Shown: one piece after another, positions 1-64,000 of the stretch
Layout of the letters: each line of letters starts with the position of its first letter
Position numbering within the stretch: position 1 is the first letter of the stretch
Source: Porticoccus hydrocarbonoclasticus MCTG13d
GTDB taxonomy: Bacteria; Pseudomonadota; Gammaproteobacteria; Pseudomonadales; Porticoccaceae
Length of the DNA stretch: 64,000 nucleotides
Assembly: GCF_000744735.1 (NCBI RefSeq)
Contig: NZ_JQMM01000001.1
Location: 310,001 to 374,000 of the forward strand
Direction of reading: 5' to 3'
Made by a program: the position numbers and the translations under genes
The notes under the pieces: generated by a model
Told to the model about the DNA's origin: nothing
The model's input: only the letters and a program-made list of their open reading frames with translations
Database searches by the model: none

Positions 1-446
1 TAATACGGGTTACCGGTAATACTCTCGGGTGGGAACAGGAACACACCCCAGGCGGAAAAACCGGCCAGTACAACCGCACAATAGGCTGCAATCAGCAGCA
101 AAGCACCCTTGCGATGGGCCAGGCGCAGATCAAAACGTCCGGACAATAGTGCGAACGCTATTGTCGTCAGCATCAACAGATCCAGTTCATTGAACAGAAA
201 CCTGCCCGTATAGGTGGCAAGGTCCAGGCTGACCGTCGCAACCGGCAGCACCAGCAACCAGAGGCGTGGGACAAAAAACAGCAGCACCAGGTAAACCAGA
301 GCGACGGCAATCGATATGTTCCCCACCAGCGGGAAAGACAGAAACGGACACAGTGCCAGTAGCAATAATGCCAGGCCTGCCAGTTTGCCAAAGATATTGA
401 GGACGGGATTTGGCCCCGTATTTTTTATTGTCCGGTCAGAGGGCAT
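1..446 (-). CDS. Polytopic membrane protein, partial (C-terminus outside window)
   Basis: An open frame starts at the ATG at 446 and runs off the left edge, so about 148 residues of the N-terminal part are visible. After a short polar N-terminus (MPSDRTIKNTG) the translation is almost wholly hydrophobic, with about five predicted membrane segments separated by short basic or polar loops (for example SGRFDLRLAHRKG). This layout resembles the start of an O-antigen polymerase/ligase-like or other multi-pass membrane protein, but no diagnostic motif is visible and I do not assign a family. It lies 27 bp downstream of the protease gene on the same strand, so the two may be cotranscribed. The adjoining exosortase A operon makes a role in surface glycan assembly plausible by context only. 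Confidence 0.7.
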   Translation of the reverse strand, partial: MPSDRTIKNTGPNPVLNIFGKLAGLALLLLALCPFLSFPLVGNISIAVALVYLVLLFFVPRLWLLVLPVATVSLDLATYTGRFLFNELDLLMLTTIAFALLSGRFDLRLAHRKGALLLIAAYCAVVLAGFSAWGVFLFPPESITGNPY

Positions 447-473
447 CTCAGCGTTCCATTTAAATACTGTCGA

Positions 474-1262
474 TCATTGGGCAGCCGCAGCAGCCTCAAG
501 CAATGCATTGACATACGCTGAGGGGATGGCATAGCTGATGGCAGAGGGATTGTGCAGCATCGCTTCTTTTGATTCTTTGACAAACACACTATTGATCACG
601 GCAACGACCCTGCCCGTCTCGACATCATAAACCGGGCTGCCGCTACTGCCCGGGTAGGCTGTTGCATCAAGCTGATAAACCTCAAAAGGCTGGCGGGCAC
701 GTTTGATTTGCGCGGCCGTCAGCGTGGCAGAGGACATGGCAGGCATCACGATAGGAGTTACTGCAGACACAATACCCCGATGCGTGACTGGCTGCAGCCC
801 CAACACCAGCCCAATGGGGAACCCGGTAAAGGCAACCTCTTCACCCTCCCGGAGGGTGCGAGAACTCTCCACCACCAGCGGTGGAAGAGCGGGGCCGGCA
901 ATCTCCAGCAGCGCGAGGTCGTGGGCTTCATCTGTTCGAATCAGGTTAGCAGGGTAGACGCGGGAGGCTTTACCTTCACCGCTAAACACCGCCAGCAACT
1001 CTTTTTTTTCATTATCGAGTGGTTTCTGGATGACATGGAAATTGGTCACCACCTGTCGGCCATTACCCACCACAAAGCCGGTACCGCGAAAAGTCGGCAG
1101 TTGCCCCCGACCATCCGGGCCCTTGTTCGGGAAGACCGTGCCGATGCCGACCACACTGCCCCTGATCTTGTCGATGGTATCCGGTAACCCGGCCACGACC
1201 TGGCCGGCCGGCATCAGCGATAAACTGCACAGCAAAAACAGATAGCGTAGTAATAACCTCAT
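474..1262 (-). CDS. Secreted trypsin-like serine protease
   Basis: 262 residues with an N-terminal signal peptide (hydrophobic core about residues 3-24, likely cut after VVA). The chymotrypsin-fold catalytic triad is recognisable: His76 in TNFHV, Asp115 in AHDLALLE and Ser207 in YPGSSGSP. There is no PDZ domain, so it is a compact S1-type periplasmic peptidase rather than a DegP/DegS homologue. It is divergent from the acyl-CoA ligase gene, with about 125 bp between starts, and is followed by a membrane-protein gene. Similar short trypsin-like proteases occur near exosortase A loci, so processing of envelope or exported proteins is a reasonable guess, but the substrate is unknown. The final residues are Ala-rich (EAAAAAQ). 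Confidence 0.85.
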   Translation of the reverse strand: MRLLLRYLFLLCSLSLMPAGQVVAGLPDTIDKIRGSVVGIGTVFPNKGPDGRGQLPTFRGTGFVVGNGRQVVTNFHVIQKPLDNEKKELLAVFSGEGKASRVYPANLIRTDEAHDLALLEIAGPALPPLVVESSRTLREGEEVAFTGFPIGLVLGLQPVTHRGIVSAVTPIVMPAMSSATLTAAQIKRARQPFEVYQLDATAYPGSSGSPVYDVETGRVVAVINSVFVKESKEAMLHNPSAISYAIPSAYVNALLEAAAAAQ

Positions 1263-1305
1263 GAGCTGGAATCCCCGACCACCCGTATTGAACTTTGGCC
1301 ACAGG

Positions 1306-1335
1306 TTACGTGCATTTGATAAAAATCGCTATAAT
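1306..1335 (+). promoter_or_regulatory. Possible sigma-70 promoter of the ligase operon
   Basis: A perfect -10 hexamer TATAAT sits at 1330-1335, about 52 bp upstream of the ligase ATG at 1387, inside the divergent intergenic region. Only a poor -35 (TTACGT, 18-bp spacing) can be matched. This is a suggestion from the -10 alone. Confidence 0.3.
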
Positions 1336-1386
1336 CCGGCATCTTCCGATAAACCGGGACAACTCAACGAACGGATTGCGGCCACC

Positions 1387-2976
1387 ATGTCAGACCTTCT
1401 TCACCAACTCATCAGTCATCAGTCCATGCAGACACCTGGTGCGATGGCGCTGTATTTCAAGGATCGTCAATTCAGTTACCGTGAGTTGCAACAGCAGATC
1501 GACGCTGTCTCATGCGGCCTGCTATGTGCAGGCCTGAATCGCGGAGAACGGGTCGCAACCTATCTGCCAAAAGTGCCGGAAAATGTCTTCGGTCTGTTTG
1601 GTGCCGCCCACGCCGGAGGGGTGTTTGTCCCGGTCAATCCACTGCTCAAGGCCAACCAGGTGGCCTACATTCTGCGCGACTGCAATGTCCGGATACTGAT
1701 CACCTCGGCACAACGGCTGGAGCAATTGGCTGCGGTACTAGAGGAGTGCCCCGATCTGCGGACTGTGGCGGTTATCGACGACAAACCCCGACCACCATCA
1801 GTAGCAGCAACGCATTATGCCCTGCTCGGTTGGGACAATTTCCTCAGCAGTCAGAACGGCCAACCGCCCCACCCACATATCGACAGCGACATGGTGTCCA
1901 TCCTCTATACCTCGGGCAGCACCGGTAACCCGAAAGGCGTCGTACTCTCCCATAAAAACATGGTCACCGGCGCCAGAAGCGTTGCGACTTATTTAAATAA
2001 TCACCCAGATGACCGGCTGCTGGCGGCCCTCCCCTTCAGTTTCGATTACGGACTCAGCCAACTCACCACCGCATTCTCGGTGGGCGCCTCGGTCGCCCTG
2101 ATGGATTACCTGCTGCCCCGGGACATTATCCGCAGCATTCAGCGCTATAACATCACCGGCCTGGCGGCTGTCCCGCCACTGTGGAACCAGCTGGCGCAGC
2201 TGGAATGGCCCGAGGAAACTGCTCGCTCACTGCGCTATATCACCAATAGCGGCGGTGCCATGCCGGGGGCCACCACCAACAGACTGAGAGCTGCCCTGCC
2301 CGATACAAAGGTTTTTTTGATGTATGGACTCACCGAAGCATTCCGGTCCACTTTTCTGCCACCGGAGCAAATCGATCAACGCCCCGACTCAATTGGCAAG
2401 GCGATTCCCAACGCCGAGGTTCTGGTAGTTCGCCCGGACGGCACACCCTGCAACGCCGGGGAACCGGGCGAGCTTGTCCACCGCGGTTCACTGGTGGCCA
2501 TGGGCTACTGGAACGACCCGCAGAAAACCGCTGAGCGTTTCAAACCAAGCCCCGGCCAGCCCACCGGCATCCCCCTGCCGGAAACCGCAGTATGGTCGGG
2601 CGATCAGGTGCGCAGGGACGAGGAGGGTTATCTGTATTTCATCAGCCGACTGGATGAAATGATCAAAACCTCCGGTTATCGGGTGAGCCCCTCAGAGGTC
2701 GAAGAGGTCGTCTACAACCTTCAGGGTATCAGTCAGGCTACCGCTCTCGGGCTGCCTCATCCAATGCTGGGGCAGGCCATTTTGCTGGTGATAACAACAC
2801 ATGGCACAGTAACGGCATCAGAAGTCCTCCAGCACTGTAAAAAGGAGCTGCCCAATTTCATGGTGCCCCAGCAAATCGTTATCCTTGAGCAAATGCCTCA
2901 TAATCAAAATGGCAAAATAGACCGAAAGCATCTTGCCACTGAATACCGCGACCTTTTCAAGGAGCCTCAGGCGTGA
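1387..2976 (+). CDS. Acyl-CoA ligase (AMP-forming), exosortase A system-associated
   Basis: 529 residues of the ANL superfamily, activating a carboxylate with ATP and transferring it to a thiol (CoA or the neighbouring carrier protein). Visible core motifs are the ATP loop YTSGSTGNPKG at 174-184, YGLTEA at 313-318, the WSGD motif near 403-406, the hinge RLDEMIK at 421-427 and the catalytic lysine of NGKIDRK at 510. The open frame extends upstream to 1261, but the ATG at 1387 gives the normal N-terminus of the family; upstream codons would run through the promoter region. It matches the ligase family known from exosortase A loci (ligase_PEP_1). It overlaps the decarboxylase by 4 bp and heads an operon with decarboxylase, carrier protein and hydrolases, which implies a carrier-bound building block. 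The substrate is unknown. Confidence 0.92.
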   Translation: MSDLLHQLISHQSMQTPGAMALYFKDRQFSYRELQQQIDAVSCGLLCAGLNRGERVATYLPKVPENVFGLFGAAHAGGVFVPVNPLLKANQVAYILRDCNVRILITSAQRLEQLAAVLEECPDLRTVAVIDDKPRPPSVAATHYALLGWDNFLSSQNGQPPHPHIDSDMVSILYTSGSTGNPKGVVLSHKNMVTGARSVATYLNNHPDDRLLAALPFSFDYGLSQLTTAFSVGASVALMDYLLPRDIIRSIQRYNITGLAAVPPLWNQLAQLEWPEETARSLRYITNSGGAMPGATTNRLRAALPDTKVFLMYGLTEAFRSTFLPPEQIDQRPDSIGKAIPNAEVLVVRPDGTPCNAGEPGELVHRGSLVAMGYWNDPQKTAERFKPSPGQPTGIPLPETAVWSGDQVRRDEEGYLYFISRLDEMIKTSGYRVSPSEVEEVVYNLQGISQATALGLPHPMLGQAILLVITTHGTVTASEVLQHCKKELPNFMVPQQIVILEQMPHNQNGKIDRKHLATEYRDLFKEPQA

Positions 2977-4208
2977 AAAAAGCATTACCGGAACATGTAC
3001 CGATGGACCAGTTCAAGGTGATAGACAACTGCCTTCAGGTGGGTCATGTAGCTGTGGACAGACTTGCCGAGCGGGTGGGTCAAACACCCTTTTATGCCTA
3101 TGACCGACAGCTCATGACAGATAGGGTAGCCGCACTGAGAGGCCAGTTCCCTGAAGATATCCATTTACACTACGCCATCAAATCCAACCCGATGCCTGCC
3201 GTTGTTCAACACCTGGCGGGACTGACTGACGGACTTGATGTGGCGTCCCTGAAAGAACTTCGCGTGGCACTGGATACGGGCACCAGCCCACGCAATATCA
3301 GCTTTGCCGGACCGGGCAAAAGCGATGCCGAATTGAAAGCGGCGGCAGCGGCGGGCATTATTATCAATCTTGAATCCGCCGGGGAAATGGAACGGCTGGC
3401 GACCATCTGCAACCAGAGCGGGCACCGGGCCAATGTCGCGGTGAGAGTTAACCCCGACTTTGAACTGAAAACCTCCGGCATGAAGATGGCCGGCGGCCCG
3501 AAACCGTTCGGCATTGATGCTGAAGAAGTTCCCGCTGTGCTGAAGCGGCTTGGGCAACTCGACCTCGCCTTCCAGGGCTTCCACATTTTCAGTGGCTCAC
3601 AGAACCTGCGACCGGACGCCATCATCGAGGCTCAGACAAACACCTTTGCTCTGGCACTGAAACTGGCCGATCACGCCCCGTCGCCTGTCCAGTGGCTGAA
3701 TATCGGCGGCGGCTTTGGCATTCCCTACTTCCCGGGAGAACAACGACTCGACCTCGGCCCTGTGGCGGATAATCTTGCTACCCTTCTGGCCCGCCACAGG
3801 GCCGATCTGCCGGAAGCAGAAATTGTTGTTGAGCTGGGCCGCTACCTGGTGGGTGAAGCCGGCGTCTACGTCTGCGAAGTCATCGACCTGAAAAAATCCA
3901 GGGGTGAAACCTATGCGGTGACCAATGGCGGGCTGCACCATCATCTCGCCGCATCGGGCAACTTCGGTCAGGTGATCAGAAAAAACTACCCGGTCTGCAT
4001 TGGCAACCGGGTAACAGGCGATCCGCTGACAGCGGTAAATGTGGTAGGGCCGCTGTGCACCCCACTGGATATACTCGGGGACAAATACGCACTGCCGCCC
4101 GTTCAGATAGGCGATCTGATTGTGGTTTTTCAATCTGGCGCCTATGGCTATACCGCCAGCCCGCACCACTTTCTAAGCCACCCTGAGCCGGTTGAGGTCC
4201 TGGTCTGA
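2973..4208 (+). CDS. Pyridoxal-dependent decarboxylase, exosortase A system-associated
   Basis: 411 residues of the fold-III PLP decarboxylase family (diaminopimelate/ornithine type). The start is GTG, overlapping the ligase stop as GTGA, with AAGGAG at 2959-2964. PLP-lysine is Lys70 in HYAIKSNP. The phosphate-binding glycine loop GGGFGIPY is at 245-252, His204 (GFHIFSGS) fits the conserved PLP-stacking histidine, and Cys362/Asp366 in GPLCTPLD fit the cross-subunit active-site loop. The family is the exosortase A-associated decarboxylase (dCO2ase_PEP1). It probably converts an amino acid to an amine for attachment to, or loading onto, the product of the adjacent ligase and carrier protein; the actual amino acid is not known. 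Confidence 0.92.
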   Translation: MKKALPEHVPMDQFKVIDNCLQVGHVAVDRLAERVGQTPFYAYDRQLMTDRVAALRGQFPEDIHLHYAIKSNPMPAVVQHLAGLTDGLDVASLKELRVALDTGTSPRNISFAGPGKSDAELKAAAAAGIIINLESAGEMERLATICNQSGHRANVAVRVNPDFELKTSGMKMAGGPKPFGIDAEEVPAVLKRLGQLDLAFQGFHIFSGSQNLRPDAIIEAQTNTFALALKLADHAPSPVQWLNIGGGFGIPYFPGEQRLDLGPVADNLATLLARHRADLPEAEIVVELGRYLVGEAGVYVCEVIDLKKSRGETYAVTNGGLHHHLAASGNFGQVIRKNYPVCIGNRVTGDPLTAVNVVGPLCTPLDILGDKYALPPVQIGDLIVVFQSGAYGYTASPHHFLSHPEPVEVLV

Positions 4209-4353
4209 TCGCCCGACCAACATCGACTACAGCTTCGGGTGATAAAAAATCTGCACAACCTGTCACACCACTACTCAATTCCGTACTGAGCTGGCAGAAT
4301 GCTATCCGGCAGGCTGAACGCCCTGGATTCATGACAAAAATGGAACACCCTCT

Positions 4354-4602
4354 ATGAGTTTGCAAGCGGACATCATTCAAATTATCAATGACGTACTTAT
4401 GCTCGACGGACAAACCACTGAGTTTGACAGTGACACCGGCCTGCTGGGATCCATACCGGAATTTGACTCTATCGCTGTGGTCTCGCTGGTGACTGCGCTG
4501 GAGGAAGAATTCGGCTGTGCTTTCGACGATGACGAACTCAATGCCGATGTGTTCGCCACCATCGGCAGTCTCACAAAAGTCGTCGAGCAAAAGCTGGACT
4601 GA
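4354..4602 (+). CDS. Acyl carrier protein
   Basis: 82 residues, acidic, with the phosphopantetheine attachment Ser39 in the motif EFDSIAV, followed by the typical helix LVTALEEEFG. It should carry an acyl or aminoacyl group as a thioester in the cytoplasm. It lies between the decarboxylase (145-bp gap) and hydrolase 2 (1-bp overlap, TGATG) of the exosortase A small-molecule operon, so the AMP-forming ligase at 1387 is its likely loading enzyme. No phosphopantetheinyl transferase is in the window. The 4209-4353 gap before it has no recognised element. Confidence 0.92.
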   Translation: MSLQADIIQIINDVLMLDGQTTEFDSDTGLLGSIPEFDSIAVVSLVTALEEEFGCAFDDDELNADVFATIGSLTKVVEQKLD

Positions 4603-5444
4603 TGACTCCTTCCTGCAGGCTCGAACCCGCGTATATCGCCGGGGGCAGAGGCAAACTGTTCTCGCTCCACTGCGCACCTGAAGCTCGAAATGACCGTGCA
4701 GAATGCGTGATTGTCGCCCCCTCCTTTGCCGAGGAAATGAACCGTTGTCGCTATATGCAAACTATGCTGGCGCAGCAACTTGTCGGCCACGGCATCGCTC
4801 TGCTATCCGTTGATCCCTTTGGGACCGGCGACAGCCAGGGCGAGTTTGTAGAAGCCGACTGGCAACAGTGGATCAGGGATATCATCACCGCAGCAGACTA
4901 TGCCGGGCAGCTCGGCTACCGATCTGTCACCCTGCTGGGTATCCGCCTCGGTGCGCTGCTGGCAGCCGCCGCCGCACCCGAGGTGAAAAACCTGCAACGG
5001 CTGGTCTTCTGGCAACCGGTCAGCAACGGCAAGATCGCTCTCAATCAGTTTCTGCGCATCAAGATTGCCGCTGCCATTGGCCGCGACGAGGACGGCGGCA
5101 CCACTGCCCAGTTTGAAGAACAACTCAACCGGGGGAACAGCATTCAGGTGGCCGGCTATGATGTGTCTCCCGCGCTTTTCAGGGGAGTCCAGGCTGCCCA
5201 TTTCGACCAATACCTGTCACCTGTCACCGCACCGATCAGCTGGTTTACGGTACTGGCCAGTGAAGAGCGGAGCACCCCCCGCGCCGATTTGAAAACCATC
5301 GAACAATGGCGCTCCGAGGGAAAACAGATTGAACATCTGACCAGTATAGGCCCCGCCTTCTGGCAGGCTCACGAACGGACCCTGGCACCCAATCTGGTGA
5401 ACGAGACCATCAGTCATCTGACCGGGGCACCCCAACATGAATGA
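4602..5444 (+). CDS. Alpha/beta-hydrolase-fold protein, exosortase A-associated hydrolase 2
   Basis: 280 residues with an alpha/beta hydrolase core: SVDPFGTGDSQGEF at about 69-82 is the strand-4 turn usual in this fold. The expected nucleophile elbow is LLGIRLGALLA (about 111-121), where arginine stands in place of the catalytic serine of GxSxG. The same Arg is, as I recall, normal for the exosortase A hydrolase 2 family (hydr2_PEP). The protein may therefore not be a simple esterase and could act as an acyl-transfer or binding partner. It is translationally coupled to the carrier protein (1-bp overlap) and overlaps hydrolase 1 by 8 bp, so all three are probably made together. Confidence 0.88.
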   Translation: MTPSCRLEPAYIAGGRGKLFSLHCAPEARNDRAECVIVAPSFAEEMNRCRYMQTMLAQQLVGHGIALLSVDPFGTGDSQGEFVEADWQQWIRDIITAADYAGQLGYRSVTLLGIRLGALLAAAAAPEVKNLQRLVFWQPVSNGKIALNQFLRIKIAAAIGRDEDGGTTAQFEEQLNRGNSIQVAGYDVSPALFRGVQAAHFDQYLSPVTAPISWFTVLASEERSTPRADLKTIEQWRSEGKQIEHLTSIGPAFWQAHERTLAPNLVNETISHLTGAPQHE

Positions 5445-6345
5445 GCACGCCGTTGTTTTCCCCTGTGAAGAGGATGCTCTGTTGGGCATCGTTCACGCGC
5501 CGGACCAGGCTGGAACCACCGGCGTGGTAATCATTGTGGCCGGCGGCCCTCAATACCGGGTAGGCGCCCACCGCCAGTTTGTTGTGCTGGGCAGGGAACT
5601 GGCTCGACAGGGCATTCCGGTATTGCGCTTCGATCATCGGGGAACCGGTGACAGCAACGGCTCTTTTCGCGGCTTCCTCGACATGGATGCCGATATCCGG
5701 AGTGCCATCGACACGCTCTTCAAACAATGTGGCAACCTGAAGCGCGTGATGCTCTGGGGCGAGTGTGAGTCCGCCTCGGCCGCCGCTTTTTACGCCTACA
5801 GGGATCCCAGGGTGGCGGGAATTTTTATGGTCAATCCCTGGATAAGAACAGAGGCGGGGCAAGCCAAAACCTACCTCAAACACTACTACTGGAACCGGCT
5901 GAGAGATCCCCGTTTCTGGCAAAAAATCCGGGCCGGCCAGTTCTCCCTGATGCGCTCCCTGAAAGCCTGGCTACAATTGCTCAGGCATATCGCCAAAAGC
6001 AACGGCGACTCGAAAAAAATATCAGACGCAGAAGAGTTGACGTCGCTACCATTGCCCGAACGATTAACCAGGAGTCTGCAACGCTTTCCGGGAAAGACGT
6101 ATATTCTGACCAGTGGCAACGACTATATTGCTCAGGAGTTCAAAGATTTCACGTATAGCTCAGCTATCTGGAAAAGCTCGGGGCTGCAGGAAAAAATCTT
6201 TTTTAATGACATGGCCGATGCCGATCATACCTTTTCCCGGACGGTCTGGCGTACGGAACTGTTCGAGCAAACAGCGCAATGGCTGAAAAACCATTTGACC
6301 GATCAGCCCGATCAAAAATCTCCGAACACCAACAACAACCACTGA
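5437..6345 (+). CDS. Alpha/beta hydrolase, exosortase A-associated hydrolase 1
   Basis: 302 residues. The N-terminal half shows the fold features: AGGPQYRVGAHRQ at about 35-47 (oxyanion region) and RFDHRGTGDSNG at about 64-75. The nucleophile elbow reads MLWGECESASAA, so Cys110 occupies the serine position, as in dienelactone-hydrolase-like enzymes. It matches the exosortase A hydrolase 1 family (hydr1_PEP). A candidate general-acid histidine lies in DADHTFSR near the C-terminus. The overlap with hydrolase 2 and the shared operon suggest the two act on the same carrier-bound intermediate, perhaps as thioesterase and acyltransferase. This is inference from motif and context. Confidence 0.88.
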   Translation: MNEHAVVFPCEEDALLGIVHAPDQAGTTGVVIIVAGGPQYRVGAHRQFVVLGRELARQGIPVLRFDHRGTGDSNGSFRGFLDMDADIRSAIDTLFKQCGNLKRVMLWGECESASAAAFYAYRDPRVAGIFMVNPWIRTEAGQAKTYLKHYYWNRLRDPRFWQKIRAGQFSLMRSLKAWLQLLRHIAKSNGDSKKISDAEELTSLPLPERLTRSLQRFPGKTYILTSGNDYIAQEFKDFTYSSAIWKSSGLQEKIFFNDMADADHTFSRTVWRTELFEQTAQWLKNHLTDQPDQKSPNTNNNH

Positions 6346-6424
6346 CCGACCACTGAATAATGGTTGCTACTGCCATCCTGCCAAACCCGAATGAATGGAC
6401 CGCAAACAAAATGGAGCCCACGCC

Positions 6425-8290
6425 ATGACCACCAGCAATCTGCCGCCACTGCTCAACCACTACCTGGCGGGTTGGTCCTGTTCTGCAGCAACAGCATTTA
6501 GCTCAGAAAATGCGCTGGGCAGAATGGTGACAGCGGCCAATAGCTCACTGCCAAATAATTCAGTCGAAAACAGCACATCGGCCTGTGCCAGCAGCGATGA
6601 GCTTTACCAAACAGATAACGGGTCCAGTTTTGCCATGATTGGACAACCGCAGTGGACCGAGGAACACCTGGCCAACAAAGCCCGCGAGGAGGGCCATGGC
6701 GCAGCACTGGCAATGGCCCACGCTGAATACGGCAGCCGCTTTTTACAAGTATTAAGGGGCCCGTTCGCCTTCGCGGTTATCGATACCTCGACGGATACGG
6801 TAATGCTGGGTACCGACCGGATGGGCCGTTACCCGCTTTATTACACCGAGATCGATCACGGACTGGTTTTCGGCTCTTCGGCATCCATTGTACTTGCCAA
6901 TACAACCCCGACTGACGAGGCAGCACAGGCGGCATTGCAAGCCCAGGGCCTATATGACTACGTCTATTTTCATATGGTACCCAGCCCACATTCGATATTT
7001 GGTGGACTAAAAAAATTACCCGCCGGACACCTGCTGCTTTGCTCGGAAAACCAGTGTGTTGTCAGCAACTACTTCCGACCCGTGTTCAGGGAGCAATCGC
7101 AGGATTCATTCACCAGCCTGGGGGCAGAACTCAAGACACAATTAAAAAGTGCCGTTGAGCATTGCATTGAGCCCGATGTGACAGTGGGAGCATTTCTCAG
7201 TGGTGGACTAGACAGCTCCTCAGTCGCCGGCATGCTGGCTGAAATCTGTCCGAATAATGCCCATGCATTTTCGATCGGCTTTTCAGCCAAGGGTTACGAT
7301 GAGATGGCCTACGCGCGCCTCACGGCAAAACACTTCGGCATCCAGCTCCACGAATACTATGTCACGCCGGAAGATGTGGTGAAGGCCCTGCCAATGGTCG
7401 CCGCCAGTTATGACGAACCGTTCGGCAACTCCTCTGCCCTGCCCGCTTACTTCTGCGCGAAACTGGCCGCCGAAAACGGTATCCAGTGCCTGCTTGCCGG
7501 CGACGGTGGCGACGAGCTGTTTGGTGGCAACGAACGTTATATCAAGCAACGGGTATTTGAAAACTACCAGAAATTTCCCGCAGGACTGCGGCACACGTTC
7601 ATTGAACCGCTCATCAATGCCCTGCCCAATGCCATACCACTGGCCGGCAAGGCAAAAAGCTATCTCCAGCAGGCCAATATCCCGCTACCCGATCGCCTGC
7701 AAAGTTATAACTTCCTGCACCGCCATGCCGCGAATGATATTTTCAACGATGAATTTCTGGCGACAGTCGACACCCAAGCGCCGCTCCAGTTACTGAGAGA
7801 AACTTACCATCGGGCGACTGACGCCAGCACGCTCAATAAAATGCTGTATCTGGACTGGCAATACACCCTGGCGGATAACGACCTCAGAAAGGTCAGTCAC
7901 ATGTGTGAACTGGCTGGCGTGGATGTCGCTTATCCCATGCTGGATGACGGTCTGATTGACCTGTCATGTCGGGTACCCAGTGACTGGAAGATCAAAGGCA
8001 ACGACCTGCGCCATTTTTACAAGGCCGCACTGAAGGGTTGGCTGCACGACGACACCATCAACAAGAAAAAACAGGGATTCGGCTTGCCGTTTGGGGTATG
8101 GATGGAAACCCATAAACCGCTTCAGGAAATGGCCTATGACCATCTACTGAACCTGAAAAAACGCCAGTTTTTCAAACCCACGTTTATTGACCAGACCATA
8201 GACCTGCACAGAAATCAGCATGCTGCCTATTACGGGGAACTGATCTGGATTCTGATGGTGCTGGAAATGTGGTTGGTCCAACACCAATAA
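6425..8290 (+). CDS. Asparagine-synthetase-like ATP-dependent amide ligase, no N-terminal cysteine
   Basis: About 621 residues. The N-terminal half resembles the Ntn/class-II amidotransferase domain (GPFAFAVID, then DRMGRYPLYY and LVFGSSASIV), but the protein starts MTTSNLPP and has no Cys2 nucleophile. The C-terminal half is a complete synthetase domain with the PP-loop LSGGLDSS at 258-265 and LLAGDGGDELFGGNERY. The ATG at 6425 has GGAG 8 bp upstream; an alternative ATG at 6395 also gives no MC start. Without the cysteine it should not hydrolyse glutamine, so it may use free ammonia or an amine, as beta-lactam synthetase does in joining two parts of one substrate. It ends the ligase/decarboxylase/carrier operon, so it may form an amide on that product. 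Confidence 0.85.
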   Translation: MTTSNLPPLLNHYLAGWSCSAATAFSSENALGRMVTAANSSLPNNSVENSTSACASSDELYQTDNGSSFAMIGQPQWTEEHLANKAREEGHGAALAMAHAEYGSRFLQVLRGPFAFAVIDTSTDTVMLGTDRMGRYPLYYTEIDHGLVFGSSASIVLANTTPTDEAAQAALQAQGLYDYVYFHMVPSPHSIFGGLKKLPAGHLLLCSENQCVVSNYFRPVFREQSQDSFTSLGAELKTQLKSAVEHCIEPDVTVGAFLSGGLDSSSVAGMLAEICPNNAHAFSIGFSAKGYDEMAYARLTAKHFGIQLHEYYVTPEDVVKALPMVAASYDEPFGNSSALPAYFCAKLAAENGIQCLLAGDGGDELFGGNERYIKQRVFENYQKFPAGLRHTFIEPLINALPNAIPLAGKAKSYLQQANIPLPDRLQSYNFLHRHAANDIFNDEFLATVDTQAPLQLLRETYHRATDASTLNKMLYLDWQYTLADNDLRKVSHMCELAGVDVAYPMLDDGLIDLSCRVPSDWKIKGNDLRHFYKAALKGWLHDDTINKKKQGFGLPFGVWMETHKPLQEMAYDHLLNLKKRQFFKPTFIDQTIDLHRNQHAAYYGELIWILMVLEMWLVQHQ

Positions 8291-8434
8291 AAAACCAACC
8301 GCTGGCTCAGTGCTAACCCCTCGATAAACAGCTTAGCTAGCCGACCTTTATACTGAAATTTTCTGAAAAAGTGATCAACGGCCTCTCACTTGTCGGTAGA
8401 GAGTGAGTATGGCTTGGGGGAAATATTCAAGCCG

Positions 8435-9478
8435 TTAACAACCTATCAAATATCGACTCTGCCTGCCGACAATACGCCGGACTACAGTAATGGCCAACAG
8501 TGATGCCAACACAATCGCTACTGTAAAAAACGTGTATGCAACAATATTTCCAGGAAACTTACCATCGAAATCCGAGAGGAAGGTAACCAATATTTTTGTA
8601 CCAGATAAAAAATAACCGTGCAGAAAGAAAATCCCGAAACTAAAAACCGCAATATTATTCACAAGACGCTGGGCCACACCAAACTGCCGATCGAGAAAGT
8701 AAAGAATCACCGGCGCGCTAAGCACCTTGAAAAGAAAAATATAATAGGGTGTAAGATGGTAATTGAGTACCTCGAGAACAAAAAATAAAGCTGCCATCAG
8801 CCCTAATGGAATCCAACACCGACCGACCAGCGCCATACTCTGCGTATAAAAACGAGATATAAACATTCCCAGCATATAGGGCGACAAGAGGTACACTGCC
8901 TTTGATAGCTGACCGAAATAAGGAGAAAGCTCCAAGTACATCAAAAGTCCATCTCGTCCCAAAAATGCAGAAAGCAGCAATAACGGAGGAAGTGCCAGAT
9001 AGAATACAGGCCGATGATCAAGCGCAATCAGCACTGGCGCCAATAGAAAAATAACCATAATCATCGGGATGTACCAGAATGGCGCCAAATGCTTGCCCGT
9101 GACGATAAACAAAAATGCCTGAGACGCAGACGGAAGCTCATAAAAACCTGCAGGCATTGCCTGCTCGTAAAAAGTCATTGAGGCAACAAGCGCAGGAATT
9201 GAACAAACGAGATAGGGAAGAAATACGTTTTTAAGTTTTTTCAGATAATAGCTTTTCGTCGAATACATCACACTCAGGTGTTGAAATAGATACCCCGCAA
9301 TAAAAGCAAACCAGATCGTCGACTGGTTGAAGAGCGTATCCAATATCACAAACGTATAAGAATCTGCCGGCCAGTAAAAGTTATGCAGAGCATGTGCACC
9401 AACTACCCCCAGAATGGCAAAGGCCCTGAAATTATGCACATCCTGCTGAAACGCCGGCTTTTCGTCTTTACGAGTCAT
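8435..9478 (-). CDS. Acyltransferase family 3 membrane protein
   Basis: 347 residues with about ten membrane helices. The N-terminal signature NFRAFAILGVVGAHALHNFY at about 17-36 is typical of acyltransferase family 3, where the Arg and His of this segment take part in acyl transfer from a cytoplasmic donor to sugars of envelope glycans. The rest alternates helices and short loops. The start has ACAGGAT just upstream. It is convergent with the asparagine-synthetase-like gene (144-bp gap, no clear terminator) and divergent from the unknown gene at 9830. The likely role is O-acetylation or similar decoration of the exopolysaccharide. Confidence 0.87.
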   Translation of the reverse strand: MTRKDEKPAFQQDVHNFRAFAILGVVGAHALHNFYWPADSYTFVILDTLFNQSTIWFAFIAGYLFQHLSVMYSTKSYYLKKLKNVFLPYLVCSIPALVASMTFYEQAMPAGFYELPSASQAFLFIVTGKHLAPFWYIPMIMVIFLLAPVLIALDHRPVFYLALPPLLLLSAFLGRDGLLMYLELSPYFGQLSKAVYLLSPYMLGMFISRFYTQSMALVGRCWIPLGLMAALFFVLEVLNYHLTPYYIFLFKVLSAPVILYFLDRQFGVAQRLVNNIAVFSFGIFFLHGYFLSGTKILVTFLSDFDGKFPGNIVAYTFFTVAIVLASLLAITVVRRIVGRQSRYLIGC

Positions 9479-9829
9479 ATCCTGTGCCCTAGATTCAAAT
9501 AGCTAGTAGTTCGACTGCCGACCGGTAGTGAATGGTATTTCGCCAACGGAAAACAAGAGTGGTTATTAGGTGGAAGTAAACACTAAAGCCACAGAACGAA
9601 AAAGGCAAAAGGTATAAATCCCCTTATCGCAAAAAAACCACCTTGAGCATAGTCCTCACGCACACTAGCGGTACATGACAGTAAAACTTTCCTTAGCGAT
9701 GGTCTACACGACTTCGTATACTTGTTGGCAAGAGCTGCTCATTGGTGCTTCTTTCTCATGATAGTATCGTGATCATTAGTCTGTGCGGCACTTTATCCGC
9801 GTCAGCAACCACAAGACAGGTTGATCCGG
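9479..9829. other. Intergenic region between divergent genes
   Basis: About 350 bp with no credible coding frame, AT-richer than the neighbours. It separates the minus-strand acyltransferase from the plus-strand unknown gene and should hold both promoters. The only structured element I see is a short ATGAT-N9-ATCAT inverted repeat around 9758-9776. I cannot name a regulator or a convincing promoter. Confidence 0.5.
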
Positions 9830-10675
9830 ATGACCGACATTTCACCCCAGTCCTATTATCAGCTGGCCATTGTTTCTGGTGCTGTATCTGGTCATGGTTA
9901 TGCAGCGCTACCACCAGAACTGTTAGCAGCGGAACAGTCAGTTGCCCGACAAAATCCAGCTGCAGCCCTAACTCTGAACAGGAGCCTTTGTCGTAACTTA
10001 TTGAAAGAATTTACCTTGGCTGATGCCTGCTGGGTTTTTCCTGAAAAATTCCATTTTCTGTACGAGCAACAACTGCAGCGGATAGAGAATCTGCTCACCG
10101 ATAAGCCAGATAGCTATTTTTCTTTCGATAACGACCCTTTTCGCAAGGACCTTGCCATTCTGTGCCACCGCCTTATTCCCTGTGGGGCCGAGTTTGCAAC
10201 GCCCTTCTCCGGCATTTCCCGGAGCCTAATATTTAAGGGCGGCTTACGACAAACCGCTAAGTTCATTCAGGTGATTGCCCGTTGTCGCGGTATCAAACCT
10301 TTTCTCGAGCTGCATATGCATCCACATTACACCACAGCCTTTAATCCTGAGGGTTGGATAGAAACCTATGAAAATCTGGCAGACTTGCTGGCTGCTAACC
10401 CGTCCTTGCTTGGGTTCCAGAGTACCAGCTGGTTTCTGGATCCTGCGCTTGTGGAGGTAAGTCCGCATCTATCCTACCTCAGGGAGGTACCCGAACGCTG
10501 TGGTGCAACAATACTCTATGCTGGAGAGGATGACTGCGATTACTCCGGAGCATTTGCAACATCGCAGACCCGTCGTGACCTATATACGTCCGGCCACTAT
10601 AAACCCCGTCTCTTTACCCGTATCTGGCCACGCCAACTACTCATCCAGCGAAGTTGGCGATTGCTCCCTCATTGA
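9830..10675 (+). CDS. Protein of unknown function with HMHPH motif
   Basis: 281 residues from the ATG at 9830 (AGG at 9818-9820); a TTG at 9821 would add three residues. I do not recognise the family. The sequence looks soluble, with no signal peptide or membrane segment, and contains a striking ELHMHPHYT segment in its middle, possibly metal-binding. Further conserved-looking parts are FNPEGWIETY, GFQSTSWFLDP and ATSQTRRDLY, and it ends RIWPRQLLIQRSWRLLPH. It stands alone on the plus strand between an acyltransferase and convergent PP-loop genes. Length and composition look like a genuine gene rather than a chance frame, but the function is open; cytoplasmic sugar or metabolite modification is one possibility. 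Confidence 0.65.
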   Translation: MTDISPQSYYQLAIVSGAVSGHGYAALPPELLAAEQSVARQNPAAALTLNRSLCRNLLKEFTLADACWVFPEKFHFLYEQQLQRIENLLTDKPDSYFSFDNDPFRKDLAILCHRLIPCGAEFATPFSGISRSLIFKGGLRQTAKFIQVIARCRGIKPFLELHMHPHYTTAFNPEGWIETYENLADLLAANPSLLGFQSTSWFLDPALVEVSPHLSYLREVPERCGATILYAGEDDCDYSGAFATSQTRRDLYTSGHYKPRLFTRIWPRQLLIQRSWRLLPH

Positions 10676-10703
10676 TGTCAATGAACCGTGAAATAACTTG
10701 GCT

Positions 10704-11876
10704 CTAAAGGTCATAATTTTCCGTATTAATCGGAACCACTCTTAAATTTAACCACTTTGGTTTCATAATGCGTCGGTAAGCTCTCTTTAATACTCCGTTT
10801 AGAAAACACTTATCGATCAGCGGACCTATTTTACTTCTCTCATATTTCAAATAATATTTTTTCAGTTTTTTGTAGAATTCAATATTCCCTGTCTCATCAG
10901 CCAGAAGGAGCAAATCAATTACAGAGGTTTTTAATGAATCAGAAGTAGGCTGCAGTTTTTTTAATTGACTCATCTGAAGTTTTGGTAACGATTTGACATC
11001 ACCATTTAAAAGAAATAATGCTGCCATGGTTCGTATACACTTGGAACATTGCCCACAATTTTTATCAATGCTTTTCCAGCATACCTGAAGATTTTCAGCT
11101 ACATTGGGGAATTCCAGAATTGTTTTTGTCTTCAGGGTACGACTGCACCCGGAACCGTGATGGACTACTTTGGTTGACTCCGTACTCCACATCGGGTCAG
11201 TTAGTGGGTGAGAGCCCCAGGGAAAGAGATTGTCATACGTATGTGATGAAGCGACATAAAGACGCTTCATACCCAGATTACCACCTGCAGAAGAAATCAA
11301 TAGTCCATGGGCAAAGCTCCAGCCAATCTCTTTTTTTTCTGTCCAGTCCCGGGCATTGGTATCCACTGGAATCAGTTCTTTTCCATTACTCTCAGCAAAC
11401 GTTGTCTGGTTCTCAATGCGGCGATTCCAGGCTGAATCATCATCGCCCATATCAAAACCGCGCAGCATAATAAGATGAGTGATTTCATCACGCTTGGCGA
11501 TAAGGGTATAGGAGCTATCAACCCCCGCAGAAAAGAAACTTCCAGTATGAGTGAACTGCTTATCGCGATTGCTCAGCTCACAGTTCAATGCGATTTTTTT
11601 AAGCTTTGGATTCCACTTGGAATATATCGTTTGTAATTCACTGAGCTGATCATAAAACATCCGGGACACAGCCACACCTGTATCAACCTCTATATCCCGC
11701 CGGGAAACCATGGCCTCCAAAAGAGAAATACCGATAAACCACTCAGCATTTATGTATAAGGGAAATTTATCTGGAACTTTAAAAAAAATTAAATCGCCAT
11801 CAACATCAGCAGATAAAATATTAAACCCATCTTCCTGATTTACTCTTATATTACTTATGAGCAATTTTTTGTTCAT
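10704..11876 (-). CDS. QueC-like PP-loop ATP pyrophosphatase superfamily protein (paralogue A)
   Basis: 390 residues. The PP-loop FFSAGVDSS lies at 114-122, a variant of SGGxDS used by enzymes that adenylate a carboxylate, amide or base. Four cysteines at 266, 274, 277 and 280 (C-x7-CGQCSKC) match the zinc knuckle of QueC-type enzymes. An N-terminal domain of about 100 residues without recognised motifs precedes the PP-loop. The RBS CAGGAGC is clear. It is the downstream member of a tandem pair with the gene at 11916, to which it is similar in length and domain order. The DNA is markedly AT-rich compared with flanking genes, suggesting transfer. A tRNA deazaguanine role is unlikely in a glycan locus; nucleotide-dependent amidation or other modification of a sugar is more plausible but unproven. 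Confidence 0.8.
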   Translation of the reverse strand: MNKKLLISNIRVNQEDGFNILSADVDGDLIFFKVPDKFPLYINAEWFIGISLLEAMVSRRDIEVDTGVAVSRMFYDQLSELQTIYSKWNPKLKKIALNCELSNRDKQFTHTGSFFSAGVDSSYTLIAKRDEITHLIMLRGFDMGDDDSAWNRRIENQTTFAESNGKELIPVDTNARDWTEKKEIGWSFAHGLLISSAGGNLGMKRLYVASSHTYDNLFPWGSHPLTDPMWSTESTKVVHHGSGCSRTLKTKTILEFPNVAENLQVCWKSIDKNCGQCSKCIRTMAALFLLNGDVKSLPKLQMSQLKKLQPTSDSLKTSVIDLLLLADETGNIEFYKKLKKYYLKYERSKIGPLIDKCFLNGVLKRAYRRIMKPKWLNLRVVPINTENYDL

Positions 11877-11915
11877 TTGAAAAGCTCCTGAAAAAATTCT
11901 ATAAGAACAATGCAG

Positions 11916-13088
11916 CTACCATAAGTAAGGAAACTTCTGCTCTGTTCGCCATCTTATGTCCTCTGGCATGAACTTCTTTGTCAAAGACCAGAGAACTGAA
12001 AGAACACGAACAAAAAATATATTCAAGCCATATTTTTTTATTAGTGCACTTTTTATTTCAAGATCAAGATTGCTTTTATCAGCACTTGAAAATAATCCGA
12101 TCATTGAACCCAGTCGTATTTTTTTATAGAAAATGAAATTAAAATTATTTTTTAATAATGCCATTTTATCGATGCTTTCCAGGGCAAGCTGCGTCCTTCT
12201 GCATTTAAAGCAATAACCACAGTTTTTTATGGGAATAGTTTTTTCTATACATACATATATTTCATCGCTGAACAGGTCTCTGGATGAAATAAACTCAAGT
12301 TTTTCTATTCTTCCAGCCTCATCCCCGATGGAGAAAAAACGGATCCTCTCGGTATTGAGTAATGGCAGGAGATAGGGGTCCATAATTGACATGTCGTAGT
12401 GCTCGAACACCCCCAGGTCTTCAGGCGCATAGCTGGAAGAATAATCATATCTGGAAATACCCTGCTGCAATAACAGCGCACAGGCAATGTTGCCTATCAC
12501 ATCACGCTGCTGAAAACGCTCTCTGAAAATACGGTCAATATTGCTATCGACGGCTATCAGGGGTTTATCCAGGGTGCGCAAGGCACTTTCTGCTACAGCA
12601 AACCTTTGCGCAAAAACTTCTTCAACGTTGTATTTACCATGCTGCCCTGTATTCGCGAACAAATAATAAGCATACGGCGTACCATTTTCCGCAGCCTGCA
12701 GGGCTGTGTACCAACTATCCACTCCACCACTGAATCCCGTAGCTGAAGCTTCCGCTGACTGTTGCCAGGATGCCTCCGGATTGAGTACGTCAATATCAAT
12801 CTCATGCAAACGGGGACATAACGCGAGAAACATTTTTTGTATATCTTGTGTCACAGCATCAGCTAGCTGCCTGGACACCTTGCCCTCGACCCTGAGATCC
12901 AGACCCCGCTCCATGGCAAGCCAGGTATAGAGAATAAAAAAAGCATCCACTGATTCAGTGTCGATCATGGGCTGAAATTGCTTGTCCAGCTCAAACCAGA
13001 TGGGCTCACAGCCCTCCACGACAGCCTCCACACGTATTTTCTGACTTGTCTGGGTTAAGGTGCTCCCTTTCAAACATATTTCCGTCAT
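11916..13088 (-). CDS. QueC-like PP-loop ATP pyrophosphatase superfamily protein (paralogue B)
   Basis: 390 residues with the canonical PP-loop FSGGVDS at 119-125 and a C-terminal four-cysteine knuckle at 280, 290, 293 and 296 (NCGYCFKCRRTQ). Domain order and length equal those of the gene at 10704, 39 bp downstream, so the two look like an old tandem duplication, now clearly diverged. An adenylated intermediate and a zinc site are expected from the superfamily. The start has AAAGGTG 6 bp upstream, and the next upstream gene, an ATP-grasp protein, ends 17 bp away, so the genes from 15201 down to 10704 form one operon. I cannot name the substrate. Confidence 0.8.
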   Translation of the reverse strand: MTEICLKGSTLTQTSQKIRVEAVVEGCEPIWFELDKQFQPMIDTESVDAFFILYTWLAMERGLDLRVEGKVSRQLADAVTQDIQKMFLALCPRLHEIDIDVLNPEASWQQSAEASATGFSGGVDSWYTALQAAENGTPYAYYLFANTGQHGKYNVEEVFAQRFAVAESALRTLDKPLIAVDSNIDRIFRERFQQRDVIGNIACALLLQQGISRYDYSSSYAPEDLGVFEHYDMSIMDPYLLPLLNTERIRFFSIGDEAGRIEKLEFISSRDLFSDEIYVCIEKTIPIKNCGYCFKCRRTQLALESIDKMALLKNNFNFIFYKKIRLGSMIGLFSSADKSNLDLEIKSALIKKYGLNIFFVRVLSVLWSLTKKFMPEDIRWRTEQKFPYLW

Positions 13089-13105
13089 TTACACACCTTT
13101 CCCTG

Positions 13106-14155
13106 TTATACAGTTAACGCGTTGCGTGAGGGCAGCCTTGTATAGGCAAACCCGCTGTAATCGGGATAAATATTCAATTCAAGAATAACCGGCCCTGCCA
13201 CAGAAAAGGCAATATCAACGCCTGCGAATCTGATTCCGGGGAAAACATGCAGTGAGTTTTTTGCCAGCTCGACCGCCTCCGTGAACATGGGCATCCGGGT
13301 CCCGGCCAATCTTGTCATACTGTCCGGGTGTTCCTGGTAAAACACCCACGGTTTGTATTTCGTGAATCCCACTTTAGCGATTCCGGTGACCACATCAATG
13401 GGAAACACGAAAGCACCCGAGGTGGCATTATCAACAATAGCCCCCGTGCGACCCGCCCTTAAAAAGGCCAGCAGACAATCGACAGTCCCGTCGCATTTTT
13501 TGAGCACGCCTATCCGGAGGGTATTAACGCTGGATTGGTTGATTGCTGCATAATCCGGGTGTTGCTCAAGGTATTTTTCGATCAGTACACCACCCGCTTC
13601 TGTTTTATCGATACTTGAAACAAAGCTGTCTGTCTCCAGCCAGGCTCCGGTTTCAAGATCTTTGACCTGCCCCGCTGAATGATACTCGATCGCCCGAAAA
13701 CCCTGACCGCCCCAGGATTCAATCAGCTTGAAACAGATTCTTGTTTTATCCTGCTGTTTTTCCAGCAGGGCCTTCAGGTCGGCTGCTGTCCTCAGCGACG
13801 AACCATCAGCGGCCAAACCGTCTACAGAGTCATAATGACCGAGCAACTCCGGGGTCGGTTGTCCATAGGCCATCAGTACCGCTTTTTCTATCACCTTGTT
13901 TTGTGAACTCTTGTGGTAAAGGCGGTTATTGAGCCGGTAAACCTGTCTTTTATAACCAGCCGTGCTCAGATAGCCCAGCACGTCGCGGAGAGGAAAGTCC
14001 TGCCTGTACATTTGCGCCAACAGGTAAAAGCCCGGACCCAGGCGGGAACGGATAAACAACAGGAGCATTTCCGTCAGCTGTCGTACAATACTTTTATTGC
14101 CCGGTTGCGCTGATAGCGCCCGAATAGTATTGAAGTATTTTTTTATTTTTTCCAT
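13106..14155 (-). CDS. Sugar-transfer associated ATP-grasp protein
   Basis: 349 residues. It resembles the 'sugar-transfer associated ATP-grasp' family: an N-terminal helical part, the nucleotide-binding region ICFKLIESWGGQGFRAIEY at about 139-157, a central segment SSVNTLRIGVL, and a C-terminal metal/ATP segment FAGVDIAFSVAGPVILELNIYP with the acidic and Asn residues expected for Mg-ATP. Such proteins ligate a carboxylate to an amine or other nucleophile through an acyl-phosphate. The gene is between a deacetylase (11-bp gap) and the two PP-loop paralogues (17-bp gap). Context suggests attachment of an amino acid or similar group to a sugar, but the reaction is not known for this family. Confidence 0.82.
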   Translation of the reverse strand: MEKIKKYFNTIRALSAQPGNKSIVRQLTEMLLLFIRSRLGPGFYLLAQMYRQDFPLRDVLGYLSTAGYKRQVYRLNNRLYHKSSQNKVIEKAVLMAYGQPTPELLGHYDSVDGLAADGSSLRTAADLKALLEKQQDKTRICFKLIESWGGQGFRAIEYHSAGQVKDLETGAWLETDSFVSSIDKTEAGGVLIEKYLEQHPDYAAINQSSVNTLRIGVLKKCDGTVDCLLAFLRAGRTGAIVDNATSGAFVFPIDVVTGIAKVGFTKYKPWVFYQEHPDSMTRLAGTRMPMFTEAVELAKNSLHVFPGIRFAGVDIAFSVAGPVILELNIYPDYSGFAYTRLPSRNALTV

Positions 14156-14166
14156 TGCTCTTCAAA

Positions 14167-15201
14167 TCATCCTGTTTTCAGCCATTTGAAAAAAGATCGC
14201 TTCAGCTCAAGCAAACCGGACAGTTCCGCCTCAAACTCCAGGTCTGAAACATGTTCACCATCCAGAATTCGTGGCAGCGCATAAATCTCGGCACCCCTGC
14301 CGGCCAAACCCGACGCAGTGGTTGTGGCTGAGGCAATACCCAGCTTTTTCAGGTCTGCCCAGATTGCCCGGTCATACACGCCACTGGGGTAACAGAAATG
14401 TTGCAGTGGCTGTTCTGTCAGAGGCTCCAGTCGCGCACGATTATCCTCTATCTCCTCTTCAACACAGAAGTGTCCCGCTTTTGTGATTCGGTGACGATGG
14501 GTATGCAGCTGAATATCCAGACCGCGCCGGGACATTTCCTGCACCTGTGGGGGCGTGGCAAGGTGAAACCACTTTTCTGAGCAAATCAGTTCCCGGTCAA
14601 AACCTAGTTGATCTGCTACCTGCCAGAGAAAAGCCTGCCGCTCATCTTCACCGGGCAACTGTTCGAGATGGCACTGCAGTGTTGTGGCAAGGTCTGACCG
14701 CTGGTCACTTTCTGCCAGGTCATAAACCTGGTCACCGGGGATGCCGAGATCGGCAAGATATACTCTCGCCAGGTCTGTCCTTGAGACCAGATAATGCAGT
14801 ACGACATTCGCCACCGGCCACTGTTTTTCACTGTAGTAAGTGGTGACATACAGGGTTGCGGGGAATTGTTGCTTTTCCAGCTCGGGGAGCATATGCAGGT
14901 AAGTGCCATACCAGCCATCATCAATGGTCAGCACCACCGTATTGGCTGGTAGTGTATTGTTTTTTCGACGGGTCAATGCCTCAGTCAGGCTCAATACCGG
15001 ATAGCCAAGCGCCCGGATTTTCTCCATTCTTGCGGCAAATTTACCGGCACTCATAAAAAGATAATTGCCATAATGGCCCTGGCCCAGCCAGATTCCATGG
15101 TAAGCAAGTATTCGCAAATCACCGGCTGTCATCCGGCGGCACAGGGCAAACAGCCCCGTATACTTCGCCAAATGAAATATCCACTGTTTCATTTCTGACA
15201 T
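14167..15201 (-). CDS. Polysaccharide deacetylase (NodB domain)
   Basis: 344 residues. The NodB metal-binding motifs are visible: VLTIDDGWYGTY (catalytic base Asp and metal Asp) and LDIQLHTHRHRI, which fits H-[ST]-x-x-H. A YHG motif near residue 35 (ILAYHGIW) is also usual. The insert between the motifs is longer than in minimal NodB domains. No cleaved signal peptide is evident, so action on lipid-linked intermediates in the cytoplasm or at the membrane is possible. It is the first gene of the minus-strand operon that continues with the ATP-grasp and PP-loop genes. It likely removes N- or O-acetyl groups from the glycan, generating a free amine or hydroxyl for the following enzymes. Confidence 0.87.
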   Translation of the reverse strand: MSEMKQWIFHLAKYTGLFALCRRMTAGDLRILAYHGIWLGQGHYGNYLFMSAGKFAARMEKIRALGYPVLSLTEALTRRKNNTLPANTVVLTIDDGWYGTYLHMLPELEKQQFPATLYVTTYYSEKQWPVANVVLHYLVSRTDLARVYLADLGIPGDQVYDLAESDQRSDLATTLQCHLEQLPGEDERQAFLWQVADQLGFDRELICSEKWFHLATPPQVQEMSRRGLDIQLHTHRHRITKAGHFCVEEEIEDNRARLEPLTEQPLQHFCYPSGVYDRAIWADLKKLGIASATTTASGLAGRGAEIYALPRILDGEHVSDLEFEAELSGLLELKRSFFKWLKTG

Positions 15202-15368
15202 TTACCCTGCACTCTGGCAGTATTAGCAGTCAAAGTGACTGTCGGCCGGATTACTGACAAAAACCTTTTTACAGGCAGAGGTGCCGTATAATTAATGCGC
15301 ACTTTATCACCTACTGGAAGCTTACACTCGCGGGTGTTTAGCTTGCTATGGCTCTTTACAGGTTTCCC

Positions 15369-16076
15369 ATGCACAAGTTGACGAAAGTAACGTTGCCCCA
15401 CTGTTTTGCTCTATCCCTGTTTTCGGTGTTTTTGCTATACAGCACATCAGTTTTTGCAGCGCCTGTCGGCCATGCTCCCTGGGTAGGCGATACGCTCAAA
15501 GGCGCACCCTGTGAGGGCGGTCTGGAAAATTTTGGCCCGTTTGACTACTTATTGCGCAACCAGTTACCAGGGCAGCTCAACATTGTCGAAAAGCATCACT
15601 TTAATCAGGAAGTAGAACAGCTGATCAAGGGACAAACCAGTGTCTCGCCTCTTGGGGATATCGGTTACACCCTGAGGGCCTGGCCAAACCATCACCGGGC
15701 CCTGTACAGCGCTATTCGCTACCGCATCAATACATGGCCTGATGGCCATCCATCACGCTACACTCCGGCAGAGTGCTATCTACAGCGGGCCATTAAGTTC
15801 AGCCCCAATGATGCAACTACCCACATGTTGTACGGTATTCTCCTTCACCAGACCGGCCATCAGCAAAAGGCACTTGAGCTGTATGAAAAGGCCATTGAGC
15901 TTGACCCCCACAATCCACAGATTCAGTACAACCTGGCGCTCTTGCTGGTGGATCTCAAAAAATATCCCGAAGCCAGAACCTATGCCACCAGTCTCTACAA
16001 AAGGGGATTCCCGCTTCCCGGCCTCAGAGACAAACTGAAAGCAGCCGGGCAGTGGTCGTCGGGCGACAATCAGTAA
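15369..16076 (+). CDS. Secreted TPR-repeat protein
   Basis: About 235 residues from the ATG at 15369, preceded by ACAGG; an upstream ATG at 15348 would place seven extra residues before the signal. The signal peptide (CFALSLFSVFLLYSTSVFA) is followed by a mature N-terminus with little regular structure and then about two TPR units (ATTHMLYGILLHQTGHQQKA and the KAIELDPHNPQIQYNLALLL region). It should be periplasmic and act as a protein-protein adaptor. A TATAAT at 15287-15292 may be its -10 box. It is divergent from the deacetylase at 15201, and its stop is only 4 bp from that of the convergent deacetylase at 16081. Small TPR proteins of this kind accompany other exopolysaccharide loci. Confidence 0.8.
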   Translation: MHKLTKVTLPHCFALSLFSVFLLYSTSVFAAPVGHAPWVGDTLKGAPCEGGLENFGPFDYLLRNQLPGQLNIVEKHHFNQEVEQLIKGQTSVSPLGDIGYTLRAWPNHHRALYSAIRYRINTWPDGHPSRYTPAECYLQRAIKFSPNDATTHMLYGILLHQTGHQQKALELYEKAIELDPHNPQIQYNLALLLVDLKKYPEARTYATSLYKRGFPLPGLRDKLKAAGQWSSGDNQ

Positions 16077-16080
16077 ACCC

Positions 16081-17046
16081 TCAAGCCGGGTTCCTGAACA
16101 TTGCCAGTAAACGCACCATAAATCGCAATGGCGTCTGATCCCAGGGGGTAAATCTCGGCATCTGCCAACGATCGCTTGACCCGCTGACAACTCCCCACTG
16201 GGTGGAGACCGCGCCTTCAAAACCGATGGATTTTACAAAATCGCGATGCTCCAACCGGTAGTCGATCTCTGGCCGACCATTGGGGTAGGCAAAATAGCGA
16301 ACCGGTTTGTCCACCAATGTTTCCAGTGCATTTTTTGAGGCCTGAATTTCCTGCCTGGCATCGGCAAGTTTTAGCATGGCCAGGATGGGATGTGTCCTGG
16401 TGTGAGCGCCAATCTCGATACCGGCATCGCTCAACTGCTTCACCTGATCATTGGTCAGCATCATATTTTCCGGCAAGGGCCCCACCATACACTCAATAAC
16501 ACGAATAGCCTCGGCGCGCTTTTCCGGTGGCCAATGCTTGATTTCACGAATAATCTGACCCGCTGCCTGTCTGCGGTGGTGGAAATCGGCCAGATCGTAG
16601 GTGGCAAGACCCAGCGATCGCAGATCAAACTCGTCACTCTCGGCAATTCGTAATGCCTCGATCACCGCGTCGTTCCACATCAGGCCACCATTGAGGAAGC
16701 CCGTGGAAATAAATACGGTGGCGGGTATGCTCCAACGTTGCAGTACCGGTAACGCACATTCTGCGTTGTTGGCATACCCGTCGTCGAAGGTCACGCAAAC
16801 AGCTCTTTCCGGCAGATCATTGTTGTCCAGCCTGGCAATGGCATCAGACAGCGACAGCGGATTGAAGTAGCGGGCGAGCAGCTCCATATGCCAATCGAAC
16901 GTCGCCACTGTCGGCTCGGAACTGCGCATGTAATCACGTTCAGGCAACACGCGGTGGTAGGTGAGAATGCAAACCCGCTGTTTATTTTTTGTCTGCAGCA
17001 CAAGGGGCAGTGTTCTGGCAACTGCGCTGTACAGCAGATGGTTCAT
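16081..17046 (-). CDS. Polysaccharide deacetylase (NodB domain)
   Basis: 321 residues. CILTYHRVLPE near residue 26 and CVTFDDGYANN near 88 give the first NodB motif (Asp-Asp), and IEIGAHTRTHPILA gives the HTxxH metal site; FAYPNGRPEID is the later conserved arginine/tyrosine region. It is a different subfamily from the deacetylase at 14167, with a canonical TFDDG. The start has GAGGA 7 bp upstream. It is convergent with the TPR gene and divergent from the flippase gene. The likely role is de-N-acetylation or de-O-acetylation of an exopolysaccharide sugar. Confidence 0.88.
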   Translation of the reverse strand: MNHLLYSAVARTLPLVLQTKNKQRVCILTYHRVLPERDYMRSSEPTVATFDWHMELLARYFNPLSLSDAIARLDNNDLPERAVCVTFDDGYANNAECALPVLQRWSIPATVFISTGFLNGGLMWNDAVIEALRIAESDEFDLRSLGLATYDLADFHHRRQAAGQIIREIKHWPPEKRAEAIRVIECMVGPLPENMMLTNDQVKQLSDAGIEIGAHTRTHPILAMLKLADARQEIQASKNALETLVDKPVRYFAYPNGRPEIDYRLEHRDFVKSIGFEGAVSTQWGVVSGSSDRWQMPRFTPWDQTPLRFMVRLLAMFRNPA

Positions 17047-17191
17047 TTATCAATCCTCGGACGTTTGCTCGAAGCCAAGGATTCTGACAGTGTGCGAGGC
17101 CGCTAACAACTGTCGGAATTTTTTACGTTTTTCGCCTAAACCACAGCGGACAGAAGGGTTGTCAGGATGTTTTACATCTTTTCAGAACACC

Positions 17192-17217
17192 GGCCTGATT
17201 GAAGCGCTGATCAGGCC
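17192..17217. repeat. Inverted repeat, 8-bp stem
   Basis: GGCCTGAT at 17192-17199 and ATCAGGCC at 17210-17217 are perfectly complementary around a 10-nt loop. It lies in the 289-bp divergent region between the deacetylase and the flippase operon. No T-tract follows on either strand, so an operator or mRNA hairpin is more likely than a terminator. Function unknown. Confidence 0.5.
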
Positions 17218-17335
17218 AACCCGGTAAGGACAAAGAATATCTTATTTGCCGGAGTGTTCTTCAGGCAGTCGAATATAAGATAGACTTGCAGTCCGTTACA
17301 AAATTGCCTGCCAAACCCAGAGTTTATTCGACCTG

Positions 17336-18775
17336 ATGACTATCACCACTCGCACAGCCATTGGATTCAGTATCACCGGCAGGTATCTGACGCTCTCCTT
17401 TCAGTTTGTCTCAACCATGATCCTGGCCCGGCTGCTGACGCCGGAAGAGATTGGTATTTTCAGTGCAGGCTTTGCCATTGTGGCGCTGGCCCAACTGTTT
17501 CGCGACTTTGGCCTGAATCAGTACATTATTCAGGAAAAAGAATTGAATGAGACGAAAATCAGAACAACCTTCACGCTCAACCTGTTGATGTCCTGGACGC
17601 TGGGGACTTTGCTGTTTTTCGCGGCGGGCCTGATAGCCGATTTTTTTCAGGAAGAAGGTATAGAAACGCTGATCAGAATTCTCTCCTTCAACTTTTTTAT
17701 TATCCCTTTTGGCACTATCACCCTGGCATTGCTGCGCAAGAAAATGCGCTTTCATATCACTGCAGCTATTGGCCTGACCGCAACCCTGTTGGGCATCTGC
17801 GTGTCCCTGGCAACGGCCTACACCGGTTCCGGCTATCTCTGTCTCGCCTATGGCGCGATCACCGAGACCTCCAGCATTGTACTTCTGTCAGTTTTCTTTC
17901 GGCCCAGGGACGTGAGTCTTATCCCCACCCTGGAAGGTGCCAAAAATATATTCAGGTTCGGCTCCATTGTCGGCGCGGGCAACATCATCAACCAGTTTGC
18001 TACCAGTATCACTGATGCCCTGATCGCCCGCATGCTTGGGCTCGCGCAGCTGGGCTACTTTTCCCGGGCCTTTGGTACTTTTTCACTGTTCGATCATATA
18101 TTTGTCAGCAGCATTCGCGGGGTCATACTGCCGCTTTTCTCCCGGGACAACATTCACACAGGCAAGCTGAGGGAGAGTTATCTCAAGGCTGTCACTTACT
18201 CCTATATTTTTGCCTGGCCCTTTTTTACCTTCCTTTTTCTCTACACGGAAGAAACCATAAGGGTGCTGTATGGCACGCAGTGGGATGCCGCCATTCCGCT
18301 GGTAAAAATCCTCTGCCTGGCGGGTGTACTGCTGCCGTCATTTCTGTTTGCCGACAATCTGTTCATTGCCTATGGCAGACCGGGAATTACACTGAAGATC
18401 AAGGTCATTTCAAATATTGCAAAAATCATAATGGTGGGTGGTGCCTGCTTTGTAGGACTGAAAGCGGTCTGCCTGGCACTGGTAGGATTTTTTATTGTCA
18501 GGTTTATGGCCTGCCAGTTTTATGCCAACCAGGTATTTGGCATCGGCATGATAGATGCCGCAAAACCTGCCATGCAGGGTTTGATGCCATTGATTTTCAC
18601 AATATCACCAACACTGGCTGTAAACTCCTTGATGCAGGGGCATATCGAAAGCATTTATGTTCATTTTGCCCTGTTGATGGCAGTGGCATTTGTGGGCTGG
18701 ATCGTTGGTCTCAGGCTTTCCAGGCATGCCTTTTACAATGAAATAACCAGCTTCGCCGGAAAGGGCAGGATATGA
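17336..18775 (+). CDS. Wzx-type polysaccharide flippase (MOP superfamily)
   Basis: 479 residues with 12-14 predicted membrane helices. The N-terminal pattern (SITGRYLTLSFQFVSTMILARLLTPEEIG) and the ARLLTPEEIGIFSAGFAIVALAQLFRDFG style of repeat are characteristic of the polysaccharide biosynthesis/flippase proteins of the MOP superfamily. It should move lipid-linked oligosaccharide across the inner membrane. It is the only flippase seen in the window, so it may serve the XrtA operon as well. It begins a plus-strand operon with a sulfotransferase 33 bp downstream. The start follows the stop-free ATG at 17336; no strong RBS is visible (GACCTG). Confidence 0.9.
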   Translation: MTITTRTAIGFSITGRYLTLSFQFVSTMILARLLTPEEIGIFSAGFAIVALAQLFRDFGLNQYIIQEKELNETKIRTTFTLNLLMSWTLGTLLFFAAGLIADFFQEEGIETLIRILSFNFFIIPFGTITLALLRKKMRFHITAAIGLTATLLGICVSLATAYTGSGYLCLAYGAITETSSIVLLSVFFRPRDVSLIPTLEGAKNIFRFGSIVGAGNIINQFATSITDALIARMLGLAQLGYFSRAFGTFSLFDHIFVSSIRGVILPLFSRDNIHTGKLRESYLKAVTYSYIFAWPFFTFLFLYTEETIRVLYGTQWDAAIPLVKILCLAGVLLPSFLFADNLFIAYGRPGITLKIKVISNIAKIIMVGGACFVGLKAVCLALVGFFIVRFMACQFYANQVFGIGMIDAAKPAMQGLMPLIFTISPTLAVNSLMQGHIESIYVHFALLMAVAFVGWIVGLRLSRHAFYNEITSFAGKGRI

Positions 18776-18808
18776 CAACCATAATCAAGTTCCTGAACAG
18801 GAGTCACT

Positions 18809-19600
18809 GTGTCTATTTATAATCAATTGCGGCTCAGAACCCGCAAGGTATTGCCCCGGCGATTTCATTGTTACTGTATCGGTGCCGCCAAGACCGGTAC
18901 AACGTCCATCTCCTCCATGTTTAAGGCCCATTTTGATTCAGCCCACGAGCCAGCCATTTCAGAGACCAATCATCAAATCATCAACTATTTAAAAAATGAA
19001 ATGACGGCTGAAGAGGTTCAGTCCTTTATTGAAAAACGGGACAGAAAACTGAACCTTGAAATGGAATCTACCCATTCATTAATTTACATAGCAAAGGAAG
19101 TCGTCGGCCTGTTTCCCGACGCAAAATATTTAGTCACCGTCAGGGAGCCACTGAGCTGGATCAGGTCCAGAATCAACTTTCATTTCAAAAAACATCCGCC
19201 GGAATGGGAGGAATATCGCCAGTATTTCTGGATGGACAAAACCCGGGGGTATGATCCGGAAGAGGCCCTTCTCGAGGCCAACCAGCTGGCTTCCCTGGAT
19301 GCCTATCTGTCCCAATATAATGAACACTATCTGCTGGCAAAGCAGCATCTTCCGGAGGCTGCCAGCCTTTACATCAGAACAGATAACCTGTCTCGGGAAT
19401 CTGGAGAAATTGCCCGGTTTTTAAACATCAATGCACGAGATATCAATACCTCACACGCCAACTCCGAACCCGAAAAAGCCTCTTTTATAGAGGGCATTGA
19501 TGAGCACTATCTGACAAGAAAGGTATGGGGCCACTGCGAGGATCTAATCAGGGAGTATTTCCCTGAACGCGTTCCCTTTTATTTGGATGAAATACAATAA
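18809..19600 (+). CDS. Sulfotransferase family protein
   Basis: 263 residues with a GTG start and AACAGGAG 5 bp upstream. The PAPS 5'-phosphosulfate loop CIGAAKTGTTSI is at 23-34 and the 3'-phosphate motif VTVREPLSWIRSRI at about 109-122 contains the expected Arg and Ser. It should transfer sulfate from PAPS to a hydroxyl, most likely on the exopolysaccharide or a lipid-linked repeat unit. It stands between the flippase and the pyruvyltransferase-family gene in one operon. Sulfated exopolysaccharide would fit a marine bacterium. No PAPS-synthesis genes are in the window. Confidence 0.85.
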   Translation: MSIYNQLRLRTRKVLPRRFHCYCIGAAKTGTTSISSMFKAHFDSAHEPAISETNHQIINYLKNEMTAEEVQSFIEKRDRKLNLEMESTHSLIYIAKEVVGLFPDAKYLVTVREPLSWIRSRINFHFKKHPPEWEEYRQYFWMDKTRGYDPEEALLEANQLASLDAYLSQYNEHYLLAKQHLPEAASLYIRTDNLSRESGEIARFLNINARDINTSHANSEPEKASFIEGIDEHYLTRKVWGHCEDLIREYFPERVPFYLDEIQ

Positions 19601-19647
19601 AGTCTGTTCATAGCAACCAATCTCAAACGGCCTGAGGCAACCAATTT

Positions 19648-20532
19648 ATGAAGCTCTGTTACTACCATGACAACGAAGGTAATTTTGGAGACGATTTGAA
19701 TGCCTGGTTGTGGCCAAAGTTACTGCCTGGCGTCATTCAGGGTATCGCCAGGCACGGGGAAGAATACTACGAGGAAAACAACCGGGAAGCGGCCCTGCTG
19801 TATGGAATTGGCACCATACTCGACCAGAGAATTCCCCCTCTGCCGGTAAAATTTATTGCGGGCTCCGGGGTAGGTTATTTCTCTTCACCGGAGATCGATG
19901 ACAAGTTCAATATCTATTTTGTCAGAGGACCGCAAACCGCAAAAAAGCTGGGTATTGATCCCTCGAAAGCACTGACTGATCCCGCTATCCTGTTAAGGGA
20001 GTTCATACCCGAAGCTGAAAAAATTCACGAGGTGTCATTGATCATGCATTGTGACACCGCAAAAAGTGGCTATTGGAAGCATATCGCCAATGACCTGGGA
20101 ATCCACCACATTGACCCAAGGACAAAAGATCCCCTCATCGTTATTAACAATCTGATTGCCTCTAAATACGTCATCACCGAATCACTTCATGGTGCAATTA
20201 TCGCTGATGCCTATGGCATACCCTGGCGACCCATCAACACCATGCCCCATATCAATCAATTCAAATGGCATGACTGGTGCCAGTCAATCAATGTGGCCTA
20301 TGAGCCGGCAAATCTGGTCTCAATTTTTGACGACAGGCGGGCCACCACCACCAAAACCCTGCTCAATAAAGGCAAGGCCTTTCTGGCCAGGCAACAATTG
20401 AAACATCTGATCAAGGAGGGGAAATCCTTTAACAGCAACCCTGCGGTCATTCGTTCTCATACCAGCCAGATGCTGGAAAGACTAGCCCAGTTGACGATTG
20501 ATGCGAATAACCTTCAAGACAGGTTGAAATGA
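19648..20532 (+). CDS. Polysaccharide pyruvyl transferase family protein
   Basis: 294 residues starting MKLCYYHDNEGNFGDDLNAW, the typical N-terminus of this family (GNFGDxL). The C-terminal part has VITESLHGAIIADAYGIP, the conserved SLHG segment that binds the acceptor or donor. The enzyme would add a pyruvyl ketal from phosphoenolpyruvate, or act as a GT-B-like sugar transferase as some relatives do. It is 47 bp after the sulfotransferase and 6 bp before the ATP-grasp/phosphatase fusion. Acidic pyruvate plus sulfate decoration suggests an anionic glycan. Confidence 0.85.
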   Translation: MKLCYYHDNEGNFGDDLNAWLWPKLLPGVIQGIARHGEEYYEENNREAALLYGIGTILDQRIPPLPVKFIAGSGVGYFSSPEIDDKFNIYFVRGPQTAKKLGIDPSKALTDPAILLREFIPEAEKIHEVSLIMHCDTAKSGYWKHIANDLGIHHIDPRTKDPLIVINNLIASKYVITESLHGAIIADAYGIPWRPINTMPHINQFKWHDWCQSINVAYEPANLVSIFDDRRATTTKTLLNKGKAFLARQQLKHLIKEGKSFNSNPAVIRSHTSQMLERLAQLTIDANNLQDRLK

Positions 20533-20538
20533 TTACCA

Positions 20539-22248
20539 ATGACTATCCTTCTTCTTGATGGGGACACATTACCGGCTTTGGCGATTACCCGTTCGTTGGG
20601 TAGCCGGGGCATTCCGGTAGTCGTTGCCTCTCACCAGCAAAACCCCATTGCCGGCTACTCGCGTTACGCATCGAGTATTCTCGATTATCCGAATCCGCTA
20701 CTGGCCCCTGATGACTTTGTTCGCTGGCTGGAAGATCAGCTCACCGATCACCAGTACCAACTGGTGATCCCGGCCACGGAGCGAACCCTGGTGCCCATAG
20801 CCCGGCATTTTCACAACAGCTCCCACTACAACAGGATTGCCGCACCGGAGCTGGATGCACTGGAAACCGTGCTGGACAAGTCGCGGACTGCCCTGCTCGC
20901 CAGGCAGTGCGACGCCCCCCTTCCCGCCAGCTGGGATATAACCGGCATTGAAGCGCTTCAGTCCGCGCTGTCTGAATTCAGCTATCCGATGGTGATCAAA
21001 CCGGGTCGGTCCATTTCAGACAACTCGCTACGGACGCCACTGTCGGTCCGCTACGCCCATTCAGAAGAAGAACTGATCAAAGTGGGCACGGAACTGCTCC
21101 AGCACGGCCATCTGGTGCTGCAGGCGTATTTTTCCGGTATCGGCAAGGGTATTGAGTTAATTGCCAATCGCGGTGAGATCGTTAGCGCCTTTCAGCATCA
21201 GCGTCTTCATGAAATGCCCCTCAGCGGGGGCGGCAGCAGTTATCGGAAAAGTGTCAATGTTGATCCGGTCTTGCTCGATGTCAGTGCCCGGCTGATCAAA
21301 CAGCTGAACTGGCACGGTGTCGCCATGGTGGAATTCAAGCAGAACCCGGAAAGCGGTGAATTTATTCTGATTGAAATCAACGGTCGTTTCTGGGGTTCGC
21401 TGCCCCTCGCCGTTGCCGCCGGCGCAGACTTCCCTCACCAGCTTTACCAGCTTTATACCGCTCAACCGATTGAAACAAAGCCCTACCAGACTGAGATCTA
21501 CTGTCGAAAACTGTCCAGCGATCTTCGTTGGCTGGAAGCCGTGGCACGCAAAGATGCTGATCCCCGGCTGGTGACTATCCCGGCACTGAGCGAGGCCATG
21601 AAAGATTTACTGAAGGTATTCTCCCCCCGACATTATTTCGACGCCCAGTCATTGTCTGATCTGAAACCGGGTCTGGTTGACCTCTGGCAGATTGTTCGCA
21701 GTTACACGGACCGGTTGAGCGGTGTTTACCGCGAGAAACAGTTCCGCAACGGGATTATCAGGCGCAGTCGCTATTCATTGGTCAGCGATCGACTGTCGAC
21801 AGCCAGCCATATACTGTTTTTATGCTATGGCAATATCAATCGCAGTGCTGTGGCTCAGGCCCTGGCAGAAAAAAATATCCCGGATACCGGGCGATATTTC
21901 TTCAAATCAGCAGGATTTCACCCGCTGGGTAACCGACCGGCAGACCCGAGAATGGCCGCTATTGCCGCAGCGGAGGGAGTGCCTATGAACCACCTCCGTT
22001 CGTCGGTACTCTCCACGGAATTAACCGAGTGGGCAGACATCATTTTTGTCATGGAGGCCGATCACGTCAAACAACTGGCTACCTTTTCACAAGCTGCCGC
22101 AGACAAGGCACTGCTGCTCGGCGGCCTGTTTGCTGATCAATCAGCCGCTGAAATTCCGGACCCCTACAACAAACCGCAACCGGTTTACCAGTCGGTCTAC
22201 CGGACTATCGATCAGTGTATTTCAGGCCTGTCAAAACTGGTTTGCTAA
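20539..22248 (+). CDS. ATP-grasp protein fused to low-molecular-weight tyrosine phosphatase
   Basis: 569 residues in two modules. Residues 1 to about 400 are an ATP-grasp ligase of the carbamoyl-phosphate-synthase-like type: the lysine of PMVIKPGRS at 150-158 and the Mg-binding segment EFILIEINGRFWGSLP at 274-289 are clear. Residues about 424-569 are a complete LMW-PTP: the P-loop CYGNINRS at 429-436 fits Cx5R[ST], and the general-acid Asp541 is in IPDPYNKP. LMW-PTPs normally reverse BY-kinase autophosphorylation in capsule systems, and such a kinase is encoded at 44586. The fusion may link amide-bond formation on the glycan with control of its export. The pairing is uncommon in my experience. 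Confidence 0.85.
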   Translation: MTILLLDGDTLPALAITRSLGSRGIPVVVASHQQNPIAGYSRYASSILDYPNPLLAPDDFVRWLEDQLTDHQYQLVIPATERTLVPIARHFHNSSHYNRIAAPELDALETVLDKSRTALLARQCDAPLPASWDITGIEALQSALSEFSYPMVIKPGRSISDNSLRTPLSVRYAHSEEELIKVGTELLQHGHLVLQAYFSGIGKGIELIANRGEIVSAFQHQRLHEMPLSGGGSSYRKSVNVDPVLLDVSARLIKQLNWHGVAMVEFKQNPESGEFILIEINGRFWGSLPLAVAAGADFPHQLYQLYTAQPIETKPYQTEIYCRKLSSDLRWLEAVARKDADPRLVTIPALSEAMKDLLKVFSPRHYFDAQSLSDLKPGLVDLWQIVRSYTDRLSGVYREKQFRNGIIRRSRYSLVSDRLSTASHILFLCYGNINRSAVAQALAEKNIPDTGRYFFKSAGFHPLGNRPADPRMAAIAAAEGVPMNHLRSSVLSTELTEWADIIFVMEADHVKQLATFSQAAADKALLLGGLFADQSAAEIPDPYNKPQPVYQSVYRTIDQCISGLSKLVC

Positions 22249-22261
22249 GGGAGGGATCACT

Positions 22262-23215
22262 ATGAGCTGGCTCAGAGAATTCTGGCCATGGTTGCTGGGA
22301 GCATTTTCTGTCTGCACCGTCCTGTTTATTCTCTACACACTGTTTTTCTCGAACAGGCCCACGGTCAGACAATTCACCTATAAAGAGACCCCCCAGGGAA
22401 AACTCACCCTGGAAATTCATCTGCCCCGGGACTGGTCTGAAGATGACCGCAGACCCGCCGTCCTGTTCTTTTTTGGAGGAGGCTGGATAAGCGGCGGGAT
22501 CGAGCATTTCAGCTGGCAGGCAGATTATCTGGCCCGGCGGGGAATTGTCGCAGTCAGGGTCGACTATCGTGTGGACACACGCCACCACACGACTCCGGAT
22601 AAGGCAGTGGAAGACGGATTTGATGCACTTTTATGGTTACAGCGGCACGCGGTGGGACTGGGCATTAACCCGCAACAGATCGTTTCGTCCGGTGCCTCGG
22701 CGGGCGGCCATATCGCTGCCTGTCTGGCGATATGCAATCACCCGGCGGGCATCGACATGTCATCAATGCGTCCCGCCCTGTTAGTACTGTTCAACCCTGT
22801 ACTCGACCTGGTCAATCCCACGGCGGAAGAGGAGTTCACCAGCCGGGAAATTGAACTGATCGCGATGATGCCCGAGTCAGCGGTCACCAGGCTGTCACCC
22901 AATCTGCATATCGACGGCAGCACGCCACCCACCCTGTTAATGTTTGGTGACCGGGATGGGCTATTGGCGCAGGGCAATTTTTTCGCAGAGAAGGCCTTAT
23001 CAGAAGGGGTGCCCACCACCCTGTTAACCGCACAGGGACAAAAGCACGGCTTTTTTAACCGGGAGCCCTGGCGCAGCGCTACCATTCTGGCTATGGATCA
23101 TTTCTTGCTCGAACAGGGCTATCTTTCCGGCACACCATTGATTGATGAAGCCGTGACAGACATGACATCTGACAAAAAAACAGGGAAGGGAAAGACATTG
23201 ATAGAAAAGCAGTGA
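22262..23215 (+). CDS. Alpha/beta hydrolase (esterase/lipase family)
   Basis: 317 residues from the ATG at 22262, preceded by AAGGGAGGGA; upstream in-frame codons belong to the preceding gene region. One N-terminal membrane anchor (WLLGAFSVCTVLFILYTLFF) precedes the catalytic domain. The oxyanion segment FFFGGGW, the nucleophile elbow SSGASAGGH (GxSxG), the acid in MFGDRDGL and His in KHGFFN form a complete triad. The protein is thus probably an inner-membrane-anchored esterase facing the periplasm. It ends the flippase operon, so removal of acyl groups from the glycan is a likely role. The C-terminal tail is lysine-rich. Confidence 0.87.
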   Translation: MSWLREFWPWLLGAFSVCTVLFILYTLFFSNRPTVRQFTYKETPQGKLTLEIHLPRDWSEDDRRPAVLFFFGGGWISGGIEHFSWQADYLARRGIVAVRVDYRVDTRHHTTPDKAVEDGFDALLWLQRHAVGLGINPQQIVSSGASAGGHIAACLAICNHPAGIDMSSMRPALLVLFNPVLDLVNPTAEEEFTSREIELIAMMPESAVTRLSPNLHIDGSTPPTLLMFGDRDGLLAQGNFFAEKALSEGVPTTLLTAQGQKHGFFNREPWRSATILAMDHFLLEQGYLSGTPLIDEAVTDMTSDKKTGKGKTLIEKQ

Positions 23216-23226
23216 TGGAAAAGTGA

Positions 23227-23264
23227 GCAGATGACAGGTTTTTTCTCAACAGCCTGTCGTCTGC
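23227..23264. terminator. Hairpin between convergent genes, probable terminator
   Basis: GCAGATGACAGG at 23227-23238 pairs with CCTGTCGTCTGC at 23253-23264 (12 bp with one G-T), loop 14 nt. It lies between the stops of the esterase and hflC genes. The T-run is in the loop, not after the stem, so termination efficiency is uncertain. Confidence 0.5.
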
Positions 23265-23276
23265 CCCCAAAAACCA

Positions 23277-24215
23277 CTAACGGTCTGTCTTTTCCAGATA
23301 ACGGAAGAAATCGGAATCCGAGCGAATCATCAAGGTGGCGTTATCACCGAGCGCCTTGTAGGTCTCCAGCGTACGTATAAACGCATAAAACTCCGGATCA
23401 GCACCAAAGGCTTCGCCGTAGATACTGATCGCCTCGGCATCGGCATCCCCGCGAATTTCCTCTGCTTCCCTGGCCGCTTCAGAATTGATGCGACGTAATT
23501 CTCTCTCCATTTCACCGGTGATTTCCAGACTGCGACCCTGGCCTTCGGCACGAAACCGCTCGGCAATGGCCTGACGCTCGGAAATCATGCGGTTTTCCAC
23601 CTGGCGACGCACGGAGTCAATATAGTTAATGCGCTTGATACGAACATCCTTGAGTTCAATACCCAGATCGGACATCAGTTTTGAGGCACTTTTCAGTATC
23701 TCCGACTCCAGTTTTTCACGGCCCAGTTTGGGACGCTTGGTCAGACTGACATCATCCCGATCCTGCTCTACCTCATCGAGCTCATCCACATCAACATCCC
23801 AGTCTCCGGAGCGGACAATCTCTTCCAGTTCTGTGCCGGAAATAATGTCTCTCACCACGGAGTCAATAATGTCGTCGAGGCGGGTACGCCCACCGCGCTC
23901 ATCGCGAACACTGCGCAGGAATTGCAGGGGATCCACAATACGCCAGCGAGCGGTGGTATCCACCTGGATAAACTCACGGCCAAGGGTGGGGATCTGGGAT
24001 ACATCGCCGTCCCAGACCAGCAGGCGCCGATCATAGCGACGCACCTCCTGGACAAAAGGCAGTTTCCAGTGCAAACCCGGGGTGCTGATCACATCCCCCT
24101 GGGGTTCGCCAAACTGGACGATAATGGCCTGCTCGGCTTCATCAACGACAAAGGCCGATGAAAAGACAATGATAGCGACAAAAAGCACGACAAAAAGACT
24201 GGCCAATTTTTTCAT
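23277..24215 (-). CDS. hflC: HflC-like FtsH protease modulator (SPFH domain)
   Basis: 312 residues: one N-terminal membrane anchor (LASLFVVLFVAIIVFSSAFVV), then the SPFH/band-7 domain beginning VDEAEQAIIVQFGEP, and the coiled-coil region with ERQAIAERFRAEGQG and ALGDNATLMIRSDSDFFRYL at the end. In known systems HflC and HflK form a periplasmic cage around the FtsH protease and restrain it. The gene overlaps hflK by 4 bp, as in the usual hflK-hflC order. The pair is not next to hfq/hflX here. Its inclusion between two glycan operons may be incidental. Confidence 0.92.
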   Translation of the reverse strand: MKKLASLFVVLFVAIIVFSSAFVVDEAEQAIIVQFGEPQGDVISTPGLHWKLPFVQEVRRYDRRLLVWDGDVSQIPTLGREFIQVDTTARWRIVDPLQFLRSVRDERGGRTRLDDIIDSVVRDIISGTELEEIVRSGDWDVDVDELDEVEQDRDDVSLTKRPKLGREKLESEILKSASKLMSDLGIELKDVRIKRINYIDSVRRQVENRMISERQAIAERFRAEGQGRSLEITGEMERELRRINSEAAREAEEIRGDADAEAISIYGEAFGADPEFYAFIRTLETYKALGDNATLMIRSDSDFFRYLEKTDR

Positions 24216-25240
24216 TTGCTTGCTCCCTGACGCGCATCACGCACATTCATCAATGGTAGGGGCCCTACCTGATCTTCCTGCACCATGAGTACCTGTCCAA
24301 TATTCGGCAGTATTTCTGCCATGGTTTCCAGATAGAGACGGGTGCGGGTTACTTCAGGTACCGTCTTGTACTCCACCAACATCGCGCGGAACCGGGCAGT
24401 TTCACCAAAGGCACGGTTAACGCGGGCAGTGGCGTAACCCTCGGCCTCGGAAATCAGGCGCTGGGCTTCACCCTCGGCCCGTGGAATCTGCTGATTGGCC
24501 CGTTTGGTGGCTTCATTGATCATTCGTTCGCGTTCCTGGCGAGCTTCGTTCACCTCATTAAACGCAGGCCGCACAGCCTTGGGGGGAACCACGTCCTGCA
24601 ATTCAACGGTAATCACATGAATACCGGAATCGTAGAGATCCATGATGCCCTGAATTTCATCGCGGGCTCCCTGAGCAATTTCGACCCGACCAACAGTCAA
24701 CACCTCTGAACCGAGTCGGTTACCCACTACCCGACGCATCACGGACTCGGAAATATCCCGCAGTGTCAGATCGGGTTCACGTAGCTGGTAGAGGTATTTG
24801 ATGGGATCCTGGATGCGATACTGAACCACCCACTCCACATCGATCACATTCAGGTCGCCTGTGAGCATCAGGGACTCACTGGTAAAGTCGCTCTCGGAGT
24901 AACTGGTCCGGTTGTTGACCTCACCCACACTACGAAAACCAAACTCCTGCTTCAGAACCCGGGCAGATGCCACACGCTGGACTCTGTCGATACCAAAAGG
25001 CAGTTTGAAGTGCAAACCGGGATCCGTAATGTTCACCACGGCGCCAAAGCGTTTGACGACGGCCTGCTGTTCCGGCTGGACTGTGTAGAACGACGAAAAT
25101 ACTGCCCAGAGAACAATAACCAGTACCGGCAGATAAACAATCGCGCTCCCCCCCTTGGGAAGCTTTTTCAGCAATTCAGCAAGGTCTTCGTGGAGATCGC
25201 GCTCCCCACCGGATGAATCCTGCCAAGGGTTCTTCTTCAT
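24212..25240 (-). CDS. hflK: HflK-like FtsH protease modulator (SPFH domain)
   Basis: 342 residues. The N-terminus (MKKNPWQDSSGGERDLHEDL) is the short Gly/acidic lead of HflK, shorter than in E. coli. One membrane helix follows (IVYLPVLVIVLWAVFSSFY), then the SPFH domain from VQPEQQAVVKRFGAVV, with the HflK-type GLHFKLPFGIDRVQ and the coiled coil EVNEARQERERMINEATKRA. Start: CAGGAATC upstream of the ATG at 25240. It is translationally coupled to hflC. The 142-bp upstream gap has no firm promoter. Confidence 0.92.
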   Translation of the reverse strand: MKKNPWQDSSGGERDLHEDLAELLKKLPKGGSAIVYLPVLVIVLWAVFSSFYTVQPEQQAVVKRFGAVVNITDPGLHFKLPFGIDRVQRVASARVLKQEFGFRSVGEVNNRTSYSESDFTSESLMLTGDLNVIDVEWVVQYRIQDPIKYLYQLREPDLTLRDISESVMRRVVGNRLGSEVLTVGRVEIAQGARDEIQGIMDLYDSGIHVITVELQDVVPPKAVRPAFNEVNEARQERERMINEATKRANQQIPRAEGEAQRLISEAEGYATARVNRAFGETARFRAMLVEYKTVPEVTRTRLYLETMAEILPNIGQVLMVQEDQVGPLPLMNVRDARQGASK

Positions 25241-25382
25241 AAATGATTCCTGGAGTTGGGTAATAATTCAGCAACACCCTAACAGTTGAGGCAGAGAGAT
25301 TGCTAACAAAAACTTTTTTGGCAGTGTCTCCAGGGGAGATAACCCTAAGGGGGTCTGTATTAAATCCAGCAGTGTTAAACCA

Positions 25383-27920
25383 CTATTCTGCCGCCCCGCT
25401 GTCCAGCCACTCACCAATCAGATCGACTTCTGATGGCGTCAGGTCTACCGGATGATCGGCACCAAAATCAATATCATCGGCATACAGGTCATCGGTGCGG
25501 CCATCGGTGCGTTTGTTTGCGGCCTTCCAGTACAGCAGGCTTTCACGGGCATACATGTTGTTCACATATTTACTGGTGTAGGGACGCTGTAAACCATACT
25601 TTCTGGTTTCGTTGGTGGAGCTGGTCATCTGTACTTTCAGGCGTTCGGGTAGTGCTTTCTGGGAGAAGTCCCAGACAAGATTTTGATAATCGTATAGCGG
25701 CACATCCCCGCCGACCGCATGGCAGCTTGTGCACTTTGCGTCAAGGATCGGTTTGATGTCCTTGGTGTAGGTGGGCACCTGCATGGCTTCCGTCAGGTCA
25801 AATGCCGGGGCACTGAACGCCATTGATTGTTCGTAGGGGCGGCCTTCTTGCCCATGCAGGTGACAACCCATACAGACGCGCTTCTCACCCTTCCGCAATG
25901 ACTGGGGAACCTGATCGCGCTTAATGATTCGCCCACCTGAATCCACCCCCGCCATAATATAGGGCGTTTCGCAGGGCAGTTCCGCCTTGAATGATTTGTC
26001 CGCCAGCAGTGGCACATCACCCAGCAGTTTTACCCGGTTGCCGATACTGTTGTCCCAGTTGCGGCTGCGGGTGGTGTTGGGGATGATCTCGTAAAAGCGG
26101 ATGGCAGCCAGTTCGCCATGGTCCACCGCCTCCATCAAGGCCCCGTCATTATTGACGGTTTTGTACTGCTCGTTGAACGAATAACCCTTGTAGTTGAGCG
26201 CGTCCGTCGACCCGGCATCAGAGCTGGTAATCTGGCAGGAGCCGTCATCGGTGTTGACCAGTGCGGGCGTGGGGATGTCTCTCGATACCACCACACGGGC
26301 GCTGAACTCGTGCCACTCCGGGTGATCAACGATCAGCGTCAGATCATCGGGAGACTGGCTGGGAATCACGGTGGTTTTATACAACCCCACATCACAACCG
26401 ATGTCGTCTCCGATCTTGTCCGGGGTGCCGGGCACTCCGGTAGCAACCTGCGTGCAATAACCTCTACCTACCGATAGCAGCAATTGGTTATCTGGTGTGC
26501 CTTCGGGCCAGCCCACCTTGCCCAGATACCGACCGCTGGTGTCTTTGCGGGATGCGGCGTCCTCAGAGGTAGACCACACCGCTGCACTGTAATGACCGCT
26601 TGGCACAAAGCCGGGGGCCGGGCCTTCAATACCATGCTTCGCTGGAGGCCAACAAACCACATCACCCAAACCGAGGTTGTTTGCCCGATAGTAGTTCACC
26701 GTGCAAATATCATTGTTGGCCCGCTGACCCAGAAAGTGCATGGCCTTCATAGTGTTGCTGCGTGGGTTCGAGCCAGTCAATCGGCTTTTATGGGCACCAA
26801 GCAGGGCGGTCATGTCCCCGCCACGGTAATCCATATCCATGATAGACCACATATTGCTGGTGGTACCGGGCCAGTTAATGCTGCCGTTGGTGGAGCCATA
26901 GGCCAGATTGTGGCTGAGCCAGTGGGAACTGTAGGCCACCCGACCGCTGTTCAACAGGTACGGGTGCAATGCTGCCGTCACCTCGTGGGGGGAAATATCC
27001 ACAACGTTCGAGCCATCCACGTCGGCAATAAATAACCGGGGTTCCGGGGCATTTGACGTGCCAATGCGATCCATGTGCGGTGCATAAAAACCGCTACGGG
27101 TGGAGCCAAACAGCATCTTGCCGTTGGGCAACCATATCGGGGAAATGTCTTTATTGCCCTGGTTGTGGGGCCATGCGGTCAGAGACTCACTCGCAATGTC
27201 ATAGATGTAAATGCGGGCGTCCGTGTTCGAGCCATTGAGCTGCTGGGGCGGGTAGTTGCGATTCTCGGGCCACGGTGGTTTCAGTCCGTCGGCTGAGTAG
27301 ACAGAGAAGGCAATCTTTGAGCCGTCCAGTGACGGCATGGCGTCGAACGGCACACAGGGCCGTGCTTTGTCCATGCAATCGTAGATGATCTTCTCGGTGC
27401 CGTCTGCGCTTAATAGAACCAGCTGCCCCGGTGCGTTGAAGCGATCGAACTGGCGGGCAACTTCCGGCAAAGCGTCCATGTAGTCCCAGTTGTCATTGGT
27501 ATAATCGCCGCTGCTCAGTGTGACAGTGTGCTCACCGTGGGTGCGGGGAACGCGGGTGTAGACCACGGGATATGTCAGTTGCGTTGCTGACTTCTGTACC
27601 GCTGGCTTTTGTGCTGCTGGCTTTTTTGACGATACTGTTTTTTCGGCAGGTTCTGACTCGACCTTTGGCTCTGCCGCTGACTCCGGCTGTTCAACCTCGC
27701 CGGGGTGCACACCCCGTTTTATTCGCTTGAATTCTTCCCAGTTTATTTCAGCCAGTCTTGTCGGGGGCAGGCCCACATAGACCAGCATTGACACGGCTGG
27801 CATCCGCTCTGACGCCACTACTGTCGAACTGCCAGCTTGAGTCTCGATATTAATCAACAGGAATGACAGTAAAAAAAGGAGCGATTGGAACGGAGCTTTT
27901 GAAAATATTTGGCGTTTCAT
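25383..27920 (-). CDS. Diheme beta-propeller protein resembling hydrazine synthase alpha subunit
   Basis: 845 residues with a signal peptide (SLLFLLSFLLINIETQA). A Glu/Pro/Lys/Ala-rich linker at about 75-115 leads into a long TolB/PD40-like propeller (PSLDGSKIAFSVYSADG, ISPIWLPNGKMLFGSTRSG). The C-terminal part has two CxxCH heme-c sites: CMGCH at about 682-686 and CTSCH at about 729-733, so a periplasmic c-type cytochrome is expected. The arrangement matches the family described as containing the hydrazine synthase alpha-subunit middle domain. That enzyme chemistry is not implied in a gammaproteobacterium; relatives are common and uncharacterised. It follows the XrtA operon on the same strand (94-bp gap). 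Redox or electron-transfer activity on an unknown substrate is the safest reading. Confidence 0.8.
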   Translation of the reverse strand: MKRQIFSKAPFQSLLFLLSFLLINIETQAGSSTVVASERMPAVSMLVYVGLPPTRLAEINWEEFKRIKRGVHPGEVEQPESAAEPKVESEPAEKTVSSKKPAAQKPAVQKSATQLTYPVVYTRVPRTHGEHTVTLSSGDYTNDNWDYMDALPEVARQFDRFNAPGQLVLLSADGTEKIIYDCMDKARPCVPFDAMPSLDGSKIAFSVYSADGLKPPWPENRNYPPQQLNGSNTDARIYIYDIASESLTAWPHNQGNKDISPIWLPNGKMLFGSTRSGFYAPHMDRIGTSNAPEPRLFIADVDGSNVVDISPHEVTAALHPYLLNSGRVAYSSHWLSHNLAYGSTNGSINWPGTTSNMWSIMDMDYRGGDMTALLGAHKSRLTGSNPRSNTMKAMHFLGQRANNDICTVNYYRANNLGLGDVVCWPPAKHGIEGPAPGFVPSGHYSAAVWSTSEDAASRKDTSGRYLGKVGWPEGTPDNQLLLSVGRGYCTQVATGVPGTPDKIGDDIGCDVGLYKTTVIPSQSPDDLTLIVDHPEWHEFSARVVVSRDIPTPALVNTDDGSCQITSSDAGSTDALNYKGYSFNEQYKTVNNDGALMEAVDHGELAAIRFYEIIPNTTRSRNWDNSIGNRVKLLGDVPLLADKSFKAELPCETPYIMAGVDSGGRIIKRDQVPQSLRKGEKRVCMGCHLHGQEGRPYEQSMAFSAPAFDLTEAMQVPTYTKDIKPILDAKCTSCHAVGGDVPLYDYQNLVWDFSQKALPERLKVQMTSSTNETRKYGLQRPYTSKYVNNMYARESLLYWKAANKRTDGRTDDLYADDIDFGADHPVDLTPSEVDLIGEWLDSGAAE

Positions 27921-28014
27921 AACATGTGTCTACCCGGTTGACATCCATCCCCAGTATGCCCATGCCCGTCTTGGACAAAGCATTGCTATGCCGGGTTCCT
28001 CTACACAACAGACA

Positions 28015-29001
28015 TCAGCGGGGTTTACACAGTGCCCTGATAGTGAGCCACGCACAATAAATACTCCATTTAAAGCTGGGTCTGGCAGCCAGTGCGATTC
28101 TGGCTACTGCCGCAGCGGCCTTAATGGAATCTCTTTGCTGCAACTCCCCGGATAGCAGTTTTGAGTTTGAGGACAACGACAGCTTTGCATAACGAACTGC
28201 CTCTGGCGTATGACAACTGGCGAGAAGGTGCCAGTAAACCGAGTTTTCCAGCAAACGTCGATTGAGATCGCCCACGCCTTTTGATGCGGATTCGTGCCCA
28301 TGTGTTACTGGCGCATTGTGCGCCGAACAAACATCGGGACGAAACAGAATACGCCCCGTTGCGGCATCACAGAGACGCACAAATAAATCCACATCCTCCG
28401 CATAGCGCGTTTCCTCCCAGAATCCACCAATTTTTTCCAGCAGAGCTTTTCTGACGATGGTGATATTGAGATGCGCATAATCGGGGAAACAGAGCATTTG
28501 CTCACGGGTTATCTGATAGACCGGCCAGTCAGCCAACCGCTGATCCTGACGTATACTGGCTTCGACACGCCTGAAGCTGGTTTTTGCAAAAACGGTTTCA
28601 CCGTGCATTATTTTCTGGTTGGCAAAGTGCAGATCGGCATCGGTTTCCCGCAGAGCCGCCGCCGCGATAGAAAGCAGGTCTGGCTGACACCAGTAGTCGT
28701 CGTCATCACAAAAGGCGATATAGGTCCCTTTTGCGGCATCGATCCCGATGTTTCTCACCACCGATGGTCCGAGACGTCGCCCTCCTTCGGTATTGGCCTT
28801 CAACAGACGATAGCGCGGACCGAACGCCTCCATCATTTGCCGATAGGCGACAAGCACATCGCCACTGGAGCCATCGTCAACAACCACAACTTCATAGTCC
28901 GGGAAATCCTGCTCGGCAATGCCGTCAAGGCAGCGCTGCAGCCAATCGACTCTGTTGCGCGTCGGGACAATGACGCTGATAAAGGGTTGCGTTGCTGACA
29001 T
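28015..29001 (-). CDS. Glycosyltransferase family 2
   Basis: 328 residues from the ATG at 29001; a TTG at 29019 would add six. The GT-A fold is clear: ISVIVPTRNRVDWLQRCLDG at the N-terminus, VVVVDDGSSG, and the metal-binding acidic stretch YIAFCDDDDYW near residue 100. There are no membrane segments. It should transfer a sugar from a nucleotide sugar to the growing lipid-linked oligosaccharide. It is the last gene of the long minus-strand XrtA operon, 59 bp after the O-antigen-ligase-like gene. Neither linkage nor donor can be predicted. Confidence 0.88.
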   Translation of the reverse strand: MSATQPFISVIVPTRNRVDWLQRCLDGIAEQDFPDYEVVVVDDGSSGDVLVAYRQMMEAFGPRYRLLKANTEGGRRLGPSVVRNIGIDAAKGTYIAFCDDDDYWCQPDLLSIAAAALRETDADLHFANQKIMHGETVFAKTSFRRVEASIRQDQRLADWPVYQITREQMLCFPDYAHLNITIVRKALLEKIGGFWEETRYAEDVDLFVRLCDAATGRILFRPDVCSAHNAPVTHGHESASKGVGDLNRRLLENSVYWHLLASCHTPEAVRYAKLSLSSNSKLLSGELQQRDSIKAAAAVARIALAARPSFKWSIYCAWLTIRALCKPR

Positions 29002-29060
29002 AGGTTTAATCCGGTTCAAGAATATCTGTCAATTGCTGCTGGAACGAGCAATACCTCGGG

Positions 29061-30383
29061 TTAATTTGGTGGCATCCGTTGCTGGCTGCGCATTCTATTG
29101 GCAGGGGCTTTGGGCCGCTGGATAATATCGCTCGACTGGTCCAAGCCCACCACTTCCCGGCTGGCAAACTGGTAATTCAATAATACCGATATGGCGATGA
29201 TGTGCCAGGGCAAATCAAAATACGACAGACTCAGAAAGGCCCCACCTGACATATAGGCAATCAGACTCACCTGCAGCATTCGGGCCAGCAAATTTGCATG
29301 CGCCGAGCCCGGATCATTTTTGGTGCGTTTGATCACCTGGGTGAGATTTCGCCAGGCCAACCCAAGCACCGATAAAAAGAGAATCAACCCCAGCCAGCCA
29401 TGATCTGCCAGGACTGAAAAATAAATGCTGTGGGCCACAAATACCCGATTGGGGTTCGGCGCATAAATGGCGAACATCTGCTTTGACCAGCCCGACAGCC
29501 CGGCCCCGGTCAGTCTATCATTGGCCACATTGATGCTGTATTGCCAGGAGTTGATTCGGGACATGGCCGACTCATCTTCCTCATAGGTCTGTATGCTCTC
29601 CATACGCTCGTGCCAACTTTGCGGCATAAAGGCAAAAATCAGCGATGCGGCAATGACGAGTAAAAAACCACTGACTATTTTGGTTTTGCTTTTTAGCCAG
29701 AAAAAGAAGCCCACCGCTGCCATCGCCAACAAAGCGCCCCGCGACTGGGAGCCAAATACCGAAATCAGACTGAAAAACAGGGCGCAGCCCATCCCGTAAC
29801 GCACCCATCTCTGGGGTGTTATCCGGTAGAGATACACCATTAACGGCATGACCATCAACACCGCAACGGCCAGCGCATTGTTCTCTGAAATATAACTGGC
29901 CGGCGGCCCGAAAACATGAAAGGCACCACCGGTCATAAGCGTGAAAATGCCGCCCTTAAAACTGAAGAACCCTACGGAGAGGACGATTACCCAGACAAGA
30001 AGGTTTAGTTTTTTCTCATCGATTATCAGGATCAGGGTCAAAAACGTCATCACCTGAATTTTCAGTATATTGATATAGGATTCCATAGCCTGGTCGGGGT
30101 AGACCGCATTAAAGGTTGCGATCGCCATCCAGACGATAAACATCAGCCATATCACGACTGTGGCGTTTATCGGCAGGCGCTGCCTTTCCGTACTGAACAG
30201 AACTGAAACAAACAGGGTCAGCGCCACGATCATGGCAAACGGCATGTTGTAGGCAAAGCCCCAGGTCAGCCGGTGTGGGTTCATGTAACTGAGCCAGGAC
30301 CAGACCAGAATACCAATGTAGGCGTGGCGTAAAATGAATGGCAGGCTGCCAAACACCATAAGGGTAACCAGGATATCTCTCAT
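29061..30383 (-). CDS. O-antigen ligase-like protein, exosortase A system-associated
   Basis: 440 residues with about 10-12 membrane helices. The N-terminus MRDILVTLMVFGSLPFILR followed by IGILVWSWLSYMNPHRLTWG is characteristic of the putative O-glycosylation ligase of exosortase A loci (PEP_O_lig_1). The large periplasmic loop (SWHERMESIQTYEEDESAMSRINSW, then GAGLSGWSKQMF) corresponds to the Wzy_C/O-antigen-ligase region. It may polymerise the glycan or transfer it to proteins processed by the exosortase; neither is proven. It lies 63 bp after the CapK-like gene in the operon. The start has only a weak RBS. Confidence 0.88.
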   Translation of the reverse strand: MRDILVTLMVFGSLPFILRHAYIGILVWSWLSYMNPHRLTWGFAYNMPFAMIVALTLFVSVLFSTERQRLPINATVVIWLMFIVWMAIATFNAVYPDQAMESYINILKIQVMTFLTLILIIDEKKLNLLVWVIVLSVGFFSFKGGIFTLMTGGAFHVFGPPASYISENNALAVAVLMVMPLMVYLYRITPQRWVRYGMGCALFFSLISVFGSQSRGALLAMAAVGFFFWLKSKTKIVSGFLLVIAASLIFAFMPQSWHERMESIQTYEEDESAMSRINSWQYSINVANDRLTGAGLSGWSKQMFAIYAPNPNRVFVAHSIYFSVLADHGWLGLILFLSVLGLAWRNLTQVIKRTKNDPGSAHANLLARMLQVSLIAYMSGGAFLSLSYFDLPWHIIAISVLLNYQFASREVVGLDQSSDIIQRPKAPANRMRSQQRMPPN

Positions 30384-30446
30384 AACGGTTGCGTGTTAGC
30401 TCCCCCGGACAGGCATCAACCTATCCGTCAATTGACTGTGGGCTGA

Positions 30447-31793
30447 TCAGGTTACTTTGCTGACCACATAACGGAATTTGCCTGATTTTTCCGGCCTGAT
30501 TTCGTCACAGTATTCAAATTCAACCGTGACCGCCTGCCCCAGCCTTTTTTTAAATACATCGCTGATTGCCTGCTCATTGCCGATGACATAATCATCACCG
30601 CGGACAATCTCCACCCGTGTCAGGTCAAGTGACTCCTGTGTGATTTTGAACGAGGCGATACCGGGCAGGTCACGCAGGATATAAATCAGGGCGAGGCCGT
30701 GCAGCAGGGTTCCGTCCTGAGCCATCAGAAAATCTGTCGAACGCCCCTGGACTTCCTGCATCACCGGCAGCCCCCGTCCACAACCACAGGGTGAGTCGCT
30801 GAGTACACCAATATCACCGGTACGATAGCGAACAAAGGGAAAGTCGCGAGTGGCCATGTGGGTCACGACAATTTCTCCGGACTCACCCGGCGGCAGTACC
30901 CGGCCATCACCATCCACGATTTCGACAATAATATCCTCGGCCGTGATGTGCATCTTGCCCGCCGGACACTGGTGGGCAATAAATCCGGCATCCCGGCCAC
31001 CATAGCCGTTGGCGACGGGACAACCAAACACCCGTTCTATTTTCTCCCGCTGGTGATCGTAGAGCCGCTCAGAGGTGACAAAGGCCACCCGGATACCGAG
31101 TCCCGAAAGATCGATACCGCTGTCTTCAGCATGGCCGGCAATATGCGCCAGTGCCGAGGGGTAACCGAACAGCATTGCTGGTTTGACCTTGCGGATAGTA
31201 GCCACAAAATCATCCAGTTTGGTTTTTGACATTTCGAAGGCCGGCAACAGGCGGGTCCTGAACAACGTATCGCGCAACTGCCGCACGCGATCCTGGGTAC
31301 CCAGCTCTATTGGCGATCCCCAGACCACAATCTCCGGGTCCCCAATATCCACATTCCACCAGCGGGTAGCCCGCCATTTGGCAGCCACATCATGGCTAAC
31401 ACGCTCACTGCCAATGAAAAATATAAGCGGTTCACCACTGGAACCACCGGTATTGAAGCGTGACAATCCCACCGCACTTTCAGCCTTCATGCTCTCACTG
31501 TTGGCGCGGATTTCCGGTTTTCCCATGAGCGGCAGCTGCTGCAACCCACTGAGTGACGTTATTTGATCCGGCTTGATGTCCAGCGCAGCAAACAGTTGCC
31601 GGTAATAGGGTACATGTCGGCCAATATCAACGAGAAATTCCCGCAGCCGCTGCAACTGCAGCTGCTCCAGTTCCGCCGCCGTCAGCCACTGGGTTCGCTC
31701 CATATCGCGACGAACACGCACCGTGTTGTGATGTTTCAGCCGCTCGTGCAGCGGAAACAAAACGCCCGAGACCAGTTGCGTATACCAACTCAT
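30447..31793 (-). CDS. CapK-like AMP-forming ligase (phenylacetate-CoA ligase family)
   Basis: 448 residues of the PaaK/CapK branch of adenylate-forming enzymes. The ATP loop FNTGGSSGEPLIFF lies at about 112-125; VANGYGGRDAGFIAHQC is the central A5-like motif and VRYRTGDIG the Asp motif. A CGCG segment (SPCGCGRG) near 330 could bind metal, as in PaaK. The start has GAGG 8 bp upstream and follows the GT4 gene by 10 bp. CapK proteins occur in many capsule loci, and their substrates are mostly unknown. Activation of an acid that decorates the glycan is likely. Confidence 0.88.
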   Translation of the reverse strand: MSWYTQLVSGVLFPLHERLKHHNTVRVRRDMERTQWLTAAELEQLQLQRLREFLVDIGRHVPYYRQLFAALDIKPDQITSLSGLQQLPLMGKPEIRANSESMKAESAVGLSRFNTGGSSGEPLIFFIGSERVSHDVAAKWRATRWWNVDIGDPEIVVWGSPIELGTQDRVRQLRDTLFRTRLLPAFEMSKTKLDDFVATIRKVKPAMLFGYPSALAHIAGHAEDSGIDLSGLGIRVAFVTSERLYDHQREKIERVFGCPVANGYGGRDAGFIAHQCPAGKMHITAEDIIVEIVDGDGRVLPPGESGEIVVTHMATRDFPFVRYRTGDIGVLSDSPCGCGRGLPVMQEVQGRSTDFLMAQDGTLLHGLALIYILRDLPGIASFKITQESLDLTRVEIVRGDDYVIGNEQAISDVFKKRLGQAVTVEFEYCDEIRPEKSGKFRYVVSKVT

Positions 31794-31803
31794 TGCTCTG
31801 ACC

Positions 31804-32907
31804 TCATAACCCTGACCTCAGTGATCGATAGAGTGTCAGCCACTGTTCTTTTACCACTGGCCATGCGTAGAGCCTGACCGCGTCCAGTCCATTGTCAATC
31901 AACCTTTGCCGCGTCTCCTCTTCCCTATACAGGCGGATTATCTGCGCCGCCATGGCTGCTGCGTCTCCTGCAGGCACCATCAGGGCGGTTTTTTCCTGCG
32001 ACACGATATAGGGAATACCGCCCACATCCGTCGTCACCACTGGCACACCACAGGCAAGTGCTTCCAGAACGGAGTTCGGCATATTGTCTACGGTGGTCGG
32101 GTTCAGAACCAGGTCGGCGGACTGGTAAAAATCCACGATTTGCTGAGCATCCAGCCGACCGACAAACTGAACATGCTCCTGTAGACCCAGCTGGTCGGTC
32201 AGGGCCGTCAGTTCGGCCAGCTGCGGTCCGGAGCCGGCAATGGCCAGTTCTATTGCCGGGATCTCCCGGCGCACGATAGCCAACGCATTGATTGCTGTTG
32301 CAATGCCATAAATGGCTTCGAGATTGCGGGTAATAATCACCCTGAACCCCTTTGTGGCCGGCGCATCATCAACTATGGCTGCTGGCCTGAACCTTTCCAG
32401 ATTTATGATATTGGGGATCACAGTGGTCTCAACGCCAAACTTGGCAAACACCTCCTGGAGATAACCGGAGGGCACGACAATTTTAGTAGCTCGATTCAGG
32501 GTTGGCCTGATCCACCGAAAAGACTGTTTGAAATAACTGCCTGCTTCGCCCCCCCGATAATTCACGATAACCGGGGTATTTTTCAACCATGCCAGCCAGA
32601 CCACGGGCGTGGAAAACAGCTGCCATGACCAACCGGAATTGGCCATCAGGTGGATGACGTCGACTTTGCCAGCCATTTTCCAGACGGCCACCAAATAGGG
32701 TACCAAACGGAACAGTGCGCGAACGCCCCTGAGTTTTTCCACTGACTTTGGACGGTAGGGCCGATTGGTCTGCACTAGGCAAACCTCTAGGCCTTCTTCT
32801 TTGAACAACTTGACCAGCTGACTGGTCTGGGTCGCCATGCCACCTGCCGGAGGGGGCAGAGGGCCAACCACCCCCAGACACAATTTTTTTTCTGGCTGAG
32901 CCGTCAT
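31804..32907 (-). CDS. Glycosyltransferase family 4 (GT-B)
   Basis: 367 residues. The start is the ATG at 32907 that overlaps the upstream stop as ATGA; the frame stays open further upstream but would run into the preceding gene. The donor-side motifs are typical: IPNIINLERF, the GSGPQLAEL turn, and ADLVLNPTTVDNMPNSVLEALACGVPVVTTDVGGIP (E-x7-E). The N-terminal GPLPPPAGGMATQ binds the acceptor side. It should be a retaining enzyme adding one sugar of the repeat unit in the cytoplasm. It is tightly coupled with the GT at 32904. Confidence 0.9.
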   Translation of the reverse strand: MTAQPEKKLCLGVVGPLPPPAGGMATQTSQLVKLFKEEGLEVCLVQTNRPYRPKSVEKLRGVRALFRLVPYLVAVWKMAGKVDVIHLMANSGWSWQLFSTPVVWLAWLKNTPVIVNYRGGEAGSYFKQSFRWIRPTLNRATKIVVPSGYLQEVFAKFGVETTVIPNIINLERFRPAAIVDDAPATKGFRVIITRNLEAIYGIATAINALAIVRREIPAIELAIAGSGPQLAELTALTDQLGLQEHVQFVGRLDAQQIVDFYQSADLVLNPTTVDNMPNSVLEALACGVPVVTTDVGGIPYIVSQEKTALMVPAGDAAAMAAQIIRLYREEETRQRLIDNGLDAVRLYAWPVVKEQWLTLYRSLRSGL

Positions 32908-34106
32908 CCTAAAAGATCGCCATAAACCTGCCGATATCGGCTGACGCTGTTGGCCCAGTTGCGCTCTTCCTCCACATAACGGCGACCATTGCTGCGCATG
33001 GCAGGCCACCGTTGCCGATCATCAAGCAATCCGATGACGGTGTGAGCCAAGGATGCAGCACTGCCAGCGGTAAACAGGCAGCCATTTTCACCTTCTCGAA
33101 TAAGCTCCCGGTGACCGCCTACATCCGAAGCGATCACCAACTTACCCTGAGCCATGGCTTCCAGTGGCTTCAAGGGCGTTACCAGATCTGTCAGCCGCAT
33201 ACTAAGCCGCGGATAGACGAAAATGTCGACCAGATTATAATAATTCTGCACATCGGTATGGGGAACCCGGCCCGTCATGATCACCACATCCTGCAGACCC
33301 ATCTCATCAATCTTTGTCTTGATCAGTGATTCCTGTGGGCCGCCACCCACCAGCAACAGACGCAAATTGGGGCAGCTGGCAATCATTTCCGACATCGCTT
33401 CAAGCAATAGCGGGATTCCCTCATAGGCATAAAATGAGCCGATAAACCCCAGTACCGTTTTATCTTGCAAGCCAAGGGTCTGCTGCAGTTCCGGGTCTGC
33501 CCCGGCCTCCACACTGAAATGCTCAATGTCCACCGCATTGGGGATGACGGTAACCTTCGATGGCGCAATACCGCGATGGACAATATCGTCTCGCAGCCCC
33601 TGACAGATCGTGGTGACGGCATCGGCGCGACGAAAAACATGACTTTCCATGCCATGGGTCAACCGGTAGCGAACACCCAGCTCTCTGCTGGTACCGTGAT
33701 CAACGGCGGCGTCCTCCCAGAAAGCACGGCATTCATAAACCAGTGGCAGGCCAAATTTTTTATTCGCCTGCAATGCTGCCAGACCATTTAACGCCGGGGA
33801 GTGGGCATGGAGGATATCCGGCTTCTCCGTTTCGATGACCTCGGCAATACGTTTTGCCAGCGTCTGTATCACCTGCCACTGGTTGAGTATCGGCAGCCGT
33901 GACAGCAAACCGCTCCCGGCCGGGGTCCGGTAAAAACGAAGCCCGTCGACCTCCTCATACGGCACCGAGGAACCGGGATGCTTTAAACCGGTGACATGAA
34001 CCGTGTCCCAGCCGAGCGCACGCTGCTGCCTGAGAATATTGCGGGTGCGGAAGGTATAACCACTTTGCAGGGGGATCGAGTGGTCGAGAATATGGAGGAT
34101 ACGCAT
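32904..34106 (-). CDS. Glycosyltransferase (GT4), exosortase A system-associated
   Basis: 400 residues beginning MRILHILDHSIPLQSGYTFRT, the recognisable start of the exosortase A-associated GT4 subfamily (TIGR04063 as I recall). The GT-B donor site has VIPNAVDIEHF, LLLVGGGPQE and the E-x7-E region PLKPLEAMAQGKLVIASDVGGHRE. Thus it is a retaining transferase using a nucleotide sugar. It ends in a 4-bp overlap with the next GT and is preceded by amidotransferase 1 with 6 bp between. A conserved place in this set of genes implies an early step of the shared repeat unit. Confidence 0.92.
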   Translation of the reverse strand: MRILHILDHSIPLQSGYTFRTRNILRQQRALGWDTVHVTGLKHPGSSVPYEEVDGLRFYRTPAGSGLLSRLPILNQWQVIQTLAKRIAEVIETEKPDILHAHSPALNGLAALQANKKFGLPLVYECRAFWEDAAVDHGTSRELGVRYRLTHGMESHVFRRADAVTTICQGLRDDIVHRGIAPSKVTVIPNAVDIEHFSVEAGADPELQQTLGLQDKTVLGFIGSFYAYEGIPLLLEAMSEMIASCPNLRLLLVGGGPQESLIKTKIDEMGLQDVVIMTGRVPHTDVQNYYNLVDIFVYPRLSMRLTDLVTPLKPLEAMAQGKLVIASDVGGHRELIREGENGCLFTAGSAASLAHTVIGLLDDRQRWPAMRSNGRRYVEEERNWANSVSRYRQVYGDLLG

Positions 34107-34112
34107 GGCAAT

Positions 34113-36011
34113 CTATAGCTCGAATTGATCGTGTTTGGTGGTGGCTTCAAACATCAGCAACGACCATAAAACAGCGCTGTGGTCACGGCGACCGGAGAGA
34201 TGCTGGTCGACCAGTTCTTCCAGATAGGGCTGGTTAAACAGTCCGGTTTTAGCCAGGTTTCCGCCGGTAATGGTACCTCGTAACCTGTCCCGGAGCGGCC
34301 CGCGAAACCATTTTGACAGGGGTACGCCGAAACCCATTTTGTCGCGGTAAAGCACATCATCGGGCAAGTGCGGCTCAAGGGATTTTTTGAGAATGTATTT
34401 ACCTTCCTGCCCTTTCAATTTGATATTGGAGGGCAGACCGGAAACCCACTCCATCAGCTTGTGGTCCAGCAATGGAACCCTGACTTCCAGCGCATGGGCC
34501 ATACTGGCACGATCCACTTTGGTAAGAATATCCCCCACCAGATAGGTTTTCATGTCGAGGTACTGAATCAGCGACAGGGGGTCATCGGTGGGAGCGCGTG
34601 CGGCATGGTGATGAAAGGTATCCACAGCACGATAGCCCGCCAGCTGGCTTTTCATTTTCCCGCTGAACAGTTTTTCCCGTTGATCGTCCTTGGCCAGTGA
34701 CACCGAGTGAAAATACGCTTCGACGGAATCGCGCGCCAAAGACTGAAACGTGCTCTTCGCACGAAACACCCTGGGTGCCCAGTCCGCTTTTGGATAAAGG
34801 CGGCCCAATGCGCCGAACAGGGGTTTGCGCAGCTCAAGTGGCAGCCGTGATCGCAGTTTTTCCTCGTTCATGTGCCAACGATAGCGGCGATACCCGGCAA
34901 AGCCCTCGTCACCGCCATCACCGGACAGGGCCACGGTTACCTGCTGCTTGGCCAGCTGGCAAACCCTGTAGGTGGGAATCGCCGAACTGTCGGCGTAGGG
35001 TTCATCGTAGAGGTCGGCGAGAATATCCAGCAGGTCGAAATCGTCACTACTGACGGTGCGCTCGAAGTGATTGGTCTGATAGCGGGTGGCTACTTGCCGG
35101 GCAAATTCTGTCTCATTGAATTGCTTGACATCAAAACCGATGGCACAGGTGTTGACCGGTTTATCCTGCAATCCGGCCATCATTGCCACCACGGCACTGG
35201 AATCCACACCACCCGACAGAAACGCCCCCAATGGCACCTCGGCCTCCATGCGCACCTCCACCGCTTCCCGCATCCGCACCAGCAGTTCTTCCTGCACCTC
35301 AGATTCCGAGCCTGCCTGGACCGGTGTAAAGGGGATATCCCAATATTCGTGAGCCTCCGGCACCGGTTCACCCCGGCGCAGCAGCAGGGTATGCCCGGGT
35401 GGAAGCTTGAAGACATCGCGATAAATGGTTTTTGGCTCGGGGATGTAGCCAAAGGCAAAGTAGTCTTCTACCGCCTGCACATTCAGCGAACGGGGTAAGC
35501 CGGGGTGGGCTTTGAGCACCTTCAGTTCTGAACCAAACACCAGTTGCCCGTCGGGCAGGATGGAATAGAACAACGGCTTGATGCCAAACCGATCCCGGGC
35601 GAGAAACACCGATTCTGCCCGGCGGTCATAGACAGCAAAGGCGAACATGCCGCGAAAGTGATCTACACAACGCTCTCCCCATTCCTGCCAGGCATAGAGG
35701 ATAACCTCCGTGTCACAGCGGGTACGAAAGTGGTAGCCCTTTTCCCTGAGCTGCTCGGACAATGTATGAAAATTGTAAATTTCGCCGTTAAAGACGACGC
35801 AGAGATTGCCATCTTCACTGAACATGGGCTGTTGCCCGGAGGACAGATCGATAATCGACAGGCGGCGATGGGCCAGTGCAACACCCGGCTCAAGATGCTG
35901 GCCGCCCTCATCGGGGCCGCGATGAAACTGAGTCTGGTTCATCGCGCCGATCAGGTCACCATCAAAATCCCGATGGCCCGTTAAATCAAAAATTCCCGCA
36001 ATACCACACAT
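34113..36011 (-). CDS. Amidotransferase 1, exosortase A system-associated (asparagine synthase family)
   Basis: 632 residues. Starts MCGIAGIFDL, so after Met removal Cys1 is the glutaminase nucleophile; HRGPDEGGQ and FNGEIYNF complete the Gln-binding site. The synthetase half has LSGGVDSSAVVAM and ALSGDGGDEGFAGYRRY. It should transfer ammonia from glutamine to an adenylated carboxylate, plausibly a hexuronic acid of the glycan (WbpS-like amidation), given the uronic-acid genes at 53518-55901. It corresponds to the eps_aminotran_1 family. The gene has the AGGG RBS 11 bp upstream and a 3-bp gap to the GT at 36015. Compare with the cysteine-less relative at 6425. Confidence 0.93.
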   Translation of the reverse strand: MCGIAGIFDLTGHRDFDGDLIGAMNQTQFHRGPDEGGQHLEPGVALAHRRLSIIDLSSGQQPMFSEDGNLCVVFNGEIYNFHTLSEQLREKGYHFRTRCDTEVILYAWQEWGERCVDHFRGMFAFAVYDRRAESVFLARDRFGIKPLFYSILPDGQLVFGSELKVLKAHPGLPRSLNVQAVEDYFAFGYIPEPKTIYRDVFKLPPGHTLLLRRGEPVPEAHEYWDIPFTPVQAGSESEVQEELLVRMREAVEVRMEAEVPLGAFLSGGVDSSAVVAMMAGLQDKPVNTCAIGFDVKQFNETEFARQVATRYQTNHFERTVSSDDFDLLDILADLYDEPYADSSAIPTYRVCQLAKQQVTVALSGDGGDEGFAGYRRYRWHMNEEKLRSRLPLELRKPLFGALGRLYPKADWAPRVFRAKSTFQSLARDSVEAYFHSVSLAKDDQREKLFSGKMKSQLAGYRAVDTFHHHAARAPTDDPLSLIQYLDMKTYLVGDILTKVDRASMAHALEVRVPLLDHKLMEWVSGLPSNIKLKGQEGKYILKKSLEPHLPDDVLYRDKMGFGVPLSKWFRGPLRDRLRGTITGGNLAKTGLFNQPYLEELVDQHLSGRRDHSAVLWSLLMFEATTKHDQFEL

Positions 36012-36014
36012 GCA

Positions 36015-37199
36015 TTAATTGCCCTGAGTTCTGTTGCTATTCAATGGCGCACTATCCACACCCAGCAGGGTGTCGTAAACAGCCAGGTAATCCGCCACTG
36101 TCTTTTCCCAATTGAACGTTGTCCTCACCAGAGCCAGCCCCTTTTCACCCATGGACTGCCGGAGGGTGGGATCATCTACCAGTTCAGCCAAAGCGTCGGC
36201 CATTGCCACTACATTATTTACCGGCACCAACCTGCCGTTAACGCCCTCTTCTATCAGCTCTACATTGCCACCCACACTGGTGGCAATGACCGGCAAGCCG
36301 GAAGCCATCGCCTCCAGCAGAGTGTTGGAAATACCCTCTGCGAGGGATGGCAGGATGAAGATATCCATCAGCTGCATCAATACCGGGACATCATTTCTGT
36401 CACCGGAAAACCACACCACATCGGAAAGACCAAGCTGTTTTACCCGGTCAACCAGTTGCAGTTTGAGCGGGCCATCACCCACCAGTACCAGCCGCAGTGT
36501 TCCCCGCAATATCGGCCTCTTTGTGAACAGATAGCCAACCGCCTCAATAAGCAGCTGCTGGTTTTTTACCTCGGCGAGCCGCCCGACAGTTCCGACCACA
36601 ACGGCATTCTCTGGCAACAATCCCGGAGGGGCCAGATCACCCAGCTGCGCATCGTCCTGACGGGGTGAGAATTTTCCTGCATCGACACCATTGTAGATCT
36701 GCCGCAACTTTTTCTCGGGAATAGCTACCGTATGCTTCAACCACTGCAGCAGGTCCCGGCTAACCGCGATATAGCGGTGCACAAAAGGCTGCATTGCTTT
36801 GCGCAACAGATTATATTTTTTATTGGTGCCATCGAGGTCGTGAATATCCCGCCCGTGCTCACCGTGTACACGTTTGATACCGGGCATCAACAGCGTGACT
36901 AACTGCATCTCCAGACTGGCCAGATTGCGGGTATGAACAACGTCGGGCCGCAGAGTCCGCAGGGTTTTCCATAAATCCCAAAAAACACGAAAATTCTGAC
37001 CAGCGGGTTTATGCAGCTGGATAACCTGTACACCCGGCAAGGTAATCCGGTTGGCAAAATCATCTGCATTTGTCAGACAAATAATCACATGCCGATAACG
37101 GTCTGGCGGTGTCCGGTTAATGATGTTGATCAGGCCATTTTCCAGGCCGCCGGTGCCCAGGGCATAAATGATATGCGCCACAAGAGGAGTGGTTTTCAC
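36015..37199 (-). CDS. PEP-CTERM/XrtA system glycosyltransferase (stp2 type)
   Basis: 394 residues, GTG start overlapping the exosortase stop as GTGA. The N-terminus VAHIIYALGTGGLENGLINII is the signature of the exosortase-associated GT4 family known as stp2 (TIGR03088). Donor-site motifs: IYNGVDAGKF, LVLVGDGPLK and FILPSLAEGISNTLLEAMASGLPVIATSVGGN. It is a cytoplasmic retaining transferase. Translational coupling to exosortase A is the usual arrangement in this gene set and shows that the glycan machinery and the protein-sorting protease are made together. Confidence 0.93.
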   Translation of the reverse strand: MKTTPLVAHIIYALGTGGLENGLINIINRTPPDRYRHVIICLTNADDFANRITLPGVQVIQLHKPAGQNFRVFWDLWKTLRTLRPDVVHTRNLASLEMQLVTLLMPGIKRVHGEHGRDIHDLDGTNKKYNLLRKAMQPFVHRYIAVSRDLLQWLKHTVAIPEKKLRQIYNGVDAGKFSPRQDDAQLGDLAPPGLLPENAVVVGTVGRLAEVKNQQLLIEAVGYLFTKRPILRGTLRLVLVGDGPLKLQLVDRVKQLGLSDVVWFSGDRNDVPVLMQLMDIFILPSLAEGISNTLLEAMASGLPVIATSVGGNVELIEEGVNGRLVPVNNVVAMADALAELVDDPTLRQSMGEKGLALVRTTFNWEKTVADYLAVYDTLLGVDSAPLNSNRTQGN

Positions 37200-38815
37200 G
37201 GTTGCTTTGCCCCGGAAAATTCCCGGTCGAGTGAGTTTTCCAGTTCCGGCAACATCGTATGGATGAACCTTTGCAGCTTTTCTTCAGCAACGGCCATCTG
37301 TTCGCTCTCGCCCGGGAAATCTATCGGTACCGCGAGGGTGATAATGGCACCATCCCGCCTGTTTTCCAGCAACCGGGCGCTCAACTCATATAACTTGGCC
37401 ACATAGTCATTGGCCGTATATTGGTCGCCAATGCGATACCACCGCCAAACCAGCAGATTTTGACCGGGTCCTTTCACCACTGCGGATAAAACCCAGGTTG
37501 TTTCACCGTTGAGGTCCACGGATTCTCCACCCATGGGAAACACTCGCCAGTCGCGAACATCGCGATTAAACAGGCGGTTCTGACCACTGATCAGTTCCGC
37601 ACCCCGCTCCTGTCGCAGATACTGGGAAATATCGAGCATGACAGCGGGCTGCCCTTCAGCGTCATTCTGATTCTGATACACGTAAAACTGCTTTATATGA
37701 CTATCGTTGCCCCTATGCTGGGGATACCAGTCCCAGAACACATCAGTACTCAGGGTAAACTCGCCGAGGCGCTCTGGTACAAATTCGACGGCAGTCGGCC
37801 TGGTCTCCCCGCCCTGATTCAATGCAAAGACCCAGGCGGGCCAGATAGCCGCGATGGCCAATGTGGCGAAAACCGCAAGAATAACAGCGGAGCCCGGTAA
37901 ACATGATCGTTCACTAGACTTGGTCTCAGACGTGCTGCCGGAGTGTGCGGGTAACTGATCGGGGTCGCTCCATTTGGCCCCAATCACAAATAAAATCAGC
38001 ATAACAAGCCCAAAGAAAACCCAGCCATAAATCAGGTGATCAACGCCGACCGCCAGCTCCATGCCGCTGAGATGACCAATCATGACAATCATGTAGGCGC
38101 GCAGTCCGTTGGCAATGATTGGTACAATTGACGCCACCAGGATGAATGCCAGTCTTTTTTTCATGCTTGAGTAGTTGATATAGGCAAACAGGCATCCCAG
38201 GGTCACCGATGCAATCAGATAGCGAATACCGCTGCAGGCTTCCACGACTGACCAGTTTCCGGAGGGCAGTGCGATAAACATGCCCTCGCGATAAACGGGG
38301 ATTCCGCTAAGTTTTACCAAAGCAACGGTTACCGTTGCGGTGTATTCCATCAACGGGGGAACCAGCTCCTCTCCCATAGGGACTGCAAAAAATAGAAATG
38401 CCAGCGGAAAAATCAATGCTTTGGAAATTTCTGTCCCCATAACCGTCAGAAACGCAGCGACAACCATGGTGATCAGCGCGAACTGCTGAACAACCTGAAC
38501 ATCCACCAGATTACCCAGCATCCAGAGAAACCCGGCAGCAGCCAGGGGGATCAACGCCAAAAATTGTGGAGTGGGCCGCAGATTCTGCAGAAAATTTCTG
38601 CGCCGCCAGATCAGCCAGGCGACAATAGGCAGGATCAGAAAACCGTGGGTATAGGTTTCAGCCTGGTACCAAGTGGACACCATTATCCATGTGGTTTCAT
38701 AGAAAAGACCAAAAAAAACTACCAGCAGACCAATAAAAAAAACGGGAACAAGTAGTTGCTCCCTGGCTGTGGGCGTCAATTGCAGGGCATTGATCAATGA
38801 CGGTTCAGACTTCAT
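37196..38815 (-). CDS. xrtA: Exosortase A with C-terminal EpsI domain
   Basis: 539 residues from the ATG at 38815, which has GGAGG 8 bp upstream; an in-frame GTG 15 bp further up is less suitable. Eight or so membrane helices form the transpeptidase domain. The catalytic residues are Cys194 in VEACSGIRY, Arg239 in NGLRAYM and His260 in VDHLIYGW. Residues from about 290 form the EpsI domain (PERLGEFTLS through RWYRIGDQYTAN) fused to the exosortase, as in the XrtA type. The enzyme cuts PEP-CTERM proteins after export and is believed to couple them to a glycan or lipid. No PEP-CTERM protein is encoded in this window. The C-terminal overlap with the GT at 37199 and the 11-bp overlap with the GT at 38805 show tight coupling. 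Confidence 0.96.
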   Translation of the reverse strand: MKSEPSLINALQLTPTAREQLLVPVFFIGLLVVFFGLFYETTWIMVSTWYQAETYTHGFLILPIVAWLIWRRRNFLQNLRPTPQFLALIPLAAAGFLWMLGNLVDVQVVQQFALITMVVAAFLTVMGTEISKALIFPLAFLFFAVPMGEELVPPLMEYTATVTVALVKLSGIPVYREGMFIALPSGNWSVVEACSGIRYLIASVTLGCLFAYINYSSMKKRLAFILVASIVPIIANGLRAYMIVMIGHLSGMELAVGVDHLIYGWVFFGLVMLILFVIGAKWSDPDQLPAHSGSTSETKSSERSCLPGSAVILAVFATLAIAAIWPAWVFALNQGGETRPTAVEFVPERLGEFTLSTDVFWDWYPQHRGNDSHIKQFYVYQNQNDAEGQPAVMLDISQYLRQERGAELISGQNRLFNRDVRDWRVFPMGGESVDLNGETTWVLSAVVKGPGQNLLVWRWYRIGDQYTANDYVAKLYELSARLLENRRDGAIITLAVPIDFPGESEQMAVAEEKLQRFIHTMLPELENSLDREFSGAKQP

Positions 38816-40043
38816 GGCCCGCACCTCCACTCACTGAAGCTCTGCCATCTTCCAGCCAACTGGTGACGTTGGGCAGGTTGTCGTCCCAACTGAAATCACG
38901 GGTGACTTTTTCACGGGCCGTCTTGCCGATTGAGGAAAACTGACCGGCCAGAACCTGCTTCACCAATGCACTCAAAGTCGCTTCATCGTCAGCCACCAAT
39001 ACGTCTTGACCATGTTCAGCTGCGATGCCCTCCAATGCCTGCGGGGTGACAATGACCGGTTTGGCCATGGCCATGGCTTCCAGTACCTTGTTCTGAATAC
39101 CCCGGGCAACTCTCATCGGTGCGACCGCAGCCACGGCAAACTTCAGATAGGGGCGAACATCCAGCACCCGACCGGTGACGCAAACCCCGGAGATTTTCTC
39201 CAGAGACTGAACGGTTTCGGTAGGATTGCTGCCGACGATATACAGCTTCAGACTGCTATCAACCTTTTTGAGACTCGGGAACACTTGCTCGGCAAACCAG
39301 CAGACCGCATCCTCGTTGGGCCAGTAATCCATCGCACCGGTAAATACCAGGACTTTGTCCTGAGGACTGTATGGCGTCACCAGATCAGTGTCCGGAGAAA
39401 AGTAATCCACGTCCACGCCATTATTATAAAAGCCGGTTTTACTGGCCACTTCGGGAGCGAGCGTCTGGAACATGGTCGCTTCGGCAGAGGAGACAAACAG
39501 GCTGGCATCAAACTCAGCCGCCACATGACGCTCGTAAGCCAATAAACGCTTTGCTTCCCGGCGATAAATCCAGCTCATTGGCCAGCGCTTTTTCTCCGAA
39601 TACTGTCGCCACTTATCGGAATCAATGTCCACGAAATCAATCAGTTTCCGCTCAATAGGCAGCTCTGTGCCGGAAACATATTGCGCCATGGCAGCGGAGT
39701 AAATGACGGCTCGCTGAATACCCTGCTCAGTAGTTACACTGCGAGTCCAGCGGGCCAGCGCGGCACTGAAAAAATAAGGCAGGGTCAACGGTTCACCGGT
39801 TATCAGTCCGAACAGACTTTTCAGCCGGGCCTTGCGCTGATTCAGTCTGACAAAGCAGCAATCCTCACAATATTCCCGAACCTGCTCCCGATATTGCCAG
39901 TCTTCTGCATCATCGATAAAAGCGCCAAGGTAAACACGATAATGCTCACTCAAATATTTGAGCAAGTGAAAGGAGCGTATCTTGTCACCTTTGTTGGGGG
40001 GAAAAGGGATCCGATGAGATAGAAATAACATTGCTGGCTTCAT
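38805..40043 (-). CDS. PEP-CTERM/XrtA system glycosyltransferase (stp1 type)
   Basis: 412 residues from the ATG at 40043 (MKPAMLFLSHRIPFPPNKGDK), with AGGAA 9 bp upstream. The open frame to 40088 would overlap the FemAB gene. The N-terminal motif is the signature of the stp1 sugar transferase family (TIGR03087). The central SSAEATMFQTLAPEV and GVDVDYFSPD, and the C-terminal VAPMRVARGIQNKVLEAMAMAKPVIVT, form the GT-B donor site. It should act as a cytoplasmic transferase in repeat-unit assembly. It overlaps xrtA by 11 bp. Confidence 0.93.
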   Translation of the reverse strand: MKPAMLFLSHRIPFPPNKGDKIRSFHLLKYLSEHYRVYLGAFIDDAEDWQYREQVREYCEDCCFVRLNQRKARLKSLFGLITGEPLTLPYFFSAALARWTRSVTTEQGIQRAVIYSAAMAQYVSGTELPIERKLIDFVDIDSDKWRQYSEKKRWPMSWIYRREAKRLLAYERHVAAEFDASLFVSSAEATMFQTLAPEVASKTGFYNNGVDVDYFSPDTDLVTPYSPQDKVLVFTGAMDYWPNEDAVCWFAEQVFPSLKKVDSSLKLYIVGSNPTETVQSLEKISGVCVTGRVLDVRPYLKFAVAAVAPMRVARGIQNKVLEAMAMAKPVIVTPQALEGIAAEHGQDVLVADDEATLSALVKQVLAGQFSSIGKTAREKVTRDFSWDDNLPNVTSWLEDGRASVSGGAGHEV

Positions 40044-40056
40044 GCTAGACAAATTC

Positions 40057-41088
40057 CTAACCCAGGTTTTTTGCCAGTAGTGGCCCAACGGTATTTGCCA
40101 GAGGCAATGGCAGTTTTTTCCATGCCCTGATGAAGTACTGATACTTTGGGTTGAGGGGATTTATATCCGGAACACTGTCCGCCCTGACCAAGTGATATTC
40201 ATAATACAGCTGCTCGGGGGTAAATCCCCAGTGCTGCTTGAAACGGTAGGGACCCGTGCCCTCTTTGCTGCGACCAAAATCAAACACCTGTATACCCTGC
40301 TCAGCTGAACGACGCATCAATTCCCAATACATAAAATCGTTTACGCCCTTGATTTGCCTCGCTTCGGCAATACTACCCCCATAGTAGGGCAACACTTCAT
40401 CTCTGAAGTAAAAACTCACCACACCCGCGACGTCACGTCCTTCATGGGTAATCATCAGGGTATCGACGTCATCGCCAAACACTTTGCGAAGAAGTGAAAA
40501 GTAGTTTTTGGAGAAAACCGGCGTGCCGAGATTTCTGACGCTTTCTGCGTAGATTCGATAAATTCGTTCCCAATCCTGTCCCGGCTCACTCACCAGACCA
40601 TTCTTGATTCCCTTGCGAATCATGGTCCGCTGCTTGCTGGGAATCGCCTGCATGTTCACCTCGGGATCCCGATCAATAGAGCGGCGAAAGGTCGCATAAA
40701 GACTCTTTGTCGGCCAGTTTTCGGTTGAACGGTGCTGGTTCCGCAATTCCAGCGCATCCACATCAAGTGTCTGCGCGAGATCACAGGCGGCGGTTCTCAG
40801 AGCTGCAGCAATTTCATCGGTGTCGGCAACGATACCCCCGTAGACGCAAAATGGCGTGGATACTAGGTTGTTGCCAAACAGCAGGCTCTTATTGTGTGCC
40901 AGCGGCACTATGCCGACTATTTCTCCCTCACGTTCGGCATAGAGAAAATAGGGCTGGTGGCCGAAGGCTCGCTGTAGAACCGTTTTCCAGCCGGCCCTGT
41001 GAAAAAACGTTGCCGCAGGCGTTTTTAAAACATACTCGTCCCATTGGGACAAATCTTCGTCAGACAGCTGATGAATCGCAAGCGCCAT
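40057..41088 (-). CDS. FemAB family protein, XrtA/PEP-CTERM system-associated
   Basis: 343 residues from the ATG at 41088; the frame opens at 41106, but the family N-terminus is MALAIHQLSDEDLSQWDEYV. Two GNAT-like halves are visible: TFFHRAGWKTVLQRAFGHQPYFLY and the second with VAGVVSFYFRDEVLPYYGGS, ending FDFGRSKEGTGPYRFKQHWG, which is diagnostic of the pepcterm_femAB group. FemAB proteins transfer aminoacyl groups from tRNA to peptidoglycan precursors; this subgroup probably adds an amino acid to the glycan. It overlaps the deacetylase by 29 bp, implying coupled translation and perhaps use of the deacetylated amine. Confidence 0.93.
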   Translation of the reverse strand: MALAIHQLSDEDLSQWDEYVLKTPAATFFHRAGWKTVLQRAFGHQPYFLYAEREGEIVGIVPLAHNKSLLFGNNLVSTPFCVYGGIVADTDEIAAALRTAACDLAQTLDVDALELRNQHRSTENWPTKSLYATFRRSIDRDPEVNMQAIPSKQRTMIRKGIKNGLVSEPGQDWERIYRIYAESVRNLGTPVFSKNYFSLLRKVFGDDVDTLMITHEGRDVAGVVSFYFRDEVLPYYGGSIAEARQIKGVNDFMYWELMRRSAEQGIQVFDFGRSKEGTGPYRFKQHWGFTPEQLYYEYHLVRADSVPDINPLNPKYQYFIRAWKKLPLPLANTVGPLLAKNLG

Positions 41089-41971
41089 GCAACCCCCACT
41101 GATCATTGCCGGTTTGTTTTTGTTCGAAGTCTTTCAGGAACACCTCATCAACTCGCCCCCACAGGAAGTCATCGGCAAGTTGCTCCAGTCGATGATGGAC
41201 TTTATGCAGATTCAAATAGTGTCGGAATCTGGCTTTATTGCTGGCGTTGGGCACACGTGGCTGCTCAGGGTCAATTTCCCAGGGATGGAAGTAGAAAATA
41301 CAGGGTTGATGCTCTTTCCAGTTAACACGATTGATCGCCCACCGGGTGAAACTGTAGGGAAATAAACGAAACCAGCCGCCGCCACCACAGTTGATGTTGC
41401 GCCCTGCGACAGGAATAGTGGTAACAGGAATCTCCAACAACCTGTTATTGGCCGCCGGAAAAGCAAACCGGGGGGCGCCCGGTATGCCGTAATGGTCATG
41501 TCTGATGGGTACGATACTGGAACTATACTGGTAGCCTGCATCGGCGAGACAATCCAGCGCCCAGAGGTTTTCCTCACAGATGGAATAGCTCGCGGCACGG
41601 TAGCCGACCACGGGCTGGCCCGAGATATCTTCAAGCAACTGGCGTGTTCGAGTAATGTCCTGAGTAAAGGTTTGCTGGTTTTGGTGGGTAACCCGAACAT
41701 GTTCCCAGCCGTGGCTTGCAAGCTCGTGCCCCTGATCGACAATCTCCCTGACCATAGCGGGGTAACGTTCGGCCACACAACCCAGAGTGAAGAAGGTTGC
41801 CTTGATGCTTTTTTGCTCAAATAGGGCCAGGATTCGCTCCATATTGGCCTCTATGCGACAGGGCATCTCATTCCATTGTTTTTTATTGATACAACTCTCG
41901 AAGGCGGAGACATGATAATAGTCCTCCACATCGACCGACATGGCATTGCGAATAGAGGTTGTGTGATTCAC
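41060..41971 (-). CDS. XrtA system polysaccharide deacetylase (DUF3473 type)
   Basis: 303 residues, GTG start. MSVDVEDYYHVSAFE at about 11-25 supplies the first NodB aspartates (DVED), and ELASHGWEHVRV gives the H-x3-H metal site. YRAASYSI and FYFHPWEIDPEQPR are later conserved parts of the exosortase-associated deacetylase (pepcterm_polyde). It likely de-N-acetylates a HexNAc in the repeat unit. The 29-bp overlap with FemAB and 1-bp overlap with wecB place it between UDP-ManNAc supply and amine modification. Confidence 0.93.
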   Translation of the reverse strand: MNHTTSIRNAMSVDVEDYYHVSAFESCINKKQWNEMPCRIEANMERILALFEQKSIKATFFTLGCVAERYPAMVREIVDQGHELASHGWEHVRVTHQNQQTFTQDITRTRQLLEDISGQPVVGYRAASYSICEENLWALDCLADAGYQYSSSIVPIRHDHYGIPGAPRFAFPAANNRLLEIPVTTIPVAGRNINCGGGGWFRLFPYSFTRWAINRVNWKEHQPCIFYFHPWEIDPEQPRVPNASNKARFRHYLNLHKVHHRLEQLADDFLWGRVDEVFLKDFEQKQTGNDQWGLHGACDSSAV

Positions 41972-43116
41972 TACAGGCTCCCGTTAGACCAGAGAGCAAT
42001 TGTTTCCACGATTCTCTCTGCCGCCTGGCCATCCCAAAGCTCGGGGATACAACCCGATTTTCCACCGGTACTGAGAATATCTGCGACACAGGCATGGATT
42101 GCCCGCGGATCGTTACCGACAATGGTATTGGTCCCCTGCTCCACTGTAATGGGCCTCTCGGTATTTTCACGAAGGGTGACACAGGGAATACCCAGCGCTG
42201 TCGTTTCTTCCTGAATTCCCCCGGAATCGGTGAGCACCAGGCGGGCGTCTTTCATCATGCCCAGCATCTCGAGATAGCCTAACGGGCCTGTCATGTATAG
42301 CGCAGAGGAGGCAATCATTGGCTCCAGCCCGGCATCAATGATGCGTTGTCGGGTCCGAGGGTGGACGGGAAAGATCAGCGGGATATCCCGACTGATGTCA
42401 ACCAACGCACTGAGCAGGTTCTGCAACACTTCGGGGTGATCAACATTGGCCGGACGGTGCAGTGTCAGCAGGCCATAACCATTGGAGAGATCCAGCCTTG
42501 AGCCATTTTTTTTCAGCCCGGAAGTGGTCGTCATCGCCGGTATCGCCTGTGCCAGGTTATAACGCAGCGTGTCGATCATCACATTTCCGGCAAAATGAAT
42601 GCGATCCGAGTCAACACCCTCCCGCAGCAGGTTGTCAGCGGCCGATTTTTCCGTGGTAAACAGCAATTCCGAAATCTGGTCCGTCAATACCCGGTTGATC
42701 TCCTCGGGCATGGTGCGATCCCCACTGCGCAGCCCTGCTTCCACATGAATCACCGGAATACCCTTTTTCACGGCGACCAGCGCACAGGCAATGGTGGAAT
42801 TCACATCGCCCACCACCAGTACTGCATGGGGCCGCTGCTCATCAAGGACCGGCTCAAAACGTTTCATGATGTCTGCCGTTTGTGTGGCATGGGTGCCCGA
42901 CCCCACCTCGAGATCAATATCGGGCTGGGGGATATGCAACTGCTCGAAGAAGGTTGTCTTCATGGCGGCATCGTAGTGTTGCCCGGTATGAACCAGCTTG
43001 CCAGAAAGGCCCGTTTGAGGGTGATTTAACCCTCGCATAATCGGTGCTATTTTCATGAAATTTGGTCTTGCACCTACGACACAGAGGATCTGTGGAGGCT
43101 GTGGCTTCCTGACCAT
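41971..43116 (-). CDS. wecB: UDP-N-acetylglucosamine 2-epimerase (non-hydrolysing)
   Basis: 381 residues. CVVGARPNFMKIAPIMRGL at about 12-30 is the usual N-terminus; HTGQHYD, VVGDVNSTIAC, HVEAGLRSGDRTMPEEINR and LTDSGGIQEETTALGIPCVTLRENTERP are the UDP-GlcNAc and allosteric-site motifs. It interconverts UDP-GlcNAc and UDP-ManNAc in the cytoplasm, supplying the glycan. AGGA lies 9 bp before the ATG at 43116. It is part of the XrtA operon: 10 bp after the outer-membrane protein gene. Confidence 0.95.
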   Translation of the reverse strand: MVRKPQPPQILCVVGARPNFMKIAPIMRGLNHPQTGLSGKLVHTGQHYDAAMKTTFFEQLHIPQPDIDLEVGSGTHATQTADIMKRFEPVLDEQRPHAVLVVGDVNSTIACALVAVKKGIPVIHVEAGLRSGDRTMPEEINRVLTDQISELLFTTEKSAADNLLREGVDSDRIHFAGNVMIDTLRYNLAQAIPAMTTTSGLKKNGSRLDLSNGYGLLTLHRPANVDHPEVLQNLLSALVDISRDIPLIFPVHPRTRQRIIDAGLEPMIASSALYMTGPLGYLEMLGMMKDARLVLTDSGGIQEETTALGIPCVTLRENTERPITVEQGTNTIVGNDPRAIHACVADILSTGGKSGCIPELWDGQAAERIVETIALWSNGSL

Positions 43117-43126
43117 ATGAAATATC

Positions 43127-44593
43127 CTAAAAATCTATTGTCAGGCCCAGGTTTAACCGGTTTTCTTTATAGTCACGCCCAAAACCGTCTGCGTCCCTGT
43201 CAGAAAAACTGTAGCCAAGCGTTACAGAGGTCTTGGGACCCAGCTGACGATCAAGGCTCAGATAAAACCTGGTAATTTCCGACTCTGAAGTGGCCCGGTT
43301 TTCTCTTTCATCCAGACTCAATCTTGAGGTAACACTGATTTTTGAAGACAGTTTTCGATTAAACCGAATACCCGTGGAAGTAAATTTTGCGTCACTGTCG
43401 ATGTCCTCTCGGAGCTGCTTTGACTCCCGAACAAAGAAGGTCAGATCACTGCGCTTGCCTTTCAGTGTTAGCGAAGCATCAAACAACTCATTAACAAAAA
43501 TTCCCTGATCCCGGAAAGTGAGGTTATCTGTCAGAAATAGCGGCTCTCCGGTAATTGGATCAATCAGGTCTCCAAAGGGGTCTTCTCCCGGGAACAGGCT
43601 GGCAGCACGTCTCTCTGATCGGGTATCGGTGATGCTACGACTGTAGTTGACGGCAAGAGATGTCCGACGGGTGGTGTGGCTAAACTTGAAGCGGGGTGTG
43701 GTACCAAAAAAATGTTTTCCGTAGCCGAAGTCAAAAGTTGTTCGTCTGTTTGGGGTCCATACCAGACCTACATCCCAGAAATCACCATCGGTATTGTCGT
43801 CATCGAAAGTCTGAAAGTTATTCCACTCCTGACCCAAAGTACCATTCAACTGCCACTTTCGATCGAGGGCATAACCCAGCCTGACACTGGCTGTAGAGCG
43901 CTCATTATCCCCATCCTGATTCATGAAGCCATCGCCATCAAATTCTGTTTTCTGGTGATCGGCACGCAGGGTCCAGCTCAGGACACCAAAATCCGGACCG
44001 CTATTGAGTGTCACCACTGACATTTTTCGTACACTGTCGGAAAGCTCATCGCCCTTATTGATCTGATCATCATAGGTGTAGCGCACCTGAAGGTCGGCAA
44101 ACCGTGCAAAGCGATGAACAAGATAGGGACTTATGCTGTAATCATAAGTGGTTGTAACGTTGTCGGATCTGTTGAGCTGAGTGCTGCCAGATGCGGCGAA
44201 AGGGTCGATAAGCGTCTGATTGGAATAGATATCGCCTTCAACAAAAAAGAAATCTTCAAGCAACTCAACAGCGCCGTCACCACGCACCCTGGGATTAAAG
44301 GAGTCGGCGCCACCACCTACATTGTTAAACTCAAAAGCACCAACCAGTGACATTTCAGCGCGTCTGCCTTTACCTTCAAGTTCGATGGTAGGTCGTACCA
44401 CACTGATAAACTTGCTCTCCTTGTTGTCATCGTCCAGTTCTACATTGTCCGTGTAAATTTCACCAAAAGTAATGCTCCCCTTGCTTTTCCATTCGCCGGC
44501 ATTCAGCGAATATGGCACGGCCAACATCACAACCATGGCAATAGATGCCACATGGCTGATTTTACAAAGGGAAACCCGCGTGCTGTTATTCAT
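43127..44593 (-). CDS. PEP-CTERM/XrtA system-associated outer-membrane beta-barrel protein
   Basis: 488 residues from the ATG at 44593 with a signal peptide (HVASIAMVVMLAVPYSLNA). The open frame extends to 44659 across the end of the kinase gene, so the shorter start is preferred. The mature part is rich in alternating amphipathic strands with aromatic ends (KSKGSITFGEIYTDNVELDD, LNLGLTIDF), and ends in Phe, the outer-membrane insertion signal. It matches the family of PEP-CTERM-associated barrels (TIGR03016). It may form the outer pore or help secretion of the glycan. It overlaps the tyrosine kinase gene by 8 bp. Confidence 0.9.
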   Translation of the reverse strand: MNNSTRVSLCKISHVASIAMVVMLAVPYSLNAGEWKSKGSITFGEIYTDNVELDDDNKESKFISVVRPTIELEGKGRRAEMSLVGAFEFNNVGGGADSFNPRVRGDGAVELLEDFFFVEGDIYSNQTLIDPFAASGSTQLNRSDNVTTTYDYSISPYLVHRFARFADLQVRYTYDDQINKGDELSDSVRKMSVVTLNSGPDFGVLSWTLRADHQKTEFDGDGFMNQDGDNERSTASVRLGYALDRKWQLNGTLGQEWNNFQTFDDDNTDGDFWDVGLVWTPNRRTTFDFGYGKHFFGTTPRFKFSHTTRRTSLAVNYSRSITDTRSERRAASLFPGEDPFGDLIDPITGEPLFLTDNLTFRDQGIFVNELFDASLTLKGKRSDLTFFVRESKQLREDIDSDAKFTSTGIRFNRKLSSKISVTSRLSLDERENRATSESEITRFYLSLDRQLGPKTSVTLGYSFSDRDADGFGRDYKENRLNLGLTIDF

Positions 44594-45554
44594 TCTGGCC
44601 GCCACCCATCCTTGTTCGACCTGCCCCATAACTATGCCCATACCCATAACCATAGCCATGGGTATAATTGTCCCAAGGGTATCTTACGGCTTTGTTGAGC
44701 AGCATCCCGATAATTTTATCGTCACTGATCCGGCTAACCACCTGTTTCACAACATCCGGTGAAACCTTTTCCGCTTCGACCACAAACACGATTTGCCCCA
44801 TGCAGTCGGCCAGCACTGCTGCCTCACTCGTCTGAAGGAACGGTGGGGAATCGAAAATAATAACCCGATCCGGATAACGCGCTGACAACTCTGCCATCAA
44901 TTGCTTCATCCGCTCACTGGCAAGCAGCTCTGTAGATCGTTCGTGGGCAATCCCCACTGGAATAATGCGCACATTGGGAAGGTCGGTGTTTAGCAGTACA
45001 TCTTCGATGCCGATATTTTCATCTTCCAGAACATCAATAAGCCCTGGCGTATCATCAGGAATACCCAATAAGTTTCCCGCAGAGGCCTTTGCCATGTCTG
45101 CATCCACGAATAAAACTGTTTTATCCTTTTCTATGGAGATACTCAGCATCAGATTAATGGCTGAAAACGTTTTTCCTTCTCCCTCAAAGGAGCTCGTCAC
45201 CATAATCAGGTTGGCATGGTCCGCGCCCTTAGCCATATTGGTATCGATGTTTTGCAATAACGGTCGTTTGATCGCCCGGTATTCCTCTGCGATATAACTC
45301 CTAGGCTTATAGGGAGAGACGAAACCCCTCGCTTCCAACTCTTTGATGGGCAGAACAATACTTTTATTTTCAGATTGGCTTGCTGAGGGCGCAGCGTCTG
45401 CCGACGACTCAACCGTTTTGTCAAAAAAAACCTGGCTGTCCGGCTCTGAGGTGAGGTTGCCCCCCACATCAGGTGAGCTTGATGAGGGAGCTGCCGAGTC
45501 GTGGTTCTGACTCTTCTTCCCCAGCTTTTCAACTGCTTTTTCAATTGTGCTCAT
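44586..45554 (-). CDS. XrtA-associated tyrosine autokinase (BY-kinase)
   Basis: 322 residues, cytoplasmic. Walker A is SSFEGEGKTF at 121-130, Walker A' VLFVDADMAKAS and Walker B VIIFDSPPF. The C-terminal tail YPWDNYTHGYGYGYGHSYG carries the six-tyrosine cluster for autophosphorylation. The N-terminal 70 residues are Ser-rich and disordered-looking. It works with the separate chain-length protein at 45630 to control polymer length and export; it corresponds to pepcterm_TyrKin. The phosphatase domain of the protein at 20539 is the likely counter-enzyme. The gap to the upstream gene is 75 bp. Confidence 0.94.
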   Translation of the reverse strand: MSTIEKAVEKLGKKSQNHDSAAPSSSSPDVGGNLTSEPDSQVFFDKTVESSADAAPSASQSENKSIVLPIKELEARGFVSPYKPRSYIAEEYRAIKRPLLQNIDTNMAKGADHANLIMVTSSFEGEGKTFSAINLMLSISIEKDKTVLFVDADMAKASAGNLLGIPDDTPGLIDVLEDENIGIEDVLLNTDLPNVRIIPVGIAHERSTELLASERMKQLMAELSARYPDRVIIFDSPPFLQTSEAAVLADCMGQIVFVVEAEKVSPDVVKQVVSRISDDKIIGMLLNKAVRYPWDNYTHGYGYGYGHSYGAGRTRMGGGQNE

Positions 45555-45629
45555 AGGGTTTCCGGATGATAACCAAACAATTCACATCGCTCTCCAAGTG
45601 AGCGCTGCATGGAAGAAATCTCACCGATC

Positions 45630-47168
45630 TCATGTCAATGCCAACTCTTCAAGGAAAGTGACACCGGCATAGACAGCGACCAGCAACAGCAGCAATACAA
45701 CAAACAGTATTTTGTTCATCTTTGCCATTCGCTGCTGCGCAGGCGTGGGAATGTGCATCACGCAGCCCAGTACGGGCAACCCGGTAACCATGGTTAACCT
45801 GCGCCGGTCAGAGATGACCGGTCTCAGCAATGACAGAAGTAATGCCAACCCCGCACCTACGCCCAGGGAAGCCACCAGAACACCGGTATTAAGTAGTATT
45901 TTATTGGGCTTGTTGGGCCTCAAGGGAACAAACGGTGGATCGATCACTTTAAACACCAGGTCATTTGCCTGCTGCTCGACATCCTCGGATATGCGGGCGG
46001 ATTCCCTGCGCTCCAGAAGTCCGGTGTGCTGCTGGGAGAGAACTTCATAGTCGCGGGTCAGCTGAACCAGCTCGGCCTCAACCAAGGGTATTTTGTCCAC
46101 CATACTGTTGAGCTTATCAACACGGCGTTGATACTCGGCCACACGAACATTCAACTCGGCAACTTTGGCTTCCGCCTCCGCCAGCATCGAACGCATTTGC
46201 TGATAAACAGGGCTGGTGTTCATGCCCGACAAATCGGATGCTTCCCCGGTTGCCAATTTCGCAAGCTCCGACTCTCGCTCCTGCTCAAGGCTTTCGAGAA
46301 GGTTGTTGATCTGCACAACTTCGGGATGTCGATCAGTATATTTGGATAGCAACTCATCCAGTCGGGCTTTCAGTGAACTAATGCGACCATCAATGGATGA
46401 GCTCTGCTCACTGGCGCCGCTAGCCAGAAAGACCGGCTGTTCTCCAGCCAATTGACGTTTTAACTCATCGCGCCGGTTTTGCATCTCACTACGCTGCAAA
46501 CGCGCCTCACTCAATTGCTGCTGGCTCGCCACCAGACGCTGATAATAGCCGCCACCTTCACCTGGCAGATTACCCGCGTGCCTTTGCTTGAAGTCAGCCA
46601 GCGCAGATTCGGCCTCAACCAGACGTTTTTCATACTCGGCTATTTGCTTATCAAGGAAGGTTTGTGCTGAATTCGAGTCGCCACGCTTTTCATTGACTGC
46701 GCTTTCAATAAATACAGTGATTAGTGCCTGTACAACTTTCCGGGCAAGATCACGGTCCTCATGATAGAAAGACACAGAATAGAGGGATGAATTGCGCCGA
46801 TCGCCAGATAGCGATACCGCTCTCCGGATATTGCTGAAAAGCTTTTCCTTCTCTCTTTCTGTCTGGGCGCGCAGGTCCATATCAGTCATTCTGAGTAGCT
46901 TTTCGAGATTTGGTCGACTAAGCAATGTTCTACTCATCAGCTCTACGCGCTGATCAATATCCGGCTGTATTACCAATCCCCTCAACAAAGGCCGCAGGAT
47001 GGTATTGGTGTCGACATGAATCCTGGCTGTGGCCATGTACTGATCGGGCACCTGAGATACCGAAAACCACCCAACGACACCAACCAGCCAGGCAATAACC
47101 AATGCCGCCCATCTGAAACGCCAAAGGCCCGACAGATAGCTGAATAGCATCGCCAACATTTCTTGCAT
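45630..47168 (-). CDS. XrtA system polysaccharide chain-length determinant (Wzz/PCP-2-like)
   Basis: 512 residues: N-terminal membrane helix (WAALVIAWLVGVVGWFSV), then the Wzz domain (VPDQYMATARIHVDTNTILRP), a long coiled coil (about 170-370), the proline-rich PPFVPLRPNKPNKILL and a second helix near 425, with a third (ILFVVLLLLLVAVYAGVTF) at the C-terminus. No kinase domain is attached; the BY-kinase is the next gene, 75 bp downstream. It should span the periplasm between kinase and export lipoprotein. AAGGAAG lies 8 bp before the ATG. Confidence 0.93.
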   Translation of the reverse strand: MQEMLAMLFSYLSGLWRFRWAALVIAWLVGVVGWFSVSQVPDQYMATARIHVDTNTILRPLLRGLVIQPDIDQRVELMSRTLLSRPNLEKLLRMTDMDLRAQTEREKEKLFSNIRRAVSLSGDRRNSSLYSVSFYHEDRDLARKVVQALITVFIESAVNEKRGDSNSAQTFLDKQIAEYEKRLVEAESALADFKQRHAGNLPGEGGGYYQRLVASQQQLSEARLQRSEMQNRRDELKRQLAGEQPVFLASGASEQSSSIDGRISSLKARLDELLSKYTDRHPEVVQINNLLESLEQERESELAKLATGEASDLSGMNTSPVYQQMRSMLAEAEAKVAELNVRVAEYQRRVDKLNSMVDKIPLVEAELVQLTRDYEVLSQQHTGLLERRESARISEDVEQQANDLVFKVIDPPFVPLRPNKPNKILLNTGVLVASLGVGAGLALLLSLLRPVISDRRRLTMVTGLPVLGCVMHIPTPAQQRMAKMNKILFVVLLLLLVAVYAGVTFLEELALT

Positions 47169-47211
47169 AGCTGATCTTCCTTAAGTTTCCGGGTTACGTC
47201 GTGGCAACGAC

Positions 47212-47853
47212 TTAGAACCAAGCCTCAGGGATAATCACTATATCTCCGGGAAAGAGGGCAAGATTTGTCGAAATATCCCCATCATTGAGCAGATCATCCA
47301 GGCGAAGCTTATACGTGCTTTGATCACCACCAAAGCTTCTGATCAACACAGCCTTGTTGCCAGCGGCAAACTCCGTCAGGCCACCGACTTCCACCATCAA
47401 ATCAAGCAGCGTCATATGTTTTCTGAAGGGAATACTTGTCGGCTCTGCAGCTTCACCAACCACTCTGACCTGCTGAGAGGGGACGCCCACAAAGTCGTCG
47501 ACGATAACACTGACAACAGCACTCTTGACATATTCTGAGTAGGCTTCCTCAATATCCCGGGCAAGCTCCGAGGGCGTTTTCCCGCTTGCCTCGATGTTTT
47601 CAACCAACCGGGTGCTGATTTTCCCATCAGGACGTACTTTGACACCGTTGATTGTCAGCTCTTCGTTACCCCAGACGAAGACTTCCATACTATCCCCGGG
47701 ACCGATTACATAGGTATAGTCGGCCGGCATTGTACGCAGGTCATCGGGCACCTCGGTGTGGGTTGATGACGAGCAACCGGAAAGAGCCACTAGAGCCAGA
47801 CTGAGACCAATCACAGATGAAGTTCTTGATACGTAAGAAATAAGACCAGACAC
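47212..47853 (-). CDS. Polysaccharide export lipoprotein (Wza-like), XrtA system-associated
   Basis: 213 residues, GTG start with AAGGGAGGAGC just upstream. The lipobox LVALSGC ends at Cys27. YVIGPGDSMEVFVWGNEELT begins the poly-export domain, followed by SLBB-type RVVGEAAEPTSIPF and VLIRSFGG. It is shorter than Wza and should sit in the periplasm or outer membrane as the export channel part. It heads the long XrtA operon, 43 bp before the chain-length gene. It matches pepcterm_export. Confidence 0.93.
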   Translation of the reverse strand: MSGLISYVSRTSSVIGLSLALVALSGCSSSTHTEVPDDLRTMPADYTYVIGPGDSMEVFVWGNEELTINGVKVRPDGKISTRLVENIEASGKTPSELARDIEEAYSEYVKSAVVSVIVDDFVGVPSQQVRVVGEAAEPTSIPFRKHMTLLDLMVEVGGLTEFAAGNKAVLIRSFGGDQSTYKLRLDDLLNDGDISTNLALFPGDIVIIPEAWF

Positions 47854-48327
47854 GATTCAGCTCCTCCCTTGAGTGCTTCAAATATAAATCCCGGCTGAGT
47901 GTAGCATGCACATAAAACCGATGACTAGCAGCGGGCTTCAGGCCACGCCACCCCAGCCCGTGACGGGATTTAAACAGAAGCTCCGCTTTATGGACGAATC
48001 ATTTAGACGAACGGCCGGTTGCGTGGCTTGACCTGCAAAATATACTCGGCCCTAGTCCTAATTAACTGGTACCATTCCCCGATAAGGCTGGGTTCTGCTC
48101 CGCAACAAACAATTAAGGCTAACTATTTGTAGTGTAAGGGCTTACCAACCACCGTCAGCCATATACTGCAAATTTCCGGCATAGGATTTCCTGCTATTGG
48201 CGGGCACAGCCTGTGATGATTCCGGCTGCAGATACTGATAGACCGGCCCAACGGGTATCCATCAAAAGCAACTGGCTTCTCCAATCAGAAGCCAAACCTA
48301 CCTTATGGAAGGGGTTTATTACAGGCA
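47854..48327. other. Intergenic region between the two divergent glycan transcription units
   Basis: 474 bp with no credible gene. It must contain the promoter(s) of the ~20-kb XrtA operon (leftward) and of the initiating transferase (rightward). I see an 8-bp hairpin at 48273-48294 and only a poor -24/-12-like match on the minus strand at 47930-47945 (the -12 element reads CCGC instead of TTGC). No firm promoter can be assigned. Confidence 0.55.
48273..48294 (+). repeat. Inverted repeat in the leader of the initiating sugar transferase
   Basis: TGGCTTCT at 48273-48280 and AGAAGCCA at 48287-48294 form a perfect 8-bp stem with a 6-nt loop, ending 33 bp before the ATG at 48328. It has no T-tract after it. 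Could be an operator or mRNA leader hairpin. Confidence 0.5.
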
Positions 48328-49734
48328 ATGAAAAAGACGAATTTTCGCGACTTGTCCTCAGGTTATAAGGTGCTCGTAATCGTCGAGCTTTCCGTATATT
48401 TCGGTTCGGTATTTTTTGCCATCCTTGCCAATAATTTCTTTGGCTGGTCCCAACAAAGCAACCTCGAAACAAATATAGTTGCCGCCTACTCTCTTGTTTT
48501 TGCTCTTTTCATTTTGCTCACATCCCTTTCCCTAGGGCTATACAATCCCAGAATGCGAGAAAATTATCGCAATGTATTTCGCAGGCTCGTGCTTGCCGTC
48601 GCACTCGGCTCTGCCGAGTTTGCGATTCTCTTTATGCTTATCAACACGAAGCCTTTCACTGCCGAGGTTGTACTCACGGCAGCGGGCATAGGGCTGATTC
48701 TTACCAGTCTTATCAGGCATACACTCAACCGTTTCGATTTGCTTGGCTTTAACAAGATCAACGTACTGATACTTGGATCTGGAGAACGAGCATCGATCGT
48801 TGAGAGACGGATGAGACGTGCTGTTGACCGCCACGGCTTTACCCTCGAGGGGTTTGTGGTGATGGAGGGTGACTTGCCCGATGGCATTAAACAGGAGCGA
48901 CGCATCAACCTTGAAAAAGGTGCACTTCTGTCATTTGTTATCGAACACAACATTGACGAAATTGTTGTTGCCAGTGACGAGAGAAGAGCCAACCTGCCTG
49001 TTGATGAGCTGTTTGCCTGCAAGATTCGTGGCGTTAATGTTATTGATATTCTGGATTTCATCGAACGGGAAACGGGACAAATTGCGGTCAACCTCATCTA
49101 TCCCAGCTGGATCATTTATTCCAATGGTTTCGCCTCAATCCACTACCTGAGAAATTCGGTAGACTGGCTCTTCAATGCATCAATCGCCATTCTACTATTA
49201 CTCCTCACCTGGCCAATTATGCTCATCACTGCCCTGGTGATTAAAATTGAAGATGGCATCAAGGCACCCATTTTTTATCGCCAGGAGAGGGTAGGACTCG
49301 ACGGCAAGGTCTTCAAAATTATCAAATTCCGAAGTATGCGCACTGATGCCGAAAGCAACGGAGCCGTCTGGGCCAAAGTCAACGACACCAGAATAACCCG
49401 CATAGGAAACTTTATTCGAAAATGCCGAATCGACGAATTACCACAAATCTACAATGTGCTGTGCGGAGAAATGGGCTTTGTCGGCCCCAGGCCGGAAAGG
49501 CCCGAGTTTGTTCAGGGGCTGATTCGCAGCATCCCCTACTACAACGAAAGGCACAATGTTAAACCCGGTTTAACCGGATGGGCGCAGCTTAAATATCCTT
49601 ATGGAGCAACAGACGAAGACGCCATGGAAAAGCTGAAGTACGACCTCTACTACGTCAAGCACCGCAGCTTCCTGCTCGACCTTAACATTCTTATCAGAAC
49701 CGTTGAGGTTGTTCTTTTTGGCAAGGGCCGGTAA
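48328..49734 (+). CDS. Initiating sugar transferase, XrtA/PEP-CTERM system (polyprenyl-phosphate type)
   Basis: 468 residues. Four N-terminal membrane helices and a CoA-binding-like domain (INVLILGSGERASIVERRM at about 145-163) precede a fifth helix (ASIAILLLLLTWPIMLITALVI). The C-terminal bacterial sugar transferase domain has APIFYRQERVGLDGKVFKIIKFRSM, FIRKCRIDELPQIYNVLCGEMGFVGPRPERP and KPGLTGWAQ. It should transfer a sugar phosphate from a UDP-sugar to undecaprenyl phosphate and start each repeat unit. It corresponds to the TIGR03013 family. It is divergent from the main XrtA operon. Confidence 0.94.
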   Translation: MKKTNFRDLSSGYKVLVIVELSVYFGSVFFAILANNFFGWSQQSNLETNIVAAYSLVFALFILLTSLSLGLYNPRMRENYRNVFRRLVLAVALGSAEFAILFMLINTKPFTAEVVLTAAGIGLILTSLIRHTLNRFDLLGFNKINVLILGSGERASIVERRMRRAVDRHGFTLEGFVVMEGDLPDGIKQERRINLEKGALLSFVIEHNIDEIVVASDERRANLPVDELFACKIRGVNVIDILDFIERETGQIAVNLIYPSWIIYSNGFASIHYLRNSVDWLFNASIAILLLLLTWPIMLITALVIKIEDGIKAPIFYRQERVGLDGKVFKIIKFRSMRTDAESNGAVWAKVNDTRITRIGNFIRKCRIDELPQIYNVLCGEMGFVGPRPERPEFVQGLIRSIPYYNERHNVKPGLTGWAQLKYPYGATDEDAMEKLKYDLYYVKHRSFLLDLNILIRTVEVVLFGKGR

Positions 49735-49771
49735 TCACCCCCTATTATCGCACCTTGTAACGCCCTGCCAC

Positions 49772-51127
49772 CTAGGAACGAATATTGTACTTTTCGAGAA
49801 AGTTATAGAGCGTTGGTCTGGTCACCCCCAACATTTTGGCTGCTTCCGAGACATTATCCCCGGCATTCAACAACGCCCTCTGAATAGCACCCTTTTCAGC
49901 TTTCTCCCTGATTTCTCTCAGGTTAAAGGGTGCGGCCTCATCGCCCGCTGGCGACAGCTCGAGGTCCTCCAGGGTGATGTGGGTCCCCTCTGCCATGATA
50001 ATGGCCCGTTTGATTCGACTCTCCAGCTCACGGACATTGCCAGGCCAATCGTAAGACTCGATCGCCTGAGCTGCCTGTTTGTCAAACCCGCGTAGCGATT
50101 TGCCTGATTCCTTGCTGAAACGTGCCAAAAATGCCTTTGCCAGCAGCAGGGCATCCCCTTCACGATCCTTCAACAAGGGTATCTGGATGGTGATCTCACT
50201 CACCCTGTAATAAAGATCCTCGCGGAACTTCCCCTCCTCTATGTACTTGGTCAGATCCTGATGCGTGGCACATATAATCCTCACATCAATGGGGATTTCC
50301 GTCCTGCCCCCTACTCGTTCAATGACTCTTTCCTGAAGAAAACGCAATAATTTGGACTGTAACTCCAATGGCAAGTCGCCAATTTCATCGAGAAACAGGG
50401 TACCCCCATCGGCATACTCTATTTTTCCCTGCGTCTGTTTAACCGCACCCGTGAAGGCACCTTTCTCATGGCCGAACAGCTCACTCTCCAACAGATTGTC
50501 TGGTATCGCAGCGCAGTTGATTGCGACCATTTTCTGGTCTGCCCTGGCACTCAGCTCGTGCAATGCCCGGGCAATAACCTCTTTGCCAGTTCCGCTGGCG
50601 CCCAGCAGCAAGGTTGTGATATCGGAGGGCGCTACTTTCTCAACTGTGCGACAGACTTTCAGCATTTCCGGGCTGGCAGTAACAACCCCTCGCAAAGGGG
50701 ACTCCACACCCTGCTCCTGAAGTCGACGGTTTTCAGACTCCAGCTCATAAACACGGTAAGCCCGGTCGACAATCAATGTAAGGATATCCGGGTCAACCGG
50801 CTTTTGATAAAAATCGTAGGCTCCAAGACCAATTGCCTTGACCGCATTGGATCTATCATTGTCACCCGTCACCACGATCACTTTTGTTTGCGGTGAAATC
50901 ACCAGGATCTCACTCAGCGTGGCAAGGCCCTCTGTGACGCCACCGGGATCCGGCGGCAGCCCCAGATCAAGCAATACTACCCATGGCTGATGACGGCGCA
51001 ACTGAGCTATCGCGGCCTCACGATCACCGGTGATGACCACATCATAGTCATCAAAACACCAGCGCAGCTGACTTTGCAGGCCGGTATCGTCTTCAACCAC
51101 GAGCAGCGGTCTGTTGGCTTCTTTCAC
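49772..51127 (-). CDS. prsR: PEP-CTERM-box response regulator transcription factor PrsR (sigma-54 activator)
   Basis: 451 residues, GTG start overlapping prsK as GTGA. Receiver domain residues 8-125 with phospho-acceptor Asp54 in VLLDLGLPP; central sigma-54 AAA+ domain with Walker A GASGTGKE at 176-183 and the sigma-54 contact loop GAFTGA at 223-228; C-terminal Fis-type helix-turn-helix (VSEAAKMLGVTRPTLYNFLEKY). The family is known as a regulator of PEP-CTERM protein genes through RpoN-dependent promoters. The strong -24/-12 site at 56076 is a candidate target. Its gene is convergent with the initiating transferase (37-bp gap). Confidence 0.95.
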   Translation of the reverse strand: MKEANRPLLVVEDDTGLQSQLRWCFDDYDVVITGDREAAIAQLRRHQPWVVLLDLGLPPDPGGVTEGLATLSEILVISPQTKVIVVTGDNDRSNAVKAIGLGAYDFYQKPVDPDILTLIVDRAYRVYELESENRRLQEQGVESPLRGVVTASPEMLKVCRTVEKVAPSDITTLLLGASGTGKEVIARALHELSARADQKMVAINCAAIPDNLLESELFGHEKGAFTGAVKQTQGKIEYADGGTLFLDEIGDLPLELQSKLLRFLQERVIERVGGRTEIPIDVRIICATHQDLTKYIEEGKFREDLYYRVSEITIQIPLLKDREGDALLLAKAFLARFSKESGKSLRGFDKQAAQAIESYDWPGNVRELESRIKRAIIMAEGTHITLEDLELSPAGDEAAPFNLREIREKAEKGAIQRALLNAGDNVSEAAKMLGVTRPTLYNFLEKYNIRS

Positions 51128-53220
51128 GACTGATTTCCTTCATTTTCGGTACTTGCTTCGCCACCATCAATCGGACTACACGGCAAGATAATAGTAAATT
51201 GAGAACCCACGCCAGGCTCACTGGCAACCAGAATATCCCCGCCGATAGAACGGATATACTCTCGACTTTCAAATGCACCCACGCCCATGCCGGTCAAACC
51301 TTTAGTGGAATCAAATGGACTGAAAAGACGGTCGCGGATAAAAGCCCTATCCATTCCCGTACCCGCATCCTCAATAATGACATGAACAGTCTGCCCCTGC
51401 CTCTCTACGCTGACAGCAACTCTTGCTGTTGCCGGGGTGGCGTCCTGGGCATTCTGGATGATATGGCCAAATACAGTCGATAGCTGCTCACGGTCCGCAC
51501 GCACCACCGCATCACCGGCCACCGATTCAAGTACAGGTTTAGGCTCCCTGGCAGAGGCGGCCCTGACCAGCTTCGTCAGCAAACTGCCAAGCTCGATATC
51601 CTCGGCCAAATCGCCCCGAACACCGCTTCTCATCTGCTCCATAAGCCGGGTCATTCTATTAACGGAATTTTTGACAGTTGCAAGAACATCGTCAATGAAC
51701 TCGGGCTTGTGTTTATGCTTTTCTGCATTGGTGATAATCAGCGATTGCTGGGCTAGGATGTTTTTCAGATCATGAACAATATAGGCAGACAGCCGATTAA
51801 ACGCTTCAAACTGTCGCGAACGAATCAGGGCCTGATCTGCCCGATATTGCGCCAAATGGCTGGCCGCGTGCTGGCCTGCCATTTTCAAAAGATCCCGATC
51901 TTCCCAGTTAATCGCGTGATACAAATCCGAGCGCCTGACCAGCACAAACCCCAGGCACTCATCCCGAAGTATCAGGGGCACCAACAGCCAGATATTCCGA
52001 ATCTTCAGCAACCACTCCGGCAGGACCAAACCCGCATATTTTTCGGGATCTTCATTATATTCATCGATATCGATAACCCAGTGAGTCCGCGTCATAAATA
52101 ACGTCAAAGAATCTAACGATTTCGCATCCGCACAATCAGGTTCAGGCATATGCCAGCGAGCCAGCACACTAAAATGTCCAGCATCATTTTTTTCCCACAA
52201 GATGCCACCTGGGCTTTCCGTCAGCTTCGCAATGGATTGAATCACCCTCTCCGGCACACTGTCTTCATTACCTGAAAGCGTCTGGGTAAATTTAAGCCAT
52301 TCTTCCCGATAATCGTGCTTGTAGGAAAAAAAATGCTTGCTCAACAAGACCCTTACCTGAGCACGAATCTTGTCGGAAAACATCAGGGTGACCAGCAGGA
52401 CTGCCGCACCAAAGAAAAATACGATTTGCAGCACACTACCCCAGGTCCCGCCATAATAACGGATGAAGTAACCGGCAGTGGCCATCAGCAGCAGATAAAC
52501 ACCCGCCCCCATGATCGTTGCAGTGTGGAAAACCACATGCCTAGACACGTGGATATTCAGTTCAAATTTCGGGTTTCGGGCAATGGCAATGACGATAAGC
52601 GGTGCGGCCATCCCGTTCACGAGGCCGCGGGCTTCCCATAAATCAAGGCTGATGCGCTTGAAAAGAAGTGCATCTGAGTACATAAAAAAGTCGTAGACAA
52701 AAAAACTGCCGATACCAAGGCACAAGAATTTTGTTGACCATCGCTGGGTGGCACCAGAGTTGCGAAAAATCTGCTCAATCAGAACCAGACCCGTGAGGGA
52801 AAGCACCACCCATAGCACTAACACAATTTCACGAAACAGTGTTTCTGATACGGGCAGATATTTGGAAGCAAGTGGCATAGTAAAGAGCACACCCAACAGC
52901 ACAAGCACTGCCGAACAACCCAGTGCAATTCGAAATATCATGGCTCCGCGGGGACTTTCACCATCTTTTTTACAGAGAACATCCAGCAGGAACAGGCACC
53001 AGGACAGGTTTCTCGACAACTCGGCCAGCTGTATCATCTCGAAAGAAACCCGGGCACCGAACTCCCCTGCTGCAATGGCTCCAGCCCAGACAGTCGAACA
53101 GACGGCGGCGAGAATGATCAGAACCCCCTGCGGCCGTCCACGCCATGAAATGCTGATCAGAATTGTCAGTACCAAATAGGCAAAAAATGCGAACAGATAG
53201 CTGGGCACACCCACATTCAT
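51124..53220 (-). CDS. prsK: PEP-CTERM system histidine kinase PrsK
   Basis: 698 residues from the ATG at 53220 (MNVGVPSYLFAFFAYLV), with AGG 7 bp upstream; the frame stays open to 53274. The N-terminal half has about eight membrane helices, then a GAF-like domain (ESPGGILWEKNDAGHFSVL) and the kinase core: His in AYIVHDLKNILAQQS, N-box IIQNAQDA, and G-boxes DAGTGMD and GLTGMGVGAFES. It should sense an unknown signal at the membrane and phosphorylate PrsR. Both belong to the exosortase-associated two-component pair. Divergent from the wbpP-like gene. Confidence 0.95.
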   Translation of the reverse strand: MNVGVPSYLFAFFAYLVLTILISISWRGRPQGVLIILAAVCSTVWAGAIAAGEFGARVSFEMIQLAELSRNLSWCLFLLDVLCKKDGESPRGAMIFRIALGCSAVLVLLGVLFTMPLASKYLPVSETLFREIVLVLWVVLSLTGLVLIEQIFRNSGATQRWSTKFLCLGIGSFFVYDFFMYSDALLFKRISLDLWEARGLVNGMAAPLIVIAIARNPKFELNIHVSRHVVFHTATIMGAGVYLLLMATAGYFIRYYGGTWGSVLQIVFFFGAAVLLVTLMFSDKIRAQVRVLLSKHFFSYKHDYREEWLKFTQTLSGNEDSVPERVIQSIAKLTESPGGILWEKNDAGHFSVLARWHMPEPDCADAKSLDSLTLFMTRTHWVIDIDEYNEDPEKYAGLVLPEWLLKIRNIWLLVPLILRDECLGFVLVRRSDLYHAINWEDRDLLKMAGQHAASHLAQYRADQALIRSRQFEAFNRLSAYIVHDLKNILAQQSLIITNAEKHKHKPEFIDDVLATVKNSVNRMTRLMEQMRSGVRGDLAEDIELGSLLTKLVRAASAREPKPVLESVAGDAVVRADREQLSTVFGHIIQNAQDATPATARVAVSVERQGQTVHVIIEDAGTGMDRAFIRDRLFSPFDSTKGLTGMGVGAFESREYIRSIGGDILVASEPGVGSQFTIILPCSPIDGGEASTENEGNQS

Positions 53221-53517
53221 GCGAGAACCTGCAGGTCTAGTTTCAAGATCCCGTCGATCATAAAGCGTCTCCATTCAACAACAGATTTTGCACACTAGCG
53301 GATTCTGGATCAGAACTGCCTTTAACACTATACTCAGCACCTTAAATTTAGTCGGACATGCAGCTGAGTTAATCGAAGCGGTGTTTTTGCCCGAAGGCGA
53401 TTCAACCAAAAAACCCAGCTGGCTGCTATCAGTTACTGCCCTTCCATCTACCGCTTTGTGGTGGACGAGACAATCGCAACATATGGATTAGCCACCCACG
53501 AATCAAGGAATATATCG

Positions 53518-54546
53518 GTGACATCGTACAGCGATCTACAGCAATCACTAAGATCAAAACCGAAAACCTGGCTAGTTACTGGTGTTGCAGGGTTTATCGG
53601 TTCCAGCCTCCTCAAAACCTTGCTTGAACTGGAGCAACGGGTTGTCGGCATTGATAATTTCTCAACCGGACATCAATCCAACCTGGACGACGTGCAAGCC
53701 GAAAGCGGCAAAAACTGGGACAGATTTACCTTTTACCCGTACGATGTCCGTAACTTGAATGACTGTATAAATGCATGCAAGGATGTCGATATCGTTCTTC
53801 ATCAGGCAGCTCTGGGAAGCGTACCAAGATCTATTGAAGACCCCATCACAACCAACAGTTCAAATATTGATGGCTTTCTGAATATGCTGGTGGCAGCAAG
53901 AGACACAAAGGTAAAGCGCTTTGTGTATGCAGCTTCGTCCTCCACCTATGGCGACCATCCGGGACTTCCCAAAGTCGAAGATGAAATTGGGCGCCCACTT
54001 TCACCCTACGCCGTCACCAAGTACGTGAACGAACTGTATGCGGACGTCTTCGCCCGAACTTATGGCATGGAAAACATAGGTCTCCGCTATTTTAATGTTT
54101 TTGGGCCAAGACAGGATCCAAACGGCGCATATGCCGCTGTCATACCCAGGTGGTTCGGGCAACTGCTGTCCGGAGAAGACTGCTTTATTAATGGTGACGG
54201 GGAAACATCACGGGATTTTTGTTTTATCGACAATACCGTTCAAGCTAACCTGCTGGCCGCAACCACTGAAAATCCGACCGCCATCAATCAGATATATAAT
54301 GTCGCATGCGGCGATCAAACCAGCCTGAACGAGCTTTTTTATTCGATAAAAATGCTGCTCGGGAGTCATTACCCGAATATCAACAGTTTGACGGCCAAAC
54401 ACCGGGCATTGCGCCCTGGCGATGTTCGACACTCACGGGCAAACATCGAAAAGGCCAACTCGTTGCTCGGATACCAGCCCTCCCATAACGTCCACCAAGG
54501 GTTACAGGCTACGCTGGATTGGTTTTTAAAAAAGACAGCGGATTAA
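53518..54546 (+). CDS. UDP-N-acetylglucosamine/glucuronate C4-epimerase (WbpP/TviC-like)
   Basis: 342 residues from the GTG at 53518 ([25 protein letters not shown]), which has AAGGAA 8 bp upstream and matches the family N-terminus; the GTG at 53458 would add 20 unusual residues. NAD site [10 protein letters not shown], short-chain dehydrogenase Ser in ASSSTYGD and YAVTKY (YxxxK), and [20 protein letters not shown] are visible. It should interconvert UDP-GlcNAc(A) and UDP-GalNAc(A). It pairs with the dehydrogenase at 54588 as in Vi-antigen and WbpO/WbpP loci, so an N-acetyl-galactosaminuronic acid is likely in the glycan. The 297-bp region before it has no firm promoter. Confidence 0.92.
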
Positions 54547-54587
54547 AAATAATTCGTCAACGGTCTCATAGGGACACGGGAGATATT

Positions 54588-55901
54588 GTGAAGAAAGTAG
54601 CAGTTGTTGGATTAGGGTACGTAGGTCTGCCTCTGGCCGTCGCATTTGGCAAAAAACTACCAACCATTGGCTTTGACCTCGACAAGAAAAAGCTGGCCGC
54701 CTATCTTTCGGGGAAAGACCCCAGTGGAGAAGTAGCACCAGAAGACCTGGCCGCAGCCTCCCACCTTGAACTCACTGATGATCCCGCCAAATTAGCGGAA
54801 GCCAACGTTATCATTATCGCCGTCCCCACCCCCATTGATCAGGCTCACAAACCTGACCTGAGGGCTGTTCACGGGGCATCCAGAACCATTGCAGCGCACC
54901 TCAGTCCAGGCACCACTGTCGTGTATGAATCAACCGTATATCCGGGCTGTACTGAAGAAACCTGCGCACCCATATTGGAGTCGGTATCCGGGATGCCCTG
55001 GCTTGGCAAGCCCGGCGCAGTCAGTGAGGACGGACAAAATGGCTTTTTTATTGGCTACTCTCCGGAACGCATCAACCCCGGTGACAAAGTTCATCGGCTG
55101 GAGACCATCGTCAAAGTAGTCTCTGGTGACACCCCCGAAACCCTGGAAAAAGTGGCCCAAACCTACGAACAGATTATTACGGCCGGAGTTTATCGGGCTG
55201 CCAGCATCAAGGTAGCTGAAGCAGCAAAAGTGATTGAGAATACTCAGCGCGATCTTAATATTGCACTGATGAACGAACTGTCCCTTATTTTCCATAAACT
55301 CGGTATAGACACGCTTGATGTTCTGGAAACAGCGGGAACAAAATGGAATTTCCTGCCGTTCCGCCCCGGGTTGGTGGGTGGGCACTGTATTGGCGTCGAC
55401 CCCTACTACCTCACCTTTAAAGCCGAAGCAGAGGGCCACCACCCCCAGGTTATTCTGGCTGGCCGACAAACTAACGATGGCATGGGCAAATACATTGCCG
55501 AGCAGACTGTAAAACAACTGGTCAAGAAAGGTCACCCGGTCTGTGGTGCCAATGTAGTGATCCTGGGACTAACATTCAAAGAGGATTGTCCCGACCTCCG
55601 AAACTCAAAAGTTGCAGATATCATCGCAGAACTCAGGGAATATCACTGCAATATCATTGTTCATGATCCCATGGCAGAGAGTAGCGAGGCCATTGAGGAA
55701 TACGGCGTGGAACTTACCCCCTGGGATCAAATCAAAAACGCACATGCAGTGGTTCTGGCGGTTGCCCACCAGCACTACAAGAAGCTATCTGCCAGTGAAC
55801 TTGGCGCCATCATGGCTGAAAACGCTACCATCATTGATGTTAAATCAATGCTCGACAGGTCATTGTTTGAAGAGAAAAATATCGATATATGGCGGCTCTA
55901 G
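54588..55901 (+). CDS. UDP-N-acetylglucosamine 6-dehydrogenase (WbpO/TviB-like)
   Basis: 437 residues from the GTG at 54588 with GGGAG 5 bp before it. NAD site VAVVGLGYVGLPLA at the N-terminus, then VPTPIDQAHKPDL, YESTVYPGCTEE, catalytic Cys in GLVGGHCIGVDPYYL, and LTFKEDCPDLRNSKV. The product is UDP-GlcNAcA or, with the epimerase upstream, UDP-GalNAcA, by two NAD-dependent oxidations in the cytoplasm. The long pre-start open frame is not used by the family. Carboxylates made here would be natural substrates of the amide-forming enzymes in the window. Confidence 0.93.
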   Translation: MKKVAVVGLGYVGLPLAVAFGKKLPTIGFDLDKKKLAAYLSGKDPSGEVAPEDLAAASHLELTDDPAKLAEANVIIIAVPTPIDQAHKPDLRAVHGASRTIAAHLSPGTTVVYESTVYPGCTEETCAPILESVSGMPWLGKPGAVSEDGQNGFFIGYSPERINPGDKVHRLETIVKVVSGDTPETLEKVAQTYEQIITAGVYRAASIKVAEAAKVIENTQRDLNIALMNELSLIFHKLGIDTLDVLETAGTKWNFLPFRPGLVGGHCIGVDPYYLTFKAEAEGHHPQVILAGRQTNDGMGKYIAEQTVKQLVKKGHPVCGANVVILGLTFKEDCPDLRNSKVADIIAELREYHCNIIVHDPMAESSEAIEEYGVELTPWDQIKNAHAVVLAVAHQHYKKLSASELGAIMAENATIIDVKSMLDRSLFEEKNIDIWRL

Positions 55902-55959
55902 GCGCCCCAAAGGTCATACCAGAAAGCATTGTATCGACTATCATCATTAAACAGATTGT

Positions 55960-56001
55960 CTGACCCCTTGCAGCTGTCAGGTTTTTTTACATCAAGGGGT
56001 C
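55960..56001 (+). terminator. Probable terminator with overlapping alternative hairpin
   Basis: CTGAC at 55960-55964 pairs with GTCAG at 55976-55980, followed by G and seven T at 55982-55988: a short intrinsic terminator. GACCCCTTG at 55962-55970 and CAAGGGGTC at 55993-56001 form a perfect 9-bp stem that encloses the T-run. The two stems share bases and exclude each other. It lies 58 bp after the dehydrogenase stop and 75 bp before the sigma-54 promoter. Confidence 0.5.
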
Positions 56002-56075
56002 GCCGACTACCTTGCCAAAAAGAAAACTCGTTTTTATGATCGCAACATATTGATTAATAAAAAACTAAAAAATAA

Positions 56076-56091
56076 TGGCCCACTTATTGCA
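56076..56091 (+). promoter_or_regulatory. Sigma-54 (-24/-12) promoter
   Basis: TGGCCCACTTATTGCA fits the RpoN consensus TGGCAC-N5-TTGCW with the GG (56077-56078) and GC (56089-56090) exactly 10 nt apart. Transcription would start about 56102, giving a ~38-nt leader before the ATG at 56140. PrsR, the expected activator, is encoded about 5 kb to the left. It is the best sigma-54 match I see in the window. Confidence 0.8.
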
Positions 56092-56139
56092 CTGTAATTG
56101 TTATATCAAATAAAACCCCGTAGATACAGGTTTGGAGAA

Positions 56140-56796
56140 ATGGAAAACGACTCACAAAATCATGCAACCAAGAAGGGTGCCGAACCCAATTCTTCAGTAA
56201 ATATCTCACGCCGCAATTTTTCCCGTATCGGCGCTGCGGCACCGATTCTCATGTCCCTCGCAAGCCCCTCTGCGCTGGGGGCCCCCTGCCTGTCCAACAT
56301 GATGTCCGGACATTTGTACCAAGATAGGGGTCAATGCAGCCCCGGCTGGAGCCCCGGCGGCTGGAAAAACGTAGGTGGCAGCGAGCCCGACTGGAACAGC
56401 ACCCCATTTCAATATGGCATTTATGACCCGAAAGCAACCTACACCCAGGGTGGCAGCGGGAAAAAGAAAAAATGTGGCCGCAATAGCAAAAATCAGCCTG
56501 AGTGCTACTTAGAAGGGACAACCCTCTCTGAAGCACTGGGTTATTATGGTTTAGGCTGTCCCTCCGGGCTCGTCAGCGTCTGCCACCTGCCAATGGCCAC
56601 TATTTTGAATGAAAATCCCGGCGGCAGCACAGGCAACTTTGCAGGCCATTTTGTAGCAGCACTCCTGAATGCCTCGCACAGCGGCATAACCTATGTCATC
56701 ACTCCCAGTCAGCTTGTTGGACTTTATAACGATCCATCAACCATACCGGAACCCTATACAGGAAACATAGGATCATTTCTGGATTCAACCTGGTAA
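56140..56796 (+). CDS. Tat-signal exported protein of unknown function
   Basis: 218 residues from the ATG at 56140, which lies behind the sigma-54 promoter and has ACAGG 9 bp upstream; an upstream TTG is outside the predicted transcript. A twin-arginine signal is clear: SRRNFSRIG followed by the hydrophobic AAAPILMSLASPSALGA. The mature part is Gly-, Ser- and Cys-containing (PGWSPGGWKN, CGRNSKNQPECY), with about six cysteines, and carries no known domain. Export folded by Tat suggests early cofactor or disulfide formation or tight folding. It has no PEP-CTERM tail and ends SFLDSTW. Its genes' neighbours (PqqD-, HprK-like, nucleotidyltransferase) make it the prime candidate substrate or partner of the HPr-rel-A cassette. 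Confidence 0.85.
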   Translation: MENDSQNHATKKGAEPNSSVNISRRNFSRIGAAAPILMSLASPSALGAPCLSNMMSGHLYQDRGQCSPGWSPGGWKNVGGSEPDWNSTPFQYGIYDPKATYTQGGSGKKKKCGRNSKNQPECYLEGTTLSEALGYYGLGCPSGLVSVCHLPMATILNENPGGSTGNFAGHFVAALLNASHSGITYVITPSQLVGLYNDPSTIPEPYTGNIGSFLDSTW

Positions 56797-56807
56797 GTTT
56801 TTGCTTT

Positions 56808-56841
56808 AAAGTATCGGCATTATGAATAGTGCCGATACTTT
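56808..56841 (+). repeat. Perfect 12-bp hairpin around the start codon of the PqqD-like gene
   Basis: AAAGTATCGGCA at 56808-56819 is fully complementary to TGCCGATACTTT at 56830-56841, with a 10-nt loop that contains the ATG at 56822-56824. The arm is followed by a pyrimidine-rich CTCTTCC stretch, so it could act as an attenuator or partial terminator, or hide the start codon. It lies 11 bp after the stop of the Tat-signal gene. Confidence 0.7.
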
Positions 56842-57109
56842 CTCTTCCTCCTGCCAGTCCTGCCTCTATCACCAATGGGAGGAGGAATGTGTCATGTACA
56901 ATCCGGTTTCGGGGGAAACCCATTTGCTGGAAGCAACGGCCGCCAAGATTCTGATCACCATTGCTGCAGCACCAACCCGATACGACCAACTCAGTCTCTT
57001 GCTCCAAGAGGAGCTGGATGATGTGCCTGAAACAGAAATAGATGAATACATCTGTACCACCTTGCAGAAACTTCAGGACATGCACTTAATTTCAGCGACA
57101 GGGAAATAG
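56822..57109 (+). CDS. PqqD-family protein, HPr-rel-A system
   Basis: 95 residues. WEEECVMYNPVSGETHLLEATAAKIL matches the PqqD-like (RiPP recognition element) winged-helix fold, and LDDVPETEIDEYICTTLQKLQDMHLI is the second half. Known PqqD-like domains bind leader peptides and present them to modifying enzymes. The start ATG sits in a hairpin loop without an RBS, implying weak or coupled translation. It is followed 5 bp later by the HprK-like kinase. It fits the 'PqqD family peptide chaperone' of the HPr-rel-A set, whose job has not been established. Its N-terminal Ser/Cys-rich extension (SADTFSSSCQSC) is not part of the conserved fold. Confidence 0.85.
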   Translation: MNSADTFSSSCQSCLYHQWEEECVMYNPVSGETHLLEATAAKILITIAAAPTRYDQLSLLLQEELDDVPETEIDEYICTTLQKLQDMHLISATGK

Positions 57110-57114
57110 CTCCC

Positions 57115-58023
57115 TTGCTGCTTTCATCGATACCGCTTCGAAAACTAAAACAGCAGCTAGCAGGGGAAGGCATCAACCTGAAAATTGGCCCCTTTGTGGT
57201 CAACCTCTCGTCATCCCTGCCAAACATTGCAGAAAATCTCAGAGACCTATACGGCGCCTATACTCTGGAGGATATCCACCGGGTCGATTTCCATATCGCA
57301 CTGCAATCCCCGTCGATAATCAGACGGTGGATCCGCCCGCAGGCCACTTTCTCCTTTGACGGCTACCTGCCTTTCAAGCCCCTGCCACAAACCCAGTCTT
57401 TTGCCATGTTCGAATGGGGGCTCAACTGGTGCGTAGCGAACAATGCACACCAATATCTGGTTATCCATTCCGCAGTTGTGGAAAAAAATGGCAAGGCGAT
57501 CATTTTTCCGGGTACGCCTGGTAGCGGTAAAAGCACTCTCTGTGCAGGTCTTGTTAGCCAGGGGTGGCGACTTCTGTCCGATGAAATGGCACTGCTTTCG
57601 ACTGAAACCGGCTTAATCACGCCGATCCCAAGACCAATAAGCCTCAAAAACGAGTCCATTGATATCGTCAGATCATTTGCAAATGATGACATTTTTGTGG
57701 GGAAACCAGTGCATGATACCGCCAAAGGTAGCGTTGCCCACATGTGTGCACCCATGAGCAGCGTCTCAAGGAGCGATGAACCAGCTGTGCCGACTGCCAT
57801 CATTTTCCCCAAATACCGCAAGGAGGTGAATATTGAATTATTGCCTTTGAGCAAGGGCAGGACGTTTCTCGAACTGGCAGAAAACAGCTTCAATTATCAT
57901 ATACTCGGCTCAACCGCCTTTAGTGTTCTGACAGCCATGCTCGACCAGTGCGAATGCTTCAGATTGAACTACCAGAATCTGGATGACGCCTATGCCACTC
58001 TAGGGAACCTGATTGATGCCTGA
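57115..58023 (+). CDS. HprK-related kinase A
   Basis: 302 residues, TTG start (the in-frame start that gives the family N-terminus LLSSIPLRKLKQQLAG). The C-terminal half resembles the HPr kinase/phosphorylase P-loop fold: IHSAVVEKNGKAIIFPGTPGSGKST with Walker A at 133-141, and SDE at 155-157 near the catalytic base position. The N-terminal half has IGPFVVNLSS and VDFHIALQSP without known function. No HPr is encoded nearby, so the phosphoacceptor is unknown. It overlaps the nucleotidyltransferase start by 8 bp and follows the PqqD-like gene by 5 bp. Confidence 0.88.
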   Translation: MLLSSIPLRKLKQQLAGEGINLKIGPFVVNLSSSLPNIAENLRDLYGAYTLEDIHRVDFHIALQSPSIIRRWIRPQATFSFDGYLPFKPLPQTQSFAMFEWGLNWCVANNAHQYLVIHSAVVEKNGKAIIFPGTPGSGKSTLCAGLVSQGWRLLSDEMALLSTETGLITPIPRPISLKNESIDIVRSFANDDIFVGKPVHDTAKGSVAHMCAPMSSVSRSDEPAVPTAIIFPKYRKEVNIELLPLSKGRTFLELAENSFNYHILGSTAFSVLTAMLDQCECFRLNYQNLDDAYATLGNLIDA

Positions 58024-59104
58024 GTCAATCATGGAAAGCTGCCTGGTGCGCTTCCTTCGCGATCCGCAACACAGTGCCCCCGGACTTTCACCTGGGGAAT
58101 GGCAGATGCTTATTCGTCAGGCGAGACGCAGCAATTTATTGAGCCGCATGGCGCACCTCGTCGAAACATTCGATCTTTTCTCTTTTGTGCCTAAGCATCT
58201 TCAATCTCACCTGCTCAGCGCCCAACTGGTGTCATCGAGCAACCTCCGCTCAGTGAAGTGGGAGATCTTGCAAATTTATACTGCACTGAGCGAAGCCGGC
58301 ATTCCCTTTGCGTTGCTCAAAGGTGCTGCCTATGTCATGAGTGAACGCGATGCATTTCAAGGTCGACTGTTTGGCGACATCGATATTCTGGTCAGGAATG
58401 AACAATTAAAAGAGGCTGAAAAAGCGCTTATCAAACACGGGTGGTTTTGCACAAAGATAGACCCCTATGACCAGAAATATTATCGCACCTGGATGCATGA
58501 ACTACCGCCACTGAAACATCTGAAAAGACAAACTGACCTGGATGTTCACCACACCATTCTCCCGCCTACTGCCGACGCAAAACCTGATATCAACAAAATA
58601 TGGGAGCACGTGATTGAGCTGAAAGATTATCCGGGAATGTATGTTCTATCTCTCCAGGATATGATTCTGCACAGTGCCGCCCATCTTTTTCATGAAGGAG
58701 ACTTCGAGCAGGGGCTACGCGACGTTGTCGATCTGGATGCGTTACTCCGCGAGTACTCCCTAGAGAGTGGCGACGCCTGGACCGACCTCCTCACCAGGGC
58801 AAAGACACTCCACCTATCACGATCACTCTATTACGGACTGCGCTATGCCAGGATGCTACTTAAAACGCCTGTTCCCGAGGAGCTGACAGGAGAAATGTCC
58901 GCCGGGGCAGTACCCCCTTGTTTCTCCAGATTTCTCATGGACAGGATGTTACTGAAAGCCATGATGCCAAACTGTATTGGCCAGAGAACTCATTTACTGG
59001 GGCTTACCCGCTTTATTTTATTTATCAGATCACACTATCTTCGCATGCCCATGCAGCTACTGATTCCACACCTGCTCAGAAAAGCGATCAAGCAGGAAAA
59101 ATAA
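58016..59104 (+). CDS. Nucleotidyltransferase family protein (NTP_transf_5-like)
   Basis: 362 residues from the ATG at 58016 (AGGGAA 9 bp upstream). ALLKGAAYVMSERDAFQGRLFGDIDILV at about 99-126 has the Asp-x-Asp active site of the DNA polymerase beta-like fold (GDIDILV); TDLDVHHTIL supplies the third acidic residue. HSAAHLFHEGDF and LRDVVDLDALL are family regions. Such proteins are found with PqqD/HprK-like sets in exosortase loci and may AMPylate or UMPylate a partner, which is unproven. It ends the cassette, and a terminator hairpin follows at 59144. Confidence 0.85.
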   Translation: MPESIMESCLVRFLRDPQHSAPGLSPGEWQMLIRQARRSNLLSRMAHLVETFDLFSFVPKHLQSHLLSAQLVSSSNLRSVKWEILQIYTALSEAGIPFALLKGAAYVMSERDAFQGRLFGDIDILVRNEQLKEAEKALIKHGWFCTKIDPYDQKYYRTWMHELPPLKHLKRQTDLDVHHTILPPTADAKPDINKIWEHVIELKDYPGMYVLSLQDMILHSAAHLFHEGDFEQGLRDVVDLDALLREYSLESGDAWTDLLTRAKTLHLSRSLYYGLRYARMLLKTPVPEELTGEMSAGAVPPCFSRFLMDRMLLKAMMPNCIGQRTHLLGLTRFILFIRSHYLRMPMQLLIPHLLRKAIKQEK

Positions 59105-59134
59105 GTGCTCTCAGGGCATTGCCCGCCACAGCAA

Positions 59135-59338
59135 CTATCGCCGCTTGAGTGAATACACGATACACTCAAGTTTTAACAGACAACTAAAAACCATCGCTGC
59201 AACACCGATATTAAACAGGGTCAGTATTTCAAAACCCACAAAGTAGTAATCGCCCATCAGACGAATAACACCGGCGAGCAGGCAGATGACCACGCCGACA
59301 ATACCCGCGACTGTGGCTATGTTCGATAAAATTCTCAC
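59135..59338 (-). CDS. Small two-helix membrane protein of unknown function
   Basis: 67 residues, GTG start with GAGGAG 6-7 bp upstream. Two hydrophobic segments (IATVAGIVGVVICLLAGVIRL and FEILTLFNIGVAAMVFSCLL) with a short loop (MGDYYFVG) and a basic tail (YSLKRR). No domain is recognised. The clean RBS supports a real gene. Its 3' end overlaps a plus-strand terminator hairpin (59144-59174). Convergent with the nucleotidyltransferase and divergent from the ATPase. Likely inner membrane. Confidence 0.65.
   Translation of the reverse strand: MRILSNIATVAGIVGVVICLLAGVIRLMGDYYFVGFEILTLFNIGVAAMVFSCLLKLECIVYSLKRR
59144..59174 (+). terminator. Intrinsic terminator of the HPr-rel-A cassette
   Basis: CTTGAGTG at 59144-59151 and CACTCAAG at 59163-59170 form a perfect 8-bp stem with an 11-nt loop, then TTTT at 59171-59174. 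It follows the nucleotidyltransferase stop by about 40 bp and overlaps the 3' end of the opposing small-membrane-protein gene. Confidence 0.65.
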
Positions 59339-59441
59339 TTAACGCTCCTCACTTTACGTTTAACGATAGACAGGTACCATTTACTTTCAATCCCGCCAAT
59401 TTTGGTTATAGCGAATAAATCATAAGTGCAAAAGCATTAAG

Positions 59442-59470
59442 TTGCTGATTTTATATGCTCAATTTATACT
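59442..59470 (+). promoter_or_regulatory. Candidate sigma-70 promoter of the secretion ATPase gene
   Basis: TTGCTG at 59442-59447 and TATACT at 59465-59470 are 17 bp apart, 41 bp upstream of the ATG at 59512. The -10 is 5 of 6 and the -35 3 of 6 to consensus. Confidence 0.45.
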
Positions 59471-59511
59471 CAGCGGATCAATAACTCACCAATACAATTC
59501 GGCCAATTCCC

Positions 59512-60729
59512 ATGTACGAACAATTTTATGACCTCAAGGCCGAGCCCTTCCGACTAAGTCCGGATCATCGGTTCTGCTTTAACCACCGCAGTTACGCCAA
59601 AGCCAAGGCTTACATGCAGTATGCGTTTCAACGCGCCGAAGGCTTTGTGATGATTACAGGCAAGCCTGGCACGGGAAAAACAACCCTAGTCAGCGATCTT
59701 GTGGAAAGTCTTAGGGAAGATCAAGTGAATGTCGCCATGCTGGTCTGCACACAGCTGGGGGCAGACGACCTGTTGCGAATGGTTGCCGATGCATTTGGCC
59801 TGTCTTCCAACACAGACCATAAATCACTGCTTCTGCAACAGTTGACCCGGCTTTTTGTCAACGACTACAAAACCGGCAAGCGTGCCCTCCTGATCATTGA
59901 CGAAGCTCAGGATCTCTCCACAGCCGCACTGGAAGAGCTTCGGTTGCTCACCAATTTGCAGATGAGCCGACAACCCCTGCTGCAGATCTTTCTTTTGGGC
60001 CAGGAAGAGCTCAGGGATATTGTTCAGCAGCCAAATATGGAACAAGTGCACCAGCGACTCGTGGCCGCCTGCCATTTGGCATCCCTGAACGAAGAGGAAA
60101 CTAAGGGTTACATCAAACACAGGTTGAATCAGGTTGGCTGGAAAGGAGACCCCGCTATCAGTAATGCCATTTACCCCGTGATCCACAAAGTCAGCGAGGG
60201 TATTCCTCGACGCATCAATATGATTTGCAGTCGACTTTTTTTACATGCCTGCGTTGAAGAATTGCATAAAATCAGCATTAACGACGCCAAGATTGTATTG
60301 GGCGAAATAAACCAGGAACAGCTGACATCGAAGACCATGCTTCCCGATCTCGATTTTGCTGTTCAGGACACCTACGATACACCGCCCCAGCCGGCACCTG
60401 CGGCCGTTAGCGACATTAAAAAAAAAGTAGTTGATATCTCTGACTCCGCTCGCAGGACTCCACCGGCCCCCGCACCTCAAACGGGGCTGGCTATCCAGCC
60501 AAAACCCGAGGAAGTCCCGCCAAGCAAAGAGAACCTCTTTCAGGCAAGGGAATTAACCCAAACTGAGGTATACCGCGGGCCCGATTCAAGAAAAGGTGAA
60601 AGACGCTCTTTTACCGACCCCCGCCAGGAAGTCCGATACGAACCGGGGAAAAAAGACCGACGACAAAACCCCGGGCGCCGCAAGGAAGACAAAGAAGTAC
60701 AAAAACGTCCCTGGCAGTTCTGGATCTAA
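59512..60729 (+). CDS. XrtA/PEP-CTERM system-associated ATPase (ExeA-like)
   Basis: 405 residues. The N-terminus MYEQFYDLKAEPFRLSPDHRF is diagnostic of the putative secretion ATPase of the PEP-CTERM system (TIGR03015), related to GspA/ExeA. Walker A is GKPGTGKT at 50-57, Walker B LLIIDEAQ near 126, with sensor region EGIPRRINMICSRLFLHA. From about residue 270 there is a low-complexity Pro/Ala/Lys/Arg-rich tail (PQPAPAAV, SRKGERRSFTDPRQE) of unknown use. It likely energises or remodels part of the export machinery at the inner membrane. Confidence 0.93.
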   Translation: MYEQFYDLKAEPFRLSPDHRFCFNHRSYAKAKAYMQYAFQRAEGFVMITGKPGTGKTTLVSDLVESLREDQVNVAMLVCTQLGADDLLRMVADAFGLSSNTDHKSLLLQQLTRLFVNDYKTGKRALLIIDEAQDLSTAALEELRLLTNLQMSRQPLLQIFLLGQEELRDIVQQPNMEQVHQRLVAACHLASLNEEETKGYIKHRLNQVGWKGDPAISNAIYPVIHKVSEGIPRRINMICSRLFLHACVEELHKISINDAKIVLGEINQEQLTSKTMLPDLDFAVQDTYDTPPQPAPAAVSDIKKKVVDISDSARRTPPAPAPQTGLAIQPKPEEVPPSKENLFQARELTQTEVYRGPDSRKGERRSFTDPRQEVRYEPGKKDRRQNPGRRKEDKEVQKRPWQFWI

Positions 60730-60857
60730 TGGCCTGAGCAGCCCATTATTCCATCCCACCGAGTGTTATGTTTTTCGTATAATCACTCGAGGTATGCGAA
60801 TGTATCTATCCGCAGCACCCAAAACTTCAACCCCAACCCCCTTCAAGAGGAATCCCC

Positions 60858-62135
60858 GTGTACGTCGAACAAGCAGACCGTCAACAGTTGCAACGCTGGC
60901 AAGAAGAGCTTTCTGCCAACCACCGGAGCTTTGTCTCCAGCAAGCTTAATCTCGATCTGACCCGGGGCAAGCCCTCAGCAAACCAATTATCACTGGCCGA
61001 TGCACTGGATGGCATCCTGCAGGGAAATTATGTTTCGGACGAGGGCGTGGATACCCGCAATTACGGCGGACTGGACGGTTTGCCGGCCATGCGCCAACTG
61101 GCGGCAGAAATCCTCGGCGTAAAATCTGACGAAATCATAGTGGGGGGCAATAGCAGCCTGACCCTGATGTATTTCAGTGTCCTGTTTGCCTGGCAGTTTG
61201 GTTTGAACGGCCCGGACTCGGCCTGGCGACATGAAGAAACCGTCAAGTTTCTCTGCCCCGTACCCGGTTATGACCGTCACTTTGCCATCTGCGAGGAATT
61301 TGGCATTGAAATGGTCAACGTGCCAATGAATGAGGACGGCCCGGATATGGACGTAGTTGAGGCCCTGCTCCGCAATGACAGCAGCATCAAGGGAATCTGG
61401 TGTGTACCCAAATACTCAAATCCCACCGGCTGCATTTACAGCGCTGCGACCATCGAACGGCTGGCCGGACTGGGGACTATCGCGGCCACGAACTTCCGAG
61501 TTTTCTATGACAACGCCTACGCAGTTCACGACCTTGTGGACAAGCCTGCCGAACTGGCCAATATACGGAAATTCTGTGAAAAACATGGCACCGGAGATAG
61601 CGTACTGCAGTTCGGATCGACCTCCAAGGTGACTTTCGCCGGTGCAGGAGTGGCATTTATGGCGGGTAGCAAAACGAATTTAGGTGCCATAAAAAAGCAT
61701 CTGGGGATTGCCACTATCGGGCCGGATAAGGTCAACCAGCTTCGGCATCTGAAGATGATTGGTACTATGACGGAACTGCGCAGCCACATGGCCCGACATG
61801 CCGAGCTCCTGCGACCGCGCTTTGCCTGCGTGCTGAAACACCTTGAAGAAAACTTCCGCGATTCTGACCTGGGAGACTGGAGCTCACCCGATGGCGGTTA
61901 CTTTATTTCTTTCGATACCCGCCCCGGGCTGGCCAACGCCGTTATCCAGCTGGCTGCAGACGCGGGGGTCAAACTCACCCCGGCGGGCGCCACCTTCCCC
62001 TACGGCAAAGACCCGGACGATAAAAATATCCGACTGGCACCGTCATTCCCCACCGTTGAGGATATCGATCACGCCATGGCCGTATTCTGTAATGCCGTGA
62101 AACTGGCCTCTGTGAACCAACAACTCGCGGCCTGA
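60858..62135 (+). CDS. PLP-dependent aminotransferase class I/II (aspartate aminotransferase-like)
   Basis: 425 residues, GTG start with AGAGGA 7 bp upstream. LDLTRGKPSANQLSLADALDG and YGGLDGLPAMRQLAAEILGV form the substrate entrance, CVPKYSNPTGCIYS binds PLP, and the Schiff-base lysine is in FGSTSKVTFAGAGVAF. SFPTVEDIDHAMAVFCNA ends the domain. It belongs to the MocR-like aminotransferases without a DNA-binding domain. The reaction is transamination between an amino acid and a 2-oxo acid; the specificity is not predicted. A TATAAT at 60778-60783 is a possible -10. It appears to be outside the glycan cluster. Confidence 0.88.
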   Translation: MYVEQADRQQLQRWQEELSANHRSFVSSKLNLDLTRGKPSANQLSLADALDGILQGNYVSDEGVDTRNYGGLDGLPAMRQLAAEILGVKSDEIIVGGNSSLTLMYFSVLFAWQFGLNGPDSAWRHEETVKFLCPVPGYDRHFAICEEFGIEMVNVPMNEDGPDMDVVEALLRNDSSIKGIWCVPKYSNPTGCIYSAATIERLAGLGTIAATNFRVFYDNAYAVHDLVDKPAELANIRKFCEKHGTGDSVLQFGSTSKVTFAGAGVAFMAGSKTNLGAIKKHLGIATIGPDKVNQLRHLKMIGTMTELRSHMARHAELLRPRFACVLKHLEENFRDSDLGDWSSPDGGYFISFDTRPGLANAVIQLAADAGVKLTPAGATFPYGKDPDDKNIRLAPSFPTVEDIDHAMAVFCNAVKLASVNQQLAA

Positions 62136-62150
62136 ACGCCTGACATCAGA

Positions 62151-62174
62151 AAGGGCAGCGCAAGCTGCCCTTTT
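62151..62174. terminator. Strong bidirectional intrinsic terminator
   Basis: AAGGGCAGC at 62151-62159, loop GCAA at 62160-62163, GCTGCCCTT at 62164-62172, then further T: a perfect 9-bp stem with a GNRA-type tetraloop. It lies between the convergent aminotransferase and DUF1820 genes and can serve both. Confidence 0.9.
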
Positions 62175-62199
62175 TATTCAGCAAACAGGTACCTGTTAA

Positions 62200-62541
62200 C
62201 TAGCGATCGCCTTTTGGTTTGGGTGCAATACCCGGATAGGGGAAAGGGGTGACATTACCGGCGCCGCCCTTCGCCTCGATAATTTTACAGGAACCTTCTT
62301 TTTCCACTTCATCAATGCGAACAACTGAATGCAGCGGAATAAAACTCCGCTTGACAGAGGAAAACTCGTTCTTCAGTTTTTCTTCGGAAGGGTCGACAAT
62401 CATCTGGGAGCGCTCACCAAACACAAACTCCTCGACTTCCAGAAACCCCCACAAATCACTTTGGTAGACTTGCCGGGCATAGATTTCGTACACCTGACCC
62501 TGATTGAAAAATACAATTTTGTAAATGGGGGTTGATGCCAT
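62200..62541 (-). CDS. DUF1820 family protein
   Basis: 113 residues. IYKIVFFNQGQVYEIYARQVYQSDLWGFLEVEEFVFGE and HSVVRIDEVEKEGSCKI match the DUF1820 family of small proteins common in gammaproteobacteria, known only by sequence. No signal peptide or membrane segment; probably cytoplasmic. It is divergent from miaB and convergent with the aminotransferase. Confidence 0.9.
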   Translation of the reverse strand: MASTPIYKIVFFNQGQVYEIYARQVYQSDLWGFLEVEEFVFGERSQMIVDPSEEKLKNEFSSVKRSFIPLHSVVRIDEVEKEGSCKIIEAKGGAGNVTPFPYPGIAPKPKGDR

Positions 62542-62691
62542 ACAGGTTGCCTGTTCACCGGTTTATCAAGGGCGCGAAAGAATACCACAATCTGCACAAA
62601 TTTCACCCGATCAGACCACACCCTGTGGGATTAACCACTGACGACCGTTATACTGTGCGGCCGCGCCAAGTGTATCCATAACCAGTAATTT

Positions 62692-64000
62692 ATGTCCGAG
62701 CCAAAAATCAAAAAATTGCACATTGTCACCCATGGCTGCCAGATGAATGAATACGATTCATCACGCATGCGTGATCTGCTGGGCGACAGCCACCAGATGG
62801 TGGCAACAGACAACCCGGAAGAAGCCGACGTACTGTTACTGAACACCTGCTCAATCCGGGAAAAAGCCCAGGAAAAGGTTTTTCACCAGCTCGGCCGCTG
62901 GAAACACCTCAAAGCCCGCAACCCGGAACTGGTCATCGGGGTTGGCGGCTGTGTCGCCAGCCAGGAGGGTGACGCCATTGCCAGACGTGCACCTTTTGTG
63001 GATCTGGTGTTTGGCCCGCAGACATTGCATCGGTTGCCGGAAATGCTGGCCGAAAGAAAGCAGCGAGACGGCACCACCATCGTCGATATCAGCTTCCCGG
63101 AGATTGAGAAATTTGACCGGCTGCCTCAGCCGGACGCCGATGGCGTCACTGCCTTCGTTTCGATTATGGAAGGCTGCTCCAAATACTGCACCTTCTGTGT
63201 TGTGCCGTATACAAGAGGTGAGGAAGTCAGCCGCCCGGCTGCAGATGTACTCGCGGAAGTGGCTCATCTCGCTGGCCAGGGCGTGCGGGAAGTCAATTTG
63301 CTGGGACAGAATGTCAATGCCTACCGCGGCAGCATGCCTGACGGAAACCTCTGCGACCTGGCGGAGCTGATTGGCTATGTGGCAGGAATTGAAGGCATTG
63401 ACCGTATTCGCTATACCACCTCCCACCCGGTGGAGTTTTCAGACAGTCTCATTGCGGCCTATGCTGAAGTGCCCGAGCTGGTCAGCCACCTTCACCTACC
63501 GGTGCAAAGTGGCTCGGACCGAATTCTGGCGGCAATGAAACGTGGCCACACCGTACTCGAATACAAATCAAAAATTCGCAAGCTGCGCCGGATCAGACCG
63601 GATATCAGCATTTCATCGGACTTCATCATTGGTTTTCCCGGTGAGACCGAGAAGGATTTCGAGGATACCCTCAAGCTGATTCAGGATATCGGCTTTGATC
63701 ACAGCTTCAGCTTTGTGTACAGCGCCCGACCGGGAACACCGGCAGCCGATCTCCCCGATAGCACGCCCGAAAGCATCAAGAAGCAACGACTGCAAATCCT
63801 GCAAAGCAGGATCAGCCAGCATGCCACAAGCATTAGTGAGCAAATGGTCGGTACCGAACAGACCATCCTGATCACCGGCATTTCAAAGAAAGATCCCGGC
63901 CAGTTGCAGGGCCGCACCGAAAACAACCGGGTCGTCAATTTCCCAGCCACCGACCATCAACTGATAGGTGCGTTTGCCAGGGTGAGCATTATCGAGGCTT
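62692..64000 (+). CDS. miaB: tRNA-2-methylthio-N6-dimethylallyladenosine synthase MiaB, partial (3' end outside window)
   Basis: About 436 residues are visible from the ATG at 62692 to the window edge; the family is about 440-475 residues, so only the end of the TRAM domain is missing. N-terminal cluster cysteines Cys16 ([11 protein letters not shown]) and Cys53 (NTCSIREKA), third in GGCVASQEG; the radical-SAM motif is [20 protein letters not shown] (CxxxCxxC). [13 protein letters not shown] and [10 protein letters not shown] are typical of methylthiotransferases. It adds the 2-methylthio group to i6A37 of tRNAs using two Fe4S4 clusters. TATACT at 62649-62654 may belong to its promoter. Confidence 0.97.

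Follow-up and report, generated by a model that had tools for sequence, protein, structure and literature searches.

A PrsR-linked four-gene cassette that encodes a Tat-signal protein and its proposed modification enzymes

Why should a gene for a Tat-signal protein be followed by genes for a PqqD protein, an HprK-related kinase and a nucleotidyltransferase, and is that protein the substrate of the enzymes encoded beside it? This question was raised by a first-pass annotation of a stretch of 64,000 nucleotides from Porticoccus hydrocarbonoclasticus MCTG13d (hereafter, the window). It described a near-consensus -24/-12 promoter in front of a Tat-exported, Cys/Gly-rich protein and the three genes that follow it, without an HPr or radical-SAM partner, and proposed an undescribed protein-modification system linked to the exosortase regulator PrsR. 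We therefore analysed window positions 55975-59104 together with related loci. What was observed there is real, and the features considered in this work are as follows, all positions being those of the window.

55975-55991 (+): PrsR-type activator box (published as motif 1), TGTCAGGTTTTTTTACA
56076-56091 (+): -24/-12 sigma-54 promoter, TGGCCC-N5-TTGCA, 84 nt after the box
56140-56796 (+): Tat-signal protein of 218 aa, the proposed substrate (the longest ORF begins at the TTG at 56098)
56293-56307 (+): codons of S52 (56293-56295) to S56 (56305-56307), conserved serines and proposed acceptor site
56822-57109 (+): PqqD-family protein, putative peptide chaperone (RRE-like), TIGR04353
57115-58023 (+): HprK-related kinase A, TIGR04352
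58013-59104 (+): PF14907 nucleotidyltransferase (ATG at 58016; residues numbered from the TTG at 58013)
49772-51127 (-): PrsR, sigma-54 activator of PEP-CTERM genes (TIGR02915), proposed regulator of the cassette
51124-53274 (-): PrsK histidine kinase (TIGR02916), partner of PrsR

The identities of the enzymes were established by profile searches against Pfam and NCBIfam. The PqqD protein scored 47.5 bits with TIGR04353 (cut-off 35) and 25.5 bits with PF05402 (cut-off 23.4), the kinase scored 383 bits with TIGR04352 (cut-off 200) and the nucleotidyltransferase scored 183 bits with PF14907 (cut-off 31.2), while PrsR and PrsK scored 722 and 781 bits. The kinase and the PqqD protein are thus, by score, members of what NCBIfam names the HPr-rel-A system, and public records name relatives in the same way. 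None of the four proteins matched an HPr or radical-SAM family, and the reading of the kinase as a canonical HPr kinase was rejected because the hpr-ser model gave only 25 bits against a cut-off of 240. The first gene product, for which the ATG at 56140 is the likelier start since a purine-rich stretch precedes it, contains 6 Cys and 28 Gly in 218 aa and matched no Pfam or NCBIfam family. In the two annotated records that were seen, from Vibrio alfacsensis and Sphingomonas parapaucimobilis, this gene is labelled only as a hypothetical protein. The claim that the system is undescribed is therefore only half right, as the kinase and PqqD protein already carry a system name. Literature searches on the HprK-related kinase or HPr-rel-A and on PF14907 found no paper, PqqD in combination with HPr kinase returned papers on lasso peptides, and a combination of exosortase, HprK, PqqD, nucleotidyltransferase and twin-arginine topics returned an unrelated study on Listeria SecA2. 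Of the papers that were listed for RRE with Tat, none held the term RiPP recognition element. The Tat partner, the regulon and the acceptor motif were found in no paper listed by these searches, which do not cover most subscription journals, nor in those listed by a search on PrsR, PEP-CTERM, HprK and floc.

We next asked whether the four genes form a stable unit. The first-pass annotation had stated that its proposal would fail if Tat-protein homologues never occurred with PqqD/HprK genes, and the outcome was the opposite. The set is a stable unit. From the kinase side, a Tat-signal protein lies upstream in 40 of 41 cassettes (the window plus 40 genomes), the one miss (locus L075) being cut by a contig end, and from the Tat side 12 of 12 further loci have the kinase; together this amounts to 52 of 53 cassettes, 9 of which are alike only in the signal. 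Among named loci, of which the best 80 of 566 were examined, the Tat protein is present at 78, PqqD at 79 and the nucleotidyltransferase at 78, although in one of the 78 (L165) the Tat gene lies 3' on the other strand. In contrast, the Nitrosospira locus L160 has the kinase and transferase with no Tat or PqqD gene found upstream. A genome-wide search with the Tat profile hit 47 of 369 genomes, of which 37 are kinase genomes, and the other 10 hold only the mature domain in other proteins (4) or short Tat peptides (6).

The control region was then compared across relatives. The counts used ORF upstream regions with enough sequence and distinct C-termini (118 Tat genes), with ORFs of 150 aa or more as controls. 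The promoter is more than chance, and both it and the PrsR motif are strongly enriched across relatives. Sigma-54-type sites scoring >=12 occur in 48 of 118 regions against 76 of 1368 controls, and those scoring >=13 in 16 of 118 against 3 of 1368. A motif found de novo in the regions upstream of the Tat genes fits the published 17-nt PrsR motif ending TTTACA (PMC1569441), and exact copies precede 65 of 118 Tat genes against 17 of 1361 controls. This box, which the first-pass annotation had missed, is followed within 32-92 nt by a sigma-54 site in 73 of 118 regions against 15 of 1361 controls, some of the 15 control hits overlapping the Tat gene, and the window element with its spacer of 84 nt conforms to the same arrangement. 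The genome itself has 8 exact boxes, 3 of them before PEP-CTERM ORFs (one below cut-off) and 1 before the cassette. In the set of 369 genomes, PrsR occurs in 40 of the 41 with the kinase against 66 of 328 others (Fisher p 1.3e-23, with no correction for kinship). The suggested link to PrsR is hence backed by both the box and the phylogenetic profile. However, exosortase/EPS marker genes lie within the examined stretch in only 25 of 120 loci by manual count; loci with PrsR alone (24 of the 49 with any marker) were excluded from this count as these PrsR neighbours may include other NtrC-like proteins. The Tat protein does not look like an exosortase substrate, as none of the 8 hits to the C-terminal TIGR02595 tail in the genome (E up to 1) lies at the locus, and a PEP-CTERM identity was therefore rejected.

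Is the first protein a Tat substrate, and does it carry a candidate acceptor site? Export by Tat is inferred from sequence alone. R24 and R25 are present in 77 and 78 of 79 aligned Tat proteins and the genome encodes TatC (245 bits), although no library Tat-signal model matched the window protein. Just after the signal, S52 and S56 are Ser in 79 of 79 aligned proteins, and in a second set of 38 rows S52 is Ser in 37 (one Thr, in L072) and S56 in 38, while mean column identity is 16%. S52 is also Thr in Vibrio alfacsensis when aligned by eye, and a third serine of the motif is Tyr60 in the window. A working alignment of 70 rows was obtained from 77 rows by leaving out seven (L120, L131, L137, L144, L171, L177 and L181), L159 and L165 having been left out earlier; in it R24, R25, C50, S52 and S56 are invariant, whereas with all 79 rows C50 falls to 76. 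A strict motif, C-x(1,2)-S-x3-S, misses 29 of 111 long Tat proteins, mostly because the Cys-Ser spacing varies, and the alignment counts were used instead. Free-standing copies of the mature domain lack the serine motif in the 5 of 6 that could be read. Nevertheless, the serines could be structural. Moreover, nine divergent Tat proteins share only the signal region and carry a C-terminal [ST]xxGxCx[TA]S-like motif that could be the acceptor instead, and the box-plus-promoter element was found in only 3 of these 9. A comparison of a leader motif (P-x2-3-[TS]-[LVI]) gave 61 of 119 long, 8 of 8 divergent (1 of 9 not scored) and 13 of 13 short proteins, but the control held only 4 proteins and nothing is concluded from it. 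The structural model of the Tat protein has low confidence at the N-terminus, its predicted fold matched nothing in the PDB below E 1, and a sequence-profile search gave nothing credible.

C50 and C66 are Cys in 76 of 79 rows, and Tat often carries cofactor-bearing folded proteins. A metal or redox protein, in which the conserved Cys/Ser residues bind a cofactor loaded by the enzymes, was thus considered, but this appears very unlikely. No metal-binding or redox domain was found in the families searched, the nine divergent Tat proteins lack the mature domain, and kinases and nucleotidyltransferases of these kinds are not known as metal-loading enzymes.

The kinase and transferase motifs appear intact. 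In the kinase, H118, K139, D156 and E157 are invariant in the 32 sequences aligned of 53; lasso-type peptide serine kinases have a conserved His-Lys-Asp-Asp, rather than which the motif here would read His-Lys-Asp-Glu, where the equivalence of the residues is read from the alignment with HprK. In the nucleotidyltransferase, the catalytic Asp triad D122, D124 and D177 is present in 64 of 64 aligned sequences, these being the window and the 63 of 80 loci that passed a length and position filter (a further working alignment held 50 of the 64). Its predicted structure resembles small-molecule nucleotidyltransferases such as ANT(2'')-Ia (Foldseek, TM 0.67 by target) and LnuA, with no E-value below 0.001, and a search of its profile against PDB sequences returned nothing.

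This resemblance also suits a rival view in which the enzymes act on something else (PEP-CTERM proteins, a sugar nucleotide or another peptide) and the Tat protein is a co-regulated exported partner, such as an exopolysaccharide-binding or structural protein. In line with this view, the mature domain occurs on its own in other, mostly large, proteins in which no Tat signal was seen and which have no such cassette beside them, and the genome has PEP-CTERM genes under the same box. We regard this alternative as possible but unlikely, since the Tat gene lies next to the enzymes almost without exception, the serines behind the signal are conserved and the kinase follows the type of Tat protein. 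In a tree of 48 kinases, which leaves out four near-copies and L075, the 9 cassettes whose Tat protein has another mature part form one branch (support 99/98; 0 of 500 shuffles as low). Furthermore, HprK-like kinases lie in the same stretch as unrelated short Tat-signal peptides in 5 of 9 loci, and those peptides have an invariant Gly-Ser behind the signal (13 of 13).

The closest working precedent is found in lasso peptide tailoring by the PadeK, ThcoK and PsmK kinases and the PsmN nucleotidyltransferase, where a kinase, and in one case a nucleotidyltransferase, acts on a precursor serine; in pseudomycoidin PsmK phosphorylates and PsmN is needed for the hexose (PMC9266682). The B1 protein of such clusters is PqqD-like. 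A Deinococcus plasmid locus holds PqqD, HprK-like kinase and PF14907 fused to lasso B2. The cassette was, however, rejected as a lasso peptide cluster because neither an asparagine-synthetase-like cyclase nor a B2 transglutaminase-like protease is found among the four proteins. The proposed substrate is a 218-aa Tat-signal protein rather than a short precursor with leader and threaded core, and its conserved serines are at the N-terminus of the mature part. Another possibility is that the kinase is a regulatory sensor that reversibly phosphorylates the Tat precursor or PqqD to time export, with the serines as a switch rather than a permanent mark. PDB HprK chains match the kinase profile at E 1.4e-4, and canonical HprK is both kinase and phosphorylase. 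This explanation is improbable, as the conserved nucleotidyltransferase has no place in a simple switch and in the closest analogues, PadeK and PsmK, the phosphate is found in the product (PMC9266682).

The explanation that we favour, with moderate confidence, is a PrsR/sigma-54-controlled unit of a substrate and its enzymes, conserved across many environmental bacteria, which would be switched on together with the exopolysaccharide-linked protein-sorting system. In this view, PqqD would act as an RRE and signal-peptide-holding chaperone that keeps the Tat precursor in the cytoplasm and presents it, a role comparable to that of redox enzyme maturation chaperones such as NapD, small proteins that bind a Tat precursor until maturation is complete (PMC3316669, PMC4159696), although the family is different and no cofactor enzyme was found here. 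The kinase would phosphorylate a serine of the S-x3-S-G-N motif just behind the signal (S56 as first choice, S52 as second), the nucleotidyltransferase would add a nucleotidyl group or a hexose to that phosphate, and Tat would export the folded, marked protein into the exopolysaccharide/PEP-CTERM environment. The gene set and its linkage, the promoter and box, the co-occurrence with PrsR, the conserved residues, the apparently intact kinase motif and the intact transferase motif rest directly on the data, whereas which protein binds which, the acceptor residue, the chemistry, the order of the steps, export itself and the purpose are inferred. The interpretation in the first-pass annotation, that the Tat precursor or another peptide is bound by PqqD and phosphorylated or nucleotidylated before export, is partly supported; phosphorylation is favoured over bare nucleotidylation by the conserved serines and the lasso precedent.

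A broader and more speculative reading, which we consider doubtful, is a general class of Tat-exported ribosomal products, comprising proteins and short peptides whose Tat signal doubles as leader for a PqqD/RRE and which receive in the cytoplasm a phospho-serine extended by a hexose or nucleotide. PqqD would then be a Tat proofreading chaperone, and in exosortase bacteria the mark would tie the exported protein to the exopolysaccharide. The short peptides with the invariant Gly-Ser would be further versions of such products.

The proposed substrate and the regulon are what is new here. If the favoured explanation is correct, it would give a substrate, an acceptor site and a regulon to a system that NCBI names but for which the literature searches found no description, with sharp predictions (two serines, one regulator and four genes) that apply also to hosts with isolate genomes among the loci, such as Massilia, Dechloromonas or Thiobacillus. 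It would extend the serine phosphorylation of PqqD-handled precursors, known in lasso peptides, to exported proteins carried by Tat, and tie it to the exosortase/exopolysaccharide programme.

The four genes lie in a 2.47-Mb single-contig genome, and the kinase that they include is 93% identical to one from a genome labelled uncultured Porticoccus. They share one strand and follow a sigma-54-type site, in the following order:

56076-56091, forward strand, sigma-54-type site
56140-56796, forward strand, Tat-signal protein
56822-57109, forward strand, PqqD
57115-58023, forward strand, HprK-related kinase A
58013-59104, forward strand, PF14907 nucleotidyltransferase

The gaps are 25 and 5 nt and the last two genes overlap, as in an operon. 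The three enzymes scored above the curated cut-offs. In contrast, the Tat protein matched nothing in Pfam or NCBIfam, and when 70 of its relatives were scanned singly, no family from either collection matched more than 2 of them, none credibly.

To determine whether the genes form a stable set, the kinase model TIGR04352 was searched against 369 genomes of the class and was over its cut-off in 41. Stretches were extracted around the 40 kinases outside the window's genome and around 12 further loci that were found from the Tat side among 58 relatives (13 hits including the genome's own). Using an iterated profile, a Tat-signal protein was found upstream of the kinase in 52 of 53 cassettes and PqqD was found in 52 of 53. 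The Tat miss, locus L075, is cut by a contig end, while the PqqD miss is locus L084. Nine of the 52 (loci L055, L057, L068, L070, L076, L079, L081, L082 and L083, hereafter the divergent cassettes) appear to have been recruited through the signal region alone and have other mature parts. A second set comprised the best 80 loci out of at least 566 relatives (Thiobacillus, Methylobacter, Massilia, Dechloromonas and others), of which 78 have the Tat protein, 79 PqqD and 78 the transferase. In one of these 78 (L165) the Tat gene lies 3' of the cassette on the other strand. The two misses for Tat are L124, at a contig end, and L160 from Nitrosospira, where none was found. The two sets overlap in organisms.

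The reverse search, in which the Tat profile was compared to the same 369 genomes, gave hits in 47. By hand count, 37 of these are among the 41 kinase genomes, although in one of them (G286) the only hit is a short Tat peptide and not its cassette. Of the 4 kinase genomes without a hit, 3 have the divergent type and 1 is the contig-end case. The other 10 genomes hold only part of the protein; 4 have the mature domain at the end of other proteins and 6 have short Tat-signal peptides. One kinase genome has a second full-length copy away from its cassette (L224).

The upstream regions of 118 distinct Tat genes were then compared with 1368 control ORF upstream regions from the same stretches. Sigma-54 sites scoring >=12 precede 48 of the 118 Tat genes against 76 controls, and sites scoring >=13 precede 16 against 3 (Mann-Whitney p 5e-26). 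Unsupervised word counts upstream of sites scoring >=11.7 yielded TGTC-N9-TACA in 58 of 74 regions and about none in shuffles. This fits the 17-nt motif 1 ending in TTTACA that Haft and colleagues described before PEP-CTERM genes, with a spacer of 62.8 nt on average (32-92) to a sigma-54 site (PMC1569441). Exact boxes precede 65 of 118 Tat genes against 17 of 1361 controls, and box (one mismatch allowed), spacer and site together were found in 73 against 15. Among the 9 divergent cassettes the joint element was found in 3. In the window the box is at 55975-55991 and the spacer is 84 nt. The genome has 8 exact boxes, compared to 4 for the reversed-pattern control; by coordinates, three precede ORFs with a PEP-CTERM match (one of these below the TIGR02595 cut-off), one is that of the cassette, and one lies at window 17160-17176, upstream of a gene at 17336-18775 that was judged by eye to be flippase-like. 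PrsR (TIGR02915 over cut-off) is present in 106 of the same 369 genomes and in 40 of the 41 kinase genomes, the exception being a 75%-complete genome (Fisher p 1.3e-23, without correction for relatedness).

Sequence conservation provided a clue to the possible substrate. In 79 aligned Tat proteins (the window's and those of the 78 loci of the second set), S52 and S56 are Ser in all 79, N177 is conserved in 78, and C50 and C66 are Cys in 76. In the 38 non-divergent rows of the first set, S56 is Ser in 38 and S52 in 37, with Thr in L072. Overall the family is loose, with a mean column identity of 16% in a 70-row alignment from which some rows were left out and in which only R24, R25, C50, S52 and S56 are invariant. 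The serines lie just past the likely signal cleavage site. The mature domain (GCTPGYW...AALLNA) also closes other, mostly large, proteins (L225 3726-5153, where it occurs with DUF7507, and L226-L230), and there the serine motif is absent in the 5 of 6 that could be read; no Pfam model matched the domain in L225. The divergent Tat proteins have, by eye and with guessed cleavage sites, a Ser within a few residues of the signal in 9 of 9, but they also have a C-terminal Cys/Ser motif resembling [ST]xxGxCx[TA]S, which is imperfect in some, and the mature part of L068 is only about 12 residues.

The short Tat-signal peptides (57-87 aa) were found at loci L215-L223 (for example L220 7653-8885, reverse strand, and L216 6976-7203, forward strand), with up to three per genome. 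The 13 that were aligned share an invariant leader (RR, F, Y, A, P, T-L, A) and an invariant Gly-Ser shortly after it. HprK-like kinases lie in the same stretch in 5 of 9 fetched short-peptide loci and a PqqD protein in 3 of 9, while no NCBIfam model matched the three peptides that were scanned. In 35 genomes, most of them chosen for HprK-like genes, 12 have such a peptide; 7 of the 12 are those from which the alignment came, and three of the other matches are weak (E 9e-5 to 9e-4).

A maximum-likelihood tree was built from 48 kinases, five of the 53 having been left out. The 9 kinases from the divergent cassettes fall on one branch (support 99/98), which was recovered in 98% of bootstrap trees, and 0 of 500 label shuffles are as low. 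These kinases come from seven families, and one family (f137) has a member of each type on different sides of the tree, which argues against mere species kinship.

H118, K139 (P-loop), D156 and E157 are invariant in 32 kinases, and a profile search ties this region to HprK structures (E 1.4e-4). In the transferase, D122, D124 and D177 are invariant (64 of 64) and the predicted structure is confident (pLDDT 91). Its best PDB neighbours are nucleotidyltransferases, among them ANT(2'')-Ia (TM 0.67 by target) and LnuA (0.61), though no E-value is below 0.001. The genome also carries a second pair of PqqD-like and HprK-like genes (L239 7357-8837, at about 1560356-1561836 of its contig C1, reverse strand). 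The kinase of this pair scores 34.5 bits to TIGR04352 and the PqqD-like protein, judged by eye, matched no NCBIfam model; the pair lies next to what look like, by eye, two glycosyltransferase genes and a transporter gene, and no precursor was recognised.

A precedent for the proposed chemistry has been reported in lasso peptides. According to a review, PadeK phosphorylates the C-terminal serine of a lasso precursor, and in pseudomycoidin PsmK phosphorylates and PsmN, annotated as a nucleotidyltransferase, is needed for one or two hexoses on the phospho-serine, without it having been established that PsmN adds them itself (PMC9266682). On a Deinococcus psychrotolerans plasmid we found a PqqD family protein, an HprK-like kinase (28 bits to HprK_rel_B, far below its cut-off), a short ORF that looks like a lasso precursor, and a PF14907 nucleotidyltransferase (115 bits) fused to a lasso B2 protease domain (L242 5833-7173), which is annotated only as lasso B2 protein. 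Hence, the same three kinds of enzyme seem to serve a lasso peptide there and a Tat protein here. An Ensifer plasmid has an HprK-like gene and a nucleotidyltransferase beside a 99-aa Tat-signal peptide, and a Methylobacterium tardum plasmid has a PqqD-HprK fusion gene with an unannotated Tat-signal ORF directly upstream (L243, about 4100-4400); both peptides were recognised by eye.

Taken as the most likely mode of action, the precursor would be made on PrsR/sigma-54 command and held by PqqD, the kinase would mark a serine next to the cleavage site, the transferase would extend the phosphate, and Tat would export the folded product. The use of Tat fits a modification made in the cytoplasm. The gene set, its linkage, the promoter and box, the profile with PrsR, the conserved residues and the intact kinase and transferase motifs are shown by the analysis, whereas who binds whom, the acceptor residue, the chemistry, the order of the steps and the purpose are inferred from sequence and by analogy. 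We are fairly confident that the Tat protein is the substrate, but phosphorylation of serine followed by extension is proposed only tentatively, and the statement as a whole is held to be somewhat more likely than not. That the mark could prime or anchor exopolysaccharide is speculation. The kinase and PqqD belong to the HPr-rel-A system of NCBI, and the cassette, in this view, works like lasso serine tailoring but is not a lasso cluster; the enzymes are known, while the proposed substrate class and the proposed regulon are rated as new.
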